In this document: positions 1 to 64,000 of the stretch, piece after piece
How the letters are laid out: every line of letters begins with the position of its first letter
Numbering within the stretch: position 1 is the first letter of the stretch
Source: Candidatus Nitrosopumilus sp.
GTDB taxonomy: Archaea; Thermoproteota; Nitrososphaeria; Nitrososphaerales; Nitrosopumilaceae
Direction: 5' to 3'
Length of the DNA stretch: 64,000 nucleotides
Assembly: GCA_029864335.1 (NCBI GenBank)
Contig: JAOTTS010000001.1
Location: 42,338 to 106,337, forward strand
The notes under the pieces: generated by a model
What the model saw: the letters and a program-made list of their open reading frames with translations, nothing else
The model's database searches: none
What the model was told of the DNA's origin: nothing
Made by a program: the position numbers and the translations under genes

Positions 1-307
1 GTTTTGTAAAACACTTAGTGGTAAAATATCTGTAAATAATATTCGTGTGGATATTGATGACCGAAATGAAAGCATTGGAAAAAGAATTCGTGAAGCAGAA
101 AAAGAATGGATTAGATACATTTTGGTAATTGGTGAAAAAGAAGCAAATTCTCAAAATCTTAGCATTCGTGATAGGCAGACAGGTGATGTTCGTGAACTAT
201 CATTTCATGATTTCCTAAATGAAGTAAATGAGCAAACAAAGGGAAAACCTTTCACAGGTTTGAATTTGCCAAAACACCTCTCAAAGAGGCCGCAATTAAT
301 GGTGTAA
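1..307 (+). CDS. thrS: Threonyl-tRNA synthetase, C-terminal fragment
   Basis: The frame is open from the window edge and ends at the TAA at 305-307. The visible part matches the anticodon-binding end of class II threonyl-tRNA synthetases, which charge tRNA-Thr in the cytoplasm: a VDIDDRNESIGKRIREAEK stretch, then a strand reading YILVIGEKE, and an end rich in Arg and Pro. The GTG at 47 is an internal valine, not a start, because coding sequence continues upstream of it. The agmatinase-family gene starts 3 bases downstream, so the two are probably co-transcribed. The catalytic domain lies outside the window. Confidence 0.85.
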   Translation, partial: FCKTLSGKISVNNIRVDIDDRNESIGKRIREAEKEWIRYILVIGEKEANSQNLSIRDRQTGDVRELSFHDFLNEVNEQTKGKPFTGLNLPKHLSKRPQLMV

Positions 308-310
308 AAG

Positions 311-1186
311 ATGAGTTTTTTTGATTTATACATGAATAGGAATCCCCTCATCACATCTTCAGATGATGACACCCAACCAGTAGCTACAGTCTTCGGTGTC
401 CCATTTGATTCAACTCACTCTTACAAACCTGGTTGTAGATTTGGACCTGATGCAATTCGGGATTCATTTAACAACATTGAGATTTTTCATCCTGACCTTC
501 AAGTTAATTTAGAAACTGTGAACATCAAGGATCTTGGAAACACTCGTCATACTGTTGTTGCATCTGAAATGATTGACATGGTAAAGAAAATTACAACTGA
601 ACTTGTTGCAAAACAACGGCAACTTTTCATTTTGGGTGGTGAGCATTCAATCACTTATGGTACATACACTAGTTTTCCAAAAGATACAGGCTACGTTGTA
701 TTTGACGCTCATTATGATTTGCGTGATGAATTTGCAGATATCAAACTAAGTCATGCATCTTACCTTAGACGAATTGTTGAGGAGAGAAGCTCTGAAAATA
801 TTTTGCATGTTGGTGCCAGGGCATTTGTAAAGGAAGAACTAGAATTTCTTAAAGAAAACAATATCAAAACAATTTCTGATAGGGAAATTAGAGATGGAAA
901 AGGACCTCAACTAGTAAAAGACTATGTCTCTACTTTTGATACCATTTATTCTAGTTTTGATCTTGATGTTTTAGATCCTGCATTTGCTCCAGGTGTTGGT
1001 AATCCTGAGGCAGTAGGAATCACATCTAGGGAATTATTTGACATGATTTACTCATTTAAAGAAACAAAGGTAATTGGGGCAGATATTGTAGAATTGAATC
1101 CATATCATGATAATGGCTCTACTTCATCGCTTGCAGCAAAAATCATCTCTACATTAATTGCCATGAATCTTTCGCCTAATCAATAA
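311..1186 (+). CDS. speB: Agmatinase/arginase-family ureohydrolase
   Basis: This 291-residue protein has the binuclear manganese site of ureohydrolases: GGEHS at 109-113, DAHYD at 132-136 and SFDLDVLDP at 215-223, followed by GADIVELNP near 257-264. The family hydrolyses agmatine to putrescine and urea, or arginine and related guanidino compounds. Agmatinase is the usual archaeal activity, but the substrate cannot be read from these motifs. The length is normal for the family. The ATG lies 3 bases after the thrS stop, which suggests a shared transcript. Confidence 0.82.
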   Translation: MSFFDLYMNRNPLITSSDDDTQPVATVFGVPFDSTHSYKPGCRFGPDAIRDSFNNIEIFHPDLQVNLETVNIKDLGNTRHTVVASEMIDMVKKITTELVAKQRQLFILGGEHSITYGTYTSFPKDTGYVVFDAHYDLRDEFADIKLSHASYLRRIVEERSSENILHVGARAFVKEELEFLKENNIKTISDREIRDGKGPQLVKDYVSTFDTIYSSFDLDVLDPAFAPGVGNPEAVGITSRELFDMIYSFKETKVIGADIVELNPYHDNGSTSSLAAKIISTLIAMNLSPNQ

Positions 1187-1280
1187 AATACATTTTCATG
1201 AAATTTCATAAAAATTTACTCTATATTTCCTCATTCTTGTTGGTATTGCCTTTATTAGATAGTGCCGCTGGGGTTATCAC

Positions 1281-1853
1281 GTGTTAAATAATCTTCGAGA
1301 AACACTTCGGCCAACACTTGAAAAAATTGGAAAAGGATTTGCATCCACAGGATTGTCTCCAAATTTTTGGACAGTTATTGGTCTTGTATTTGCATTGATT
1401 TCTGCAATAGTTTATGGTCTTGGAATTGAGTTTGGCTTAATAATTGGGGGAGTGTTGTTACTTGTTTCAGGATTCTTTGATATGGTTGACGGTCAGGTTG
1501 CAAGAGTTACTGGAAAAACTTCCAAAAAAGGATCATACCTTGATTCAATGTTTGATAAAATTGCTGAAGTTGCAATATTTTTAGGAATTTTAATTGGCGG
1601 TTATGCAGAACCCTATCTCATATTACTTGCAATCACTCTATCATTATTGGTAAGTTATGCACGAGCAAAATCTGATGCAATAAACATCAAACTTCAAGGA
1701 ATCGGAATCGGTGAAAGGGCTGAAAGACTATTGGTAATTGCAATTGTTGGTATTATTGGTTTTATGGATATTGCAGTTGTAATTGTTGTAATAATTGCAG
1801 GGGTCACTCTTATTCAAAGAATGATTGTTACTTCAAAAAACATTAAAGAGTAA
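1281..1853 (+). CDS. CDP-alcohol phosphatidyltransferase (archaeal lipid synthesis)
   Basis: This is a 190-residue integral membrane enzyme with the complete CDP-alcohol phosphotransferase signature: D67, D70-G71, A74-R75, G84, D88 and D92. Several hydrophobic helices flank the site. Such enzymes move a polar alcohol phosphate onto CDP-archaeol or a related CDP-lipid. In archaea a protein of this size is often archaetidylinositol-phosphate synthase, but the alcohol is not decided by the sequence. The start is GTG. The gene converges on the S26e gene, with 2 bases between their ends. Confidence 0.8.
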   Translation: MLNNLRETLRPTLEKIGKGFASTGLSPNFWTVIGLVFALISAIVYGLGIEFGLIIGGVLLLVSGFFDMVDGQVARVTGKTSKKGSYLDSMFDKIAEVAIFLGILIGGYAEPYLILLAITLSLLVSYARAKSDAINIKLQGIGIGERAERLLVIAIVGIIGFMDIAVVIVVIIAGVTLIQRMIVTSKNIKE

Positions 1854-1855
1854 TT

Positions 1856-2143
1856 CTAACGTAGTTTTCCACGTTTTCTTCTACTATCTTCTGATCTAAT
1901 TTTAAGAATTTTAAAGTGAATTGCACATGAAATACAATACCATTTCAAAACTGTTGGGGATGCAATGTATGCTCCTTGTGCACGTAGCTCTTTAGCTAAT
2001 GTATGTTCTACCAAATTTAATCTGGATGTTACTTTTTTTGCTTTATCTTTGGGAACTGTTTGACCACAGTTTGTACATTGCACTGTACCAGATGATCCTT
2101 TTCCTCCCTTAGTACGTCCCCTACTTGCACGCTTAAGTGGCAT
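1856..2143 (-). CDS. rps26e: 30S ribosomal protein S26e
   Basis: A small, very basic protein of 95 residues with two CxxC pairs (VQCTNCGQ and WYCISCAIH) that form the zinc ribbon of S26e, a small-subunit protein shared by eukaryotes and some archaea. The frame opens four codons further upstream at 2155, but the ATG at 2143 gives the expected MPLKRASRGR beginning and is preferred. The tail is Arg/Lys-rich. Confidence 0.93.
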   Translation of the reverse strand: MPLKRASRGRTKGGKGSSGTVQCTNCGQTVPKDKAKKVTSRLNLVEHTLAKELRAQGAYIASPTVLKWYCISCAIHFKILKIRSEDSRRKRGKLR

Positions 2144-2155
2144 GAAAATAAACAA

Positions 2156-2523
2156 TTTTGCCTACTTATATTCTTGTGGACAAAAATAATGCCTGCTTAT
2201 AGGACACATAATTGATTTAGAAAATCAACTATTCAAAAACTGTTCATTTTGAACCTATTTTTCCTAATTTGGCTTCGTACTGGCAAACTAGAAGAGGGAT
2301 TGAATACTCCAATTGGATCCTCATGTTTACCCCCTCTTTCACATTCTTGATTTTGTTTTATTAAGAAATGGAATTTTTTCTTTAAATCCAGCAATTTTAG
2401 ATCTAGGAGTTGTTTTGACTTACGAAACAGTTTGTAATTTTTTTACAATCAAAAATTCTCAAATTTATGCATGATTTTTAACAAAATAGATCCATGTTTT
2501 AATTCTAGATCGAATAATTTCAA
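2156..2523. other. Intergenic region with one weak hairpin
   Basis: No convincing gene is visible in these 368 bases. The only structure noticed is a 7-bp inverted repeat, AAGAGGG at 2292-2298 with CCCTCTT at 2332-2338, enclosing 33 bases. It could be part of an untranslated leader or chance. Confidence 0.4.
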
Positions 2524-2640
2524 ATGATAATAATGCATGGGCTTTGTCATAATTGCTTTAGATCAGGCGTTGAATTAAGGGTAGAAAAGGGCGCGATTCT
2601 ATGCAAAGATTGCTTTCATATAAAGAATGCAAAAAACTAA
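2524..2640 (+). CDS. Small two-CxxC zinc-ribbon protein
   Basis: A 38-codon frame with ATG at 2524 (alternative ATG at 2533) encodes a Cys pair at 8/11 (CHNC) and a second at 27/30 (CKDC), spaced like a treble-clef or zinc-ribbon knuckle. The end is basic. It overlaps the first possible start (2627) of the downstream PfkB kinase by 14 bases; if the kinase starts at its second Met at 2666 there is no overlap. Function unknown. The regular Cys spacing argues for a real gene. Confidence 0.5.
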   Translation: MIIMHGLCHNCFRSGVELRVEKGAILCKDCFHIKNAKN

Positions 2641-3535
2641 ATCCCTTACTCCAAAAATCAAAAAAATGAAATTAGCCGTATTTGCACATTGTGCAATTGA
2701 CACCATTACTATAGATAGTTCTAATTATGAACAAATTGGAGGCTCTGCGTGTTATTGTGGAATAACTGCAAGACAATTCAAATTCGATGTTGATTTATTT
2801 ACAAAATTTGGCTCTGATTTCTCAAAACAATATCTCACTGAAAATAAAATAAATTTTGTAAATTCAGAATCCGAAAAAAATACTACAAAATTTGCAATTA
2901 CTATTAACGGTTCAGATAGAACCCTTAAACTTGAAAATGAGTGTGGCCCTGTAGATTATTCTAGAGTAGATGCTGATGGACATCTAGTTAGTCCAATATT
3001 TCATGAAATATCTGATGATGTTTTTAAAAAAATTAAAAATGATTCAAATTTTCTCTTCGTTGATCCTCAGGGATTTTTGAGACAAAAAGACGATCAAAAT
3101 AACATTATTTTGAAAGACACTGAACTTGATTTGTCTGATGTTAATGCAATCAAGATTAATCCTGAAGAGGGAAAGTGTCTTGTTAATGGCACTCGTGATG
3201 AAATGATGTTGGCATTACAAAAAAAAGGAGTTGAATATGTACTCTTTACAAATAAAACGTATATCTCTCTTTTGGTAAAAGATAAAATTTACTCTATCAC
3301 TCTTCCAAACAAAAATATCCATGATACAACTGGAATAGGCGATATTTTTTGTGCTACATTTGCATGTACTATGCTAAAAGAAAAAGACTTTTTGTGGGCC
3401 CTATCCTTTGCTGGAGGTGCTGCTCAGGCTGCACTTGATTCAAAAAATGTTGGTTTACAGAAAATCCCCTCAAAAGGCATAGTTCAAAATAACGCATCAT
3501 ATTTTTATAATTTAATTAAATTCCGAGATTTATAA
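2627..3535 (+). CDS. PfkB-family sugar/nucleoside kinase
   Basis: A 302-residue ribokinase-fold protein. The C-terminal PfkB signature HDTTGIGDIFCATFA lies near residues 231-245 and supplies the anion hole and catalytic Asp. An N-terminal GGSACYCGITARQF segment fits the substrate-binding glycine motif. The family phosphorylates sugars or nucleosides with ATP; the substrate cannot be assigned. The start may be ATG 2627 or the more family-like MKLAVFAHCAIDTI at 2666. A small CxxC gene sits immediately upstream. Confidence 0.78.
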   Translation: MQKTKSLTPKIKKMKLAVFAHCAIDTITIDSSNYEQIGGSACYCGITARQFKFDVDLFTKFGSDFSKQYLTENKINFVNSESEKNTTKFAITINGSDRTLKLENECGPVDYSRVDADGHLVSPIFHEISDDVFKKIKNDSNFLFVDPQGFLRQKDDQNNIILKDTELDLSDVNAIKINPEEGKCLVNGTRDEMMLALQKKGVEYVLFTNKTYISLLVKDKIYSITLPNKNIHDTTGIGDIFCATFACTMLKEKDFLWALSFAGGAAQAALDSKNVGLQKIPSKGIVQNNASYFYNLIKFRDL

Positions 3536-3589
3536 TTATCATCTTTGCAAAAAATTCCATGGAATAGATTTGAATTTATTTTAAAATTT

Positions 3590-3799
3590 TTATGGATTCA
3601 AATTCTTAAAATCTAGGCATTTAGGATCAAACTCATTTAGATATCTTGGTTTTTTAGTAAAAGTATCTTCAACCCAAATTTCACACGTTTCAACATCTAT
3701 GAATTTTCTATCTGAATCATTACTAACAATTTGTAACACCAGAATTCCTATAAGTATCACAATCAAAATTATTGGTAATTTTTTTGAAGAAATATCCAT
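3590..3799 (-). CDS. Small single-helix membrane protein
   Basis: A 69-residue protein with a basic N-terminus, one hydrophobic helix (about residues 8-26) and a hydrophilic tail with two cysteines (near 38 and 60). The arrangement suggests a membrane-anchored extracytoplasmic domain, possibly with a disulfide. No family recognised. The frame on the opposite strand is taken as a shadow. Confidence 0.5.
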   Translation of the reverse strand: MDISSKKLPIILIVILIGILVLQIVSNDSDRKFIDVETCEIWVEDTFTKKPRYLNEFDPKCLDFKNLNP

Positions 3800-3929
3800 A
3801 AATTTGCTCTGTAAATTTTTAAACTTAAGCCTATTGATTAGAAAAATATCTTTTCATTGTTTGAATGTAGATGTAAGAATAACTGAAAACCAACAAAGAC
3901 AAATATTGAAAAATCATTAAATTCAAAGC

Positions 3930-4130
3930 ATGAAAGGTCCATCAGAAATTAATTCTGTGTATTGGGATGAGCAAACAAAATCCTGGAAATACAAGATGAT
4001 TAAGGTTGAGGAATATCATGGCTTTGTAGAGTGTCAACATTGCCGAAAACCAATGTCTCATAATGTAAAATCTGATGGTGAATACAAAGTAGTTTATGTT
4101 AAATGTGGCTGTACCAGAGATGGCCGATAA
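3930..4130 (+). CDS. Small zinc-ribbon-like protein
   Basis: A 66-residue protein with CQHC near residues 36-39 and CGC near 60-62, which could bind one zinc. The N-terminal half contains Trp and Tyr. No known family recognised; one of many short Cys-pair proteins in the window. Confidence 0.6.
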   Translation: MKGPSEINSVYWDEQTKSWKYKMIKVEEYHGFVECQHCRKPMSHNVKSDGEYKVVYVKCGCTRDGR

Positions 4131-4197
4131 ACTTTTTTTCTTTTCTAAACTATCAACATGTTTAAGTTCATAATCAATACAAAATTGGTGAAAATAA

Positions 4198-4443
4198 TTG
4201 AATAATTTAATTATCATAGTGGTTGTGATTATAATTGCAATCATTATCGGAATTATGGGAAATTCTAATTATCAAGAGATTGCATCAATACGTGACCAAA
4301 AGAATCTTAAACTCACATTGGATGATTGTAAAAGATTATTTGATGTAGGGATTGAACGCATTGATTGTTTTGATAAATCAATTAATGCATTTGGAACTGA
4401 TGAGCAAAAACAACAATGGCAACTAGGATATTACAATCCTTAG
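4198..4443 (+). CDS. Small membrane-anchored protein
   Basis: An 81-residue frame starting at TTG 4198. Residues 3-22 form a hydrophobic helix; the rest is polar with two cysteines (near 43 and 60). An anchored extracytoplasmic domain is inferred. A TTTAAGTTC element lies about 35 bases upstream and recurs as TTAAGTTC upstream of the next small frame at 4492; it may be part of the promoters. No family recognised. Confidence 0.5.
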   Translation: MNNLIIIVVVIIIAIIIGIMGNSNYQEIASIRDQKNLKLTLDDCKRLFDVGIERIDCFDKSINAFGTDEQKQQWQLGYYNP

Positions 4444-4491
4444 ATTTTAAGAATCATTAACAGGCTTAAGTTCATACAAAATTATGATGTT

Positions 4492-4617
4492 ATGTCAAAA
4501 CTTCTTGAGAAGATTACTTGAGTAGATGCAGTTTCTATTGATTGTATGAAAAATAACCTAAAATCAGGTTTGTTATACGAGCAAAGTGTACATTATTCTT
4601 TTATTCTACTGAATTGA
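4492..4617 (+). pseudogene. Short frame with in-frame TGA before nadK
   Basis: Read from ATG 4492, the frame begins MSKLLEKIT, meets TGA at 4519-4521, then continues open to a TGA at 4615-4617 that overlaps the TTG start of the NAD kinase. The part after the first stop (VDAVSIDC and on) still looks protein-like. It may be a small gene that lost a Trp codon, or simply a leader region. Confidence 0.3.
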
Positions 4618-5627
4618 TTGTTTCTTCTGTGCAAATAGGGATCTATGGTTCAGGAATTGCTGAAAATGCTGCAAAGATAATCAAAAAAAATTTGGATGAA
4701 AATGGCATCAAGTCATTTCCAATAACAAAATCAAAAGGTAAACAGGCTGATTGTGTGATTGTTTTAGGTGGAGATAAGGGAGTCAGAAATTATTTTCATA
4801 GAACTTTTGATTCTACATCTCCTGTCCTAGGTATTAATGAAGGAGAAGCAAGCGGATTTTTAGCACAGATTGAACTTAGAGAATTTTCCTCATTTGTTGG
4901 CATTTTAAAAAAACAAAATTATACTGTTGAAGAAGTTCCACGTCTCGGTGTAAAAATTGATGGCAAAAATGTTTATCCTGTTTTAAATGATGTAGCTGTG
5001 TTTTCATCAAAGAGTGCTATGTTAATGGAGCATTCATTGAGAGTGAATGGCGAGGAAGTATGGCACGACAATAGTGATGGAATCATTGTTTCTACCCCAA
5101 TTGGCTCTTCTGCATATTCAATGTCTGCTGGAGGCCCTGTTTTGTTCCAAGATTCTGCAGTATTTGAAATAATTTCAGTAAACTCACTTGATGTAACACG
5201 AAGACCAATTATTGTGTCTAATGAAAGTTTGATTGAAATTGATGATGTCTCTGCAAGATTACACTGTGAAGCAATACTTGATGGTCTAGATAGATTCAAA
5301 GTGAATAAAACTGTAGAGTGTACTCAATTCTTCCCACCTGCTAAAATTATTCGTCTCAAAAAAGACTCTACTGCAATTTCCGCACTGGCAAAAAAAGTTC
5401 ATTTGGCCGAGGAATTACTGAGCATGCCACCAAGCTCAAAATTACTTTTAAAGACATTAGAATATGAAGGCGCATTAACACAAAAGGATCTAGCAAACAA
5501 AACACTACTCCCAGATAGGACTGTTAGATTAGCATTAAGTCATCTCTTGAAAAAAGGATATGTCAAAAAGAAAGTATCAATCCGTGATGCTAGACAGAAA
5601 ATTTATCAAATATCAAAAATTGAATAA
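4614..5627 (+). CDS. nadK: NAD kinase with C-terminal winged-helix domain
   Basis: Residues 1-260 form an ATP-NAD kinase, which makes NADP from NAD: a variant glycine loop GGDKG near 52-56 (GGDGT is usual), NDVAVF near 125, and DGIIVSTPIGSSAYSMSAGG near 155-174. Residues about 266-337 add a MarR-like winged helix-turn-helix with a basic recognition region (LPDRTVRLALSHLLKKGYV). The fusion suggests DNA binding or autoregulation tied to NADP supply, which is inference. The start is TTG at 4614. Confidence 0.85.
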   Translation: MIVSSVQIGIYGSGIAENAAKIIKKNLDENGIKSFPITKSKGKQADCVIVLGGDKGVRNYFHRTFDSTSPVLGINEGEASGFLAQIELREFSSFVGILKKQNYTVEEVPRLGVKIDGKNVYPVLNDVAVFSSKSAMLMEHSLRVNGEEVWHDNSDGIIVSTPIGSSAYSMSAGGPVLFQDSAVFEIISVNSLDVTRRPIIVSNESLIEIDDVSARLHCEAILDGLDRFKVNKTVECTQFFPPAKIIRLKKDSTAISALAKKVHLAEELLSMPPSSKLLLKTLEYEGALTQKDLANKTLLPDRTVRLALSHLLKKGYVKKKVSIRDARQKIYQISKIE

Positions 5628-5631
5628 TTAA

Positions 5632-5787
5632 TTAAGATTCATCTCTGGAGATTTTTTTCGTATGTGGGGCGTAGTTTTCTGTTGCTTCGTTGATTCTTTT
5701 TTGAATATTTTCTTTAAAACATTCATCAAAACAAAAATCCTTAATCCTTATATCGTAACCCTTGCCACATTCCTTGCGCTTTTTCAT
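5632..5787 (-). CDS. Small Cys-containing protein downstream of pyrG
   Basis: A 51-residue frame from ATG 5787, in the same direction as pyrG and 76 bases after it. It begins MKKRKECGKGYDIRIKDF and has cysteines at 7, 19 and 23 (FCFDEC), then a charged helix. Its composition is far more protein-like than the hydrophobic frame on the other strand. No family recognised; possible zinc site. Confidence 0.5.
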   Translation of the reverse strand: MKKRKECGKGYDIRIKDFCFDECFKENIQKRINEATENYAPHTKKISRDES

Positions 5788-5863
5788 GATTTTAATTGGC
5801 TTATTTTTTTCTCTATTTACCTAAAACTCCAAATTCCCAATTTTGGAATTGGCCCTAAATGAT

Positions 5864-7465
5864 CTATTTTTCAGATGCTGCTTTTACAAATGCTGTAAAA
5901 GCTTCTTCTGGATATCCTGGTCTGCTGTTAAACTCTGGATGGAATTGGACTCCTAGATAGAATTTATGAGATGTAATTTCTAGTATTTCCATTCTTTTTC
6001 CTCCATCACTATTAGCAGAAAATATCAATCCATTTTTTTCAAATTCTGGAATGTATTTCTTGTTAATTTCATATCTATGTCTATGACGTTTATGGATAGA
6101 ATTTGTGTTGTAAATTTTATATGCATTTGTATTTTCTTTAATTTTTACTTCATTTGCTCCTAGTCTGAGAGAGCCACCCATATCTGAAATATCTTTTTGT
6201 TCTGGAAGTAAATCTACAATAGGATTTTTTGTATCTGCTTTAATTTCAGTAGAATTTGCATCTTCTAAATTCATCACGTTTCGTCCAAACGCAATTGCTG
6301 CCAACTGAAATCCAAAACATATTCCAAGATATGGTATATCTTTTTCACGTGCAAAGTTTGCCGTATTGATAATTCCTTCAGAACCCCTAGTACCAAATCC
6401 ACCTGGAACTAAAATTCCATCATACTTTGATAGTATATTGTAATCTGAAATTGATTCAGAGTCTATCCAGTCTATGTCTATGGATTTTCCTATTTTTGCA
6501 CCTGCATGTTTTAATGCATGATTTACACTCACGTAACTATCTGCAAGTGTCACATACTTTCCAATCATTGCGATCTTTACCTTTTGGTCTTCATGATTTA
6601 CCATATTTTGTGCAATCTCATTCCATTTGTCCCAATTTGCTGATGCATTAACCATCCCAACTTTACCAAATTTTGTAAATATTGAATCCATTATTCCTTG
6701 ATCATAAAGCATCTGTGGGACTTCAAAGATTGAATTTGCATCATGACATGATAAAACATTATTTGGTGTAACATTTGTAAACATCGCAATTTTCTTTTTT
6801 GTCTTTTCTTCTAGGGGCAATGTGCATCGAACTGCTAAAAAGTCTGGCTGAATACCAATTCTTCTTAGCTCTTGTACACTGTGCTGAGTAGGCTTGGTTT
6901 TCTGTTCTCCAACTACATCCAATGAGGGAGCTAATGTTACATGAACAAAGATTACGCCCTGAGGCCCTTCTTCAACTCTTAACTGTCTGAGTGCCTCTAA
7001 AAATGGCAATGATTCAATATCCCCTACTGTTCCACCACATTCTACAATCAAAAAGTCTAGTTTTTCATCTTCAGCTATTTTTCTAATTCTATTTTTTATC
7101 TCATCAGTAACATGTGGAATAATCTGGACACATGCGCCTAGATACTCTCCTTTCCTTTCTGCATCAATTACTGAAGAGTAAACTTGAGCAGTTGTAATGT
7201 TGTGACTTTTTGGAATGTTTTGATTTAGAAATCTTTCATAATTACCAATATCCATGTCGCACTCTCCTCCGTCTTCTGTGACAAAGATTTCTCCGTGGGC
7301 TACTGGATTCATTGTACCTGCATCATAATTCAGATATGGATCTATCTTAATGCAGGATACTTTTTGGTCGGCTAATTGTAATAATTTTGCAATCGATGAG
7401 GTAGTTACTCCCTTTCCAAGGCCAGACATCACACCACCTGTAACAAAAATAAACTTTGTCTGCAC
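5864..7465 (-). CDS. pyrG: CTP synthase
   Basis: This 533-residue protein makes CTP from UTP with glutamine and ATP. The N-terminal synthetase domain has GGVMSGLGKGVTTSS near 10-24. The C-terminal class I amidotransferase domain has the oxyanion region PGGFGTRGSEG, the nucleophile in LGICFGFQ and the HPEF catalytic His-Glu. Length and domain order are normal. The start is GTG at 7465. The divergent cupredoxin gene begins about 45 bases away, so the promoters must be packed between them. Confidence 0.97.
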   Translation of the reverse strand: MQTKFIFVTGGVMSGLGKGVTTSSIAKLLQLADQKVSCIKIDPYLNYDAGTMNPVAHGEIFVTEDGGECDMDIGNYERFLNQNIPKSHNITTAQVYSSVIDAERKGEYLGACVQIIPHVTDEIKNRIRKIAEDEKLDFLIVECGGTVGDIESLPFLEALRQLRVEEGPQGVIFVHVTLAPSLDVVGEQKTKPTQHSVQELRRIGIQPDFLAVRCTLPLEEKTKKKIAMFTNVTPNNVLSCHDANSIFEVPQMLYDQGIMDSIFTKFGKVGMVNASANWDKWNEIAQNMVNHEDQKVKIAMIGKYVTLADSYVSVNHALKHAGAKIGKSIDIDWIDSESISDYNILSKYDGILVPGGFGTRGSEGIINTANFAREKDIPYLGICFGFQLAAIAFGRNVMNLEDANSTEIKADTKNPIVDLLPEQKDISDMGGSLRLGANEVKIKENTNAYKIYNTNSIHKRHRHRYEINKKYIPEFEKNGLIFSANSDGGKRMEILEITSHKFYLGVQFHPEFNSRPGYPEEAFTAFVKAASEK

Positions 7466-7510
7466 ATTAATGAAACGAACATCAGGTTTTTGTGTGTTTT
7501 GACGATCATA

Positions 7511-8359
7511 ATGATTGAAATAATAGAGTACAGTATCTCTATTGTGGGACTCGTTCTTTTTGTTGTATCAATCCTAGTTGTATTTATTCTCAGTTCTAGT
7601 TCTCTAGCTTTTGCAGAAACTACCTATGAAATCAAGATTCCCTCAGGCGCATCTGATCCTGGTGCCCCATTCTTTTGGTCTGAAAAATCAACCGGTGTAA
7701 CTACTGGTGTTATCACCATCTATCCTGGTGATTCTGTAATCTGGAAAAATGCGGATACTGCATTTCATACAATAACTTCTGTTTCTCAATCAGGTGAAGA
7801 AAATGGTCTATTTGATAGTGGCTTTTTCAAACCCGGAGAGTCTTACACTAGACAATTTAACGAACTGGGAGACTTTTATTATTACTGTATTATCCATCCT
7901 TGGATGAACGGAGTAGCCCATGTAATAAAAAATCCAGGAAGTGTTCAATCCATTTTTCGTGTTGCGTCTGGATACAGTGATGATGGTCTGGGCTTTGAAG
8001 TAAAATACATTTTAGATATTGATCTTGCAAACGCAGTTCATGTTGATCCCAATGGACGTTCTTTGACATTTACCATTCCAGGTGATACGGAAAATGAACA
8101 AATTACGATAATATTGCCTCCTAAATTAATTGAAAATCCTAACACTGTTTGGGTAGATGGAGAAATGGTAAATATTGACATAGAAGAGACTGTGACTGGT
8201 TCCAAACTAATCATTCCAATCCAGCCTCATTCAAAAGAAATCAAAGTGATGGGATCATACGTAATCCCAGAATTTGGATTTTTGACTTTGGCTGTTCTAA
8301 GTATTGGACTTTTCTCAATTCTGTTTTTTGCTCGCTCAAAATTTTCTTTTCTTAGATAA
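7511..8359 (+). CDS. Secreted cupredoxin with PEFG C-terminal anchor
   Basis: An exported blue-copper protein. After a hydrophobic N-terminal signal (about 8-32, ending in SLAFAET) comes a plastocyanin/azurin-like domain with type 1 copper ligands H86, C126, H129 and M132 (motif CIIHPWM). A beta-rich middle follows, then IPEFGF, a hydrophobic helix and a basic end, matching the thaumarchaeal PEFG-CTERM sorting signal. Copper proteins of this kind probably carry electrons or hold copper at the cell surface in ammonia oxidisers. The frame opens at GTG 7490, but ATG 7511 is the better start. Confidence 0.85.
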   Translation: MIEIIEYSISIVGLVLFVVSILVVFILSSSSLAFAETTYEIKIPSGASDPGAPFFWSEKSTGVTTGVITIYPGDSVIWKNADTAFHTITSVSQSGEENGLFDSGFFKPGESYTRQFNELGDFYYYCIIHPWMNGVAHVIKNPGSVQSIFRVASGYSDDGLGFEVKYILDIDLANAVHVDPNGRSLTFTIPGDTENEQITIILPPKLIENPNTVWVDGEMVNIDIEETVTGSKLIIPIQPHSKEIKVMGSYVIPEFGFLTLAVLSIGLFSILFFARSKFSFLR

Positions 8360-8465
8360 TTATACATTCGTACAAAAATTATTAATTTTTTAAACAACTT
8401 TTAGAAGTTTCATATGAATATTTTTTATTTCTCTTGATGTATATTTTAATGATGACTATCTAGTT

Positions 8466-8523
8466 TGGTGGTCATAACTAAAATCGAGTTCCCCCTCAGT
8501 ACAGCTAGAGCACTTGGCCACCA
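8466..8523 (+). ncRNA. Candidate structured RNA between convergent genes
   Basis: TGGTGGTC at 8466-8473 pairs with GGCCACCA at 8516-8523 (8 bp, one G-U) around a 42-base loop. A TATA-like TATATTTTA at 8442-8450 lies about 22 bases before the stem, a normal archaeal promoter distance. The region sits between the cupredoxin and the convergent trpA. The inside contains CCTCAGTACAGCTAGAGCAC, which resembles a tRNA D-arm, but no tRNA can be folded. It may instead be a terminator. Confidence 0.3.
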
Positions 8524-8543
8524 TATCTATGACGGTTTCGTTA

Positions 8544-9347
8544 TTACTTGAGAATTGTGTGTTTTTTTAGACTTTTTGTAAATGATACAATCTTTGATTC
8601 TAATTTATTTTGGGGTGTTTTTTCAATTAATTTTAGATATGCACTTCCAACAATCACTGCATCTGCTCCTGCATTGATGTATTTTTTTACATCCTCAGGA
8701 GTTGAAACACCAAATCCAACCCCTATTGGAATTTTTCCTTTTGTTTGTTTTTTGACGTCTTTGATTGCTTTTAGTGTATAATTTTTAATTCCTGTATTGA
8801 TTCCAGTAGTACCAAAAACTGCAACAAGATACAAAAATCCGGTTGAAATTTTTGAAATCTTTTCTATTCTTTTCTTTGAGGTATTTGGAGAAATTAAAAA
8901 TATTGTATCAGCATTATTTTTTGCTGCATCAACATACTCCTTTGATTCTTCAATTGACATGTCTGGAAGTATTAATCCATCAATTCCTGCTTTTTTTGCA
9001 TCTCGGATAAATTTTGAATAGCCTTTATGATACAAAATATTCGTATATGTCATCAGTACCAATGGGATATCTGTCTCTTTTCGGATTTTTTTAACTAGAG
9101 TAAAAAATTTGTTAATCTTTGTTCCTTTCTCTAGTGATACTGTACTTGCATTCTGAATTACTGGACCGTCAGCTAGAGGATCTGAAAATGGAAATCCCAA
9201 TTCTATAATGTCTATTCCTCCTTTGACAAGTCCCCTTACAGTTGAAATGGTAGCCTTTTCATTTGGAAATCCTGCCATGATATATGATATCAGGGCTTTT
9301 TGATTTTTTCTCTCTAATTCTGCAAATTTTTCTTTAATCTTTGACAT
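8544..9347 (-). CDS. trpA: Tryptophan synthase alpha chain
   Basis: This 267-residue TIM-barrel subunit cleaves indole-3-glycerol phosphate to indole. Catalytic E49 lies in [10 protein letters not shown] and D60 follows in PLADGPV, at the numbering seen in bacterial TrpA. The phosphate-binding glycine region [12 protein letters not shown] is present near the end. It is last in the minus-strand trp operon and its start overlaps the end of trpB by 14 bases, a sign of translational coupling. Confidence 0.97.
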
Positions 9348-10524
9348 TTTTATTCAAATAATTTTGTACTTCCTCTACGTCTTTGTCGCCTCTTCCAGAA
9401 AGTGTCACTACGATTGATTCTGATTTCTTTCCTTTTCTTGCTACTTTGATTGCTTCAGCAATTGCATGAGCTGATTCAAGAGCTGGAATAATTCCCTCTG
9501 TCCTTGTAAGCAATAGAAATGCATCAATTACTTCTACATCTGTCGCTGAATGATATTTTATTCTCTTTGTATCCTTGTAGTATGAATGCTCAGGGCCAAC
9601 ACCAGGATAATCGAGTCCTGCTGAAATACTATGTGTTTCAATAATTTGTCCTTCTTCATCTTGAAGTAGATATGTCATCATTCCATGTAGTACTCCTTTG
9701 GAACCTGCAGATAGTGTTGCTGAATGCAATTTTGATTTTAATCCATAACCTGCAGCCTCTACTCCGATAATTTCAGCATCAGTGTCTACAAGCGGATAAA
9801 ATGTTCCTATTGCATTGGAGCCTCCACCAACACATGCAATTACAATATCTGGTGCTTTATTGTTAATTTTTTTCATCTGTACTTTGATTTCTTCACCAAT
9901 GACACTTTGAAAATCTCTTACCATTACTGGATAAGGATGTGGGCCAACAGCTGAGCCGAGAAGATAGTATGTTGTCTCTACATTTGTAATCCAATCACGA
10001 ATTGCTTCATTAATTGCGTCCTTGAGTGTTTTTGATCCTGATTTTACTGGATGAACCTTTGCACCTAGTAAATCCATTCTAAACACGTTAAGCTTTTGTC
10101 TAATTGTATCCTTATATCCCATGTATACCTCTGCTTTCATTCCCAAAGCTGCACATGCCATTGCAGTTGCAACACCATGTTGCCCTGCACCAGTTTCAGC
10201 AATGATTCTTTTTTTGTTCATTTTTTTTGCCAATAACGCTTGTCCTAATGTATTGTTGATTTTGTGAGCTCCTCCATGTAGTAGGTCTTCTCGTTTTAGA
10301 TAGATTTTAGATCCCCCAAGTTTTTCTGATAAATTTTTTGCATAGTATAATGGGGTGGGACGTCCTGCATACACTTTGAGATAATAGTTTAATTCTTTTT
10401 TGAAATTTTTATCATTTTTGAACTTAAGATAATTCTCTTCTAATTCCTCAATTGCAGGGACAAGTGTTTCTGGAATGTATTTTCCACCAAACTCTCCAAA
10501 TCTGCCATTCTTAGGATATTTCAA
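9334..10524 (-). CDS. trpB: Tryptophan synthase beta chain
   Basis: A 396-residue PLP enzyme that joins indole and serine. The PLP lysine is K88 in GGAHKINNT, and the PLP-phosphate loop GGGSNA follows. The open frame reaches upstream to 10611, but the protein matches from [12 protein letters not shown] using TTG at 10524. That TTG overlaps the trpC stop as TTGA, so the two are coupled. The length matches the TrpB1 type that pairs with TrpA. Confidence 0.97.
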
Positions 10525-11297
10525 TATGCATTCACCAATTTTTTTACCTGTTCTTGAATGTTGTTGCTTTTCATTATGCTTGAACCAATTAGAAATGCAT
10601 CTGCACCGCACTTTTTTAGATAATTGATGTCATCTGGAGTTTCAATTCCACTCTCAGATAAAATAATTCTTGATTTTTCATATCCTTTAAGGACTTTTTC
10701 TGTGGTTTTTAGATCAATTTCTAATGTGTCTAGATTTCTATTGTTAATTCCAATTATGTCTGCTTCTGTCTTTAGGGCATTTTCAAATTCTTCTTTTGTG
10801 TGAACTTCAAGTAGAATTTTGAGTCCCTGTTTGTGCCCATAACTGATGAATTCATCAATATCTGTAAGGAATTTTTGGTCAAATAGGGATTGAATTAATA
10901 GTATATAATCTGCCCCTATCTTTTTTGCCGCATCAATCTGAATTTTGTCAATCATGATATCTTTCATTAATAGTGGTACATCAACTGCCTGTCTTACTTT
11001 CATGAAAAATTCTGGTGAGCCATTAAACAGATGTGGTTGAGTTAGAATCGATAAAGCTTTAGAACCTCCTGCAATCATCTGGCTTGCGATGCTTACAGGA
11101 TTTGATGTTGTTCTAATTTTTCCAAGGGAAGGTGATGCAAATTTTATTTCAGTTAGTAGCGTTGCATGAGGATTTGTCTTAATCATTTGTACAAAATCTT
11201 TGGTGGATTTTTGTAAATCTATATCAATCTCGTACACTCCATCATCTATTGCCATTTGAGAATTGTTTACTAATTTTCTTAGAATGTTTTCTGCCAT
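10521..11297 (-). CDS. trpC: Indole-3-glycerol phosphate synthase
   Basis: A 258-residue TIM barrel that closes the indole ring. Visible signatures are [11 protein letters not shown] near residues 49-59, LLMKDIMID, and the strand [15 protein letters not shown], with ILSESGI and ADAFLIGSS near the phosphate site. The start ATG shares one base with the trpD stop (TAATG). There is no fused PRAI domain, so TrpF activity is not supplied here. Confidence 0.95.
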
Positions 11298-12337
11298 TAT
11301 ATCATCTCTTTTAGTTTTGAAATATCTCCAGTATCTGCAACAAATTTCTCTAATAATGAAAATGCCTTACCATCTTTAATTGTGTTTAGAGCAATCTCTA
11401 CTCCTTCCTCAAAATTATTTGCAATGTTTGCAACAATTAATCCTCCTGCTGTATTAAGTGCGGTAGTTTCAATCATTGCTTGATTTGCAGTGTTATTTAG
11501 AACTCCTACAAATGATTTTATCGCATCCTCTTTTGTTTGAATTTGAATGTCTTCTAGCTTTGATTTGTGTAGTCCTACCACTTCTGGATCAATTGCATTC
11601 ATCAATACTTTATCATTTCTTAAAACACATACACGGTTAACTGCACTAGTGGAGAATTCATCCATTCCGTCATCTGAACGCACTGTCATAATATTTTCTG
11701 CTCCTTTTCTTTTTAGAATTGCAGGTAGTCTGTCCAGATATTCTATAGAAAAAACTCCTACAAGTTGATTTTTTACCCCAGCGGGATTTGATAGTGGACC
11801 TAGTAGATTAAATGCAGTTCTCTTTCCAAGATGTTTTCTTGCATTTGATACATGCTTCATTGCAGGATGAAATTTTTGAGCAAACATAAAGCAGATGTTG
11901 TGTTTTAGCAAAATTTTTGATATTTCTGCAGGCTCTAGGCTCAAATCATACCCAAAATACTCAAAAATATCTGCACTTCCTGACACTCCCGAACTTGAGC
12001 GATTTCCATGCTTTGCCACGATTCCACCGGCTGCCGCAACTACAAATGATGCTGTGGTTGATACGTTAAATGTCTGAAGCTTATCTCCCCCCGTACCACA
12101 CATGTCAATTATGGTTCCCTTGTTTTTTGTATCAACCTTGAGTGAAAATTCTTGCATTTTATCAAGCATTCCTAATAGTTCATCATCTGTTTCTCCTTTT
12201 TCTGCAAGTTTTGATAGAAACTCTGCATTTTGTTCATCATCTGTTTTTCCTGAAAGAATATCTGTCATGATTAAATTCATCTCATCATAATTCAGATCTG
12301 TCTTTTGCTGTAGTTTTTCAATAATCTCTGAAATCAT
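11297..12337 (-). CDS. trpD: Anthranilate phosphoribosyltransferase
   Basis: This 346-residue protein transfers ribose phosphate from PRPP to anthranilate. The PRPP loop GTGGD is at 81-85, followed by TFNVSTTAS and KHGNRSSSGVSGSAD, and the helical N-terminal domain is typical. The length is normal. Its ATG overlaps the stop of the upstream unrecognised gene as ATGA, so its translation is likely coupled to that gene even though the latter is frameshifted in this sequence. Confidence 0.96.
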   Translation of the reverse strand: MISEIIEKLQQKTDLNYDEMNLIMTDILSGKTDDEQNAEFLSKLAEKGETDDELLGMLDKMQEFSLKVDTKNKGTIIDMCGTGGDKLQTFNVSTTASFVVAAAGGIVAKHGNRSSSGVSGSADIFEYFGYDLSLEPAEISKILLKHNICFMFAQKFHPAMKHVSNARKHLGKRTAFNLLGPLSNPAGVKNQLVGVFSIEYLDRLPAILKRKGAENIMTVRSDDGMDEFSTSAVNRVCVLRNDKVLMNAIDPEVVGLHKSKLEDIQIQTKEDAIKSFVGVLNNTANQAMIETTALNTAGGLIVANIANNFEEGVEIALNTIKDGKAFSLLEKFVADTGDISKLKEMI

Positions 12338-12869
12338 TTTTTGTCTCCTGATTTTGGGTTTCGCTTTATTTCCCCAATAACTGTATCTAGGAATTTTAGT
12401 GTGTCTTTAGGACTTTTTTCAAACTCTTTTTCTGAAAAACTCTCACAAAAAATCCAGTCGTCAAATTTTTTCATATAATTTTGAAAATCAAATGAGATGT
12501 TATTTTCTTTGGAGACATCTCCTATTCCTTTTCCTACATAATAAACAAAAATCGATGCTTCTTTTGGGTTTTCTTTTAGGTATTTTCCTACTGTGTATGG
12601 TTTTGGGTTGTCTGAAATTACTCTATTGTATAAAATCAATTTTTCGATATTCTGCATTGTAGACCCTATTGTAAATGTCAAAAAATTATCCAACCCATTA
12701 ATCTCTTTGTTTAGATCAATTGATTCCAATTTTGTATTTTTTTGGCGCAATGTTCGAATAACATGTGAATAAAATTATCTGGAATGTTTTCATCTGAATA
12801 ATATTTTGTAAATCCATTCACTGAAACAAGTTTTTTTCTATCGGAAAGCAGTTCTGTCAATGTAATCAT
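12334..12869 (-). pseudogene. Unrecognised trp-operon gene, split by a one-base frameshift
   Basis: The first frame runs from ATG 12869 (MITLTELLSDRKKLVSVNGF) to a stop at 12711. A second, overlapping frame carries on to 12334 with 138 codons from a TTG at 12750. They join if the A7 run on the minus strand had eight A, or if the ribosome slipped back one base there, giving about 178 residues. The gene starts 10 bases after trpG and ends in an ATGA overlap with trpD, as expected of a working operon member. It is charged and mostly helical, with no TrpF barrel motifs. Sequencing error, recent mutation or programmed slippage are all possible. Confidence 0.65.
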
Positions 12870-12879
12870 TCCTCACGCT

Positions 12880-13485
12880 CTATTTTGAGCGTGATTTTCT
12901 CCTCTTTACTTGATTTATGAAATTCTCTAGAATCTTTTTGCCATCTTCAGTCATTATGGATTCTGGGTGAAATTGAACTCCTTGAATTAGATATTTTTTA
13001 TGTGTAATTGCCATTACTTCGCCGTCATCATCAGCTGTGGCAGTTATTTGTAAAATATCTGGAATTACTGTTTTGTCTCCAACTAGACTGTGATATCTAG
13101 TTGCTCTAAATGGATTCTTTACATTTTTGAATAACTCTGAACTTGTATGTTTTACAGGACTTGTTTTGCCATGTCTAACGCATCCAGCATTAGTTACTTT
13201 ACCACCAAATGCATGAATGATTCCTTGATGTCCCAAACAAACTCCAAGAATGGGGGTAGTGGGTCCCATGTTTTTGATTACATCTGAGCAAATTCCAAAA
13301 TATTTTTTATCTTCTGGAGTTCCAGGACCTGGAGAAATAATTATTCCGTCATAGTTGTTTTGTTTTATTTGCTCTAGTGAAATTTTGTCATTTCTTATTA
13401 CCTCGCAATTTACTCCTAATTCCCCTAGATACTGTGCAATGTTGTATACAAATGAATCATAATTGTCAATAATTAGAAATTTCAT
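12880..13485 (-). CDS. trpG: Anthranilate synthase component II (glutamine amidotransferase)
   Basis: A 201-residue class I glutamine amidotransferase that feeds ammonia to TrpE. The nucleophile is C83 in LGVCLGHQG, and the His-Glu pair is H173/E175 in FHPES. The oxyanion motif SPGPGTPED is at 51-59. The start overlaps the trpE stop. A pabA role in folate synthesis cannot be excluded by sequence, but the trp operon context favours trpG. Confidence 0.94.
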   Translation of the reverse strand: MKFLIIDNYDSFVYNIAQYLGELGVNCEVIRNDKISLEQIKQNNYDGIIISPGPGTPEDKKYFGICSDVIKNMGPTTPILGVCLGHQGIIHAFGGKVTNAGCVRHGKTSPVKHTSSELFKNVKNPFRATRYHSLVGDKTVIPDILQITATADDDGEVMAITHKKYLIQGVQFHPESIMTEDGKKILENFINQVKRRKSRSK

Positions 13486-14831
13486 TTTGATGCCTCCCTC
13501 AATGCTTGAAGCATTGCTCCAGCTTTGTGTTCTGTCTCTTTGAATTCATTTTTTGCAATTGAATCTGAAACAATTCCTGCACCTGATTGAACAAATCCAT
13601 CATTTCCTTCAATGAATATACTTCTGATTGCAATTGCAAAATCACAACAGCCATTGTATGAGAAATATCCAACTGCTCCTGCATATGGTCCTCTTGCTTC
13701 TGTTTCTAATTCGTCAATAATTTCCATAGCACGAACCTTGGGAGCGCCTGACACTGTCCCAGCAGGAAACACTGCTTGAAACGCATCAAACATGTCCTTT
13801 TCAGGCGATAAATTCCCTATAACATGACTAACTATGTGCTGAACATGACTGAATCGTTTTATCTGCATTAATGATTCTGGATGAACGGTTCCGTATTTGC
13901 AAACTCTACCAATATCGTTTCTGCCCAAATCAACAAGCATTGTGTGCTCTGCCAGTTCTTTTTCATCATGAATTAATTCGTCTGCAAGCTGTTTGTTTTT
14001 TTCTTCATCATTTGTAATTTTTCTAGTTCCTGCAATTGGGAATGTTTCCACTTTATCCTTTGTGATTCTTACTAACATCTCAGGAGATGCACCAATGATT
14101 GTTTTTGTATCTTGTTTTAGATGATACATGTATGGAGATGGATTTAGATTTCGTAATGTTTTGTATAGTGTTAGATTGTCTCCTCGATTTTTAAATGAAA
14201 ATTTTCTAGATAAGACAACCTGAAATATGTCTCCATCATGAATGTATTTTTTTGCCTTGTTTACAATTTCTGAAAACTTTTCTTTATCCATGTTTGGTGT
14301 TACTTCACTTGAATCAAATTCTCCAAATATATCATCATTCATAATTAATTTGTCAAATCTATTTTCATCATGATAAAAGTAGAATAGTTTCTTGTGTAAA
14401 TTGTCATAAAGTATTCCATCATCATAAATTCCAAACTCCATTAATGGTTGTTTTGAATTGTGAGAATCAGCAATATTTTCCACCAATCTTATTGCGTCAT
14501 AGTTTACAACCCCTACTGCTCCTCCCAAATATCGATAACTCTGATCATCTGATTTTCCTAATAGTTTTTTTAGTTCTGAAAATGGATCAGTAGTTCGAAT
14601 GATTTTTGTTTTTCCATCTGAGATGATTTCTACTTTATCAGAATATCCTTTGAGGATTATTTTTGGATTAAATCCCATTACTGATGTTTCAGCTAAAACT
14701 TCAGGACCAGTAAGAGATTCAAAGAGAAATGAATGCGAATAGTTTCTTGAGATTTTATTATAAATTTGAAATTGGTTTTCAGATAAATCTAGGGGTATTA
14801 CTTTTGCTTGAGCATTTCCAAAGGTGTCCAC
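13482..14831 (-). CDS. trpE: Anthranilate synthase component I
   Basis: This 449-residue chorismate-using enzyme makes anthranilate. Signatures visible in its C-terminal half are IGASPEMLVR, FPIAGTRK, DELIHDEKELAEHTMLVDLG, FPAGTVSGAPKVRAMEII and GAVGYFSYNG. It is first in the operon. The start is GTG at 14831. A TATA-like TTTAAATAAT on the minus strand lies about 27-35 bases upstream, so the mRNA may be leaderless or nearly so. A 17-bp palindrome (14931-14947) lies about 100 bases upstream. Confidence 0.96.
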   Translation of the reverse strand: MDTFGNAQAKVIPLDLSENQFQIYNKISRNYSHSFLFESLTGPEVLAETSVMGFNPKIILKGYSDKVEIISDGKTKIIRTTDPFSELKKLLGKSDDQSYRYLGGAVGVVNYDAIRLVENIADSHNSKQPLMEFGIYDDGILYDNLHKKLFYFYHDENRFDKLIMNDDIFGEFDSSEVTPNMDKEKFSEIVNKAKKYIHDGDIFQVVLSRKFSFKNRGDNLTLYKTLRNLNPSPYMYHLKQDTKTIIGASPEMLVRITKDKVETFPIAGTRKITNDEEKNKQLADELIHDEKELAEHTMLVDLGRNDIGRVCKYGTVHPESLMQIKRFSHVQHIVSHVIGNLSPEKDMFDAFQAVFPAGTVSGAPKVRAMEIIDELETEARGPYAGAVGYFSYNGCCDFAIAIRSIFIEGNDGFVQSGAGIVSDSIAKNEFKETEHKAGAMLQALREASK

Positions 14832-14930
14832 CCATAGACAAGATTTCAGTTCTTTATTATTTAAATTAATGAGTGGTTTTGATGGTGCACTTTTTGTTTA
14901 AAATTTTTTATTTCTCAGGTATGATATTAT

Positions 14931-14947
14931 TACCGTATGGTACGGTA
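14931..14947. promoter_or_regulatory. Palindromic operator candidate
   Basis: TACCGTA, three bases, then TACGGTA: perfect 7-bp inverted arms in an AT-rich region. It sits directly upstream of a TATA box serving the rightward zinc-finger gene at 14982, and about 100 bases upstream of trpE on the other side. The position fits a dimeric transcription factor that could control one or both promoters. Confidence 0.5.
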
Positions 14948-14949
14948 CA

Positions 14950-14957
14950 TTTATATC
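14950..14957 (+). promoter_or_regulatory. TATA box for the gene at 14982
   Basis: TTTATATC is centred about 28 bases before ATG 14982. That places the transcription start at or next to the start codon, as in leaderless archaeal mRNAs, and supports 14982 over the upstream ATG at 14937. Confidence 0.5.
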
Positions 14958-14981
14958 ATATTTGAATGTATACCAGTTACC

Positions 14982-15173
14982 ATGCAGGGGTTAAATCAGA
15001 CTATGGTGCATGATATGCAAAGTCTGCAAAAATCAAAAATCACACAATCGTCAGTTTCTAAAGTTGAATGTTATGTATGTGGCAAGGGATTAGAAGATGG
15101 TCATTGTATTACTGCCAAGACATTGCCTAATGGAACAGTTCTTTTTTGTGACGTTCATTATTCATTACAATGA
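14982..15173 (+). CDS. Small zinc-finger-like protein
   Basis: From ATG 14982 this is 63 residues, with CYVCGKGLEDGHC followed by CDVH near the end: a C2-C/CH pattern likely to bind zinc. A longer version from 14937 would place the start inside the palindromic operator and ahead of the TATA box, so it is disfavoured. Function unknown; regulation with or against the trp operon is possible from the shared upstream region. Confidence 0.6.
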   Translation: MQGLNQTMVHDMQSLQKSKITQSSVSKVECYVCGKGLEDGHCITAKTLPNGTVLFCDVHYSLQ

Positions 15174-15216
15174 TGATTTACTAATACGTATTTTTTGAAA
15201 TCACGTAAATGATTTT

Positions 15217-15609
15217 TTAAATTGTTGTAATTGTGATGCCATCAAACAATTTTTCAGCTTTTTTGATAATTTGTTTATCATCTGCATCTGGCTCTGCTGA
15301 AATGAGTACCAGATTATCCCCAATTGGCACGCTTATGATCAATTGCTTTGTTCTCCTTGATGCAATATAGTCGATCGGTCCTAGTACATCATCTAACTCT
15401 TTTCTCATCTTAAAGTCTAATTGCATTTGCATGTATGTCATGGCAATTTTTTCATTTTCTACAAGTGGTGATTTTCCTTCTTTGAAACCTCCAGCAACTA
15501 ATCTACCAAGTTCATTTATGACTCCTACATGTCTTATTTTTTTATCCTTTGATAATTCACTACATGCATTATCTAATTTTTTAATATCATCATCTGTAAG
15601 CAATGCCAT
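15217..15609 (-). CDS. Conserved hypothetical, roadblock/profilin-like
   Basis: A 130-residue protein with the pattern helix, RHVGVINELGRLVAGGF strand-turn-strand, helix, and a C-terminal pair of strands (LIISVPIGDNLVLISAE). This resembles small roadblock/longin-type signalling folds common in Thaumarchaeota. A second protein of similar layout lies at 50788-51180. No catalytic residues are evident. The family assignment is a guess from the predicted fold. Confidence 0.55.
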   Translation of the reverse strand: MALLTDDDIKKLDNACSELSKDKKIRHVGVINELGRLVAGGFKEGKSPLVENEKIAMTYMQMQLDFKMRKELDDVLGPIDYIASRRTKQLIISVPIGDNLVLISAEPDADDKQIIKKAEKLFDGITITTI

Positions 15610-15674
15610 AATATCAACTTGAATTATACTCTAATTTTAGGATATACATATCATCGAAGAGTTTTTTCTTTCTC

Positions 15675-15857
15675 TTAATCAAAATCAAATTCATCGCCTT
15701 TCATTATCCATGACAATCCCTGAAATTCTTCCCATGAATACTCTAGTACTTCTTCTAAGAGTGAAAGTTTTTGAACTTTATTAACTAGTGGATTTGCGAC
15801 CAAATTTGGTCTATACTCACATTGTCTTTCTTTGTAGATATGTTGAACTGTGCTCAT
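15675..15857 (-). CDS. Small hypothetical protein
   Basis: A 60-residue frame from ATG 15857, rich in Glu and aromatics in its second half and acidic at the end (GDEFDFD). No domain is recognised. Composition and codon use look coding, and nothing better lies on the other strand. Confidence 0.5.
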   Translation of the reverse strand: MSTVQHIYKERQCEYRPNLVANPLVNKVQKLSLLEEVLEYSWEEFQGLSWIMKGDEFDFD

Positions 15858-15991
15858 GAATTAATCCAGTCAAATTTTGTATTAAAGCAAGCAAATTTTG
15901 ATTTTAATTTATTTAAAAAAAGCTAGATATTTCCATGAGATGGTTAGTCATGTAGTTGTCATGGTACGCATAAATAATCAAATAATTCCAT

Positions 15992-17305
15992 ATGTGTATG
16001 GGACTTTCAAATTCAATACTTTTAGGTCTGAAAATTTTTCCGCCTAGTTCTATCAACAACAAGACTCTAGAGTTTTTTGAATTTCTAAAATATGAGACAA
16101 AATCATTTAGAACTTACGATATACTCTCAAAAGATAATATGCTGGATGCAATTCCTAAAAGTATCAAAATTAGACAAACACGAACAACAAAATCCCAAAC
16201 AAAAAAACTATTTGAAGAATTTTTAAAAAGTCTTGACAAGACTCTCATGATAAAAAATTCTGAAGATGACGTCTCTGAGATTAAATGGGATGAAATAGAT
16301 GATTTTTGTAGCTTATTACGTTTGATTGAACGAAGTGATGAAAGAAAGGTACGGTGGGCGCTATACCATCAATATATATCGGGCAATCTCAAAATTTCAA
16401 TAGATAAATTATCGGGTGTTTTAAAAGAATTTAAAATTAAAAATTTAAAAAAAATTCTAAACAAAATTTTGAAAACAGAAAAATTATCTGGATTGGATGC
16501 TGAATTTGATGGAATTATATTTACAATTAATCATCAACCCGGAGATAAACTCATATCTCGTTATTTGGCGGATGCAATTGAAGAACCATCCAGGCGTTCT
16601 CCAGGGGAGTTAGAAAAAGAAATTCTATCATTGATTGACGAGGGCTCATACTCTAACCAAGAAATTTCTCAAGCTCTAATAATTGATGAGGGTCTTGTAT
16701 CAAGAGTAATTTCCAAATTGCGTGATCAAGAAAAAATTGTTCTATCTAGTTTTGGTCAACGTGGAAGAAGATACTTTACAACAAATTGTGATAACTGTCC
16801 ATTTGGAACCACTAAATCTTCATGTAGAAAAGAAGCATTATCTTTTATCATATCTGCATTCATAAACGACTTTGATGTGAATCTCACAGTAAATGATTTT
16901 GATTCTGTGGAAACCAATCAGGCCCTTCTGAAAATTAAGCGAATTATAATGATGGCTAGAAAAGAAAAGAATACAAAACTAGAGCGCAATCTAAGTGAGA
17001 ATCTTGACGATATTCTTTCAAAAGTAGTTGACAAATTTATTGAGATTCAAGTTTCTGATAAAAAATTCCCAAATATTCCTAAAATAAACCTGAAAGTACA
17101 CTCCAACATCTCAAATCTTCCTCTTTTGTATCAATTAGGACTAAGAAAAGGTGCCCAAGGCGGAATTCATTTGATGGATAAGATACTTCACCAAGCATCA
17201 AAATCAATCAAAAAAGAAGACCGTGTGAAAATAAAAAAACATTCCTTAATTGAGGCTAACAATTATCTTCAATATCTGGGATTGGATCAAAGTGATTCTA
17301 ATTGA
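15992..17305 (+). CDS. Large conserved hypothetical with a central winged helix
   Basis: A 437-residue soluble protein. Residues about 200-260 form a winged helix (LEKEILSLIDEGSYSNQEIS, then GLVSRVISKLRDQEKIV), followed by CDNC and a further Cys that could bind metal. The N-terminal third is helical and basic (RQTRTTKSQTKK). A role as a transcription regulator or DNA/RNA-binding protein is inferred only from the wHTH. An alternative start is ATG 15998, two codons in. Confidence 0.65.
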   Translation: MCMGLSNSILLGLKIFPPSSINNKTLEFFEFLKYETKSFRTYDILSKDNMLDAIPKSIKIRQTRTTKSQTKKLFEEFLKSLDKTLMIKNSEDDVSEIKWDEIDDFCSLLRLIERSDERKVRWALYHQYISGNLKISIDKLSGVLKEFKIKNLKKILNKILKTEKLSGLDAEFDGIIFTINHQPGDKLISRYLADAIEEPSRRSPGELEKEILSLIDEGSYSNQEISQALIIDEGLVSRVISKLRDQEKIVLSSFGQRGRRYFTTNCDNCPFGTTKSSCRKEALSFIISAFINDFDVNLTVNDFDSVETNQALLKIKRIIMMARKEKNTKLERNLSENLDDILSKVVDKFIEIQVSDKKFPNIPKINLKVHSNISNLPLLYQLGLRKGAQGGIHLMDKILHQASKSIKKEDRVKIKKHSLIEANNYLQYLGLDQSDSN

Positions 17306-17367
17306 TTTAGATGTAATTTTATTCAATTATTAAAGCAGTTTTTATACTTGAAATAATAAGACATGAT

Positions 17368-18678
17368 GTGAAATTTACTGGTTTACTGGCATTTTTCCTA
17401 GCCGTTATATTGTTTTCAAGTCCTTTGGCATCACAAGCATTTGCTGATGTTATTCCTCCTAAACAACAAATGAAGCTTGATTTTACTGTAGAACAAATAA
17501 TCTGTAGTGAAGGATTAGTAAAGATAACAAAAAGTTCTTCTGGAAGTATAGCATGTGTCAAACCTGCAACTGCTGAAAAACTATCTCAAATTGGATGGGC
17601 AAAAAAACTAACAGAGCAAAAACTTGAAGAAATTAAAACAAAGAAAGCTACTAAAGGTGAATCAGCTGGAACAATTAAAAAAGTTGCAACTGTGAAACAG
17701 TTTGCAAAAACAATAAAGTCGGGTACTTCAACTAGTATTTCTGGTTATGTGTATGTTTTTGAGGCATGTGCCAATTCAAAAGTTATTCGAACCCCTGAAA
17801 TTTTTGTAACTTCTGATAGTGAAACAAAAAATGTAAAACTTGGAAGCATGATCCAACCAAACTCTTGTTATACAAGCTCTGTAATTATTAAAGCAGCAGA
17901 TCCTAGCTCTATTTCTGCAACTTTACTAAATAAAGGTGGTATTTCTGAAAAAATTTCCTCACTTGAAACTAAAATTGCTGACTTGAAATCCAAAATTGTC
18001 GCAGCAAAACAAATCATTCCAAAATCTGCAGAAAACCCAAATCCTGAAACTTTAAGTAGCATAATCTCTCTTAAAAAAGAACTTAAAGATACTGAGGATC
18101 AACTAAGACGATATTTGATGGCATTGTATGTTCCACCAAATACCAAAGTATCGAAGATTGATATCCCAAAATCCCTTAAAGGTGAACCTCTTGTTGGGAT
18201 GATGACTAATCTTATATCTGTGACAGAAAGTATTGTTAAACCAGAGTCTGGAAATCCTGATTTGAAGAGATTTAATGTAGTCTTTGAAGCCTGTGCTGGA
18301 AAAGAAAGCATTCGTATACCAATAATTGCAATAAATTCTGATTCTGACTCTACTGACGTCAAGCTAATTAACAGAATTGTTCCTGAATCCTGCCAGGTTG
18401 GAATTGCAAGGATCAATGCTGTAGATTCCCAATCTATCATGCCTAAGATCAGTGAAAATTCAGGAATTTCAAAACAAATCACTAAACTTGAAAAACAAAT
18501 TGATGAATTACAAATTCAATTAGGTGAAAAAAGGACTAGTCTGAATGTGCTAGTTTCAAAACAACTAGATTCTTCAGGTGAAGAAGAAGTTACAAAATTA
18601 GCATTGGAGATTAGCGATTTGCGAAAAGAATTGCTAGAAACCAGGACAAAACTTTATGGCCTTATGCTTGGACTGTGA
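17368..18678 (+). CDS. Secreted repeat protein, thaumarchaeal surface type
   Basis: A 436-residue exported protein from GTG 17368. The signal peptide covers residues 1-27 (LLAFFLAVILFSSPLASQAF). Next comes CSEGLVKITKSSSGSIACVK, a Cys-bounded segment seen in many thaumarchaeal surface proteins. Two related beta modules follow, each with FEACA, then xxIRxP and a late Cys. Each module ends in a coiled coil (residues about 192-240 and 370-430). A cell-envelope role is likely; no enzymatic motif is visible. Confidence 0.7.
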   Translation: MKFTGLLAFFLAVILFSSPLASQAFADVIPPKQQMKLDFTVEQIICSEGLVKITKSSSGSIACVKPATAEKLSQIGWAKKLTEQKLEEIKTKKATKGESAGTIKKVATVKQFAKTIKSGTSTSISGYVYVFEACANSKVIRTPEIFVTSDSETKNVKLGSMIQPNSCYTSSVIIKAADPSSISATLLNKGGISEKISSLETKIADLKSKIVAAKQIIPKSAENPNPETLSSIISLKKELKDTEDQLRRYLMALYVPPNTKVSKIDIPKSLKGEPLVGMMTNLISVTESIVKPESGNPDLKRFNVVFEACAGKESIRIPIIAINSDSDSTDVKLINRIVPESCQVGIARINAVDSQSIMPKISENSGISKQITKLEKQIDELQIQLGEKRTSLNVLVSKQLDSSGEEEVTKLALEISDLRKELLETRTKLYGLMLGL

Positions 18679-18759
18679 CAATCAAAATTGAATAGGTCAT
18701 AAAAAATAAACCAACATAAATTAGAATCAAACTAACTTTAAAAAAATAATGGGTGGAAA

Positions 18760-20406
18760 TTGCGCGATAAAATTGGAATAATTATCAATCGATTGGTTTA
18801 CGGCTTTACTTTTGCCTTTTTGTATCAAATTGTTATTGGAATAGCTACATCTTTACTTTCATTACCTTTAACTGGGAACATTCAAGATCTTATTTCTGGA
18901 GTTGGACAAATAGACTCTCAGCAAGGTCCTTGGCTTGTGGCATGGTGGATTATTTCAACAATTATCATTACAGCTATGGCTTTAATGATAATTCGATACA
19001 AAAAATATCTATCCCCTTACAAGGGTGAAAAAAATATTGAAGTTCCTCCAAGAATCACTGCAGTTACAGCAATCATAATTGGTGCATTGATTTCATTTTT
19101 GTTTTTCTTACTTGATTCTGTAATTGGATTAGTTGCAAAAAAAGGAACTGCGACTGATGTAGAGGCAATCTATCAGGCTGCAGTTGTGGGTGATTTTACT
19201 CCCCTAGTAATCAGCATTATCTTTTCAATAGTTGCAGGATTCATAATTGTTGGAGTTGCAAGCAAGACATCAAAAGTTAAAGAAATAACAAAAGATTTCG
19301 GACTGCAAGATATTACAAAAATTACCAAGATTATAAACAAAACAAAGACTCAAAAAATTTCATTATCTGATACAATTGGCCAAAGCCCTGGAGCTCTAAT
19401 TCATGTTGGAGAACAAAGAGTAGAAAATGTTCGAATAGATATGATGGAATATGATAAAGAAACAATTAGTGAAAAAAATGATGTAAAAATTGAAGAATGT
19501 TTAGAATCTAAGTACAAGCCAAATGTTTCATGGATTAATGTAATTGGTATACATGATCCAAAAATCATTGAGGCATTTGGAAATAGTTTTGAAATTCACC
19601 CTCTCCATCAATCAAATGTTATGAATACTGAATTAAGACCTTCAATTGAAGTTTCTGATAATTATATTATGATTATGTTGAAGATGCCTCATTACATTAG
19701 TGAAACAGGGAAACTAGAATTGGAGCAAATTTCCATAATTCTGGCAAAAGATCATGTCGTAACATTTCAAGAAATTGAGGCTGATTTTTTTGATCAAATT
19801 AGAAAACGACTAAGAAATAAGACAGGCACAATTAGGAATCAAAAAAGTGATTATCTTGCTTATGCTATAATTGACGCAATAATTGATAGTTATTTTTTGG
19901 TTATAGAGAAAATAGGCGACATTACCGAGGACTTGGAAGAAGAATTGATGCAAAATCCTACTGCAGATACTATGCAGACAATTCAAACATTAAAGCGTAG
20001 AATGATATCTTTGAGAAAATCAATCTGGCCTGCTCGTGAAATTGTGGATTTTCTAGGACGTGATTCAACAATGTTAATCTCGGATAATACTCGAACTTAT
20101 TTGAGAGATGTTTACAATCACGTAATTCAGGTAATAGATACCATAGAGGGATTGCGTGATGTTATTGGAGGTATGCTTGATACCTATCTATCAAGTGTTA
20201 GCAATCGCATGAATGAGGTAATGAAGACACTTACTATTATTGCAGCTATTTTCATACCGATTACATTCATTGCTGGAATTTATGGAACTAATTTTGTATA
20301 TGTCCCAGAATTACAATGGGAGTATAGTTATTTTGCAATGTTAACTGCTATGAGTATTATTACTGGAATTATGTTGATATGGTTTAAACGAAAGAAATGG
20401 TTCTAA
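18760..20406 (+). CDS. CorA-like metal transporter with extra N-terminal membrane domain
   Basis: The C-terminal 320 residues follow the CorA pattern: an acidic cytoplasmic domain, a long stalk helix, and two C-terminal membrane helices. The loop reads YGTNF, where CorA proteins carry GMN, so the selectivity motif is altered (Met to Thr). The first about 170 residues hold four more hydrophobic helices, absent from standard CorA. Magnesium or another divalent cation is the likely substrate, but the variant filter makes this unsure. The start is TTG at 18760. Confidence 0.75.
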   Translation: MRDKIGIIINRLVYGFTFAFLYQIVIGIATSLLSLPLTGNIQDLISGVGQIDSQQGPWLVAWWIISTIIITAMALMIIRYKKYLSPYKGEKNIEVPPRITAVTAIIIGALISFLFFLLDSVIGLVAKKGTATDVEAIYQAAVVGDFTPLVISIIFSIVAGFIIVGVASKTSKVKEITKDFGLQDITKITKIINKTKTQKISLSDTIGQSPGALIHVGEQRVENVRIDMMEYDKETISEKNDVKIEECLESKYKPNVSWINVIGIHDPKIIEAFGNSFEIHPLHQSNVMNTELRPSIEVSDNYIMIMLKMPHYISETGKLELEQISIILAKDHVVTFQEIEADFFDQIRKRLRNKTGTIRNQKSDYLAYAIIDAIIDSYFLVIEKIGDITEDLEEELMQNPTADTMQTIQTLKRRMISLRKSIWPAREIVDFLGRDSTMLISDNTRTYLRDVYNHVIQVIDTIEGLRDVIGGMLDTYLSSVSNRMNEVMKTLTIIAAIFIPITFIAGIYGTNFVYVPELQWEYSYFAMLTAMSIITGIMLIWFKRKKWF

Positions 20407-20479
20407 GTTAATATATTTCTAAAGCCATTACTTAGTAATTTCTTGTATCTTTTTAGAATTCATTTGTGATTTTGAATTA

Positions 20480-21340
20480 TTGCTAAAAATCAAATGGAAC
20501 TATTTTAAACTAGACAAATTAAAGAAAGAATGCTACGTGGCCAATAAAATAATTCAACGAGTATATGAAATTTTAGAGGGTACCAATAATGACAAAATTA
20601 CAAAGAGTTTCCAAATTTTCATAATTACACTAATTTCAGTAAATGTCTTAGTTGTAATAGTTGAAACCGAAGAATCAGTTTTGGATGAATATGGTTATTT
20701 GTTTACTCCTTTTGAAATTTTTTCTGTCATTATTTTCACTGCTGAATATATTGGAAGGATAGTTATTTACAAATTAAATCCAAAATATAATAATTCCAAA
20801 TTTGGATTGGCTAGGTTACTTATTTCCCCTATGATGTTAGTTGATTTAGCTGCGATTTTGCCATTCTTTTTGCCTTTTGTTGTTACAGATACTAGATTCA
20901 TTAGAATAATCCGACTCTTGAGACTATTTCGATTATTCAAACTTTCAAGATATTCTGAACCAATGCAAACACTTGGAATAGTATTCAAATCAAAAGCAGG
21001 TGATTTGGCGGTAGCCTTTTTCATTCTCTTTATTGTGTTGATTTTTGCATCAAGTTTGATGTATCATGCAGAGCATGAAGCCCAACCTGATGTTTTTTCT
21101 AGTATTCCTGCATCTATGTGGTGGGGAATAGTTACACTTACAACAATAGGTTATGGGGATGTCTATCCTGTCACAGTTCCAGGAAAATTAATTGCGGCAG
21201 GTGTGGCAGTTATCGGAATTGCAGTATATGCTATTCCTACTGGTATTATGGCATCTGCCTTTACAGAAGAATTAAGAAATAAAAGAGAACAAAAAAGTAA
21301 TACCTGCCCACATTGTGGAAAGAATATTACACATACATAA
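20480..21340 (+). CDS. Voltage-gated potassium channel, six-helix type
   Basis: A 286-residue KvAP-like subunit. Residues about 45-165 hold S1-S4, with the charged S4 TRFIRIIRLLRLFRLFK. The pore helix and filter TTIGYGD lie near residue 220, followed by S6. The tail ends in CPHCGKNITHT, half of a zinc ribbon. It would gate K+ flux in response to membrane potential. TTG 20480 is the longest start; GTG 20537 (VANKIIQRVYEIL) is an equally plausible start. Confidence 0.88.
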   Translation: MLKIKWNYFKLDKLKKECYVANKIIQRVYEILEGTNNDKITKSFQIFIITLISVNVLVVIVETEESVLDEYGYLFTPFEIFSVIIFTAEYIGRIVIYKLNPKYNNSKFGLARLLISPMMLVDLAAILPFFLPFVVTDTRFIRIIRLLRLFRLFKLSRYSEPMQTLGIVFKSKAGDLAVAFFILFIVLIFASSLMYHAEHEAQPDVFSSIPASMWWGIVTLTTIGYGDVYPVTVPGKLIAAGVAVIGIAVYAIPTGIMASAFTEELRNKREQKSNTCPHCGKNITHT

Positions 21341-21389
21341 ACTGAAAATGAAATATCTAAAATTATGTTCTGGAAAGTTTATTGAAAAC

Positions 21390-22319
21390 TTAACGTTCTA
21401 TCTCTACAAAAATATATTCTTTTTTTGACAGTGGTAGTATTGCCATTATTTGGTGCTCAATTTCATCTGTGATAATTTCAATCTTATCTGTATCTAATCC
21501 GTCAATTAGATTGACCTCAATTCCAACAATCACTGTTGTTGGACTAAGATGCATAGTTTTCACGGTGATTATTTTGTGAACTTCAGGTATGGCATTCACT
21601 AAAGTTAGGATTTGTTTTTTTTGTTCTTCTGAAATTGACTCGCCTAACAACAATCCCCGATTTTCTTTTGCCAGGAAAAATGCAAAAGACATCAATAAAA
21701 CTCCGATTATGATGGAGCTAATTGCATCATATTGTGTATTTCCTGTAATGTCTGTAAGAAAAATTCCGACTCCTGCAACACCGATTCCTAACAACGCAGC
21801 TGTATCTTCTACTATGACTGTTAGAATAGATGTATCTTTACTGTCTTTGAATTCTTTATACAAATTTGAAAAATTAGCTTTATCCCCACGTGCAATTATT
21901 GGTTTTTTAAAATGATTAATTGCGATTCTTAATGCATTCCCCTCAAATCCAAAGGCTATTGCCAATACTATGTAATTGATCATAGGGTTTTCAAATTGGT
22001 GTTCTTCACCTAGTAAAGATGAAAATCCCTGTTCCAATGACAAAATTCCTGAAATTCCAAAGATCATAGTTGCTACAATAAATGACCAAAAGAATTGTGA
22101 TTTTCCATAACCAAATTGATGTAAATCTGTTTCAGGTTTTTTGCTTAATCTTATTCCCAGTAATAGGAGAATTTGGTTTACCGTGTCTGATGCAGAGTGA
22201 TAAGATTCTGCCCACATTGAGGCACTGCCAGTCATTGCAGCAGCAATAAATTTTGTTACTGCAATCCCTAAATTTCCAAATAATGCAGCATATACTGCTT
22301 TTGTTGATCCTCCTGCCAA
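21390..22319 (-). CDS. Cation diffusion facilitator (CDF) transporter
   Basis: A 309-residue CDF-family protein that would export divalent metals such as Zn, Co or Mn against protons. Transmembrane helix 2 has ESYHSASDTVNQ, whose His/Asp residues form the metal site. A second HxxxD-like site (VIVEDTAALLGIG) is in helix 5, and the C-terminal cytoplasmic alpha/beta domain is present. The metal is not decided by sequence. The start lies 2 bases after the upstream membrane-protein gene at 22322, so they form an operon. Confidence 0.82.
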   Translation of the reverse strand: MAGGSTKAVYAALFGNLGIAVTKFIAAAMTGSASMWAESYHSASDTVNQILLLLGIRLSKKPETDLHQFGYGKSQFFWSFIVATMIFGISGILSLEQGFSSLLGEEHQFENPMINYIVLAIAFGFEGNALRIAINHFKKPIIARGDKANFSNLYKEFKDSKDTSILTVIVEDTAALLGIGVAGVGIFLTDITGNTQYDAISSIIIGVLLMSFAFFLAKENRGLLLGESISEEQKKQILTLVNAIPEVHKIITVKTMHLSPTTVIVGIEVNLIDGLDTDKIEIITDEIEHQIMAILPLSKKEYIFVEIER

Positions 22320-22321
22320 AA

Positions 22322-23200
22322 CTATTCCTTGTTTCCATTCTTGGTTGAATTATTTTCTTTCTCTATTTTCTTCTCTAGTTCATTATGTTTATTCTCAATT
22401 TTTTCTACATGGACTTTAATTTTTTCATTAATCTGCTCTTCGATTTTTTCTTCCAGTTTTTCCTCAACTGTTGGTAGAATTTTTCTTTTCACCAAAAATA
22501 AAATTCGTAAAATCGCTTCAACTATTATTGCATATATTACAAATCCTACAATATTTCCCAAAAATGGAATAAAACCATAAGCCCTATCAATAATGTCGCT
22601 GGGTGTAAAGAAAATATTACTAGTAAGAAAGATACCTAATAATGCAAATGGGATTAATTTTGCAAAATCTTTTGCAAGATCTTCCTTGTAATAAGCTGAA
22701 ATTCTTACTGTGACTACAAGCGATATTACAATTAAAAAAACATGCTCTTTAGGAATGTCTGGTGCCATAAAGAATAAAAATGTAGAATAAACAACAAACC
22801 AAATTAAAACAACTAGTGGAAAAACTATGACATATTTGAAAATATAAGCAATAACGGATGTAATTTTTTTTCCATCTGTTTGATATTTTTTAAGACCTAA
22901 CGGAATCATTTCTCGTCTTGCAATAAATCTGTAGAAATTCCAAATGAATATTCCATAAATGACCATTCCAATAGAGTATGCAATCAATTCAGTAAATGAT
23001 ACTTCAATCCCAAACTGACTGGTAATATTTTCAATATTTGTAAATGGAGCAATTAGATTGTCGTCAATTGAAACACCTCCAATAGTTACAAAAACATTTG
23101 GCAAATCAATTAGATTCTCACTAGATATACCATGAGCTATTGGAATAAATGGAATAAAAAACAACATGAGTATCCAATACTGTGCTCTCAAAATGCTCAT
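22322..23200 (-). CDS. Polytopic membrane protein with C-terminal coiled coil
   Basis: A 292-residue protein with an N-terminal hydrophobic segment, about five further helices, and a tail from about residue 235 made almost entirely of Glu and Lys (EEKLEEKIEEQINEKIKVH), predicted to be a coiled coil. No family recognised. It is joined to the CDF transporter, so a partner or regulator in metal handling is possible but unproven. Confidence 0.65.
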   Translation of the reverse strand: MSILRAQYWILMLFFIPFIPIAHGISSENLIDLPNVFVTIGGVSIDDNLIAPFTNIENITSQFGIEVSFTELIAYSIGMVIYGIFIWNFYRFIARREMIPLGLKKYQTDGKKITSVIAYIFKYVIVFPLVVLIWFVVYSTFLFFMAPDIPKEHVFLIVISLVVTVRISAYYKEDLAKDFAKLIPFALLGIFLTSNIFFTPSDIIDRAYGFIPFLGNIVGFVIYAIIVEAILRILFLVKRKILPTVEEKLEEKIEEQINEKIKVHVEKIENKHNELEKKIEKENNSTKNGNKE

Positions 23201-23361
23201 TCTAATTTACTCATCAATCTCTAAATACTTTGTTTATTTGAATTTCAAAAGTATCTCAAGAATTTGATATTGGCACTAGATTAAATTGAGACTAATTGAT
23301 TTGATTTTGCACAAAGTCATACTCTACACACTTATTATACTCTTCAAGGAAAATAACACTA

Positions 23362-24387
23362 ATGAGTAAAACAATACTTTTAGCAATTTTCACAGTTACT
23401 GTATTACTTACAGGTACAATGGCCACCCCTTTAGGATTAATTGAATCAGCTGACGCTCTAAAAAGTAAAGGCAATTCAGCAAACAAAATTAATTCTAAAA
23501 ATGTATGTGGTGATAGACTCTGCTCTGAACAACCCTCAGAAGTAAAATCTGAGGCAAAAAAGAAAGAACAGATAAAAACTGAAAAGAAAGCAGAATCTGC
23601 TGAAAAAGCTAAACAAGTACCAAAGAAAGACACAAAATCTGAAACAATGGAAAAAGCTAAAGAGACATCAGCACTAAAAGTCCCAAAGACTGTTACTGGA
23701 GTTATGACATCAGTTCAAGACCCCGGACTAGGACATGAAGGACATCAACTTGCAGTAATTCTTCCACCAAATGAGAATATTTATCGTGGATACATCACAT
23801 ACTCTGCATCTGAAAATGTTCAGCTTGTAGCATTACATGGTCCACTCAAAGATGGAATGGTAAAGGGACAGCCCACTTGGAGTATGGATGGTAAAACTAA
23901 ATTTGGTCTAACATTTGTAGATAGGGAAACATCTTCAGGTGTTTGGCAGTTTTCAGGAAATGCAATTGCAGTTCATACTAAAAACACAGAACCATTCAAT
24001 GTAAGCTACTCTGTAACATATACTGAGCATTCTGCAGCAAGTGATAAGGTGATTAGAGGAACACTAACATCAAAACAAGATCCCGGCATTGGACATGAAA
24101 CGCACCAACTTGCAGTAATCATAGGCCCAAGTGAGAAAACACGTTCTGGTCATCTGACATGGGATGCATCAGAACCAGTTCAAATTGTAACCTTGCTTGG
24201 ACCAATGTCTAAAGGTGAACTCAGAGGACTTCCTTATTGGACTGCAGATGGTGAAACCTACTATGCACTAATACTAGTACCATCAAAAGCAGCTGGCTCT
24301 ACAATGTTCTCAGGAAATGCTTTGGCACTTCATACAATGAAATCAGAACCATTCACTGTAAGCTACTCTTTAGTACTTACAAAATAA
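23362..24387 (+). CDS. Secreted protein with two repeated beta domains
   Basis: A 341-residue exported protein. The signal peptide (1-33) is followed by a Lys/Ser linker with CGDRLC and a long Lys/Glu-rich stretch (residues about 60-112). Two homologous domains of about 110 residues come next. Each starts TSxQDPGxGHExHQLAV and ends SGNAxAxHTxxxEPFxVSYS, so it is an internal duplication. Conserved His in each (GHExHQ) could bind metal. A cell-surface role is inferred; no known family recognised. Confidence 0.7.
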   Translation: MSKTILLAIFTVTVLLTGTMATPLGLIESADALKSKGNSANKINSKNVCGDRLCSEQPSEVKSEAKKKEQIKTEKKAESAEKAKQVPKKDTKSETMEKAKETSALKVPKTVTGVMTSVQDPGLGHEGHQLAVILPPNENIYRGYITYSASENVQLVALHGPLKDGMVKGQPTWSMDGKTKFGLTFVDRETSSGVWQFSGNAIAVHTKNTEPFNVSYSVTYTEHSAASDKVIRGTLTSKQDPGIGHETHQLAVIIGPSEKTRSGHLTWDASEPVQIVTLLGPMSKGELRGLPYWTADGETYYALILVPSKAAGSTMFSGNALALHTMKSEPFTVSYSLVLTK

Positions 24388-24466
24388 TTTCTTTTTTATT
24401 TTTTTGAAACCAAAAGTAGGAATAATTTCTAACCAATCCTAAAAAATTATTATCTAATCTGATAAA

Positions 24467-24668
24467 CTAATTTTGAATTTTTGGCATGAATAAAAATTTG
24501 TAGGTAGGTAACTCACCATCATCAATTCTAAAACAAAATCCATCATGAGGACGCTCAATGGTCCTAGTTGCACATTTCTGCAGATAAACACAACTGGTGC
24601 TTTACATTTTCCACATGATGAGCAATAAGTAAATATCCACCAAGCTTTCTACATGATTCATCAGGCAC
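24467..24668 (-). pseudogene. Zinc-ribbon gene with two frameshifts
   Basis: Three successive minus-strand frames join into one Cys-rich protein of about 67 residues if one base is added at two places: VPDESCRKL, then WWIFTYCSSCGKCKAPVVFI, then RKCATRTIERPHDGFCF and on to MPKIQN. The restored protein would hold CSSC and CRKC pairs. Each repair lengthens a run (T2 to T3, A3 to A4). The first start is GTG 24668 and the last stop is at 24467. Confidence 0.5.
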
Positions 24669-24713
24669 AAAAATCACTCTTTAAGTTCAAGAATAACTGT
24701 ATCTTTTTTCTTG

Positions 24714-24824
24714 TCATGATTTTCGAAATTGACGCAATAAGTCATGCTGATACGAACAATACTTTCCAGAGTTTTCGTCAATAATGCTTCCGCACGTAGG
24801 ACGCCGATTACTATGCATCAGCAT
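24714..24824 (-). CDS. Zinc-ribbon remnant or micro-protein
   Basis: A 36-residue frame from ATG 24824 with RRPTCGSIIDENSGKYCSYQ, resembling a one-knuckle zinc ribbon in which the first Cys of CPTC is Arg. It lies just upstream of the frameshifted zinc-ribbon gene in the same direction. The lost Cys suggests decay. Confidence 0.35.
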   Translation of the reverse strand: MLMHSNRRPTCGSIIDENSGKYCSYQHDLLRQFRKS

Positions 24825-25015
24825 ATCTCTCAAAATTTGAATAGTGATTTAATGCACATTCTACGTACAATAGTCACTAGATATGTTGTCGTACAGTTGA
24901 TGACATCTTTTACAACGTTTTTGGAATATTGGGTATTAAACGTAAAACGTAAATCCAATTATTTATAACATGATTGAGTTGATTTCATATTAGACGAAAT
25001 CAATTGTATATTGTT

Positions 25016-25024
25016 TTTTAAATA
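25016..25024 (+). promoter_or_regulatory. TATA box for the gene at 25046
   Basis: TTTTAAATA is centred 26 bases upstream of TTG 25046, the spacing expected for a leaderless archaeal mRNA. It supports that start. Confidence 0.4.
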
Positions 25025-25045
25025 ATATTGTAACATAGTATTCAA

Positions 25046-25201
25046 TTGCTAAACTACCACGAATCAACATCTGATAAAAAATCATATGATTCATTTATCC
25101 ATTGTAATTACTGTGGTGACAAATTAGAAAATAATTTAGATTATTGTTCTGACTTATGTAAAGAAAAAGATTCAGTTTGGCAAAACGAAGATAAGGTGTG
25201 A
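25046..25201 (+). CDS. Small zinc-finger protein
   Basis: A 51-residue frame from TTG 25046 with CNYCGDKLENNLDYCSDLC, two Cys pairs of treble-clef type, followed by a charged tail. A TATA box precedes it at leaderless distance. The next small gene starts 6 bases after its stop, so the two may be one unit. Function unknown. Confidence 0.55.
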   Translation: MLNYHESTSDKKSYDSFIHCNYCGDKLENNLDYCSDLCKEKDSVWQNEDKV

Positions 25202-25206
25202 GTTTT

Positions 25207-25350
25207 ATGGAATTTTCAGAATATAATTCTAATGAGGACGGAGTTGTTCAGCGTTTTGAAAAACTATACCCTGAATATGACTATTCATTAAAATCATCTT
25301 TTAAAGAAAAGGATCAAAGAAAAAAGAAAAAGATGAAAACAATGTATTAA
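25207..25350 (+). CDS. Small charged hypothetical protein
   Basis: A 47-residue frame from ATG 25207: an acidic, aromatic first half (FEKLYPEYDYSL) and a Lys-rich end (RKKKKMKTMY). It directly follows the zinc-finger gene. No domain recognised. Confidence 0.45.
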   Translation: MEFSEYNSNEDGVVQRFEKLYPEYDYSLKSSFKEKDQRKKKKMKTMY

Positions 25351-25552
25351 AATTAAAATGAATCAAAAATTCTCAGGCAGCTATCTTATTCATCAGGTTA
25401 AAATATCCTAGATGTCAATTCGTGATGGTACAAACTGAGGTAAATAATGCGATGAAAAAATCCTTTTCAATTTTTAGGGAAAAAGTATTTATCTGAAGAT
25501 GCTTTTTTATATGAAGTTGTTAGACCGACACAAATGATATAGGAATAGTTCA

Positions 25553-26203
25553 ATGTCAATTCAATCTCGACACAGTCATGTAAATATACGCACCATGAAA
25601 AAAGAAGATATCCCAAAAATTGTGGAATTACAAAAAATTGCTTTTCCTGCAATGGCTGCAGAAGGGATATACTGGAGACCGCATCAACTAGAATCACATC
25701 TTCAAGTTTTTCCTGAAGGTCAATTTGTTGCAGAATATCATGGAAAAATTGTTGGCTCTTGCAGCAGTTTGATTATCAAATTAAAATCTGAGTATGAAGA
25801 ACATACTTGGAAAGATGCCTGTGGTGATAGTTTTTTTAAAAATCATGACCCCAGAGGTGATACCTTGTATGGGGCAGATATTTCGTCACATCCAGATCAT
25901 AGAAGATTAGGGATTGCTACAAAACTATATGATGCAAGAAAAGCATTGGCAATAAAACTGAATTTATGTAGAATAATTGCTGGAGCAAGATTAATCAATT
26001 ATTGTGAAAATGCAAAAGAATTATCTCCCTTAGAATATGTTGTCAAAGTAAAACGTCATGAAATTAAAGAGCCTGTATTGTCTTTTCAAATCAGAAATGG
26101 CTTCAAATTTATCAAAATACTGCCAAATTATATGAAGGATCCAAGATCTCTCAACTATGCAACTTTTATTGAATGGAAAAATCCACATTTTGAAGAAAAA
26201 TAA
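25553..26203 (+). CDS. GNAT-family N-acetyltransferase
   Basis: A 216-residue protein with the GNAT fold: an N-terminal VNIRTMKKEDIPKIVELQ strand-helix, and the acetyl-CoA loop in ISSHPDHRRLGIATKLYDA (R/Q-x-x-G-x-A type). It would acetylate an amine or protein N-terminus; the substrate is unknown. The stop overlaps the start of the following amidohydrolase by one base (TAATG), so the two act together or are co-regulated. Confidence 0.82.
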   Translation: MSIQSRHSHVNIRTMKKEDIPKIVELQKIAFPAMAAEGIYWRPHQLESHLQVFPEGQFVAEYHGKIVGSCSSLIIKLKSEYEEHTWKDACGDSFFKNHDPRGDTLYGADISSHPDHRRLGIATKLYDARKALAIKLNLCRIIAGARLINYCENAKELSPLEYVVKVKRHEIKEPVLSFQIRNGFKFIKILPNYMKDPRSLNYATFIEWKNPHFEEK

Positions 26204-27003
26204 TGATAATTGATTGTCATGTTCACGTAAACCAATACGAACTAACACAACATATTCCGCTTTTAGAAGACAGATTGGAAATGCTCCAAACTGAAATGAC
26301 TAGCAATAATGTTGATTATGCAATAATTTTATCTTCATACAAGATTAATGCTGAAAGACCATCAACAGAACAAATCATTGAGGCAATTAAAAAATATGAT
26401 AATCTTGGCGTTGCAGCTGGATTTACAATTGATTATCACACTGATGATGATCTGAGAAATTACAAGCAATTGATTAAGGATGGGAAAATTAAAGCCCTGA
26501 AAATTTACTCCGGGTATGAGCACTATTACCCTTATGATGAAAGATATCAAAAGGTCTATGACACTTGTATTGAATTTGGCATTCCAGTAATGTTTCATAC
26601 GGGAGACACATATTCTGAAAAAGGAAAGCTGAGATATTCAAGACCTCTAAATTTAGATGATGTAGCAGTTGATAATCCTGAATTAAAGATAGTAATGTGT
26701 CATCTGGGAAATCCTTGGATACAGGATGCACAAGAAGTAATCTATAAAAATAAAAATGTCTATGCTGATGTGTCTGGATTAGTTGTTGGATCCTTTGATC
26801 ACTTTTTTGAAAAAATGATGAAAGATAAAGTTGCAGAATTGATAAACTATGCAGGTGAACCTAGATATCTCTTGTATGGTACAGATTGGCCGATTAGTAC
26901 TATGGATTCATATCTTAATTTTGTAGCAAAACTAAACATCAAAAAAGAATTTAGAGATAATTTAATGTACAAAAACGCAAAAGCATTATTCAAAATTTCA
27001 TAA
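26203..27003 (+). CDS. Amidohydrolase-superfamily metal hydrolase
   Basis: A 266-residue TIM-barrel protein of the amidohydrolase-2 type. It has the DCHVHVN metal motif at residues 4-10, a mid-sequence FHTGD, a CHLGNPW strand, and YGTDWP near the end carrying the catalytic Asp. The group includes decarboxylases and lactonases as well as hydrolases, so the reaction is open. It is coupled to the upstream acetyltransferase by a one-base overlap. Confidence 0.82.
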   Translation: MIIDCHVHVNQYELTQHIPLLEDRLEMLQTEMTSNNVDYAIILSSYKINAERPSTEQIIEAIKKYDNLGVAAGFTIDYHTDDDLRNYKQLIKDGKIKALKIYSGYEHYYPYDERYQKVYDTCIEFGIPVMFHTGDTYSEKGKLRYSRPLNLDDVAVDNPELKIVMCHLGNPWIQDAQEVIYKNKNVYADVSGLVVGSFDHFFEKMMKDKVAELINYAGEPRYLLYGTDWPISTMDSYLNFVAKLNIKKEFRDNLMYKNAKALFKIS

Positions 27004-27090
27004 TTGAAAAATTAATTGATTTCATGTAGATTTTAGTCAATTAGAGATTTATTTAATAGAAAGTTACGCCAAAATTAAACTAGATAAAAA

Positions 27091-27255
27091 ATGAGATGTC
27101 CAAACTGTGGAAATCAAGCAAGCTGGCGAGATCCTGATTGTAACAAATGTGATAATCCATTACATCAAAAAAACTGTAAAGAAAAATCTGCGGATTGTAA
27201 ATGTCATGCAATCAATGAGCATGCCTGGTCACAGAAAAAAGCCGTTAATGTCTAA
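27091..27255 (+). CDS. Small Cys-rich zinc-binding protein
   Basis: A 54-residue frame from ATG 27091 with CPNCGN, CNKC, then NCKE and CKCHAINEHAW: eight cysteines plus histidines, enough for two zinc sites. Function unknown. Not part of an obvious operon. Confidence 0.6.
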   Translation: MRCPNCGNQASWRDPDCNKCDNPLHQKNCKEKSADCKCHAINEHAWSQKKAVNV

Positions 27256-27404
27256 TTTTTTTAATTAGAACAACAGATATCAAAATTATTTTCAATCATC
27301 TATTATTTTTATAAATAATTCTAATGAAAAATGGAAAAAAGATTCCATGTTAAAGTCCTTTTCTAGTTTTTTGTTAATCACTCTAGAAAGGGATTGATAT
27401 GCAA

Positions 27405-27664
27405 TTATCGCTTTCTTCCTTTAGGTTTTGTAGTTTTTTTCATTGAAGCGGTTCTACGTTTTACAGCAGTTTTTCTCTTTGGAGTGCTACGTTTTGAAAC
27501 ACTGCGCTTTTTGCTGCAGTTGTATCTCTTTTCTTGGTTGCTACAATTCGCTTTCTTTTGGAACCCTTTTTAGCTGCGTCTTTTGTTTTTAGCTTTGCGT
27601 TTCTTTTTCTAGTTCTTGCTTCTTTAACTGCAGCTGCACTTCTTTGTGCTTTAGTTTGTACCAT
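27405..27664 (-). pseudogene. Lys/Arg-rich basic protein, one-base frameshift
   Basis: The first 50 or so residues from ATG 27664 are very basic (KAQRSAAAVKEARTRKRNAK). The frame then turns into unlike sequence and stops at 27461. Adding one A to an A5 run near 27510 restores a continuous basic tail (KRSVSKRSTPKRKTAVKRR, ending KPKGRKR) to the stop at 27405, for 86 residues. The type resembles histone-tail-like or other nucleic-acid-binding proteins. One base is missing in the sequence, or the gene is freshly broken. Confidence 0.6.
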
Positions 27665-27982
27665 TCTAAATTTTGAGACATTTATTGTTTCTTATAGTAG
27701 AACGGTAAAATTTTTTGGCAAAATACTTACTTTTATCATTTTCTCTATCAATCAAGATCAGTATTTGTATTAGCTTGAATTGAAATGATTATTGAAAAGG
27801 ATACTCGTCTATGATAGAAATACTGATGATAGAAATACTCCATTCAATATTTTTCTTGTGATCTCTAAATATAATGGATACAAGTCGATTAAAATCTTAA
27901 CCCAAGTAATTAGGAAAGTGATAAACTTGGAATCAATACCAAATTGTTTTTCATATACTTTATCAAAGGAAGAAATATCAAA
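27665..27982. other. Intergenic region with a short tandem repeat
   Basis: No convincing gene. TGATAGAAATAC occurs at 27812-27823 and again at 27827-27838, a 15-base tandem unit in about two copies. A rightward frame through this repeat does not look protein-like. The promoter of the gamma-glutamyltransferase must be here. Confidence 0.4.
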
Positions 27983-29614
27983 TTGAACCTAGAACAAATC
28001 GAAAATTCGTTTAGACCGACTCAAAATAAAAAATCATCTATTGCAAAAAAAGGAATGGTTTCATCTGCTTTCCCGGATGCAACAAAAGCAGGAGTTGAAA
28101 TGCTCAAAAAAGGAGGTAATGCTATTGATGCTGCATGCGCTACAGCCATTGCTTTAGGCGTATGTGAACCTCAAGCTTCTGGAATTGGTGGACAATCCAT
28201 GGGGATTATTCATTTTAAGGGAAAATCATATGCCCTAGATGGTTCTAGCCGTTCCCCTTCATTGGCACATTCGTCAATCTATAATAAACAGAAAAATCGT
28301 CGACTTGGATACAAGGCAACAACCGTACCTAGTACTCTAGCATTAATTGGATTTTTACATGAACGGTATGGTACACTAGAATGGCAAAAAATTATTGCAC
28401 CCTCAATTCACATTGCAAAAAAAGGATACAAGATTACTCAACTTCAGCATTCCTTACAGGAAAGAGAATTACAAAATTTTCTTTCAATAAAATCAAAATC
28501 GGGTGCGAAATATTTCCTAAAAGATGGTCTAATCCCATATGGTGTTGGAGATAGATTTGTGCAAGAAGATCTGAGTGAAACCCTTACTGCCATTTCAGAA
28601 TATGGATATCGTGTCTTCTATCAAGGTGACATTGCTAAAAAAATTGCTCAAGATATGAAAAATAACCGCGGCTTGATTCGTGAAGAGGATTTGGCATACA
28701 TTCCAGAACCATTAATTCGAAAACCGATTAGTAGAAAATACCGCCATGTGACAGTTGCAACTTTACCTCCGCCAGCAGCTGGAAGGACATTACTCTTAAC
28801 ACTTATGATGTTGAATCATCTTCCATCAAAGTTTCTGCGTAGCTCAAAACCTAGCTCATACCATTTTGTAGCAGAAACTTTTCGAAAAGCATTCTTGCAT
28901 AGGGTGCAACGGCCATTTAATCGTCATACATATGATCAAATTCAAGATAAATTGCATTTACAAAGATCTTTTGCAAAACAGATGGCGGATTCCATTCATA
29001 ATTCGATGGATGCAACTTTACCCATGATTGATCCTGATTTTGGAGGAGAAGACACTACGCATCTTTCAACTATGGATGCAGAAGGTAATGCTGTAGGAAT
29101 TACGCAGTCGGTAGAATTGGCATATGGTTCAAAAGCTGCAGCTGACGGTTTAGGATTTCTTTACAACAACTACATGTCTGCATTTGAATTTACTACTCCA
29201 AATCATCCATACTATATTAGACCAAATGCAATACCTTGGACTTCGGTATCTCCAGCTCTGATTTTTAATGATTCAAAACTTTGGATGGTAGTGGGAAGTC
29301 CTGGGAGTCAAAGGATATTTTCCACCATTACCCAGTTTCTATCAAGAATAATTGATGGCAATTTATCTATGGATCAAGCAATTGAGAGACCACGATTCCA
29401 TTGCTCAATTGGGGGCAATGTCAGTATAGAGGATGGAGGATTTAGAACTGAAATTGTTGAATATCTCAAAGAGATGGGATATGAAATTTCTATTAAGGAG
29501 AGATATTCATTTTATCATGGGGCAATTCATGCTACAATGAATCTACAAACACAAGATGGATTTCAGGGAGTAGCTGAAGTTAGACGTGATGGAATAGCAG
29601 AGGGATTAAATTAG
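27983..29614 (+). CDS. ggt: Gamma-glutamyltransferase, copy 1
   Basis: A 543-residue Ntn-hydrolase that transfers or hydrolyses gamma-glutamyl groups. The autocleavage Thr is T358 in DTTHLSTMD, and the oxyanion/Gly loop is VGSPGSQRIFS. No signal peptide is seen, unlike periplasmic relatives, so it may act in the cytoplasm. The frame opens at 27944, but TTG 27983 gives a start (NLEQIENSF) that aligns with the second copy at 47721. It overlaps the amidohydrolase-like gene downstream. Confidence 0.88.
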   Translation: MNLEQIENSFRPTQNKKSSIAKKGMVSSAFPDATKAGVEMLKKGGNAIDAACATAIALGVCEPQASGIGGQSMGIIHFKGKSYALDGSSRSPSLAHSSIYNKQKNRRLGYKATTVPSTLALIGFLHERYGTLEWQKIIAPSIHIAKKGYKITQLQHSLQERELQNFLSIKSKSGAKYFLKDGLIPYGVGDRFVQEDLSETLTAISEYGYRVFYQGDIAKKIAQDMKNNRGLIREEDLAYIPEPLIRKPISRKYRHVTVATLPPPAAGRTLLLTLMMLNHLPSKFLRSSKPSSYHFVAETFRKAFLHRVQRPFNRHTYDQIQDKLHLQRSFAKQMADSIHNSMDATLPMIDPDFGGEDTTHLSTMDAEGNAVGITQSVELAYGSKAAADGLGFLYNNYMSAFEFTTPNHPYYIRPNAIPWTSVSPALIFNDSKLWMVVGSPGSQRIFSTITQFLSRIIDGNLSMDQAIERPRFHCSIGGNVSIEDGGFRTEIVEYLKEMGYEISIKERYSFYHGAIHATMNLQTQDGFQGVAEVRRDGIAEGLN

Positions 29615-30396
29615 AAAAATTACCTATTTTATTATCAATTCCACATGGTGGAAGAAAGAAACCTATAGAACTTGATGGACATCTATGTATCACAAATAAA
29701 GATCTTTTTGATGATTCTGATCCTTTTGTAATTGAAATGTATGACTTGGGAGATAAAGTTCAACGTATAATTAAATCAAATATTGCAAGAGCGTTTGTTG
29801 ATCTTAATCGCTCACAAGACGATTTACCTCCTACAAATCCGGATGGTGTGATTAAAAGCTCTACATGTTACAAAAAACCAATTTATCATGAAAGAAAAGA
29901 ACCAGATGATTCTCTAAGGACATTACTACTTGAATTATACTATTTTCCTTATCATAATTCAATTCAAAAAAGTCTTAAAGAATTAGAATTACAATTGTGT
30001 TTGGATTGCCATTCAATGGCATCAATTGCACCTGGAATCTCCCCTGATGCTAAAAATAGTAAAAGACCAAAATTTTGTTTGTCAAATAATGATGGACAAG
30101 CTGCATCTCAGGAAATGATGGAATTGTTGACTGCATGCATTTCAGAATCTTATGGGATTGAAAGAAATGAAATTTCATTAAATGATCCGTTTCATGGTGG
30201 TCATATCACAAAAACATATGGAAACAATCCTGTTCCTTGGATTCAAGTTGAAATGAATAGGGATTTGTATCTAGCAGATCCTTGGTTTGATAAAGAAACA
30301 TTATCTATTGATCCTACACATCTGGAAAAATTGAACAAGCAGTTTGAAAAAACATTAAATCTTTTTTTTAAAAATTTTGAAGGAGCAGATCCTTGA
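29605..30396 (+). CDS. N-formylglutamate amidohydrolase-like protein
   Basis: The key motif LPILLSIPHGGRKKP (zinc His) is encoded near 29620-29660, followed by DLNRS and LDCHSMA and, late on, GGHITKTYG, all typical of N-formylglutamate deformylase-like enzymes. ATG 29737 would cut off the essential IPHGG, so translation must begin upstream. No ATG/GTG/TTG is available there; ATT 29605 inside the end of the gamma-glutamyltransferase gene is the only reasonable candidate. About 263 residues. Its stop overlaps the antiporter's TTG. Confidence 0.75.
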   Translation: MKLEKLPILLSIPHGGRKKPIELDGHLCITNKDLFDDSDPFVIEMYDLGDKVQRIIKSNIARAFVDLNRSQDDLPPTNPDGVIKSSTCYKKPIYHERKEPDDSLRTLLLELYYFPYHNSIQKSLKELELQLCLDCHSMASIAPGISPDAKNSKRPKFCLSNNDGQAASQEMMELLTACISESYGIERNEISLNDPFHGGHITKTYGNNPVPWIQVEMNRDLYLADPWFDKETLSIDPTHLEKLNKQFEKTLNLFFKNFEGADP

Positions 30397-32177
30397 CAGT
30401 AGAGGTCACTCAATTTCTTGCACTTTTAGCATTACTCCTAGGTGGAGGAATGATTGGTGCAGGAATAATGAAAAAGATAAAGTTTCCGACAATTATTGGA
30501 TTTATTTTAATTGGAATGATTGCAGGGCCTTATGGGCTTGGAATTGTAGATGATGTAGAATTAATCAATCTTTTAGCAGAACTGGGAATAATCATTCTTC
30601 TTTTTGTTGTTGGGTTAGAATTCAGCCTTCAAAAATTACGTAAGGCTGGTATGAAAGCAATCACAGTAGGCATGACTGAATTATCAATAATGTTTTTTCT
30701 GGCATACATTGGAGCATTTTCATTTGGATGGTCACATTTAGAAGCACTCTATCTTGCAGGAATATTATCTATTAGCAGTACTGCAATTTCCTTGCGAATA
30801 ATGAGAGATCTTAAACTAGTCAAAACAAAAGAATTTGACACAATAATTACAATTTTAATCGTAGAAGATCTTGCAGCGGTATTACTATTAGTAATTTTGG
30901 GCAATGCATCTGATGGTGCACAACTTGATTTAACAGGAATTGGAATTTTGATTTTACAAAGTTTGACTTTTTTTGTTATTGCGTTAGCCCTTGGAATTAA
31001 ATTAATCCCTAAATTACTAGAGAAGATACACGGATTAGATATTCCTGAAGGTCCGTTCATCACAGCACTTGCTTTGGGATTTGGTTTGGCAGTTTTGGCG
31101 CATTTTCTAGGTCAAAGTTCTGCCATTGGAGCATTTATCATGGGAATGATAATTGCATCATCAAAACATTCTGAAAATATTACAAAAAAAATTCTTCCAT
31201 TAAGGGACTTTTTTGGTGTAATCTTTTTTGTATCAATTGGAATGTTGGTAAACATTATGACAATTCCTGATGTTGTTTTAATTTCAATTCCAATAATAAT
31301 TTTAGCTGTTATTGGAAAATTTGTTGGGAATTTCTTTGGCGCATCAATTGGTGGGCATGGAATGATTAGTTCATCAACAATTGGTTCGGTTATGGTTCCT
31401 AGAGGCGAATTCTCCTTTATTATGGCAAAACAGGCAGTAGATAGTGGCTCTGTTAAAGATACTTTGTATCCTGTTACCATGCTTGTAACATTGGCTACCA
31501 TGTTTTGTATGCCATTATTGCTAAAAATATTGCCTACACTTGCAGATAAAAAAAGTCACATTCCAATTGGCATCCTAAACCCAATTTACATTGTTGGAAA
31601 ATTCTTTAACAATTTAATGACTACCCCTGATGAATCCAGCCAATTCAATCAAATTCTAAAAAAACACGGACCAAAACTCTTTGTCAATCTAATGATCGTG
31701 ATTGCAATCCTTGCTTTAATTGATTACTTTAATGATGATATAGTGACAATAATTTCTACAATAGGAATTCCCCTTCCAATTGATCCTGAAATCCTATTGA
31801 CTATTATTAGCATATTACTAATCATATACCCTGTAATTGCAATGTTAGGTAAGATAGAAAATTTTGTCACAAATATCTCCGATATATTATCTACAAAACT
31901 AATTCCTGCTGATACACAAAAACTAGAAGAAAAACCTCTTCATAGATTACTCCGAAATATTTTCTTTACCGGTTTTGTTTTGATAATTATAGCTTTAATT
32001 CAACCCTATGTGGGAGATTTAGTTGAATTACCATTTTTACCATTCCTTATATCTGGAGTAGGACTCACCATTGCAATAATTTTGATAGCTGACTCTGTGT
32101 TTGTATTTCAAAAATTATCTCATGGCCACATAATGGAAAGCTTGATGAAAGAAGACGAAACTTCTGAGCCTGAATAA
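30393..32177 (+). CDS. Kef/CPA2-type monovalent cation:proton antiporter
   Basis: A 594-residue integral membrane protein with about 12 helices in the CPA2 domain (FVVGLEFSL, LSISSTAISLRI, GFGLAVLAHFLGQSSAIGAF) and a C-terminal block of three or four additional helices ending in an acidic tail. It would exchange Na+ or K+ for H+. There is no TrkA/RCK domain. TTG 30393 overlaps the previous stop as TTGA, so it is translationally coupled to the amidohydrolase-like gene. Confidence 0.85.
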   Translation: MTVEVTQFLALLALLLGGGMIGAGIMKKIKFPTIIGFILIGMIAGPYGLGIVDDVELINLLAELGIIILLFVVGLEFSLQKLRKAGMKAITVGMTELSIMFFLAYIGAFSFGWSHLEALYLAGILSISSTAISLRIMRDLKLVKTKEFDTIITILIVEDLAAVLLLVILGNASDGAQLDLTGIGILILQSLTFFVIALALGIKLIPKLLEKIHGLDIPEGPFITALALGFGLAVLAHFLGQSSAIGAFIMGMIIASSKHSENITKKILPLRDFFGVIFFVSIGMLVNIMTIPDVVLISIPIIILAVIGKFVGNFFGASIGGHGMISSSTIGSVMVPRGEFSFIMAKQAVDSGSVKDTLYPVTMLVTLATMFCMPLLLKILPTLADKKSHIPIGILNPIYIVGKFFNNLMTTPDESSQFNQILKKHGPKLFVNLMIVIAILALIDYFNDDIVTIISTIGIPLPIDPEILLTIISILLIIYPVIAMLGKIENFVTNISDILSTKLIPADTQKLEEKPLHRLLRNIFFTGFVLIIIALIQPYVGDLVELPFLPFLISGVGLTIAIILIADSVFVFQKLSHGHIMESLMKEDETSEPE

Positions 32178-32376
32178 TTTTTCAGAAACATTTTTGAAAA
32201 ATTAGTATCCTTTAACAGGAAAAAATACTAGTTCGTTTTCAATATTGCTAGATGTATGGTATATTGCATAATATGATATTATAATCAAATGCTGTAAACC
32301 AGTAAACAAACTAGGTGATAAAGGTTTAACTAATTTTCATCATTAAAAATATCAAAGAGTATCACACTATAGTCTT

Positions 32377-32637
32377 ATGGCTTTAACACTTGTACAGCTT
32401 GAAGCAGAAAGACAAGCTGTAAAGGCGGCAGCTCATAAGAGGTATTGGGAACAAGAAAGAGTTGCATGAAAAACAGGTATTCTAAGGGGTAAGGAAATTG
32501 GTGAAAAAGAAATGGATAAAGTTATGAAATCTGCAATTGTACGTCAATCTGATTTATTGTCTATCTCAGATTTTATTCGAAAGAAAAAATTATCAAAAAT
32601 TATAACCTTTGATAAAAAGTCCTCAAGTTCATCATAA
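32377..32637 (+). pseudogene. Small helical protein gene with in-frame TGA
   Basis: Open from ATG 32377 (VQLEAERQAVKAAAHKRYW) through a TGA at 32467-32469, then onward (ILRGKEIGEKEMDKVMKSA) to TAA at 32635-32637. Both halves look protein-like, so a sense codon probably became a stop. Recoding is unlikely because other genes here carry TAA or TAG stops of the same kind. Confidence 0.4.
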
Positions 32638-32674
32638 TCCTATCTAAGATTATGAAAATTGTAGAATTTGGTAA

Positions 32675-33517
32675 TTATTTCCTAGTAATTGAATATATTG
32701 GATAGTCATTTTTTAGTTCAGCAGCAAATTCTTCTTTTGGTGAAAAACTATAATCAGGTATTTTTTTGCAACTTCATAAAGATCTTCCCCAACAACAATT
32801 TCATTAGTTCCTGCCAAACAATTATTTTGCAACATGTATTCAAAGGTGGTCCAATCATATCAATACCATGAGATTCTTTCTGGTTCATTATCATGACTTG
32901 TCCATAATCAGAATTTATTCTATAGTTAATACTAGACAATGACTTTTTTTGCACACATGCAAACAAAATCATGTGCATCTATCATTGCAAGGCACCCTTC
33001 AAGACAGGTCATAAATCCATATCTTCTGCCTTTAGAAGATTCTGGAAATAAAACAAAAGACTGTCTCCGCCATTTTTTATTATCATTCCTCCAAAGCGGT
33101 TAAGTATTCTGGCCATAGTATTAAGAAAAATTTCATAATATTTTGAAGATTTTGTAAGAGACAATTTTGATGAAATTTTTGTGGAACTAATCATATCCAC
33201 CAGTCCTATACAATAAGACTTTGTATGTCCTGAAAATGCTACCAGATAATCTGGAATATCCATCTCAAAAAATCAGGTGGGATCTGTTCAGATAAAGTAT
33301 CTAATGGGACAGGTAGAATTTTAGAATGTTCAATATCTATGCACATTTCCTCAAAATCATGAAATAGGATCTTACAAAATGGATTTAAATTTTGATATTT
33401 TTCACTTCAAATTGTTTTATGACAACTAGTTGATTTTATATGACAAAGATGAAATCAGCTACATCCTATCAAACCAATCTTGTTCAGAAAAACTCTCTTG
33501 CATGACTTTTTTTCCAT
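32675..33517 (-). pseudogene. Class III nucleotide cyclase gene, multiply frameshifted
   Basis: Minus-strand frames join into one protein of about 285 residues starting MEKKVMQESFSEQDW. The core includes CIGLVDMISSTKISSKLS, FGGMIIKNGGDSLLFYF, and later SINYRINSDYGQV and HGIDMIGPPLN, matching the adenylate/guanylate cyclase homology domain. At least five one-base gaps break it, including one in a T6 run near 33270; nearly all are repaired by adding one base to a short run. A rightward frame over the same DNA is taken as a shadow. Confidence 0.55.
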
Positions 33518-33627
33518 TTCATGTAAATAAGCCACGCGACTACCTAATAGAAATCTATCAATTAGTATCCCCTAAGAATCAAGATGTTAAAATAATCGTT
33601 TTGCAACAATGTAGATATTGAGAATTT

Positions 33628-34092
33628 ATGGTAACTGAAAACAAGAAATCTGAAGGCGACAATAAAGTAATTAAGAAAAAACAAGAAAAAATCATTGACA
33701 CCGTAACAAAAAATTATGCTCAAACTCTAGCACACACAAAAAACTTTGGTAAAGAATCATTGGAAAAGATAACAGAGGCAAGTTCCACAGGTGCTGATTT
33801 TCTTAAATCAAAACATTACTGGGATTCATTGAAAAGTGGTTCTCTAAAAATCAAAGAAAAGACATCAGAGCACGGTGCAGAATTCAAAAAAAATAGCCCT
33901 AAATTCTACAAGAAAATCAGTAATGGTTTTTTTTATTTTTTTGAGGCAATAATTGGAAGAATAAAACTTGGAATGCAGTATGGTGCTCCTAGTCTTGAGA
34001 TTTTAGAAAGACTGGCTAAACTCAAAGAACTTGGAATTCTCACTGATGAAGAGTTTGCCAAGAAAAAGAAAAAACTCTTGGAGAGGATGTAA
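33628..34092 (+). CDS. SHOCT-domain protein
   Basis: A 154-residue mostly charged, helical protein. The last about 30 residues form a SHOCT-type module (LAKLKELGILTDEEFAKKKK), a short C-terminal helix pair found on many unrelated bacterial and archaeal proteins. The hydrophobic stretch FFYFFEAIIGRIKLGM near 100-115 may touch membranes. Function unknown. A small two-helix membrane frame follows directly. Confidence 0.7.
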   Translation: MVTENKKSEGDNKVIKKKQEKIIDTVTKNYAQTLAHTKNFGKESLEKITEASSTGADFLKSKHYWDSLKSGSLKIKEKTSEHGAEFKKNSPKFYKKISNGFFYFFEAIIGRIKLGMQYGAPSLEILERLAKLKELGILTDEEFAKKKKKLLERM

Positions 34093-34121
34093 AAATATCT
34101 AAAAATCTAATCATTTCTTCA

Positions 34122-34268
34122 TTGGTAATTGTTATTGTTGTTTTAGTTGGAGTGATCATCTTGACAAATTATAACTGGTTTTCCCAAGAATGGTCATTAG
34201 GATTGGGGATGGTTATTGGCGGGATTGGTGCAGCAGGACTTTTAATCTATTTAAAGATTAGAAAATGA
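34122..34268 (+). CDS. Small two-helix membrane protein, start uncertain
   Basis: Two hydrophobic stretches (VIVIVVLVGVIIL and GMVIGGIGAAGLLIYL) with a short polar loop and a basic end. The frame is open from inside the SHOCT gene, and sense-like sequence (KISKNLIIS) precedes TTG 34122, but there is no ATG or GTG there. The true start may lie earlier, near 34092. Confidence 0.45.
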   Translation: MVIVIVVLVGVIILTNYNWFSQEWSLGLGMVIGGIGAAGLLIYLKIRK

Positions 34269-34442
34269 ACAATACAGTATGCTGTATGTCAATAATCATT
34301 GATTTCAGTTTTGATTAAGAAAATTTCTTAATTCCTTTTATGAGTATGATTAAAACATGCAGACATTCTGGTAATGAATTTTATGATTTGCAGAGTATGT
34401 TGTTCTACAGAATCTACTCGGGAAATTTCATGAGGTCTAAAA

Positions 34443-34865
34443 ATGACCCTTGAAAGTAAATCTATTCAAAAATATTGGTCAATTCAACAATTTATCGGAA
34501 AAAGCGTTTTTGATAGTAAAGGACAGGGTTGTGGACAAATTAAATCCGTTCTAATTGATCCTCAAAAATTTTCAATATCTGGAATTTTGGTAAAAAAAAG
34601 ACTATCAAAAGAATACTTTTTGTCACAAGACTATTTTGAGGAATTTAATGAATCTGGACTCAGTTTAAACTCCATTCCAATAAAACCTGGAGATAAAGTT
34701 GCAGATGTTGATGGGAAAAACATAGGCCGAGTAATCCAAATAAATCTAAATCCTGACACAAACAAACTTGAATCCCTTGAGATAAAATCTGGTTTTAAAT
34801 CAGAGATTATTTCAACTGATAGAATTATTGCAGTTGGCGAAAAAATTAAAATCAAATTATTCTAA
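34443..34865 (+). CDS. PRC-barrel domain protein
   Basis: A 140-residue protein with two PRC-barrel-like halves: IGKSVFDSKGQGCGQIKSV at about 19-37, and PGDKVADVDGKNIGRVIQIN near 80-99. PRC-barrels serve in ribosome maturation and photosynthetic reaction centres, and as sensors; the role here is unknown. Monocistronic between spacers. Confidence 0.75.
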   Translation: MTLESKSIQKYWSIQQFIGKSVFDSKGQGCGQIKSVLIDPQKFSISGILVKKRLSKEYFLSQDYFEEFNESGLSLNSIPIKPGDKVADVDGKNIGRVIQINLNPDTNKLESLEIKSGFKSEIISTDRIIAVGEKIKIKLF

Positions 34866-34953
34866 ATAAACAATCTTTTAGAATTTATGAATAAATCATG
34901 TTTTTTTAAATATTTTTCCATTATCTTTATTTACTTTATACATGATTTATTAT

Positions 34954-35205
34954 ATGCAAGCATACATTTTGATAAATTGTAATACTGGTATGGAAACTAC
35001 GCTAATTTCCGAATTAAAAGAATTGCCTGAAATAATTGAAATTAATGGTGTATGGGGAAAATATGATGTTTTTATTAAAATCTCCACATCTGACCCTAAT
35101 GGGGTTGAACAGATCATCAAAAGACTACGAAATCACCCTGATGTTGTAGAGACCTATACTATGCACGTATTATATGGTCAAGGTGGAACAATCGATAATG
35201 AATGA
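34954..35205 (+). CDS. Stand-alone Lrp/AsnC ligand-binding (RAM) domain
   Basis: About 83 residues from ATG 34954 (longer start at 34942) with the RAM signature: AYILINCNTGMETTLISELK, then EINGVWGKYDVFIKI and VVETYTMHVLYG. There is no DNA-binding domain. Such single RAM proteins bind amino acids or pair with full Lrp regulators. The end overlaps the start of the next small gene. Confidence 0.82.
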   Translation: MQAYILINCNTGMETTLISELKELPEIIEINGVWGKYDVFIKISTSDPNGVEQIIKRLRNHPDVVETYTMHVLYGQGGTIDNE

Positions 35206-35413
35206 TAATTCAACTCAGGAAATAATTGATTTCATCAATATCATGTATCATGAACAAGTACCGGGTCCAGTAAAATTTGTAGTAAAAAGAAAAGCAAAGA
35301 AAATTGAAAAATTAAGCCTTGATGATTTTCCTAAATCATTTAGATCTTGTACTGTTGAAGAATTGATTCTTATTCTAAAAGACGCTCATGATAAAAAACT
35401 CTTACACTTTTAA
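35198..35413 (+). CDS. Small hypothetical protein overlapping RAM gene
   Basis: A 71-residue protein from ATG 35198, which overlaps the RAM gene's stop by 8 bases. It is basic in the middle (FVVKRKAKKIEKLS) and ends in a helical stretch. No family recognised; the overlap suggests co-translation with the RAM protein. Confidence 0.55.
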   Translation: MNDNSTQEIIDFINIMYHEQVPGPVKFVVKRKAKKIEKLSLDDFPKSFRSCTVEELILILKDAHDKKLLHF

Positions 35414-35549
35414 AATTAGATTTTTTCTGTGAATAAAATTCAGTAATTCTAGGTAGAAAATTTTAACATCATTAACATTTTAGTCAATAACTACTTGTAA
35501 GGGAATTTCCAATTAATTTTTGAAATTAATCAGGAGAATTGTTTGAGAA

Positions 35550-37157
35550 TTGGCTTTTGAATCTATTTTGTATATCGGAATTTTACTCCTTGCTGCTAAA
35601 CTATTTGGAGAAATCATGCATAGGATAAATCAGCCTACGATTTTAGGAAATGTTCTTGCAGGTATTATAGTTGGCCCAGCTCTTTTTGCACTTGTTCAGC
35701 CAATTGAGGAAATTGAACTTTTTGTCTCAATTGGGGTGTTTTTCCTATTCTTCTTGATAGGACTTGAAGAAATAGATCTAGCAGGATTATTTCGAGTTAT
35801 GAGAGGTAGAATTTTTGCAGGTTCTGCTGCTGCATTTTTGATTCCTTTCATAGTTGCCGGATTTTTTGGAATGGCCTTGGATATGGATTTTATAAAATCA
35901 TTTGCAATCGCAAGTGTAATTGCAGCTTCTAGCTTGGGTGTTACTGCTAAAGTTCTAAGTGATCTTGGAAAATTAAAATCCACAATTGGCCTTGAAATTT
36001 TTACTGTAGCTGCAATTGTAGAATTTATCGCAATTATCGTTACAAGTATAATGATTCAAATCAATACCAGTGAGACTCCGGTATTTTTAGAATTTGTATG
36101 GTTATTTGTAAAAATGATTATTTTCTTTGTAGTAGCAGGACTTGTTTCAGTATTTATTTTACCGCGATTTTTCCGATTTATAAAAAAACATCTTCAAGTT
36201 ACCCAAATTTATTTTGGAATCGTAATTGGAGTGATATTACTTGTTGCATACTTTGCAGAGATTAGTGGGGTTCATGGCGCAATCGGTGCACTTCTTTTAG
36301 GAATTGCAGTTTCAAGAATGAGTAAAGAGGAGTATAACGAAATTTCAAAAAATGTTAACGCTGTGGGATATGGAATCTTTATTCCAATCTTTTTTGCAGG
36401 AATTGGACTCCACTTTAGCACAGCGTTTCTTGATTTAGAATTGTGGGTAATAGTTGGTTTTCTTGTCATAATGATAGGTGTGAAGTTTCTCAGCTCTTAC
36501 ATTGCAGTACGTATTGCTCAGATGAGACCTGCAACAACTGTTGCATATGGTGTCATGTCTAAAGGTGCAGTTGATTTAGCATTGATGCTGTCTTTACTGC
36601 AAGTGAATATTTTGAATAATAGTCTGTTTTCACTTTTGGTCCTTGGAACACTCATGACAATGATAATTTCTAGTGTTGAACTTCAGCGCAAATTAAAGAA
36701 GATCATTCACTTCAAAATAGGAACTATAGAAATGGGATTAGTCCCGGGTTATTTTAGAAGAGTAGTGTCAGACATGACTGCTATGACCGTAATTAATACT
36801 GCAGTTCTTAAGACGAAAAAGAATGTCACAATTAAAGACTTTCTTGAAAATAATGAACTAGACAAAAGACCATTTCTGGTTTTTAACGAACAAGATGTTT
36901 TGGTTGGAATTGTCTCAAAACGTGAAATCGATAAATCTCACAAAAAAACTCGTGATATCACAACCATAGAAGACATTATGTATGAAAAATTCTTAACTGT
37001 TTTACCAAGCGAATATCTTTATTCAGTAATTCAAAAGATGAACTCTTATCCATTTGATATGATACCAGTAGTTGATCCTGAAAATAGAAAAAAAGTGATA
37101 GGAATAATCTCAAATCATGACATAATGAATTTACTAGTAGAGCCAAAAAAATCCTAA
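35550..37157 (+). CDS. CPA2-type cation:proton antiporter with C-terminal CBS pair
   Basis: A 535-residue protein: 12 or so membrane helices of the Na+/H+ exchanger (Kef) type (FLIGLEEIDL, ASSLGVTAKVLSDLG, SGVHGAIGALLLGI) through about residue 385, then a linker and two CBS motifs (VFNEQDVLVGIVSKREID and VIGIISNHDIMN). CBS pairs usually bind adenine nucleotides and could gate transport. The start is TTG at 35550. It resembles the 30393 gene only in the transport domain. Confidence 0.85.
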   Translation: MAFESILYIGILLLAAKLFGEIMHRINQPTILGNVLAGIIVGPALFALVQPIEEIELFVSIGVFFLFFLIGLEEIDLAGLFRVMRGRIFAGSAAAFLIPFIVAGFFGMALDMDFIKSFAIASVIAASSLGVTAKVLSDLGKLKSTIGLEIFTVAAIVEFIAIIVTSIMIQINTSETPVFLEFVWLFVKMIIFFVVAGLVSVFILPRFFRFIKKHLQVTQIYFGIVIGVILLVAYFAEISGVHGAIGALLLGIAVSRMSKEEYNEISKNVNAVGYGIFIPIFFAGIGLHFSTAFLDLELWVIVGFLVIMIGVKFLSSYIAVRIAQMRPATTVAYGVMSKGAVDLALMLSLLQVNILNNSLFSLLVLGTLMTMIISSVELQRKLKKIIHFKIGTIEMGLVPGYFRRVVSDMTAMTVINTAVLKTKKNVTIKDFLENNELDKRPFLVFNEQDVLVGIVSKREIDKSHKKTRDITTIEDIMYEKFLTVLPSEYLYSVIQKMNSYPFDMIPVVDPENRKKVIGIISNHDIMNLLVEPKKS

Positions 37158-37176
37158 TTCGCAATCATTTTAACAA

Positions 37177-37581
37177 TTAATCGTTTCTAATTTTGTCTTT
37201 TTTTATTCTCTTGTCAAAAATCAGATATGCAGTAAGATCCCCTGTAATGTTAACCATTGTACTTGTCATGTCTAATATTCCATCTACCACGAGCAAAAGT
37301 ACTACTGAGACAGGAGGAATTCCTCAAATGATTGATACAAAAATTAACGATATAATTATCATTTGAATGATCTTGAGAAACAGATTATCTGGAATTGATA
37401 ACCAATCAGTTATCAGTTCAGATGTATTTTTTTCAGCAAAGTCTATCCCTAGGGCTAAAATTACTCCTATAGCTAATCCTAGGAATAAAGCAGAAATAAC
37501 TTGAGCTTAAAGTTTTTTCTTTATTAAATAACTAATTTGAGGAATGGGTACTTGAAAGACGTGGTTACCACTATTCATCAT
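37177..37581 (-). pseudogene. Sodium:dicarboxylate symporter remnant with the middle missing
   Basis: Read on the minus strand from ATG 37581, the N-terminal piece QVISALFLGLAIGVILALG and DNLFLKIIQMIIISLIF leads into a TGA and then directly into GIPPVSVVLLLVVDGILDM and NITGDLTAYLIFDK, which is the C-terminal part of DAACS-family glutamate/dicarboxylate carriers. The family has about 400 residues; here about 130 remain, so a large internal deletion occurred. An in-frame TAA also breaks the N-terminal part. Confidence 0.6.
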
Positions 37582-37666
37582 TCAAGTATTATGCAATAAA
37601 AAAAATCCATGTTCTCGAACTTGAAAATCTTATTTTGGTTTTTAGTAGTCAATACTTGAATAATTT

Positions 37667-38104
37667 TTGTTGAAACTTCTAATTTTTCTTCTCGTGATTT
37701 CAGTATTGGTAATTGGAGCAAGTGGAAGTGGAATTTATTTAATAGAGTCTCCTCATGAAGATGCACAAATTACAAATCTTATTGATGCTTTTTGGTGGGC
37801 TTCTGCAACAGTCACTACAGTAGGATATGGGGATGTAGTTCCAGTTACAGAACTTGGACGATTAGTGGGAATTGTTCTGATGTTTGTAGGCATAACGATT
37901 ATTGGTACTTTTATCTCTGCATTAGGTGCATTACTTATTGGTTCTAGATTAAAAAAACATGAATCAGTAGAATCCTCCACAAAATCATTGATAATTAAAA
38001 AAATTAGCGATATTGAGAATTTGGAGAAAAATGAAGTAGAATTGTTAATCTCTATGTTAAAAGACTTGCATGATGAAGCAAAAATCAATCGGGGAAAAAA
38101 TTAG
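37667..38104 (+). CDS. Two-helix potassium channel
   Basis: A 145-residue KcsA-like subunit: helix 1 (LLIFLLVISVLVIGASGSG), the pore with filter TTVGYGD near residue 50, helix 2 (GIVLMFVGITIIGTFISAL), and a charged coiled-coil tail (about 100-145) suited to tetramerisation. The start is TTG. It probably gives K+ conductance and lies in a run of ion and stress genes. Confidence 0.82.
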   Translation: MLKLLIFLLVISVLVIGASGSGIYLIESPHEDAQITNLIDAFWWASATVTTVGYGDVVPVTELGRLVGIVLMFVGITIIGTFISALGALLIGSRLKKHESVESSTKSLIIKKISDIENLEKNEVELLISMLKDLHDEAKINRGKN

Positions 38105-38192
38105 TTTGTAGTTTATCTTTATTTAATATAAAAATTTGTTAGTGTAATTATGCATTGAAAAATCCTATATGTATAAAAATTTCTTCATAATC

Positions 38193-38639
38193 ATGAAGGC
38201 CAATAAAATTAAAACAATTGCCATCCCATTTGATGGTTCTATCCATTCAAAACATGCATTTGACATGGCGTTAAATCTAGCCCAAAAATATCATTCGAAA
38301 CTAATTCTAGTTACATGTGTTGAAAAGATCAATGGAAGTTGGTATGGAAAAGAATTCACTCCCACCTATAATCAAGATGTAAAAAAATACAAAGAAAAAA
38401 TATTCCATGAAACAGCAAAATTAGAACAAATTTCAAAAAAGAAGAATATCAAAACAACCACAAAGATATTTGTTAGTGATTCAATAGTGGAGAAGATACT
38501 ATCATTTTCAAAATCTAACAAGGTGGATATAATTGTGATGGGATCTCATGGGAGAACAGGCATTAATAAACTAATTCTTGGCAGTGTTGCAAACGGGATT
38601 ATTCAAAGGTCTAAAATCCCTGTGTTAGTAGTACGATAA
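38193..38639 (+). CDS. Universal stress protein (UspA family)
   Basis: About 148 residues from ATG 38193 (the frame opens at 38169). The Usp fold is marked by IAIPFDGSIHSKHAFDMAL at the start and the ATP-binding GSHGRTGINKLILGSVANG near the end, so ATP binding is expected. Stress-related role; the partner is unknown. Confidence 0.85.
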   Translation: MKANKIKTIAIPFDGSIHSKHAFDMALNLAQKYHSKLILVTCVEKINGSWYGKEFTPTYNQDVKKYKEKIFHETAKLEQISKKKNIKTTTKIFVSDSIVEKILSFSKSNKVDIIVMGSHGRTGINKLILGSVANGIIQRSKIPVLVVR

Positions 38640-38737
38640 TCTACAAAAAAATCTGGTTTTGAAAAATACACATTGTTTATTTTCAAGAATGATATTCTGA
38701 GTACCATTTAATTTTCTAAAAAATAGTGGTTGGTTTA

Positions 38738-39736
38738 ATGGAATTTGTTGAAATTGAGATTGTTGTCATAGTGATTTTGATAGGCTTCTATGCTCTTTTC
38801 AGCGGACTTGAAATTGCAATAGTTGGAGTTAGACGTTCCAAAGTTATTCGATTGTATAGGCAATCGGTTCCTGGCTCGTCTCCTCTTTACAAGTTAAAAA
38901 TGAATCCTGCAATGATGACCTCTAGTGTCAATTTGGGAAATACTTTGGTTAATGTGGGATCTTCGGTTCTTGCAGCTGATGTTGCAATAAAATTGCTTGG
39001 AAGTCAAGGTGTGGGAATAATAATTGGAATAATGACATTTGTGATTTTGATTTTTGGAGAAATATTGCCTAAAACATTTTGTAATGCAAATCCAGAAAAA
39101 GTATCTCTAAAATTCAGTAGAATCCTACTGATTTTCACTTATGCAATGTATCCATTTGTTAAATTCTTAGAATACTTTACTTCGGCAATCTTAAAACTTT
39201 CTGGAGGTTATTCCCAAAGACCAAAACCCATTACCGAAGAGGAGATTAAAGAAGTCATTGATTTAGGTTATGCTGAAAAAGCAATTGAAAAAGAAGAACG
39301 TGATCTTGTACGTAATGCATTAGAGTTTGACGATAAACCCATTCAGGATGTTATGACTCCAAAAGAAAATGTCTTTTCATTGGATGGAACACTAGCATTA
39401 TCCAAAGTCATTTCAAAAATTGAAGATAAAGGATTTTCTCGAATTCCAATTTTTGAAAAAACACTAGACAATATTGTGGGCATTTTACACATATGGGATA
39501 TATCGAGACTGCCTGAAAACAAATTTTCTACTACCAAAATAAACACTTTGACCCGAAAACCATTTTTCATCTATTCCAGTGATCTAATTAGTAACCTTCT
39601 CATCGAACTTAAGAAAAAAGATGTACACATGGCAATTGTTTTAGATGATAATGATAAATTAGTTGGAATAATTACTGTCGAAGATTTGTTGGAAGAAATT
39701 GTAGGTGATATCGTAGGTGAGGCAAAAAAACAATAG
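38738..39736 (+). CDS. CNNM/DUF21 membrane protein with CBS pair
   Basis: About 332 residues (ATG 38738; a GTG at 38726 is also in frame). Four hydrophobic helices form a DUF21/CNNM domain to about residue 160, followed by an acidic helix and two CBS modules (DVMTPKENVFSLDG, then VDGILHI-like and IVLDDNDKLVGIITVEDLL). CNNM/CorC proteins are linked to magnesium and cobalt efflux. No hemolysin function is implied. Confidence 0.82.
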   Translation: MEFVEIEIVVIVILIGFYALFSGLEIAIVGVRRSKVIRLYRQSVPGSSPLYKLKMNPAMMTSSVNLGNTLVNVGSSVLAADVAIKLLGSQGVGIIIGIMTFVILIFGEILPKTFCNANPEKVSLKFSRILLIFTYAMYPFVKFLEYFTSAILKLSGGYSQRPKPITEEEIKEVIDLGYAEKAIEKEERDLVRNALEFDDKPIQDVMTPKENVFSLDGTLALSKVISKIEDKGFSRIPIFEKTLDNIVGILHIWDISRLPENKFSTTKINTLTRKPFFIYSSDLISNLLIELKKKDVHMAIVLDDNDKLVGIITVEDLLEEIVGDIVGEAKKQ

Positions 39737-39802
39737 TTCAATCTTAGAATTGCCTGATTTTTATACCAATTATTTAAATTCCTCAAAACAACAAATCATG
39801 TA

Positions 39803-40234
39803 ATGGTTGAAAATACTGAAAAATCACAAAATGATGGTTTTGCGATATTTGATAAAGTCAATCAAAGGTATTTTTCAGAAATAGAACATTCGGTACCTCA
39901 TTTTCAACAAACACTGTTTGATTTACAAAATGAGTGTTACGAATCATGGAAAAACACTATTAATGCAAATGTCGAATTACAAAAAGAGCTTTTAGGTAAA
40001 TCTGGATTTAATTTTACTTTACCCAAAGTAACCCAGAAAATAATTGACAGTACTGGTGAAGAGATTGTGAAATATAGGATGACTTGTATCAAGATTGCAA
40101 TTGCAACAATAGAATCTGGTAGAAAAAATGTGAAAACCTGGAATGATGATGCAAATACATTTGTTGATTTGAATCGAAAAATTATGCATAATTGGTTGTT
40201 CCCATTCATTCTAAAATCAGATGTTAAAAAATGA
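39803..40234 (+). CDS. Helical hypothetical, possibly phasin-like
   Basis: A 143-residue, mainly helical protein with long amphipathic segments (HFQQTLFDLQNECYESWKNT and others). Its layout resembles phasins or other granule- or membrane-associated helical proteins, but no signature is decisive. It overlaps the downstream single-helix micro-protein by ATGA, suggesting a two-gene operon. Confidence 0.5.
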   Translation: MVENTEKSQNDGFAIFDKVNQRYFSEIEHSVPHFQQTLFDLQNECYESWKNTINANVELQKELLGKSGFNFTLPKVTQKIIDSTGEEIVKYRMTCIKIAIATIESGRKNVKTWNDDANTFVDLNRKIMHNWLFPFILKSDVKK

Positions 40235-40317
40235 AAAAATCATCCATTGGTGTAATAGTTCTTGCAGTTTCAGTCGTAGTTTTTTATGGTCTCATGAGTT
40301 TATTGTGGCAACTCTAA
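40231..40317 (+). CDS. Single-helix membrane micro-protein
   Basis: 28 residues from ATG 40231 with a basic start and one hydrophobic helix (IGVIVLAVSVVVFYGLMSLL). The ATGA overlap with the upstream gene argues that it is translated. Function unknown. Confidence 0.45.
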   Translation: MKKSSIGVIVLAVSVVVFYGLMSLLWQL

Positions 40318-40560
40318 AAATATGATTGTCTTAAAAAATCTAGATGAATTTTTCACTAGATGCAATGGTATTAAAAATAATAAAATTTTGCATATTACAT
40401 TAATGCATTAAATTTCTGATGAATTTTTTATTTTTCTTCTGGTTCGTCATCTCTGTCTCTGACCTTTTTGAGGATACAAAATTTGCTTAATTTCTTGATA
40501 AACCCCATCAGAATATCTAGAAATTAGAGTCTTATGTGTGTTGAAAAATTAGCACAATTA

Positions 40561-40761
40561 CTAGTTTTCATCAATTTTTTTATCATGTTCATCTACTTTG
40601 CGATTATACTCTTCAATCACTTTGTTTTCATCATATACATCTCCTTCAAACAGTTCAGGGTTTTCTTCTTGGGCGCGTTTCATAAGTTTCTTGAATGTGT
40701 CCGGATCATCTTTTTGAAGTTCTAACAATATTTTTCCAATTGAGTCATCCAGATTACTCAT
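40561..40761 (-). CDS. Small acidic hypothetical protein
   Basis: A 66-residue helical, charged protein (LLELQKDDPDTFKKLMKRAQ, then Glu/Asp-rich). The rightward hydrophobic frame over the same DNA is rejected. No family recognised. Confidence 0.5.
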   Translation of the reverse strand: MSNLDDSIGKILLELQKDDPDTFKKLMKRAQEENPELFEGDVYDENKVIEEYNRKVDEHDKKIDEN

Positions 40762-40824
40762 TACTGTAACTTCTCAAATCAAGTATTTTTATTGTTTTGA
40801 ATTCAATAAATAATGACATTTTGT

Positions 40825-41250
40825 CTATTTTTTCCCATTAATTGAATAATCATAGAGCATTCTTGCTTCTTTCCATTGAAACCAAACAAAATTCCAAACT
40901 AGGTCATCTATGGATTGTCGTTCATCCTCAGTGATTTGTCTGCCTCTTAGATTGTAAATTATTTTACTTCTAATTGTTCCTAGTCTAAGCCCTAACATCA
41001 CGCACTCTCTGTTGTTATTGGGAAGTTCTTTGCCTCTGAAATGGCTAGATTTTGAGTCAAAAATCTCAAAATGGTCTTTATGCCACCTAAATTTTGATTT
41101 CTCAAAAATTTCAAGAATTAATGCTATAGTGTCATAATCTAATTTTTTTTTATCAAGTTTTTCTTTGATGATTTGTTCTGATTTTTCTTTTCTTTGATTA
41201 CCAAGTTTTTTTTCTAAATTTTTTAGTTCTTTTGATGGTTTCTCTTCCAT
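40825..41250 (-). CDS. Hypothetical helical protein
   Basis: 141 residues from ATG 41250. The frame opens at 41382, but the N-terminus before 41250 is unlike its relatives in style and would run into the divergent gene. It has a Lys/Glu-rich first half (LEKKLGNQRKEKSEQIIKEK) and a helical second half with Trp residues. No domain recognised. Confidence 0.5.
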   Translation of the reverse strand: MEEKPSKELKNLEKKLGNQRKEKSEQIIKEKLDKKKLDYDTIALILEIFEKSKFRWHKDHFEIFDSKSSHFRGKELPNNNRECVMLGLRLGTIRSKIIYNLRGRQITEDERQSIDDLVWNFVWFQWKEARMLYDYSINGKK

Positions 41251-41339
41251 GAATTCAACCTTGTGTATGATGGTAAATTGTCTCTTAATAACTCTAAAAA
41301 AAGTTAAAAAATTATTAATGAAATTGTTCTCTTTGAAAT

Positions 41340-41774
41340 ATGCCATTAGATAAAATGCCCGATATAGAGCAATACATCCCATCTCACAAATCTGTTGTTT
41401 TACATGTTAAAGGCAAACCTGTTGCATGCATTATTGATAATGACTTGAATAATGAATCACGTTTTCAAACAATATCTAAAAATGATACTCTAAAGGCAAG
41501 TCTAATTGGGTTTCTAAACAAACATGATGATTTAGGTTTCTTAATGGGATTCAAATTAAAGATTCAAACAGATTCTGATTTCTTTGAATATACTGTATAT
41601 CCCAATGAAGAGTTTATCGAAACTGTGATCTTTGATGAATCTATTTTTATTATAAATGATAAATTAGAAAGTCTTTTTTCTTTGAGAAAAATTGTGACCG
41701 ATCAGTTCATAAAAACTAAAACAGAATTTGACAAATTTCAAAAACAAATTCCTAAAAATCCTGAGAATTTGTAA
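41340..41774 (+). CDS. Hypothetical protein
   Basis: A 144-residue mixed alpha/beta protein starting MPLDKMPDIEQYIPSHKS. No recognised domain. It is divergent from the gene at 40825 and is followed 18 bases later by the nuclease-fold protein, so the two may be co-expressed. Confidence 0.55.
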   Translation: MPLDKMPDIEQYIPSHKSVVLHVKGKPVACIIDNDLNNESRFQTISKNDTLKASLIGFLNKHDDLGFLMGFKLKIQTDSDFFEYTVYPNEEFIETVIFDESIFIINDKLESLFSLRKIVTDQFIKTKTEFDKFQKQIPKNPENL

Positions 41775-41792
41775 TTTGCAAATATTCAATAA

Positions 41793-42479
41793 ATGCTTCA
41801 TTCTAAATATCTTGTGTCAAATTTTTCACAAATGTTAAAGATAAGAGAACCTGAATTATTAGATCGTAAAGATGGGCATTGGTATAAAACAAAATTTGAT
41901 AAAATTTATCCATCAGTCAGTACCATTTTGTCAGCAACGTCTTCTGATGACAAACAAAATAATTTAAAATCTTGGAGAGAAAATGAACCTGCACATGAAT
42001 ACATTACATCACAAGCTCAAGAAATTGGAACTCAATCGCACAAAATTATTGAGAATTATCTGAGTAACAGTTTATCTTTAGACGAGTTTGATTTGCTTCC
42101 TATCGCTCATTTTAATAATTTAAAACCGTATTTAGAAAATATTTCAGATGTAACCTCTATTGAACAAAGAATGTACTCGGATTATCTAAAGGTTGCAGGT
42201 ACCAGTGATTTGATTGCAGAGTATAATGGAAAATTATCCATAATTGATTATAAGACAAAAAGAAAACCTCAGATGGATGAATACATGTATGAGTATTATT
42301 TGCAAACTACATGTTATGCTCAAATGTTTCAGGAGGTAACTGGTAGGAAAATCAATCAAGTGGTGATTTTAGTTAGCAGTGAAAAAAACACTCGTCAGGA
42401 ATTCATCAAGTCATGTGATGACTATATAGAGCCTCTCAATGAAAGAATTGAAAAATACTATCTGAATAGTCTTAATTGA
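41793..42479 (+). CDS. PD-(D/E)XK nuclease-family protein
   Basis: A 228-residue protein with the nuclease core motif: Asp in VAGTSDLIAEYNG and IDYKTK (the D-x-K pair) near 148-160, preceded by conserved Glu/His in GTQSHKIIENYL. The layout resembles RecB/Cas4 or MGME1-type single-strand exonucleases. A DNA repair or end-processing role is inferred. Met-14 is an alternative start. Confidence 0.72.
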   Translation: MLHSKYLVSNFSQMLKIREPELLDRKDGHWYKTKFDKIYPSVSTILSATSSDDKQNNLKSWRENEPAHEYITSQAQEIGTQSHKIIENYLSNSLSLDEFDLLPIAHFNNLKPYLENISDVTSIEQRMYSDYLKVAGTSDLIAEYNGKLSIIDYKTKRKPQMDEYMYEYYLQTTCYAQMFQEVTGRKINQVVILVSSEKNTRQEFIKSCDDYIEPLNERIEKYYLNSLN

Positions 42480-42529
42480 CCAGATTTGTTAAGATCGTAA
42501 AACAAACGCTTCTATAGTGTCAAAGAGGC

Positions 42530-42691
42530 ATGAAAGAGAACATGAAATACATGTGTAGAACCTGCAAGAAAAAATGCGATGATATTCCAAAGCATATGAT
42601 AACTGTCCACAATTTCTCAAAAGCAATTGTGGAATCTCAGCTTAAAGCCAATCCAAATTGTTATAAAAATTCCTTTGAAGAATTAGAATGA
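42530..42691 (+). CDS. Small C2H2-like zinc-finger protein
   Basis: A 53-residue frame from ATG 42530: CRTCKKKC, then HMITVH, giving a C-x2-C with H-x4-H arrangement like a zinc finger, and one further Cys. DNA or RNA binding possible. Too short for the larger frames but clearly ordered. Confidence 0.5.
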   Translation: MKENMKYMCRTCKKKCDDIPKHMITVHNFSKAIVESQLKANPNCYKNSFEELE

Positions 42692-42767
42692 TGGATTTGT
42701 TTTAATTTTATTTAATATCAAACTGATCTAGGTTTAACTAGCTGTTTTTTAGACTTACCAATCATCC

Positions 42768-44942
42768 ATGAAAGTTGCTTTAATTTATAATGAAAATGAG
42801 ATTGATCCTAATGATGTAATCAATGTCTTTGGAATGACTACAAAAGAACATTACAGTAAAAAGGCAGTTGAGAAAGTTGCCCAAGCATTAGAAAAAGGCG
42901 GACATACAGTAAAGGTTGTTGAAGGCGATATTCATCTTGCAGATGAACTACGCGAATTCATGCCTAAAGTAGTTGCAGGTGACACACCGGGAATGGTATT
43001 TAATATGGCATATGGTATCCAAGGTCAAAACAGATACACACACGTTCCTGCCATGATGGAAATGCTTGGAATTCCATATATTGGTTCAGGACCTGCTGGA
43101 CACGCAATTGTCCAAGATAAAGTAATGACTAAAATTGTATTGCAGAAAAATAACATACCGACTCCGGGTTTTTGGGTTTTCCGAACACCTGAAGATACCT
43201 ATGATGATTTGGTTTTCCCAGTAATTGTCAAACCAAAACTTGAATCTACTTCTATGGGAATGGAAGTAGTTGATAATTGGGATGATCTCAAAGCCGCCGT
43301 TAAAGTACAAATTGAAAAATTTCAACAAGATATATTGGTAGAACAGTTCATTTCAGGACGAGAATTTGCCGTTGGTGTTTTAGGAAATCACCCCAGCATT
43401 GACATTCTTCCAATTGTTGAAATTAATCTAGATCATCCTGATCAAATTCAAACAATTACCGATAAAAAGAAAAAAGGTGGAGTTGAAAAAACATGTCCTG
43501 CAAAATTATCAAAAGAAAAAGCCGAGGAAATGCGACAAATGTGCATAAATGCATTCGCATGCTTAGGACTGAACGATTACAGCAGAGTTGATTTCAGAAT
43601 GGATAAGGATGAAAATCTTTACATTCTTGAATTAAATTCAATGGCAAGTCTTGGACAGGGCGGTTCATTATTTTACGCTGCTAAAACTGCTGGATATACA
43701 TATGAATCTCTAATCAATAAAATTCTTGATGTAGCAGTTATTAGATATTTTGGTTCTTCTATACCCCACCATGAAACTGAAATGGATTTAACACAACCCC
43801 TTAGAGTTGTTTCAAGAACCTATTTGAGAGGACATTTGCAAAGTCTAAAAGATACTTTGAGGGACTTTGTGAATCTTAATACTCATGTGTACAACTTAGA
43901 GCATGTAAATCAATTAGGTGGAATTGTCTCTAAACGATTAAAACATCTTGGCTTTGATGAGCAAATTCATAGAGAAATAGATGTAGGGGATTTTCATTAT
44001 TTCAAAAATCATTCAGAATCAGAAAATGACGTACTGATAATTTCTCATCTTGATACCCATTATGGTCCTGATGATTTGATAACTTATCATGAAAACAATG
44101 ATCAAATTATAGGCTCAGGCATAGCTGAAAGTAAAGGCGGCTTGGCAGTGATGCTAGGTGCATTACATGCACTACGTTTTGCAAAAAAACTCAAAAAAAT
44201 TCGATGTGCCATACTACTTACTACTGATGATAGTTTGGGAGGACGTTATAGTAAGAGATTAGTAAATGAACATTCAAAAAAATCCAAGTACGTTATAGGA
44301 TTAAAATCTGGCAGTAAAGATGGTGGAATTATTACAACTTGCTATGGAAGAAGTGACTATCAAATTAGATTTACTGCAATTAGCGGTCAATTCGATTCGG
44401 ACTCTGACATTCATGGGATTATTCCAGTTTTGGCAAAAAAATTATATGCACTTGAAAAGATTTCAAAAAATGAAGAAGATTACAGATTGAGAACTACTTC
44501 CGTTATCGCACAAGGTTCTCATGGTCACACCCCAAACTATGCAACACTATCATTGACATGTAGCTATCAAACTGAAAAACTCGGCGAAATACTTGATTCA
44601 AAAATTAAAACCATAATGAAAAAAAAGGAAGAAGGTTCCAAAAAACTAGATGTCGCAATAAATAAAATTCAATCAAGACCCCCAGTATTAGAAGAGCCAT
44701 CTGATACTAAATTCTATAATATGGTGGAAGAACTTGCTAAGAAACATGATATGAAAATCAAAAAATATTGTCAAATCGTATCCTCTGATATTAGTAACGT
44801 TCCAATCGAACTTCCAGCTTTGGATGGTTTTGGACCATTGGGACACTACTATCGTTCTCCTAAAGAGTATATTCTTCATGATAGTATTTTAGAGCGAGCT
44901 GCATTATTGGCATCTGTTCTCTATAAATGCGCTGAGAAGTAA
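42768..44942 (+). CDS. ATP-grasp ligase fused to M20-type peptidase
   Basis: A 724-residue protein. Residues 1-330 form a D-Ala-D-Ala-ligase-like ATP-grasp domain (AIVQDKVMTKIVLQ, VIVKPKLESTSMG, DILVEQFISGREF, YILELNSMASLGQGG). From about 390, an M20/M28 peptidase fold begins with SHLDTHYG near 426, SGIAESKGGLAVMLG and LLTTDDSLGG; the usual DE is DD. Linking a ligase and a peptidase is odd and suggests a make-and-break or editing role for an amide-linked small molecule. The substrate is unknown. Confidence 0.8.
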   Translation: MKVALIYNENEIDPNDVINVFGMTTKEHYSKKAVEKVAQALEKGGHTVKVVEGDIHLADELREFMPKVVAGDTPGMVFNMAYGIQGQNRYTHVPAMMEMLGIPYIGSGPAGHAIVQDKVMTKIVLQKNNIPTPGFWVFRTPEDTYDDLVFPVIVKPKLESTSMGMEVVDNWDDLKAAVKVQIEKFQQDILVEQFISGREFAVGVLGNHPSIDILPIVEINLDHPDQIQTITDKKKKGGVEKTCPAKLSKEKAEEMRQMCINAFACLGLNDYSRVDFRMDKDENLYILELNSMASLGQGGSLFYAAKTAGYTYESLINKILDVAVIRYFGSSIPHHETEMDLTQPLRVVSRTYLRGHLQSLKDTLRDFVNLNTHVYNLEHVNQLGGIVSKRLKHLGFDEQIHREIDVGDFHYFKNHSESENDVLIISHLDTHYGPDDLITYHENNDQIIGSGIAESKGGLAVMLGALHALRFAKKLKKIRCAILLTTDDSLGGRYSKRLVNEHSKKSKYVIGLKSGSKDGGIITTCYGRSDYQIRFTAISGQFDSDSDIHGIIPVLAKKLYALEKISKNEEDYRLRTTSVIAQGSHGHTPNYATLSLTCSYQTEKLGEILDSKIKTIMKKKEEGSKKLDVAINKIQSRPPVLEEPSDTKFYNMVEELAKKHDMKIKKYCQIVSSDISNVPIELPALDGFGPLGHYYRSPKEYILHDSILERAALLASVLYKCAEK

Positions 44943-44965
44943 TTTTGATTTCTAATTAAGTATAG

Positions 44966-46309
44966 ATGTCCCAAATAAAGAAAATTCTCATTCTAGGAGG
45001 AGGTTTTGGAGGAATCAATGTGCTGGAATTAATTCAAAATAAATTTAAAAATAATCCTAATGTCCAAATCAGTCTAGTTAGTCAAGATAATTATTTTCTT
45101 TATACCCCGATGTTGCCTCAGGTTTCCTCAGGATTAATTCATCCAAATGATATTACAATCCCTATTCGAAAATTATGTAAACAAGCAAAATTCTATCATG
45201 CTGCAGTATCTTATGTTGATATGAAACAAAAATTAGTTACTGTTACCAGAGAGTTTGATGGCAAAGTTAATGCACTTGAGTATGATTACTTGGTGATCAC
45301 ACTTGGTAGCAATACAAATTTTTTTGATAATGAGAATATTGAAAAATATGCATTTACTATAAAAACAGTTGAGGATGCACTATCAATTAATTTTAATCTA
45401 ATCAATATGCTTGAAAATGCTGCTCAGACCTCAGATGTAGACTTTAAAAAAGAATTGATGAGTTTTACTGTTGTTGGAGGGGGATTTGCAGGAGTAGAAA
45501 CAATGGGTGAGATTAATCAACTTGTGAGAGACTCTGTGAAAAATTTCTATCCTAATATTGGTGAAGAAAATATCTCTATGAATTTAATAGCTTCAAAAGA
45601 ATTCATTTTACCCGAACTTGGTCCAAAGCTTGGAAAAATGGCTGGAGAATATCTAAAAAATGCTGGAGTGAATGTATTAACAAATACAAAAGCGATAGAT
45701 GCTGGTGAAGATTTTGTTAAATTAGACAATGGTAAAATAATTCCATGTATGACTTTGATTTGGGCTGCAGGAATCGATGTGGACCCTATTGTATCAGAAT
45801 TGAACTGTATCCATAAAAAATCAGGTAAACTTAAAGTCGATAAATATTTGAAAGTTTTTGAACATGATGATGTTTTTGCATTAGGTGACTGTGCATTAAT
45901 TACAAATCCTTTAACTGGGCAAGCATACCCCACAACAGCTCAAAACTCCATTCATCAAAGTGCAACCGTTGCAAATAATTTATTTTCTGTCATTATGGGT
46001 AAATCAAAACTCAAAGAGTATTCTTTTAAAAGTAAAGGCATGATGACTACATTAGGCAGAAAAGTCGCAATCGCAGTTTTATTTGGTTATCCAATTACTG
46101 GCTTATTAGCGTGGTTGATTTGGAGAACTTATTATTTATTTCGATTACCAACGATTGAAAAAAAATATCAGGTTGCAACTAGTTGGACTGCAGATTTGTT
46201 ATTTAAACGTGATCTTACTTTTATTGGTTTGATCAAAAGTAAATATCTCACAAAAGTAGATATAAAATCAAATACTACTTCAATAAAAGATTTTTTTAAA
46301 GATAAATGA
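44966..46309 (+). CDS. Type II NADH dehydrogenase (NDH-2-like)
   Basis: A 447-residue FAD/NAD protein: LILGGGFGGINVL near residues 8-20 (FAD), VVGGGFAGVE near 171-180 (NAD), the GDCA loop of FAD near 317-320, and a C-terminal segment (LLAWLIWRTYYLF) that may touch the membrane. It oxidises NADH or a related donor to quinone without proton pumping. It starts 24 bases after the ATP-grasp/M20 gene. Confidence 0.85.
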   Translation: MSQIKKILILGGGFGGINVLELIQNKFKNNPNVQISLVSQDNYFLYTPMLPQVSSGLIHPNDITIPIRKLCKQAKFYHAAVSYVDMKQKLVTVTREFDGKVNALEYDYLVITLGSNTNFFDNENIEKYAFTIKTVEDALSINFNLINMLENAAQTSDVDFKKELMSFTVVGGGFAGVETMGEINQLVRDSVKNFYPNIGEENISMNLIASKEFILPELGPKLGKMAGEYLKNAGVNVLTNTKAIDAGEDFVKLDNGKIIPCMTLIWAAGIDVDPIVSELNCIHKKSGKLKVDKYLKVFEHDDVFALGDCALITNPLTGQAYPTTAQNSIHQSATVANNLFSVIMGKSKLKEYSFKSKGMMTTLGRKVAIAVLFGYPITGLLAWLIWRTYYLFRLPTIEKKYQVATSWTADLLFKRDLTFIGLIKSKYLTKVDIKSNTTSIKDFFKDK

Positions 46310-46471
46310 ATTAAAAACTATTTCTTTTTTAAAATTTCTCAAGATATTCATTTAAAATATATTTGCAAAGTAATATTTTTCCAGGCATGTGAAAATGGTT
46401 GACATTATGAGAACAATATCTTAATTAAAAATTTAGATTGGGTTTAAATAAACGACTGCTAACTTAATGCG

Positions 46472-46834
46472 ATGGCAATAATTCATCCTACTGCAGTTAT
46501 AGGCAATGAAGTAAAAATTGATGACAGTACAGAGATAGAAAAAGAGGTTAAGATAGGAGACAATTGTGTTCTTGGTAAAGAAGTTCTAATTGAAAAAAAA
46601 TCCATCATAGGCAATAGGGTGACAATTGGTGATGGTAGTGTCATAGAAAAAAAATCTAATATAGGTAATGATTGTGTTTTAGGTAAAAAAGTTGTGGTGG
46701 AGAAAAAAACTGTCATAGGTATTGGAGTCACAATAGGCGACAATGTTGTGATAAGACAAAATGTAACAGTGTTAGACGGAGCCAATATTCCAGATAGTAC
46801 TGTGATTAAGGAAGAAACAACTTTTCCACAATGA
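46472..46834 (+). CDS. Hexapeptide-repeat (left-handed beta-helix) protein, copy 1
   Basis: A 120-residue protein made of repeated (I/V)-G-x-x hexapeptides: VIGNEVKIDD, IGDNCVLGKEV, IGNRVTIGDG and more. It folds as a left-handed beta-helix as in LpxA/gamma-carbonic anhydrase-type enzymes, but is too short for a complete acetyltransferase. A close paralogue lies at 47119. The role is unknown. Confidence 0.75.
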   Translation: MAIIHPTAVIGNEVKIDDSTEIEKEVKIGDNCVLGKEVLIEKKSIIGNRVTIGDGSVIEKKSNIGNDCVLGKKVVVEKKTVIGIGVTIGDNVVIRQNVTVLDGANIPDSTVIKEETTFPQ

Positions 46835-47118
46835 TATTCGCAGCAAAATAATTTATTATTTGCCAAAATCACTGAATAATTATTTTTATCAATGTTTGTA
46901 ATTATTCTAAATTAGAAAACCAATATCTTGGACGCAATAGTTTTTGAGACTAAAATCATTATTTAAGAAGATATGTTAGGTTAGAGTTATTAATGAAAAA
47001 TAAAGCATCGTTAGAATTTCTGTACAAAAATCAAAGTTTTATAAATTAAAGATTCATTGCCAATGTAGTCGATTAATAAATAAAATATCTTTAAATAAGC
47101 AACTAATGCTAGAATTGT

Positions 47119-47520
47119 ATGGCTGATGTAGATCCAACTGCAGTAATTGGCACTGGAGTTAAAATGGAAGAAAGTACAGTAATTGAAGGAGATGCACATG
47201 TAGGTAATGATTGTGTTTTAGCTAAAAAAGTAGTGATTGAAAAACATGCAATTATAGGGAATAAAGTAACAATGGGGGAACATTGTGTAATAGAAAGAAA
47301 AGTCAATGTAGGTAATGATTGTGTTCTTGGTAAAGAAGTTGTAATTGAGGGAGGAGCAGTGATTGGAAATGCTGTCAAAATAGGTGATGATGTTGTACTC
47401 GAAAAAGATACCAAGGTATTAGACGGTGCTGATATTCCAACTGGTACTGTTCTATCTGCAGGACATACTTTTCCAGACGGAACTACCTTAAAGGCAAAAT
47501 ATTTTAAACATGGCAAGTAA
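47119..47520 (+). CDS. Hexapeptide-repeat protein, copy 2
   Basis: A 133-residue paralogue of 46472-46834 with the same repeats (VIGTGVKMEES, VGNDCVLAKKV, IGDDVVLEKD), C-terminally extended (LSAGHTFPDGTTLKAK). The two arose by duplication. A gamma-glutamyltransferase follows about 200 bases later. Confidence 0.75.
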   Translation: MADVDPTAVIGTGVKMEESTVIEGDAHVGNDCVLAKKVVIEKHAIIGNKVTMGEHCVIERKVNVGNDCVLGKEVVIEGGAVIGNAVKIGDDVVLEKDTKVLDGADIPTGTVLSAGHTFPDGTTLKAKYFKHGK

Positions 47521-47720
47521 TTCATTAGAAATTACTTTTACAAAATATCTATTTCATAATAATCAAAATAGTTAAAATCCAGATTTTCCATCTATTCAGT
47601 TAATATGTTAGTTTGATAAAATAATATCATGAAAATTATTTATGATTTTAATGAAAACTATACGCTGTTGAAATGAATGCGTAAGATTGATTTAATTAAC
47701 AAAATCTGGAGGGGATTTAT

Positions 47721-49349
47721 CTGGATCTAGAGAAAATTGAATCATCATTTGTCCCAACTAATGATCAAAAATGTTCAATAGCTAAACATGGAATGGTTTC
47801 ATCGGCATTTCCTGATGCTACAAAAGCTGGTGTTGAAATGCTCAAAAAAGGTGGCAATGCAGTTGATGCAGCATGTGCAGTTGCCATCGCTCTAGGCGTA
47901 TGTGAGCCTCAATCATCAGGTTTAGGAGGGCAATCACTAGCAATGCTTCATATTAATGGAAAAACAGTTGCCCTTGATGGCTCGAGTCGTGCACCGTCAC
48001 TTGCTCATGCATCATTTTTTGAAAAACGCTCTACTAGATTTGTGGGTTACAAAGCTTCTACAGTTCCAAGTACTCCAGCAGTTATAGGATATCTCAATAA
48101 GCATTATGGGAAACTAGATTGGGCAACAATAATTGAACCCTCGATTAGAATTGCAAAACGAGGTTACAGAATAACAGAATTACAACACGATATTCAAACA
48201 AAAAACCTACAAAAATTTTTTCGAGTGAAATCCAAATCTGGTGCTAAATATTTTCTCAAAGATGGTCTAGTCCCATATGATACAGGAGACTTATTTGTAC
48301 AAGATGATTTAACAGAACTTCTAAAACACATTAGTGAATACGGATATCAAACTTTCTATCATGGAATGATTGCAAAAAAAATCAATGAAGATATGCGAAT
48401 AAACGAGGGATTTTTGCATTCAGATGATCTTGCACTAATTCCAGAACCCATAGAAAGAAAACCACTGACCAGATCATATCGTGGAATTCAAATTGTTACT
48501 ATGCCCCCACCCACTGCAGGAAGAACTTTACTTTTAGTTTTAATGATATTAAATAATGTTTCATCAGGATTTCTTCGAAGCAAAAAACCAAATTCTTATC
48601 ATTTTGTAGCAGAGACTTTTCGCAAAGCGTTATCTCATAGATCTCAAAGACCATATGATCCAAATACTTATCATCAAACACGAGATAAAATACATCTTAG
48701 TTCAACTTTTGCTAGAACTCTTGCTGGTTCAATTAGAAATATAGTTGATCCTTCTCTTCCTTTTGTAGATACATCAAAAGATCCAGATGAAACAACACAC
48801 CTTTCAGTAATGGATGATGAAGGAAATGCAATTGGAATTACTCAATCAATAGAACTATCTTATGGTTCTAAAGCTGCTGCAGAAGGTTTAGGATTTCTCT
48901 ATAACAACTATATGTCCTGTTATGAATTTAAAAATCCAAACCATCCTTTCTATTTGAGACCAAATACATCACCTTGGACATCAGTATGTCCAACAATAGT
49001 GAATTATGACAACAAACCTCTAATGATACTTGGAAGTCCTGGAAGTTCCAGAATTTTTTCAGTTGTCAGTCATTTTCTTTCAAGAATCATTGATGGAAAC
49101 AATTCACTTGATATGGCTATGTTCAAGCCAAGAATTCATTGTTCTTTAGATGGCACCATTAGTATTGAAGAAGGGTTTGCTGATGGTGAAATGACTTCCT
49201 ACTTGGAAAAACTTGGTTACAACATTGACCTAAGGAAACGTTACTCGTTTTATCTTGGAGCAATTCACGCTGTACTAAAATGTCAAACAGGTGAAGGATT
49301 TCAAGGCGTTGCAGAAATTCGCCGTGATGGAACTGCAGAAGGGATATAA
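47721..49349 (+). CDS. Gamma-glutamyltransferase, copy 2
   Basis: The second copy, about 542 residues, aligns with the 27983 gene throughout: T358 in DETTHLSVMD is the autocleavage Thr, and LGSPGSSRIFS is the Gly loop. The frame's ATG at 47793 would drop 24 residues (LDLEKIESSF and on) that match copy 1, so translation probably begins at CTG 47721, placed 6 bases after GGAGGGG at 47708-47714. With that start, T358 numbers the same in both copies. No signal peptide. Confidence 0.85.
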   Translation: MDLEKIESSFVPTNDQKCSIAKHGMVSSAFPDATKAGVEMLKKGGNAVDAACAVAIALGVCEPQSSGLGGQSLAMLHINGKTVALDGSSRAPSLAHASFFEKRSTRFVGYKASTVPSTPAVIGYLNKHYGKLDWATIIEPSIRIAKRGYRITELQHDIQTKNLQKFFRVKSKSGAKYFLKDGLVPYDTGDLFVQDDLTELLKHISEYGYQTFYHGMIAKKINEDMRINEGFLHSDDLALIPEPIERKPLTRSYRGIQIVTMPPPTAGRTLLLVLMILNNVSSGFLRSKKPNSYHFVAETFRKALSHRSQRPYDPNTYHQTRDKIHLSSTFARTLAGSIRNIVDPSLPFVDTSKDPDETTHLSVMDDEGNAIGITQSIELSYGSKAAAEGLGFLYNNYMSCYEFKNPNHPFYLRPNTSPWTSVCPTIVNYDNKPLMILGSPGSSRIFSVVSHFLSRIIDGNNSLDMAMFKPRIHCSLDGTISIEEGFADGEMTSYLEKLGYNIDLRKRYSFYLGAIHAVLKCQTGEGFQGVAEIRRDGTAEGI

Positions 49350-49367
49350 TATAATTAATATTAACCC

Positions 49368-49640
49368 ATTTTCAATCCAACTATTCCTGAAGAATTAGAA
49401 AATGCACTACAAAATATAGGTAATCTTGTAGTGAAAGAAAGAGGAGGATATGGAGGAATGAGAACTGTAATTCCACATGATCATCCAAAATCTAAAAGAG
49501 GCACATTAATTAAAAAAATTAGAAAAGAGATTTCAGAAAAACATGATGACTGTATTTTACAAGAAACATTTAATTTTTCTACTGCTATTACTAGAGAATC
49601 ATTTAGTACATTAATCATGTACGATTCGTATGTTGATTAG
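49368..49640 (+). CDS. Small hypothetical protein after ggt copy 2
   Basis: About 90 residues if read from ATT 49368 (FNPTIPEELENALQNIGNL), or 69 from GTG 49431. The stretch KERGGYGGMRTVIPHDHPKS is basic and Gly-rich. The sequence before 49431 is coding-like, so the start is unclear. No recognised family. Confidence 0.5.
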   Translation: MFNPTIPEELENALQNIGNLVVKERGGYGGMRTVIPHDHPKSKRGTLIKKIRKEISEKHDDCILQETFNFSTAITRESFSTLIMYDSYVD

Positions 49641-49792
49641 ATTCTTTTCCTATTATGATCGAGATGGTCCACACGTTACTCCTGGCTGATTATCCAGATT
49701 TGCAAGACATGGGAGAATTATAAACAATTCTTCTGTTGGTGGAGTCAAAGACACCGGATTGTCAATCTGATTTAATAATTTTAAAAACCTGC

Positions 49793-49930
49793 TTAATGCC
49801 CTTCACGAATAAAGGTATTTTTATTATCTACAAAATTACCACAAGTTTCACAAAGCCAAAGTGTTGTATTTTCATCTTTCATCCATTTTGGAAGTCTTCG
49901 ATTATTGCATGTTTTGCAAAATAACGACAT
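49793..49930 (-). CDS. Small zinc-ribbon protein
   Basis: A 45-residue frame from ATG 49930 with FCKTCNNRRLPKW and LCETCGNF: two CxxC pairs about 23 residues apart, a compact zinc ribbon with a short linker. Function unknown. Confidence 0.6.
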   Translation of the reverse strand: MSLFCKTCNNRRLPKWMKDENTTLWLCETCGNFVDNKNTFIREGH

Positions 49931-49994
49931 AGTTCATTGTATTTTTCCCTCTATTTGTACCAGCGTTATTTTTCTAATTTGTAAAATTTTAGAT

Positions 49995-50354
49995 TTATTC
50001 ATGCCATATTGATTGAGTCTTTAGCCACGCAATCAAATCTTTATACAATTTGCTTTTTTGCATGTTTAAAACTCCAATTTCTAAATTAGTTGATGATTTT
50101 ACGGTTTTTGTATAATTTTCATATACTGCAAAAATTATCTTGTCTAGAAACATCTCATTTTGCATTTCTTTTTTAGCTAATTCTTCAGACTCAGTCATAG
50201 CAAAACTTGCAAATAAAACTCCGTCAACCCAATATGCGTTTGCTGCCTCCAGTGATGACATCATTCCAATAAGGTCGTCTAGGTTTAGTTTGATCATGTC
50301 TCGAACATAAATTCGATCATATGGTTTATGTACAAATTCTGTCATAAAATTCAT
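49995..50354 (-). CDS. Conserved hypothetical
   Basis: A 119-residue mostly helical protein (SLEAANAYWVDGVLFASFAM in the middle). Met-4 is an alternative start. No recognised domain. Divergent from the gene at 50416. Confidence 0.55.
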   Translation of the reverse strand: MNFMTEFVHKPYDRIYVRDMIKLNLDDLIGMMSSLEAANAYWVDGVLFASFAMTESEELAKKEMQNEMFLDKIIFAVYENYTKTVKSSTNLEIGVLNMQKSKLYKDLIAWLKTQSIWHE

Positions 50355-50415
50355 TTTTTATAGAGTCTTAATGAGTATTTGGAAATTTTATAACTAGTTT
50401 TTCTGTAATTGTAAT

Positions 50416-50652
50416 ATGAGTGAAAAATCTGATGATTTGTCTGAACATGATCTGTTTGTTACAGAGTTTCCAAAACAAAATTTTGGAATTGTGGACTTTC
50501 TGCAAGGTAGGGTTCATTTTGCACTTCTAGATCAAATGAAACTCATGAGTGCATCTGGTATGACTAAGATGCAAATCAAGGAAACAATCATTTTAACTGT
50601 CAGTGAAATTATTGAGAATTTTGAGCCTCAAAAAGAATCAAAAAGTTCTTGA
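50416..50652 (+). CDS. Small hypothetical protein
   Basis: A 78-residue protein, acidic at the start and with a helical middle (FLQGRVHFALLDQMKLMSA). Its end overlaps the convergent minus-strand micro-gene. No family recognised. Confidence 0.55.
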   Translation: MSEKSDDLSEHDLFVTEFPKQNFGIVDFLQGRVHFALLDQMKLMSASGMTKMQIKETIILTVSEIIENFEPQKESKSS

Positions 50653-50769
50653 ATCCATTTTTTCTGATTCTGCCATTATGATTTTATGACACTGACAGTA
50701 ACAATTTGTATGGGGCATATCATGATCATTTCTATACTTGCATTCTTTAGTGTGCTCTATCAATGACAT
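50638..50769 (-). CDS. Small zinc-finger-like protein
   Basis: A 43-residue frame from ATG 50769 with ECKYRNDHDMPHTNCYCQCH: Cys and His enough to bind one zinc ion. It converges on the previous gene with a 15-base overlap of ends. Confidence 0.45.
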   Translation of the reverse strand: MSLIEHTKECKYRNDHDMPHTNCYCQCHKIIMAESEKMDSRTF

Positions 50770-50787
50770 TTTTTAGAATCCTCTGTA

Positions 50788-51180
50788 CTATGCTTTTGTA
50801 GGATCACGGCTTAGTATGTTTAGGACATGTTCGACAATTTGCTTTTGCCCTCCTTCATGAACATCTGTTCTTGTTGTATCAGAACCCATGCTGATAAAAA
50901 TCAAATTCTGATCTCCTAATGGAAAAGTCATTCTAGTAATCTTTTCAAATGCCGCAACGGCATATAGCCCATTTCCGATTTTTGGACTCAACGCTTTTCG
51001 TCCCTTCCATGCATCTGCTGCTCTTTTCAATGATGCTTCAGTCTCTTCTTGAGATAGAAAATTTGTAATTCCTTCTCTGTGACTTGTGGCAAGTATGTTA
51101 CCTTCAGTATCTGTAATTATACTGTGTCTAATGTTGATGTCTGAATCCATTATTCTCTTTAGGAGATTTTCAAAATTCAT
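50788..51180 (-). CDS. Conserved hypothetical, roadblock/profilin-like
   Basis: A 130-residue protein with NIRHSIITDTEGNILATSH at residues 15-33 and LIFISMGSD late on, the strand pattern of roadblock/LC7-like folds and the same general layout as 15217-15609. Possible scaffold or small-GTPase-related protein in archaea; no catalytic residues. Confidence 0.55.
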   Translation of the reverse strand: MNFENLLKRIMDSDINIRHSIITDTEGNILATSHREGITNFLSQEETEASLKRAADAWKGRKALSPKIGNGLYAVAAFEKITRMTFPLGDQNLIFISMGSDTTRTDVHEGGQKQIVEHVLNILSRDPTKA

Positions 51181-51223
51181 ACCAGTTCTAAATCAAAATA
51201 TTACTTAAGTTATTCTAAAAATC

Positions 51224-51379
51224 TTATCCTTGATTTTTGTATTCAAAATAGTCTAAAAACGCTTCATTGAGGCTCTTTAGTAATGTTTCATCTTTAAATC
51301 CTGAATCTTTTAATTCATCCCATTTTTTTTCTATTTCTTTTTTTAAAGCATACAGTGTTCTTTTATCATCACAATGCAT
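51224..51379 (-). CDS. Small helical protein
   Basis: A 51-residue frame from ATG 51379 with a charged helix (YALKKEIEKKWDELKDSGFK), a second helix and an aromatic end. Regular heptad-like spacing argues it is real. No family recognised. Confidence 0.5.
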   Translation of the reverse strand: MHCDDKRTLYALKKEIEKKWDELKDSGFKDETLLKSLNEAFLDYFEYKNQG

Positions 51380-51453
51380 ATTGAATTAATCACAATCTCA
51401 AATTTATGGTTGTCTTTAAATCACTGATTGAACTGGAATTGTAATATTCTTTT

Positions 51454-51690
51454 TCACAATTCTTTATTTTTTAACAGTGTGAATTCTGCAATTATTACTG
51501 AAATCAATCCTGTTCCAACTCCAGAGTATAGCACTCCGTGAGGCGGTGTGAAAAATGTCTCAGGATCCCCTTAATTGTTGACTGGTAATGTCTCATCTAC
51601 CTCCCCATGTCTGTAAAATTGTTCCAAACATGGCAATTATTAGAACAATTATGATTAGTTTTGATGACAATACTATAATTTTCTTAATTT
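51454..51690 (-). pseudogene. Decayed integral membrane protein
   Basis: Minus-strand hydrophobic stretches (LIIIVLIIAMFGTILQTWGG and HGVLYSGVGTGLISVIIAEF) are joined through an in-frame TGA and a shift between frames. The second, starting PETFFTPPHGVLY, reads like a thaumarchaeal multi-helix membrane protein. The N-terminus has no clear start. Confidence 0.4.
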
Positions 51691-51699
51691 ATTTTGTGG

Positions 51700-52005
51700 A
51701 TATTATGAATGAAAAAATAAGGCTTTAGACGTTCTAAATTCCTTCAGTTGTTTTTTCTGATTTTTGCTTACATCAGCAGTTAAAACTGTATGTGGAATTC
51801 AATCTTGAAATTTCAATCATCTGAAATGAGCGAAGAGATTCCAATTGCTTCTTCCCATGATGATTGGTTATTGTTATCTTGCATAGTATAGTCTAGAAAA
51901 TTTTCTATTTAATACAGATGAATGATTTATCAGTATCAATACTATGTACAAATTAGTAGTGATTCTTTATATCTAAATTAAATTATTTTTAATACCCGAC
52001 CATGG
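51700..52005. other. Gene-poor spacer
   Basis: No gene supported. Two overlapping short frames of about 20 codons exist on opposite strands near 51825-51900, but neither is convincing. Sequence is AT-rich. Confidence 0.35.
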
Positions 52006-52046
52006 ATGGTGAGAAATTCAAATCTATTGATTTTGAATCTCACCAT
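52006..52046 (-). terminator. Hairpin immediately after a stop codon
   Basis: ATGGTGAGA at 52006-52014 pairs perfectly with TCTCACCAT at 52038-52046, and pairing extends inward through a one-base bulge and TTTGAA/TTCAAA. It starts 4 bases after the stop of the minus-strand gene 52051-52533, so it is probably that gene's 3-prime structure. No long T-run follows on the minus strand. Confidence 0.5.
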
Positions 52047-52050
52047 TTTC

Positions 52051-52533
52051 TTAATCTGGATTTTGTAAACTAGCAGTTTTTTCGTAAAAGTATTCTTGTT
52101 TTTTTAACTCTTTTTCAGAAATTATCCTACATTTTCTCATTGGGACTAATCTTGAAATTTGTTCATATGTGTTCATATCTCTGATATCTGCAGCATAAGC
52201 AATTTGCAGTAGAGGCGATTTTTCTTCAATCATTGGCTTTGCTTGTTCATATCCTCCACTTTGTCTCATTCCAGTTCTAAATAGTCCTACATGTGTACTG
52301 CTTTTTGAAATCTGAGGATCTTCATAACAGCATATGGCAAACTCGTCATCATCTTTTTCAATTATTGTTAATCGGGTAAATTTATCACTCCAATCTTCCA
52401 CTTCTTTGGCGATTAGCATGGCCTCATTCTTATCCTCAAATACAGTTGAAACTACTAGTCTGTCTTTTTCATATGCCCATGATATTCCATAGAAATTTCT
52501 GTGCCAATCAATGTCAAAAGACATGTTTTTCAT
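52051..52533 (-). CDS. Conserved hypothetical protein
   Basis: A 160-residue soluble protein with an alternating beta/alpha pattern (LVVSTVFEDKNEAMLIAKEV, LTIIEKDDDEFAICCYEDP). No domain recognised. It ends at a strong hairpin. The start is ATG 52533; Met-4 is an alternative. Confidence 0.6.
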   Translation of the reverse strand: MKNMSFDIDWHRNFYGISWAYEKDRLVVSTVFEDKNEAMLIAKEVEDWSDKFTRLTIIEKDDDEFAICCYEDPQISKSSTHVGLFRTGMRQSGGYEQAKPMIEEKSPLLQIAYAADIRDMNTYEQISRLVPMRKCRIISEKELKKQEYFYEKTASLQNPD

Positions 52534-52641
52534 CTGAAAATTATCAAATTAATGCTTTCGAATTTAACATAATTTATTAGAATTCTAAGACGTATTTTTA
52601 TTTAGAATAAAACAATCTACAAAAATAAGATTAGATGCGAG

Positions 52642-52767
52642 TTATAGTGGTTTTAATTCACATTCGCATTCTTCTCGCTTTCCACAAAATGGACAATTAC
52701 AATCACAATAAATCAACGTTTGATTGCATGATGAACATTTTGTATACTCTGCAAAATCCTCTCTCAA
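52642..52767 (-). CDS. Small Cys-rich zinc-ribbon protein
   Basis: About 41 residues from TTG 52767. Cysteines are dense: CSSC, CDCNCPFCGK and CEC, enough for two zinc sites. Coding-like sequence continues a little upstream of TTG without ATG/GTG. Function unknown. Confidence 0.45.
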   Translation of the reverse strand: MREDFAEYTKCSSCNQTLIYCDCNCPFCGKREECECELKPL

Positions 52768-52892
52768 AATAACTGACCTCTCATGACAACTATATTGTTC
52801 AAAAACTGATAAATCACTCTACTTGATTTCTGAAAATTAGTTTTATTTTTTGATTTGAATTAAACAAATTTTTACAAACTCCTTCAAATTTC

Positions 52893-52900
52893 TTTTATAT
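52893..52900 (+). promoter_or_regulatory. TATA box for candidate RNA at 52922
   Basis: TTTTATAT lies about 25-29 bases upstream of the hairpin at 52922, the usual archaeal TATA-to-start distance. It makes the hairpin a likely independent transcript. Confidence 0.45.
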
Positions 52901-52921
52901 CTTGAGTCTAAGATAATGTTG

Positions 52922-52975
52922 ACGCCTTCGTATAGTGGTCTAGGCATGCTATAAACGACCACTATTCCAAGACGT
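52922..52975 (+). ncRNA. Candidate 54-nt hairpin RNA with T-run
   Basis: ATAGTGGTC at 52932-52940 pairs with GACCACTAT at 52957-52965 (9 bp); outside it ACG, CTT and G also pair, separated by single mismatches, to 52922/52975. The loop (52941-52956) contains the self-complementary GCATGC, which could pair loop-to-loop. A T-run follows at 52975-52979. The stop of a minus-strand zinc-finger gene begins 2 bases beyond, so it could instead serve as a bidirectional terminator. Confidence 0.45.
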
Positions 52976-52977
52976 TT

Positions 52978-53127
52978 TTAATCTCGTTTTTTCAATAATG
53001 CACCTTCTGGTGTTTTCTCTTTATTGGATTCCCAATGCCAATTATGATGTTTCTTCCAATGACTCTCTAATTCTTTAGTGGTGGGTTCTTTACCTAGTGG
53101 GGTTCCGCATAGTTTACACTGCTTCAT
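52978..53127 (-). CDS. Small zinc-finger-like protein
   Basis: A 49-residue frame from ATG 53127 with CKLCGTPLGKE near the start, then HWKKHHNWHW and a basic tail. The C2 pair plus His could bind zinc. It ends at the strong hairpin at 52922-52975. Confidence 0.55.
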   Translation of the reverse strand: MKQCKLCGTPLGKEPTTKELESHWKKHHNWHWESNKEKTPEGALLKKRD

Positions 53128-53203
53128 TTGCTTTCTCCTTTTTCTTCTTTTTTGATTTAATTATTGGATGACATTGTACAGGAAGATTTTCATCATTGTC
53201 CAT
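53114..53203 (-). CDS. Lys-rich micro-protein
   Basis: 29 residues from ATG 53203, ending in SKKKKKEKANEAV. It overlaps the following zinc-finger gene's start by 14 bases, as in an operon. Low support because of its size. Confidence 0.35.
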   Translation of the reverse strand: MDNDENLPVQCHPIIKSKKKKKEKANEAV

Positions 53204-53266
53204 GGTCACACTAATCTTACATTGTACAAAATTAAGAGTTTTGTAATGAGAATAATTCCTGAATTT

Positions 53267-53605
53267 TTATTTCTTTTTTGAAATTGATTTTTTCTTTTTT
53301 TCAGTACTATATTTTTCTCTTTTTCTTCTTTTTTCCAAATCCATAATAGAGTAAATTTTTCCAGTTTCACACAACTTCATTTCTCCTGAAAACTCGTCAT
53401 GAATTGATTCTAGTAAGCCAGTTGATAGTAACTCTCCTACAATATTCCACGCAGTATCTTCTGAAATTTCAAATTTGTAAGGAATTGTTGAAACTTTGGT
53501 AAAATAACCATTATTTGAATTTCTTAAAATGAATTGTTCTATTTTTTGCTCTGTTGTTAACGAAGGTTCTTTTTTGAATCTTCTAAATGATCTTCTTTCA
53601 GACAA
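53267..53605 (-). CDS. Winged-helix-like small protein
   Basis: A 112-residue protein with a predicted helix-turn-helix (FTKVSTIPYKFEISEDTAWN, then a wing and recognition helix) and Lys-rich ends. A DNA-binding role is possible. The C-terminus SISKKK is strongly basic. Confidence 0.55.
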   Translation of the reverse strand: MSERRSFRRFKKEPSLTTEQKIEQFILRNSNNGYFTKVSTIPYKFEISEDTAWNIVGELLSTGLLESIHDEFSGEMKLCETGKIYSIMDLEKRRKREKYSTEKKKKSISKKK

Positions 53606-53638
53606 TATTTTTCCCAGTATTGTCTAGTATTTTAGTAA

Positions 53639-54229
53639 TCATTTAGAGTTGATTGTATCTGGATCATTGTTTCCTGGCAAATATTTGTCACCTAAATGCT
53701 CTTTCATTTTATCATCAAATTCTTCTTGTAAACGGATAAGGTATATTTCAGCTTCTGTCTCATCATCTGGAATTCCTGTATCTACATCATAATTGAAACC
53801 TGTTGCAAGATGATAAAATTCCTCAAAGAATTCTTTGCAGTCAATTACATCTGCATTGGAATCTATTGAAACAACCAAACAGTTGTCTTCAACTCTAAAA
53901 TTAAGGCAAACCTCCTCTTCAATCACAATATCTGCCATTACGGCCATGAGGTATGGGATATGCTGATTCTCGAGCCTGTCCTGGCCTTTATTTGCTATCC
54001 ATAATTCGTTTCCATTTATCAAATTATCAAAAGTTCGAACAGTTACATCCCTAATCTCCGAATCAGTAAATGCTAATTTTGATTTCCATGATTGCGCACC
54101 ATAATTTCCTAGTTCGGCATAAACAACATCAAATCTTTGGTTTTCATTTATCTGCTCAAATTCCCATACCTGCTTGTTAGTCCACATAGGTGAAGACGCC
54201 TCAATTAATTTTCTTGTTCTGTGATCCAA
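53639..54229 (-). CDS. Hypothetical protein, 196 residues
   Basis: An acidic alpha/beta protein (MADIVIEEEVCLNFRVEDNC in the middle, LRLQEEFDDKMKEH-like near the end). No recognised domain. It lies in the middle of a minus-strand run of small genes (52.6-54.5 kb). Confidence 0.55.
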   Translation of the reverse strand: MDHRTRKLIEASSPMWTNKQVWEFEQINENQRFDVVYAELGNYGAQSWKSKLAFTDSEIRDVTVRTFDNLINGNELWIANKGQDRLENQHIPYLMAVMADIVIEEEVCLNFRVEDNCLVVSIDSNADVIDCKEFFEEFYHLATGFNYDVDTGIPDDETEAEIYLIRLQEEFDDKMKEHLGDKYLPGNNDPDTINSK

Positions 54230-54270
54230 CGAACATTTTTTATTATTCTGATGTTTATTCCTATCTTAAA

Positions 54271-54474
54271 CTAACTAATTCCTGATTTGAGGTATTCTAG
54301 TGTGCATTCAGCAAGTTCTTTGTCTGAATGCTTTTTTATGTCATGTTTACAATTTGGGCAATTACCTGTTTGTTCTTCATCATATTCATCCCCAACTTGT
54401 TTCATACAACATTCCATTAATTCTGATGTAGAGTGAGATTCCATCAAAAGTTTACATGTGGGACATTCAGTCAA
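54271..54474 (-). CDS. Small two-module zinc-knuckle protein
   Basis: A 67-residue protein with ECPTCKLLMESHS and NCPNCKHDIKKHS, two copies of a C-x2-C...H-S motif, each followed by an acidic helix with Cys (MECC, AECT). An internal duplication; likely two zinc sites. Function unknown. Confidence 0.6.
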   Translation of the reverse strand: MTECPTCKLLMESHSTSELMECCMKQVGDEYDEEQTGNCPNCKHDIKKHSDKELAECTLEYLKSGIS

Positions 54475-54536
54475 TTACAAATTTTGTCTTTATTTGATTA
54501 TTAATAAATTATATTTAATTTCTCTGAAGCATTATT

Positions 54537-54791
54537 GTGAATCTAGTTGATAAATTCAAAAACAAATTACGATGTACTTGTAATGATGTGGTGACTTTTG
54601 AAATAATTGATGACATTGAATGTGACTGGGGAAATCATTTGGTAATACAGTGTCCTAATTGTGAAGAACTTTTTAGTATAGATAATCAATGTCCTGCTTT
54701 TCAAAATATCTCAAAATTAGAAAATTCTAACACAGGATTGTATTCAAAAGATGAACTTGAGAATTACGTCTCTCATTCACATCCAAATTGA
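54537..54791 (+). CDS. Small zinc-ribbon-like protein
   Basis: An 84-residue protein from GTG 54537 with CTCN near the start and CPNCEELFSIDNQC in the middle. Probably one zinc site. Divergent from 54271-54474. Confidence 0.55.
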   Translation: MNLVDKFKNKLRCTCNDVVTFEIIDDIECDWGNHLVIQCPNCEELFSIDNQCPAFQNISKLENSNTGLYSKDELENYVSHSHPN

Positions 54792-55001
54792 AATCTTTTG
54801 GCCACAGATGACTTGGTTATCAATGTCGTATCAGATCACCAACATTCCAGATTATCCATGGCAATATTTTTGATTTTAAAGTATACTTAAAATAAAAAAA
54901 AGTATGTAAAAATTGATTCATGCAATCAAAAGATTAACTCTATGAATTTACTAATTTTTCTATATACAGTCCTAGGTGCTGATATGATTCTTGCTTAGGT
55001 A

Positions 55002-55166
55002 ATGAGTGGAATTTTTGTGATTTTTATAGTAATAGGCATAATTGGATTTGCAGGGTATACTGATATTTTGCCATTTGATATTAGTAACAAATCTGTCAAA
55101 TTAACACCAACAGTTGAGAATATTCAGCAAATTTCCAATGTTTTGGGGGGAGTGAAAATCAGATGA
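55002..55166 (+). CDS. Small membrane-anchored protein
   Basis: 54 residues from ATG 55002 with one hydrophobic helix (FVIFIVIGIIGFAGYTDIL) and a polar tail. Its stop overlaps the next ATG as ATGA, indicating a two-gene unit with the J-domain fragment. Confidence 0.45.
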   Translation: MSGIFVIFIVIGIIGFAGYTDILPFDISNKSVKLTPTVENIQQISNVLGGVKIR

Positions 55167-55247
55167 TTAATTATTCATTTTACGATGTTCTTCAAATCTC
55201 AGACAAGTAATTCAATAAATGCATTAAAAAAAGCAATTACTACATAG
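55163..55247 (+). pseudogene. J-domain (DnaJ-like) N-terminal remnant
   Basis: MINYSFYDVLQISDK matches the start of a J-domain. The frame stops at TAA 55208, while the next frame (NSINALKKAITT, stop TAG at 55245) looks like the following helix. There is no HPD motif, so the J-domain function is lost. Confidence 0.4.
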
Positions 55248-55380
55248 GAATCTAATAATTCACAATGATTTACTGAATCAGAAAATCATAATTGAGAACA
55301 AGTAGCAAGAATATTTTTTGCCAATACAAACTGGGCTTGTAACATGTAATTCTGTTTTATTTTGAATTCTAAGTCATTGT

Positions 55381-55572
55381 GTGTTGAATATCTCAATTGG
55401 CGCTGTTGGTTACAATGATGATTTTATGGAAAATGATTAGAATATGATTGCCAACATTTTGATGCATGAAATTGGCCATGCAATCCTAACTTCAAAATTT
55501 CACAATAATTATCCAAATAATAAAATAAATCCAACTGCTAAAGCTGCAACTGAGATTCCCATAGTGATGTAA
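55381..55572 (+). pseudogene. Metalloprotease (zincin) remnant
   Basis: The frame (SIGAVGYNDDFMEND, TAG at 55438-55440, then MIANILMHEIGHAILTSKF) contains the HEIGH zinc motif, but has an in-frame stop 10 codons before it and no clear start. The end overlaps a minus-strand membrane micro-gene. A decayed relative of the protease at 57090 is possible. Confidence 0.45.
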
Positions 55573-55586
55573 AATCTAGTATTCAT
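55509..55586 (-). CDS. Single-helix membrane micro-protein
   Basis: 25 residues from ATG 55586 with a hydrophobic helix (GISVAALAVGFILLF). Similar one-helix micro-proteins occur at 40231 and 55835. Function unknown. Confidence 0.4.
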   Translation of the reverse strand: MNTRFYITMGISVAALAVGFILLFG

Positions 55587-55695
55587 CGATGATCCTAAAT
55601 TCTTCTAAAATTAATAGGTAATCCAGACTTGGGAAAGTAATTCACGGATGCATACAGATGGAATTAAAAGTGGACATGTCAGAAAATTATGTCGG

Positions 55696-55752
55696 TTCGT
55701 AACTGTTGGAAGAACCTGAAATCAATTATGGAGTAGGAAATTTCTAAACTGA
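55696..55752. repeat. Diverged repeat, copy 1
   Basis: About 57 bases similar to 58555-58614. Both carry GAAGAACC, ATCAATTAT and GAAATTTCTAAACTGA in order. In one frame both read LLEEPEINY before stops, so they look like remnants of the end of a duplicated gene. Confidence 0.5.
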
Positions 55753-55834
55753 TTTTGATTTTTTGGATGATAGCGTTTTCTTTCTAGTTTTTAACGAGGA
55801 ATTATTGGAGAAAGTATCAGTTAACAAGGTATTA

Positions 55835-55906
55835 TCATTTAAAGTATGCCAGATAAGACAAGATTATCGCAAAGATAGTAACCCCAAATCCAATTGGACT
55901 TAACAT
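55835..55906 (-). CDS. Single-helix micro-protein
   Basis: 23 residues from ATG 55906, almost all hydrophobic (GFGVTIFAIILSYLAYF). Plausible membrane micro-protein; short, so uncertain. Confidence 0.3.
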   Translation of the reverse strand: MLSPIGFGVTIFAIILSYLAYFK

Positions 55907-56080
55907 GTATTCTAGTCGCAAAAATCACTATTTTGAGTTCAGAGTGTAAAATGTTTGATTATCTTCAGATTTTTTATCACTTGGCATCTCTAGGAAATAC
56001 TATGTTATTATAAAAAAAGTCTGAATTTACTTTTGGTTCAAACAAGAGCCATCAAACTTTCTTTTTTCTAATTACTTCTC

Positions 56081-56212
56081 TTAGTTTCGTTTTGCTTTTT
56101 TTAATTCATGTCGAGGAGACATACTGAGAAGAATAACACCAACAACAAAACCGATAATGGTTTTGTATTTACGCTTTTCTTCATTATCTGAAATTACTTT
56201 TTCTGAAGACAA
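56081..56212 (-). CDS. Small membrane-anchored protein
   Basis: 43 residues from TTG 56212: a charged N-terminus (VISDNEEKRKYKT), a single hydrophobic helix (IIGFVVGVILLSM) and a basic tail. A real small gene is likely from the ordered layout. Confidence 0.45.
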   Translation of the reverse strand: MSSEKVISDNEEKRKYKTIIGFVVGVILLSMSPRHELKKAKRN

Positions 56213-56324
56213 CGACTAAATTCTAATTCTTTGTTTTTCGAACTGTTTAATTTTTGTAGAAAAAACAAACAAACGTTAAGAATTTACAGAGCACGTTCTT
56301 GTATCAGTTTGACACAATCATGTT

Positions 56325-56453
56325 ATGGTATATTCTACTGCATTGTATTTTGCATCACACTTTGATAGGTTGACTGAAGAATTACTCTCTAGCTTTGGTA
56401 TAAAACAAAAATTACAAAAAAATAGCATCAATCTAAATAAAATCAAAGATTAG
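56325..56453 (+). CDS. Small hypothetical protein
   Basis: 42 residues from ATG 56325 (YFASHFDRLTEELLSSFGIK, then Lys/Asn-rich). No domain recognised; helix-rich composition. Confidence 0.4.
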   Translation: MVYSTALYFASHFDRLTEELLSSFGIKQKLQKNSINLNKIKD

Positions 56454-56527
56454 ATTCTAATCCTTTCTTTTTTCAATTGTGAATTTAGTACACCTACCTC
56501 AAGTAACTCATACCATGCTTTCTGTCA

Positions 56528-57026
56528 ATGGCAAGAACAATACTTTATGGAACAATTGTTGCTGGTTTGTTAGTTGGTGCTAGTACCTTTGCAAATACAG
56601 AATTCCACATGTAGAAGATAGTCAACTTTTTGAACTCATTATGGAGCTTGAAACACAAATAATTTCATTGCAAAACCAGCTACTAATTATTCAATTAGTA
56701 CCCGATCCGCAAGGTCTACAAGGAGATTCTGACCCACAAGGTCCCCCAGGCCCACTTGGACCATCTACAACATACATCATGCATGATTTTGGAAGTGATG
56801 GAACATATTCGATAGGAAACACAATTCTGGAAGTAGAATGTTTACTTGGGGATATAGCTACTGGTGGAGGAGCAGGCCACTTGGCGGAACACTTGTAGCT
56901 TCACGTCCAATTCCAGCACAGGGCAATCCAGCTGAACCTTCAGCATTTCCTCCAACAGGTGGGAGTGCAATAATCAGTGGTTCCTCTGCTGGTGATATAT
57001 GGGTTGTATGTTTGGATGAACCATAA
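56528..57026 (+). pseudogene. Collagen-like secreted protein, two one-base frameshifts
   Basis: ATG 56528 begins a signal peptide (LYGTIVAGLLVGASTFANT). The rest is in other frames: a coiled coil (LETQIISLQNQLLIIQL), Gly-Pro repeats (PQGPPGPLGP), then a Gly/Ala/Pro-rich end with PLGGTLVASRPIPAQG to TAA 57024-57026. Adding one T near 56611 and one C near 56877 makes a single 166-residue frame. It resembles tail-fibre or adhesin-like surface proteins. Confidence 0.5.
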
Positions 57027-57089
57027 CTTCAAAATCTCTTTTTCTTTTTTATACATAGTCTTTATTAGAATTCTTTACAATGTTTAATT

Positions 57090-57728
57090 ATGAATATAAT
57101 GTGTGAGTTAAAGTCAGAAATCAACGAGATAGAGTTTCATGAGAACATTGAGGGAGTTGACGAATGGCCACACTCCTGGCCAAAAGGTGAGATAACATAC
57201 AGACTCAACACGATTACCCAAGACATCACCAGGGAACAGCACCAGCACAGGGCAGTGACCGTAGCACTAAGAGCATGGCAACTAAGAATATCAGATTTAA
57301 AATTTAGACGGGAGAGAAACCCAGATGTTTCAGTTGACTTTGAAGTATCCTTTGAGGATCTGGCACATTTTGATAACAAAAAAGGTGTACTAGCCCATGC
57401 ATACTTTCCAGGACAGGGAGACGTCTCAGGGGATTGCCACATAAATGATGATTGGAACTGGGTGACATCATCGAAATACCAGACATTATCAAAACCACCA
57501 CTCATCCCGATATTGATTCACGAGTTTGGCCACTCCCTAGGATTACGACATGACACCACAGAAACACAAAGCATCATGTATCCATCATTTGACTTGGGAC
57601 AAAAGAAAAACAAATTGCACCAGAACGACATTGACAGAATACAAGAAAGATACGGTGCAAGAAAACTATCCCAGAGAATCATAGATTATTTCCAGAACAG
57701 GCGGGACATGGCATGGGACTTTGAATGA
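57090..57728 (+). CDS. Matrixin-type zinc metalloprotease
   Basis: A 212-residue protein with HEFGHSLGLRHD at 144-155 (zinc ligands H144, H148, H154; E145 catalytic) and the Met-turn SIMYPSF near 165, typical of matrixins/M10 metalloproteases. Upstream, FRRERNPDVSVDFEV is the family's N-terminal part. There is no signal peptide or propeptide Cys switch. Its bases are visibly richer in G+C than the surrounding DNA, suggesting acquisition. It overlaps the next small gene as ATGA. Confidence 0.85.
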   Translation: MNIMCELKSEINEIEFHENIEGVDEWPHSWPKGEITYRLNTITQDITREQHQHRAVTVALRAWQLRISDLKFRRERNPDVSVDFEVSFEDLAHFDNKKGVLAHAYFPGQGDVSGDCHINDDWNWVTSSKYQTLSKPPLIPILIHEFGHSLGLRHDTTETQSIMYPSFDLGQKKNKLHQNDIDRIQERYGARKLSQRIIDYFQNRRDMAWDFE

Positions 57729-57859
57729 CATCAATTGATAATAAAGTAGACATTGAGAGAATCATTGCAATTTTATCAAATGGCGCAACACTATCTTCAT
57801 CAATTAGAGAATTCAAGGTTGGAGAATCAAACTATCTAAAATATTACGAGCCAGGATGA
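57725..57859 (+). CDS. Small partner gene of the matrixin
   Basis: 44 residues from ATG 57725, overlapping the protease stop by four bases. It has a helical start (VDIERIIAILSNGATL) and ends in LKYYEPG. No recognised domain. The overlap suggests a co-translated partner, possibly inhibitor or chaperone, which is a guess. Confidence 0.5.
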   Translation: MTSIDNKVDIERIIAILSNGATLSSSIREFKVGESNYLKYYEPG

Positions 57860-57881
57860 TGATTAGATAAGCAAAATAGTA

Positions 57882-58017
57882 TTAATTCTTCTGAGGAATA
57901 ATCAGACATCTTCGTTTGCTTTTACACGTAGTACATTTTAGCACCAATTTCATACTGCTTGGTTTCTTTGAAAAAAGTCCCACAATCGATACAAACGCGC
58001 AGATCAATGTCTTCCAT
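57882..58017 (-). pseudogene. Zinc-ribbon gene with one-base frameshift
   Basis: From ATG 58017, MEDIDLRVCIDCGTFFKETK leads to YEIGAK, after which the frame changes. Deleting one A of an A4 run restores CTTCKSKRRC and an end at 57882. Restored, it is a 44-residue ribbon with two CxxC pairs. Confidence 0.45.
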
Positions 58018-58161
58018 ATTGAATTATCGACTACCTTTGAATAGATTATCTTTTGGTTTTTTACGACATTGTGTTAATGAGTTTCGTTAGAAGATTGAAG
58101 TGAAACCTGATCATGATATCTATTGGAAAGACCTTTCAATAATGTTTTTGAAGAAATCTCC

Positions 58162-58341
58162 ATGAGGAGTTTTTTTAAAAAGTTTACTGGAGACAGTACA
58201 CGTGGCAGACCATGTAATGATTGTGGACATGTTGAAATTTCCCATCATTTGAAAGTATTAGAACCTGAGCATGACAAGCCTTACAATAATGAGGCCATTC
58301 GAGCAAATTGTAAAGAATGTAGTTGTAAGCAATTTCGATGA
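58162..58341 (+). CDS. Small zinc-binding protein
   Basis: About 59 residues from ATG 58162 (the frame opens at 58123): FFKKFTGDSTRGRPCNDCGH followed later by CKECSCKQF, giving C-x2-C and C-x2-C-x-C with His. Likely one or two zincs. No family recognised. Confidence 0.55.
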   Translation: MRSFFKKFTGDSTRGRPCNDCGHVEISHHLKVLEPEHDKPYNNEAIRANCKECSCKQFR

Positions 58342-58554
58342 GATTTCTGATTGATTTAGTGATTCAGGTAGTAAACGAACTAAGCCCCAGCTAAATTTTT
58401 TGCTTGAAATTGAAAAATGAGAACCAAGTCCATACAAAATCCCGGTTAGTTTCCTTTAGAGTTTTTCACTCAAGGGGTAGAGGTGAACTTATTCTCAATA
58501 TTACTATGGAATTATAAAACTTAAGTATATCTATGAATTTATCATAAAATTCTC

Positions 58555-58614
58555 TTCGATACAACTCTTAGAAGAACCAGAGATCAATTATAGTCTATGA
58601 AATTTCTAAACTGA
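58555..58614. repeat. Diverged repeat, copy 2
   Basis: Counterpart of 55696-55752. Shared order of blocks but several substitutions and an in-frame TGA; the coding remnant is not functional. Confidence 0.5.
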
Positions 58615-58620
58615 CCATTT

Positions 58621-58713
58621 CTACCTAAGAGTGAATTGACAATGAGAACATACCTTATGTTCATCTGTGGAATACTCTAAACCACAATTTGAACAAACAA
58701 CAAAAACTTCCAT
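58621..58713 (-). CDS. Zinc-ribbon micro-protein
   Basis: 30 residues from ATG 58713 with VVCSNCGLEYSTDEHKVCSH: two CxxC pairs forming a minimal zinc ribbon. Short, but the spacing is convincing. Confidence 0.5.
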   Translation of the reverse strand: MEVFVVCSNCGLEYSTDEHKVCSHCQFTLR

Positions 58714-58841
58714 GTATACTAGGCCAAACCGAGGTCATAAAAACCTCTCAAATGCAGGTCTAAACATTTTTGATTTGTTTGATCCCATAGATGATTAATT
58801 TCGAAGGCCAAACTCAAATACTATGGCAAGAATCATACACC

Positions 58842-59078
58842 ATGCCAAAATTTCTAGACTCTCATGAACTTTCTGGACTTAGAAAGGAACAATTCTAACA
58901 TGCAGTAAGTTCCTCTGCTGGTGAATTTGGCGTCACAGCATCGGCAGTATTTTATAACGACAAAGAGAACAAGCTGTTTTGCGTTTGTGAAGGCCCAGAT
59001 AAGGAGTCAATCAAGAAACATCATGAGAAATTGAATCTAATATGCGATTTTATTACTGAGGTTGATGAAGTCTCTTAG
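58842..59078 (+). pseudogene. DUF4242-family gene with in-frame TAA
   Basis: MPKFLDSHELSGLRKEQF, TAA at 58896-58898, then HAVSSSAGEFGVTASAVFYN and LFCVCEGPDKESIKKHHEK to TAG 59076-59078. This matches the small DUF4242 (nickel-binding SCO4226-like) proteins apart from the stop. A single base would restore it. Confidence 0.6.
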
Positions 59079-59384
59079 ATACGAATTATTTTTCTTTTTT
59101 CTAAAACTAGTATTTTTACTCCTAACAGGATTTGGTTTAGAAGTAAATATCTTGACAAAATTAATAGTTTAGAATATGAAAGCAAGCATGTTTGAAATCC
59201 TTTTGCTTCGACTCTTTGGGAGTTACAGTCAGATATCAAACAAGCAAACATCTTGCTTTCATTATTTCTAATAATTACAATCTTCAAAAGTTCTTAAAAT
59301 AAAACATGTCTTGAATTTTAATCAAAATGGGTTGAAAAAATGATCTAATTCTCATTTTTTAAAAACAGAGTATCTATTTGCAAA

Positions 59385-59528
59385 TTATGTCACTTCAGGC
59401 ATGAGGATGTTCAAACTGCATACAGTTTCTTTGTCTTCTACGCCTAATGCACGTGGATCATCCATTTGATGATATTCATACGTTTGCCTTAACCGGTCAT
59501 CCCTTAGAATTCGTTTATCGTCAAACAT
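59385..59528 (-). CDS. Small hypothetical protein
   Basis: 47 residues from ATG 59528 (MFDDKRILRDDRLRQTYEYH), hydrophilic with one Cys. No recognised domain. Ordered enough to be a gene. Confidence 0.45.
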   Translation of the reverse strand: MFDDKRILRDDRLRQTYEYHQMDDPRALGVEDKETVCSLNILMPEVT

Positions 59529-59576
59529 TTTTCTTTAACAATAAATTTTTCAGTCTTGGAATCTATCTATAATTAG

Positions 59577-59774
59577 TTGATCATCAAATGCAAGGGAATC
59601 CAAAAAAATCACAAATTTGAGAACTGTGAGTTTATTCATGCGGGAAATTGGAGGGATTCAGAATTATTTGTTCATCAAAAATTTCACAAATCTTTGGAGA
59701 ATGATAATTATTCTTGGTTTGGCTTTGATGCTTATCAGCCATTTGGTAAATTCAGTGGGCGTGATGGGAAGTAA
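59577..59774 (+). CDS. Small hypothetical protein
   Basis: 65 residues from TTG 59577 with two Cys and many aromatics (SWFGFDAYQPFGKFSGRDGK at the end). No family recognised; possibly a small DNA- or metal-binding protein. Confidence 0.45.
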   Translation: MIIKCKGIQKNHKFENCEFIHAGNWRDSELFVHQKFHKSLENDNYSWFGFDAYQPFGKFSGRDGK

Positions 59775-59864
59775 ATGTGATGCTATTTAATGATCATTTC
59801 ATTTTATTATTATATTATAAGCAAAAATCTCAATAATTTTATCCTCTGATGAAAGGGGTATATT

Positions 59865-60398
59865 GTGAGTGAAAATGATGTTGTTGGTTGGACACATAAG
59901 ACATTTCTCAAATGGTCTGATTTTAAAGCAGAATCTAACCCTGCAGCATTTGAAGATTCTCACAGTGTAATAAAATATAGATTCACATGGACAATAAATT
60001 CTGAAAAAATTGATGAACAAATAATGTTTCTAATTGAAGATATTCATCTTTATGTAGAATTCTTTCCTTATCTCTCTTGGTTTAGGATTTCACAAAATAC
60101 CGAGAATTTGTTAAAACATGAACAAGGTCATTTTGATCTAGCTGAATTAGTAAAACGTGAAAATATTCATATTTTACAGAATACATTTTATGGCAAACAT
60201 TTTCCTACAAGAGGCCAAAATGAAGATCAGCAAAAACAATTTGCAAAAGAAGATTCAGGGATAATGATTATAAAAGAAGTTGAAAAATTAGAGGCGATTT
60301 TAGATAAACGACGTGAAGAATATGATGCCCAAACAGAATTTGGTCAAAATGCTCAGAAACAATCAGAATATGATTCAATATTTGAAAAATTAAGATAA
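59865..60398 (+). CDS. DUF922-like protein with HExxH motif
   Basis: A 177-residue protein from GTG 59865 with LLKHEQGHFDLAELVKR: an HExxH zinc-protease signature followed by an acidic residue, as in DUF922. The C-terminal third is helical and charged. It lacks a signal peptide. A metal-dependent hydrolase is likely, the substrate unknown. Confidence 0.68.
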   Translation: MSENDVVGWTHKTFLKWSDFKAESNPAAFEDSHSVIKYRFTWTINSEKIDEQIMFLIEDIHLYVEFFPYLSWFRISQNTENLLKHEQGHFDLAELVKRENIHILQNTFYGKHFPTRGQNEDQQKQFAKEDSGIMIIKEVEKLEAILDKRREEYDAQTEFGQNAQKQSEYDSIFEKLR

Positions 60399-60497
60399 CG
60401 GATTTTTATCAATTGTTCCCATATTAGAAATTCACATCAATTATTTATTAAATTAAAATTTCATTAACATGTATGCAATCTATGTGAATTATTAGGA

Positions 60498-60758
60498 TTA
60501 TTTTTCAATAAGTTTACTTTCAGGAATAGAATTGATGTAGTTTACTAAACTTCGATAATATTTTAAATGAAAATCCAAGTCTCGGATTTCTGTTTGTTTT
60601 AGTTCTTCAAGTTCAGGTCCGAAATCTCTAGTATCTGTTTGAATTTGGTTTAATATGTTTTCATTTACCTCTATCATGTGAAATAAGCTATGAAGAACTT
60701 CGGTTTTTGTGAGTGTTCTATCACATGATTTTTGCAGTATTCTTTCAATCCAATCCAT
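60498..60758 (-). CDS. Small hypothetical protein
   Basis: An 86-residue helical protein (WIERILQKSCDRTLTKTEVL). No recognised domain. One Cys. Convergent with the DUF922-like gene. Confidence 0.5.
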   Translation of the reverse strand: MDWIERILQKSCDRTLTKTEVLHSLFHMIEVNENILNQIQTDTRDFGPELEELKQTEIRDLDFHLKYYRSLVNYINSIPESKLIEK

Positions 60759-60827
60759 ATTGATTAAAATTAAAATAATTATATCTGCCCCTGAATTGGA
60801 AAAATTCTGACCTTAGCTCTATTTTTT

Positions 60828-60977
60828 TTACTTTAGACTTGAACAATTATTTTTTTCTGCTTTCTTTTTTCTTTCCATGATTTCTTTATTTCGTTCAATA
60901 TCTGAGTGAACTTCAACATGTTCGTATAGTTGTTCTTTTGATTCAAATAATTGATCGCAATAATAGCACTGATGCAT
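60828..60977 (-). CDS. Single C2H2 zinc-finger protein
   Basis: 49 residues from ATG 60977: CYYCDQLFESKEQLYEHVEV followed by H, then a Lys/Glu-rich helix (KEIMERKKKAEKNN). The C-x2-C-x12-H-x3-H fold is a classical C2H2 finger, less common in archaea. DNA binding possible. Confidence 0.6.
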   Translation of the reverse strand: MHQCYYCDQLFESKEQLYEHVEVHSDIERNKEIMERKKKAEKNNCSSLK

Positions 60978-61164
60978 TACCTCACTAAATCTATCTTGAA
61001 TTAATTGTTTACCCTAAAATCTCAGAGATTTATCCCAAAGTTTGAAAAAATCTAACGTTTTACCCTATTTGAAATAAGATATTTTTGAAAAATCTTTTTA
61101 ATATTAAATAAAAAGGAAATAATCTGAACTAGATTATTAATAAATAGTTAATAACTCTATTAGT

Positions 61165-61380
61165 TTATTGTGCAAGGTCCCCAAAAGGATCTTCATGCCA
61201 TTGTTCTTTGTTTAGTGAAATTATACCTGTTTCTGAACTAATGGCTCCCTATTCAGATGCTGGTGCCAATTCTGCATCTTCTGAGACATGATTTTTTTGG
61301 TTTTCTGTACCATAAATAACTGTCCCTGCCATTGCAAGTACACCTACAGCAATACCAATGTAAATCATTCCGTTAGACAT
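61165..61380 (-). pseudogene. Small membrane protein gene with in-frame TAG
   Basis: From ATG 61380: a single hydrophobic helix (MIYIGIAVGVLAMAGTVIYG), an acidic linker, TAG at 61249-61251, then SSETGIISLNKEQWHEDP to a stop at 61165. Otherwise open throughout (71 sense codons), so a nonsense change is likely. Confidence 0.45.
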
Positions 61381-61441
61381 ATAGTAATTTAATCATTTTC
61401 GTATTATCAACTAAGATTTCAGTGCAATGCATTGCACATTG

Positions 61442-61759
61442 TCAATGTGTTTCTAACTGAATCTCAGAATTGCATGAAGGAGATTTACCTGTTTGATTTT
61501 TGAAATCTTCAATTAATTTCAGTTGTAATTCTTTAGGATTCTCTGCAAACACTCTTTGGTATGAATGTGTTTTTTGCTTACATTCATTTCCTTCAAAATC
61601 AGTATCGACATATTTTGTAAATGTTTGCTCTAAATTGTTAGTTTCTCCAATGTATATTGGCTCTTTACTCCTGTTGTATAGAACATATACTCCTGAAATT
61701 GGTTTTACAAATTTAGCACTTTCAAGCCAAACTCTCATTTTATCGTCCAATAATTCCAT
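61442..61759 (-). CDS. GIY-YIG-like nuclease-domain protein
   Basis: A 105-residue protein with ISGVYVLYNRSKEPIYIGET: G-V-Y ... Y-I-G-x-T, the GIY-YIG core strand pair with the second Tyr-Ile-Gly intact. The usual catalytic Arg and Glu are not obvious in the rest. Possible DNA-repair or mobile-element-derived protein; divergent from the helicase gene. Confidence 0.65.
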   Translation of the reverse strand: MELLDDKMRVWLESAKFVKPISGVYVLYNRSKEPIYIGETNNLEQTFTKYVDTDFEGNECKQKTHSYQRVFAENPKELQLKLIEDFKNQTGKSPSCNSEIQLETH

Positions 61760-61846
61760 GATATAAGATAGTTTTACTTCATATTAAACTAGATTACTAA
61801 TTCTACGATATTACAAGAACCTTCATGCTTTTAATACTGAGAAAAA

Positions 61847-63538
61847 ATGAATTTGATCCTGTCTCTTTTAGAAAAATTTCCTACACAGTTTACTCCACGT
61901 GAGATCCAAAAAGAGATCATTTCAAAAATTGAAGAGAATCTGAAATCGGGTTATAAAAAAATTATTTTGTGTGCACCCACAGGTGTAGGAAAGTCTCTGG
62001 TAGGAGCTACTGTTTCAAATTATTTTGATAGCTCATTTACTGTTACAGCATCAAAACATCTTCAAGATCAATATATCAAAGATATTCCATTTCTAAAACC
62101 TGTAAAAGGAAAACAAAATTTTCCATGCCTCAAATTAATGGATGCAGAGAAAGTTGAAAATGATAGTAGGGCTATGCGATGGGGGCTTTCATGTGACAAA
62201 GGAACATGCCGAGAGAGAATTAGTAAAAATGGAAAGGAGGTAGTTGAAGTATGCAAATACAAGCCCACAATAAAACAAGTTGAAGATAAAACTCAGGATT
62301 CTCAATCCTGTCACTATTATTTGCAGAAATATGATGCGTTAACATCAAAGCATTCTTTGTGGAATTACCATGCATTTTTTACAATTATGAAATTTAACAA
62401 AAAACTTTTTGAAGATTATCTTGATAGAAAGGTTACTGTCTTTGATGAGGCACATAAAATCGAGGACCAAATAATTCAATTTATTGGATTTGATATTTTT
62501 AGTGGACAAATTGATGAATGCAATCTAAATTCTGAAAAGTATAATTTTTCAGATTTGGACTCTGTGATCAAATTAATTGATGATATGGCATATTCTTATG
62601 CCAAGAAAATAAAAGATGTCAAAGAAAGTTCTGCATTTCAAAAAGAACCTGACTATGAATTGATAAGTGGATTGGAAAGACGATATAATAAATCTGCCCA
62701 AGCAAAAATAGACATCATGTCTGATAAAGATAATTTTGTTGTAAATGAACCTGTTAAAGATTTTAATGGAAATTTCAGAACCATATCGGTAAGACCCATA
62801 GATGTTTCAAAATTTGCCAATGGATTCTTTGAAACAGATTATCAGTTATTCATGTCTGCCACAATTGACAAATCAAGTTTTTGTGAAAATATGGGATTAG
62901 AAAAAGATGATGTTGCATTTGTAGATACTGAAAAATCCCCATTTCCAATTAAAAATAGGGAAATCGATCTTCTTAATATTCGCAGATTAAGTTACGGATC
63001 TACTGATGAGGATGAACTTGAGGTAATCAAAGCAATTGATAGAATTTTAGATGAGCATTCAAATGAGCGAGGATTAATTTTGACATCCTCCATTCCAAGA
63101 TGCCAAAGAATCCTTCAAAATCTTTCTCCAAAAAATGCTGCAAGAATTAGAATTTGTCATAGCAAAAACAAGGATGGGAAATCACAGGATGATGTAATTT
63201 CAGAGCATGCCACTGATCCTACTGGGGTATTGTTGTCATCATCGCTTTGGGAAGGTGTTGACCTAAAGGATGATTTATCAAGATTCCAAATCATTGCAAA
63301 GGTACCTTATCCAAATTATACTGAAAAGAGAACTAAGGCTAAGATGAATAAATTCCCCTTATGGTATACTTCTCAAACTCTCACAAAGATATTGCAAGGA
63401 TTTGGTCGTTCAATTAGAAGTAATGATGATTGGGCAAAAACTTACGTTTTGGACACTGCAGTTAACAATGTACTTTTTAAGGGTCAACAGATGATCCCAA
63501 AAGCATACTATGATGTTTTGAGGATAGAAAACCTGTAG
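61847..63538 (+). CDS. XPD/DinG-type Fe-S ATP-dependent DNA helicase
   Basis: A 563-residue superfamily 2 helicase. Walker A CAPTGVGKS is at 42-50 and DEAH at 200-203. Four cysteines, C94, C116, C121 and C136, lie between them as for the 4Fe-4S cluster of XPD/Rad3. Motif VI reads QGFGRSIRSNDD near the end. It unwinds DNA 5-to-3 in repair or replication restart. Shorter than full XPD, so DinG-like is possible. Confidence 0.87.
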   Translation: MNLILSLLEKFPTQFTPREIQKEIISKIEENLKSGYKKIILCAPTGVGKSLVGATVSNYFDSSFTVTASKHLQDQYIKDIPFLKPVKGKQNFPCLKLMDAEKVENDSRAMRWGLSCDKGTCRERISKNGKEVVEVCKYKPTIKQVEDKTQDSQSCHYYLQKYDALTSKHSLWNYHAFFTIMKFNKKLFEDYLDRKVTVFDEAHKIEDQIIQFIGFDIFSGQIDECNLNSEKYNFSDLDSVIKLIDDMAYSYAKKIKDVKESSAFQKEPDYELISGLERRYNKSAQAKIDIMSDKDNFVVNEPVKDFNGNFRTISVRPIDVSKFANGFFETDYQLFMSATIDKSSFCENMGLEKDDVAFVDTEKSPFPIKNREIDLLNIRRLSYGSTDEDELEVIKAIDRILDEHSNERGLILTSSIPRCQRILQNLSPKNAARIRICHSKNKDGKSQDDVISEHATDPTGVLLSSSLWEGVDLKDDLSRFQIIAKVPYPNYTEKRTKAKMNKFPLWYTSQTLTKILQGFGRSIRSNDDWAKTYVLDTAVNNVLFKGQQMIPKAYYDVLRIENL

Positions 63539-63810
63539 TAGACAACAGACAAGTGTAAACTGGTCTTTTGACTCTGTTTTTTGAGTCAATTGTATGTCCA
63601 TTGTATCATCAATTGGTTTTTATTTTTTTCTATTTTTATTTATTGAGATATATGTTAGTCAAAAACTAGACCGCGCGTCTCAATGTAACACTAACCAGTA
63701 CCCCCTACCCCCTCTTAATAAAGGCCTTAACACTGTGAAGTATTTCCACCAAATTCATGTCATGTTTTACAGTCATTAAAATTATATTTTAATCAATAAT
63801 TATTTTATCT
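63539..63810. other. Intergenic region
   Basis: No convincing gene. It contains a pyrimidine-rich patch (ACCCCCTACCCCCTC-like) near 63698-63712 and lies between the convergent helicase and the partial minus-strand gene. Confidence 0.3.
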
Positions 63811-64000
63811 TTAATTTTTCCATTGAGAAATCACTATGTCAATCCCTTCATCTTTCTTTCTGGAAACTATTTCTTTTGTTGATTTTATCTCAAATACCAA
63901 ATGATCATAATCTTTTGTAATTAATCCCAAACCATCATTTTTCCCCTCAGAATCCATCTTTTCAGGCAGTACATCAAGCACTATTTTTAATAAATTATCC
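63811..64000 (-). CDS. C-terminal part of an unidentified protein
   Basis: The frame is open to the window edge and ends at the TAA at 63811-63813. The 62 visible residues include FEIKSTKEIVSRKKDEGIDI and an end at QWKN. No family recognised from this fragment. Confidence 0.6.
   Translation of the reverse strand, partial: DNLLKIVLDVLPEKMDSEGKNDGLGLITKDYDHLVFEIKSTKEIVSRKKDEGIDIVISQWKN

Follow-up and report, generated by a model that had tools for sequence, protein, structure and literature searches.

Genes of the dnaX type, and the genes of IS elements that depend on -1 frameshifting, are built of two overlapping frames in -1 relation that meet in an A-run. In A+T-rich prokaryotes, pseudogenes also form by homopolymer contraction: one base is lost from an A-run, typically in a replication-slippage event, while the orthologues of relatives stay intact, replacements are relaxed and near relatives carry independent lesions. 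Here we analyze a window of 64,000 nucleotides from the genome of a marine archaeon, Candidatus Nitrosopumilus, in which an extra gene, divided between two such overlapping frames, lies in the trp operon among genes of canonical Trp enzymes (the full set being TrpE, G, D, C, B and A plus TrpF). It shares their operon and probably their transcript; unlike them, it matches no Trp family, as an earlier note on this DNA had also held, and it is absent from most of the trp operons of the genus that we checked. Our analysis leads us to conclude that the window's genome very probably carries a real, recent and lineage-specific pseudogene. We see no essential difference from the pseudogenes that arise by homopolymer contraction, with which it shares the one-base loss, the intact orthologues and the independent lesions in near relatives, and perhaps the relaxed replacements; the window's gene sits in a biosynthetic operon whose other genes are intact.

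On inspection of the sequence, trpG, the frames ORF1 and ORF2, and trpD follow one another on the minus strand of the trp operon. The flanking genes were identified with Pfam, all on the minus strand: trpE, anthranilate synthase component I (13482..14831; PF00425 and PF04715); trpG, anthranilate synthase component II, a GATase (12880..13485; PF00117, 3e-60); and trpD, anthranilate phosphoribosyltransferase (11297..12337; PF00591 and PF02885). ORF1, the 5' piece of the broken gene (12711..12869, minus strand), runs for 52 amino acids from ATG to TAA, and ORF2, the 3' piece (12334..12750, minus strand), for 138. The two overlap in -1 relation and meet in an A7 run at 12737..12743 (minus strand), read in the zero frame as GCC AAA AAA ATA. 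The ATG of ORF1 lies 10 bases past the end of trpG, the stop of ORF2 overlaps the start of trpD (ATGA), and an AGGAG motif stands just before the trpD ATG, within the 3' end of the broken gene. Both the joining of the frames across the A7 run and this tight packing had been described in the earlier note, and both are borne out.

The relatives show what the two frames correspond to. Among the 95 genomes of the same genus that were searched, six (G031, G041, G052, G106, G122 and G134) hold an intact copy, each a single frame of 172-175 codons between trpG and trpD. The joined product is encoded by a single frame at this very place in six genomes, so the split gene is more than a chance arrangement. 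Residues 4-44 of ORF1 align to the intact homologues, its last 8 residues being out of frame; ORF2 alone is 70-81% identical to three of the homologues, with similarity throughout and 138 codons without stops. The homologue records, from an alignment-based scan of genome contigs, include Nitrosopumilus sp. LS_AOA and the thaumarchaeal isolate NORP47; a scan of genome contigs with one query sequence gave no match.

Compared with the intact orthologues, the window's copy has two disabling lesions. The first is A7 for A8: four intact genomes (G031, G052, G122 and G134) have A8 at the corresponding run, and because these are the intact relatives nearest in the operon tree, the window is one base short. 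G106 and G041 have A7 in another codon context (GAA AAA AAT), and there the frame is kept. The second is the start: the codon at which the relatives begin (ATGACAGAA) is TTG at 12860 in the window (12858..12860, minus strand). Upstream of it, only one base beyond a GAGGA motif, stands the ATG at 12869, which the relatives do not use as a start. The A-run is the single frame-disrupting lesion, and no further in-frame stop is present.

Two frames in -1 relation that meet in an A-run might instead imply that a functional gene yields the full protein, either by a programmed -1 ribosomal frameshift or because transcription slips at the run. Several observations argue against this. The zero frame does not place the tandem-slip motif A AAA AAA in register, so the A7 run offers no correctly phased slippery heptamer of the form X XXY YYZ; the downstream RNA folds no better than shuffled sequences (z = -0.80, for folds free of pseudoknots); and the relatives encode the protein without a shift, so that the split is not conserved among homologues. 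In each of these respects the locus is unlike dnaX-type and IS-element genes. Moreover, A7 runs are common in normal genes here. We therefore regard either process as very improbable. Less credible still are two functional smaller proteins, the second translated by reinitiation at the TTG at 12750 or from an internal ATG. ORF2 does keep its 138 stop-free codons and matches homologues over its whole length, as two working proteins would lead one to expect, but no Shine-Dalgarno-like motif precedes the TTG at 12750, and the search of other trp operons that had been advised turned up no homologue split at the A7 point.

The nearest relatives instead tell of decay. In G013 (L020), which the tree places as sister to the window's genome, the copy keeps 79 codons and has lost 96 internally, with both ends retained and joined across the deletion. 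The breakpoints, located in the intact copies of G052 and G031, fall in a short repeat that encodes -IP and reads CATTCCA or CATCCCA; because both breakpoints lie in this repeat, recombination or slippage between short direct repeats is a likely cause of the deletion. A second relative (G039, L021) retains 53 codons after an internal deletion of about 120. Both deletions are in frame, and the trpD start is kept. Because three close relatives, the window's genome, G013 and G039, carry three different lesions, the comparison of sequences points to repeated loss of the gene. Equally, because two close relatives broke the same gene in other ways, the window's lesion would represent ordinary gene loss, not a programmed frameshift. 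The truncated L020 (G013) and L021 (G039) copies retain the frame, the trpD overlap and the TCAGGAGA motif before trpD, features that may reflect selection to preserve trpD translation.

We also looked at the selection acting on the gene. These tests were chosen after the alignment had been seen, and their P values are to be read as guides only. Intact pairs are under purifying selection, with dN/dS of 0.05 for G052/G031 and 0.10-0.23 for the others. Between the window's genome (G000) and G013, dN/dS is 0.45 for the gene versus 0.08-0.11 for trpE, G, D and C. Synonymous divergence is alike (dS 0.26 for the gene, 0.20-0.35 for its neighbors), and the difference lies in dN, which at 0.117 is 3 to 6.5 times higher than in the flanking genes (0.018-0.036). 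Over the same 79 codons, the contrast of G000/G013 with G052/G031 gave P = 0.015, and that with G052/G106 was not significant (P = 0.23). Counts of lineage-specific nonsynonymous and synonymous changes were no higher in G000 (17:10) than in the intact G122/G134 (14:7). The replacements specific to G000 are, however, more radical (P = 0.0006): their mean BLOSUM62 score is -0.68, and the means for two intact lineages are +1.06 and +0.52. This radical pattern counts further against a functional frameshifted gene and against two functional proteins.

An error of sequencing or assembly, in an organism that in fact has A8 and an intact gene, deserves more weight than either of those readings. All that disrupts the frame is a difference of one base in a homopolymer, the classic type of error and at the kind of site where sequencing errors also concentrate, and the remaining frame is open, with no other stop. 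We therefore compared the whole contig of 123,593 bases with 320 kb of G013, so that the error-rate test covers that contig. No other homopolymer frameshift was found among the 78 G013 genes matched on it. The 84 intact orthologues, 62.5 kb in all, contain 88 runs at least seven bases long, 68 of them exactly seven; every one is in frame, implying that the error rate at such runs is low on this contig. Six G013 ORFs gave multi-piece matches; five of these alignments were read, the sixth being antisense to one of them. The five represent either genes that decayed earlier, bearing stops and multiple changes, or cases that are hard to read; in none does a lone homopolymer indel interrupt a gene that is intact elsewhere. 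The radical replacements, the lost ATG and the independent breakage of the gene in the sister genome also speak against an error, which we consider improbable. We infer that the lesion is in the organism's DNA and does not belong to the assembly alone. Of the explanations put forward in the earlier note, recent mutation is therefore the one we favor; programmed -1 frameshifting is not supported, and sequencing error is unlikely. The puzzle posed by the two frames is thus most likely resolved as ordinary gene decay, and a comparative test of this kind separates mutation, sequencing error and programmed frameshifting.

The history of the pseudogene might be reconstructed as follows. Two lineages of the genus have, in the trpG-trpD interval, an accessory, lineage-restricted gene of about 175 codons. 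In the window's lineage the ancestral A8 run would have become A7 by loss of one A, presumably through slippage, and the start ATG would have changed to TTG. Translation would then stop after about 50 residues. The AGGAG motif ahead of the trpD ATG, within the 3' end of the broken gene, should still allow trpD to be translated, and trpD expression is probably unaffected.

To describe the wider distribution, we inspected the junction of trpG with trpD across 40 further genomes of the genus. In 8 of them the gene is present, whole or as a remnant, and in the remaining 32 trpG abuts or overlaps trpD. In a tree built from concatenated TrpE, TrpG and TrpD, the genomes with the gene fall apart into a group of seven (the window's genome, G013, G039, G122, G134, G052 and G031) and, elsewhere, the pair G106/G041. 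As the tree is rooted, support for the node joining exactly those seven is weak (48); the branch that parts them from the rest is long and, in the printed tree, strongly supported. Between the two lineages, dS is 0.8-1.3 for the gene versus 0.8-1.7 for trpE, G, D and C. Because its dS is similar to that of the flanking trp genes, the gene has probably not moved recently on its own, and a recent separate transfer between the two lineages is unsupported. Ancient presence followed by many losses, or an old transfer of the operon segment, is possible. Outside the genus, in 400 genomes of the class, nothing was found beyond matches near E = 1e-3, which we take as chance. Weak matches in ORFs of 408-414 residues (G008, G053 and G189) were set aside; the one in G008 sits in a protein that, judged by eye, is glycosyltransferase-like, and is likewise attributed to chance. 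A tblastn search against plasmids gave no match.

What might the intact protein do? It matches no family in PADLOC and none over the cut-off in Pfam or NCBIfam; the ORF1 and ORF2 pieces have no Pfam match. Matches in PHROGs are weak (best E 0.0044, function unknown), those to PDB sequences are weak and none is convincing, and the structure predicted for an intact homologue (the L084 protein, with the window's fragments) has a mean pLDDT of 39.6, an unusable model. Literature searches returned nothing on this operon. Judging by its place in the operon, the intact protein may act as an optional helper or regulator at the TrpE/G-TrpD step. More specifically, and only tentatively, it could be an archaeal protein, so far undescribed, with an assisting or regulatory part in the first tryptophan steps (TrpE/G and TrpD), maintained by purifying selection in two lineages and repeatedly lost in one. 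The remaining interest lies in the gene family itself, which is unnamed, taxonomically restricted and set within a conserved biosynthetic operon; the close relatives are natural knock-outs, so the role of the gene is testable by comparison.

Of the trp genes, the window's operon contains E, G, D, C, B and A, and no F. TrpF (phosphoribosylanthranilate isomerase, PF00697) has no match in the window's genome and 18 sampled genomes of the genus (0/19); from the order's other families, 7 of the 12 genomes do have one, as do all 14 controls. Replacement of a missing trpF by the extra gene was considered and rejected: none of the sampled members of the genus gave a trpF match, and the extra gene is missing from most of the genus.

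Finally, the comparison with G013 indicates that gene decay in the window's genome extends beyond the trp operon. Counterparts of G013 genes that have decayed through frameshifts, stops or large deletions lie at about 29840-30952, 34759-35237, 79517-79894 and 93785-94007 of the contig, the last two corresponding to about 37180-37557 and 51448-51670 of the window. Judged by eye, the decayed genes include one that is asparagine-synthase-like and one that is dicarboxylate-symporter-like.
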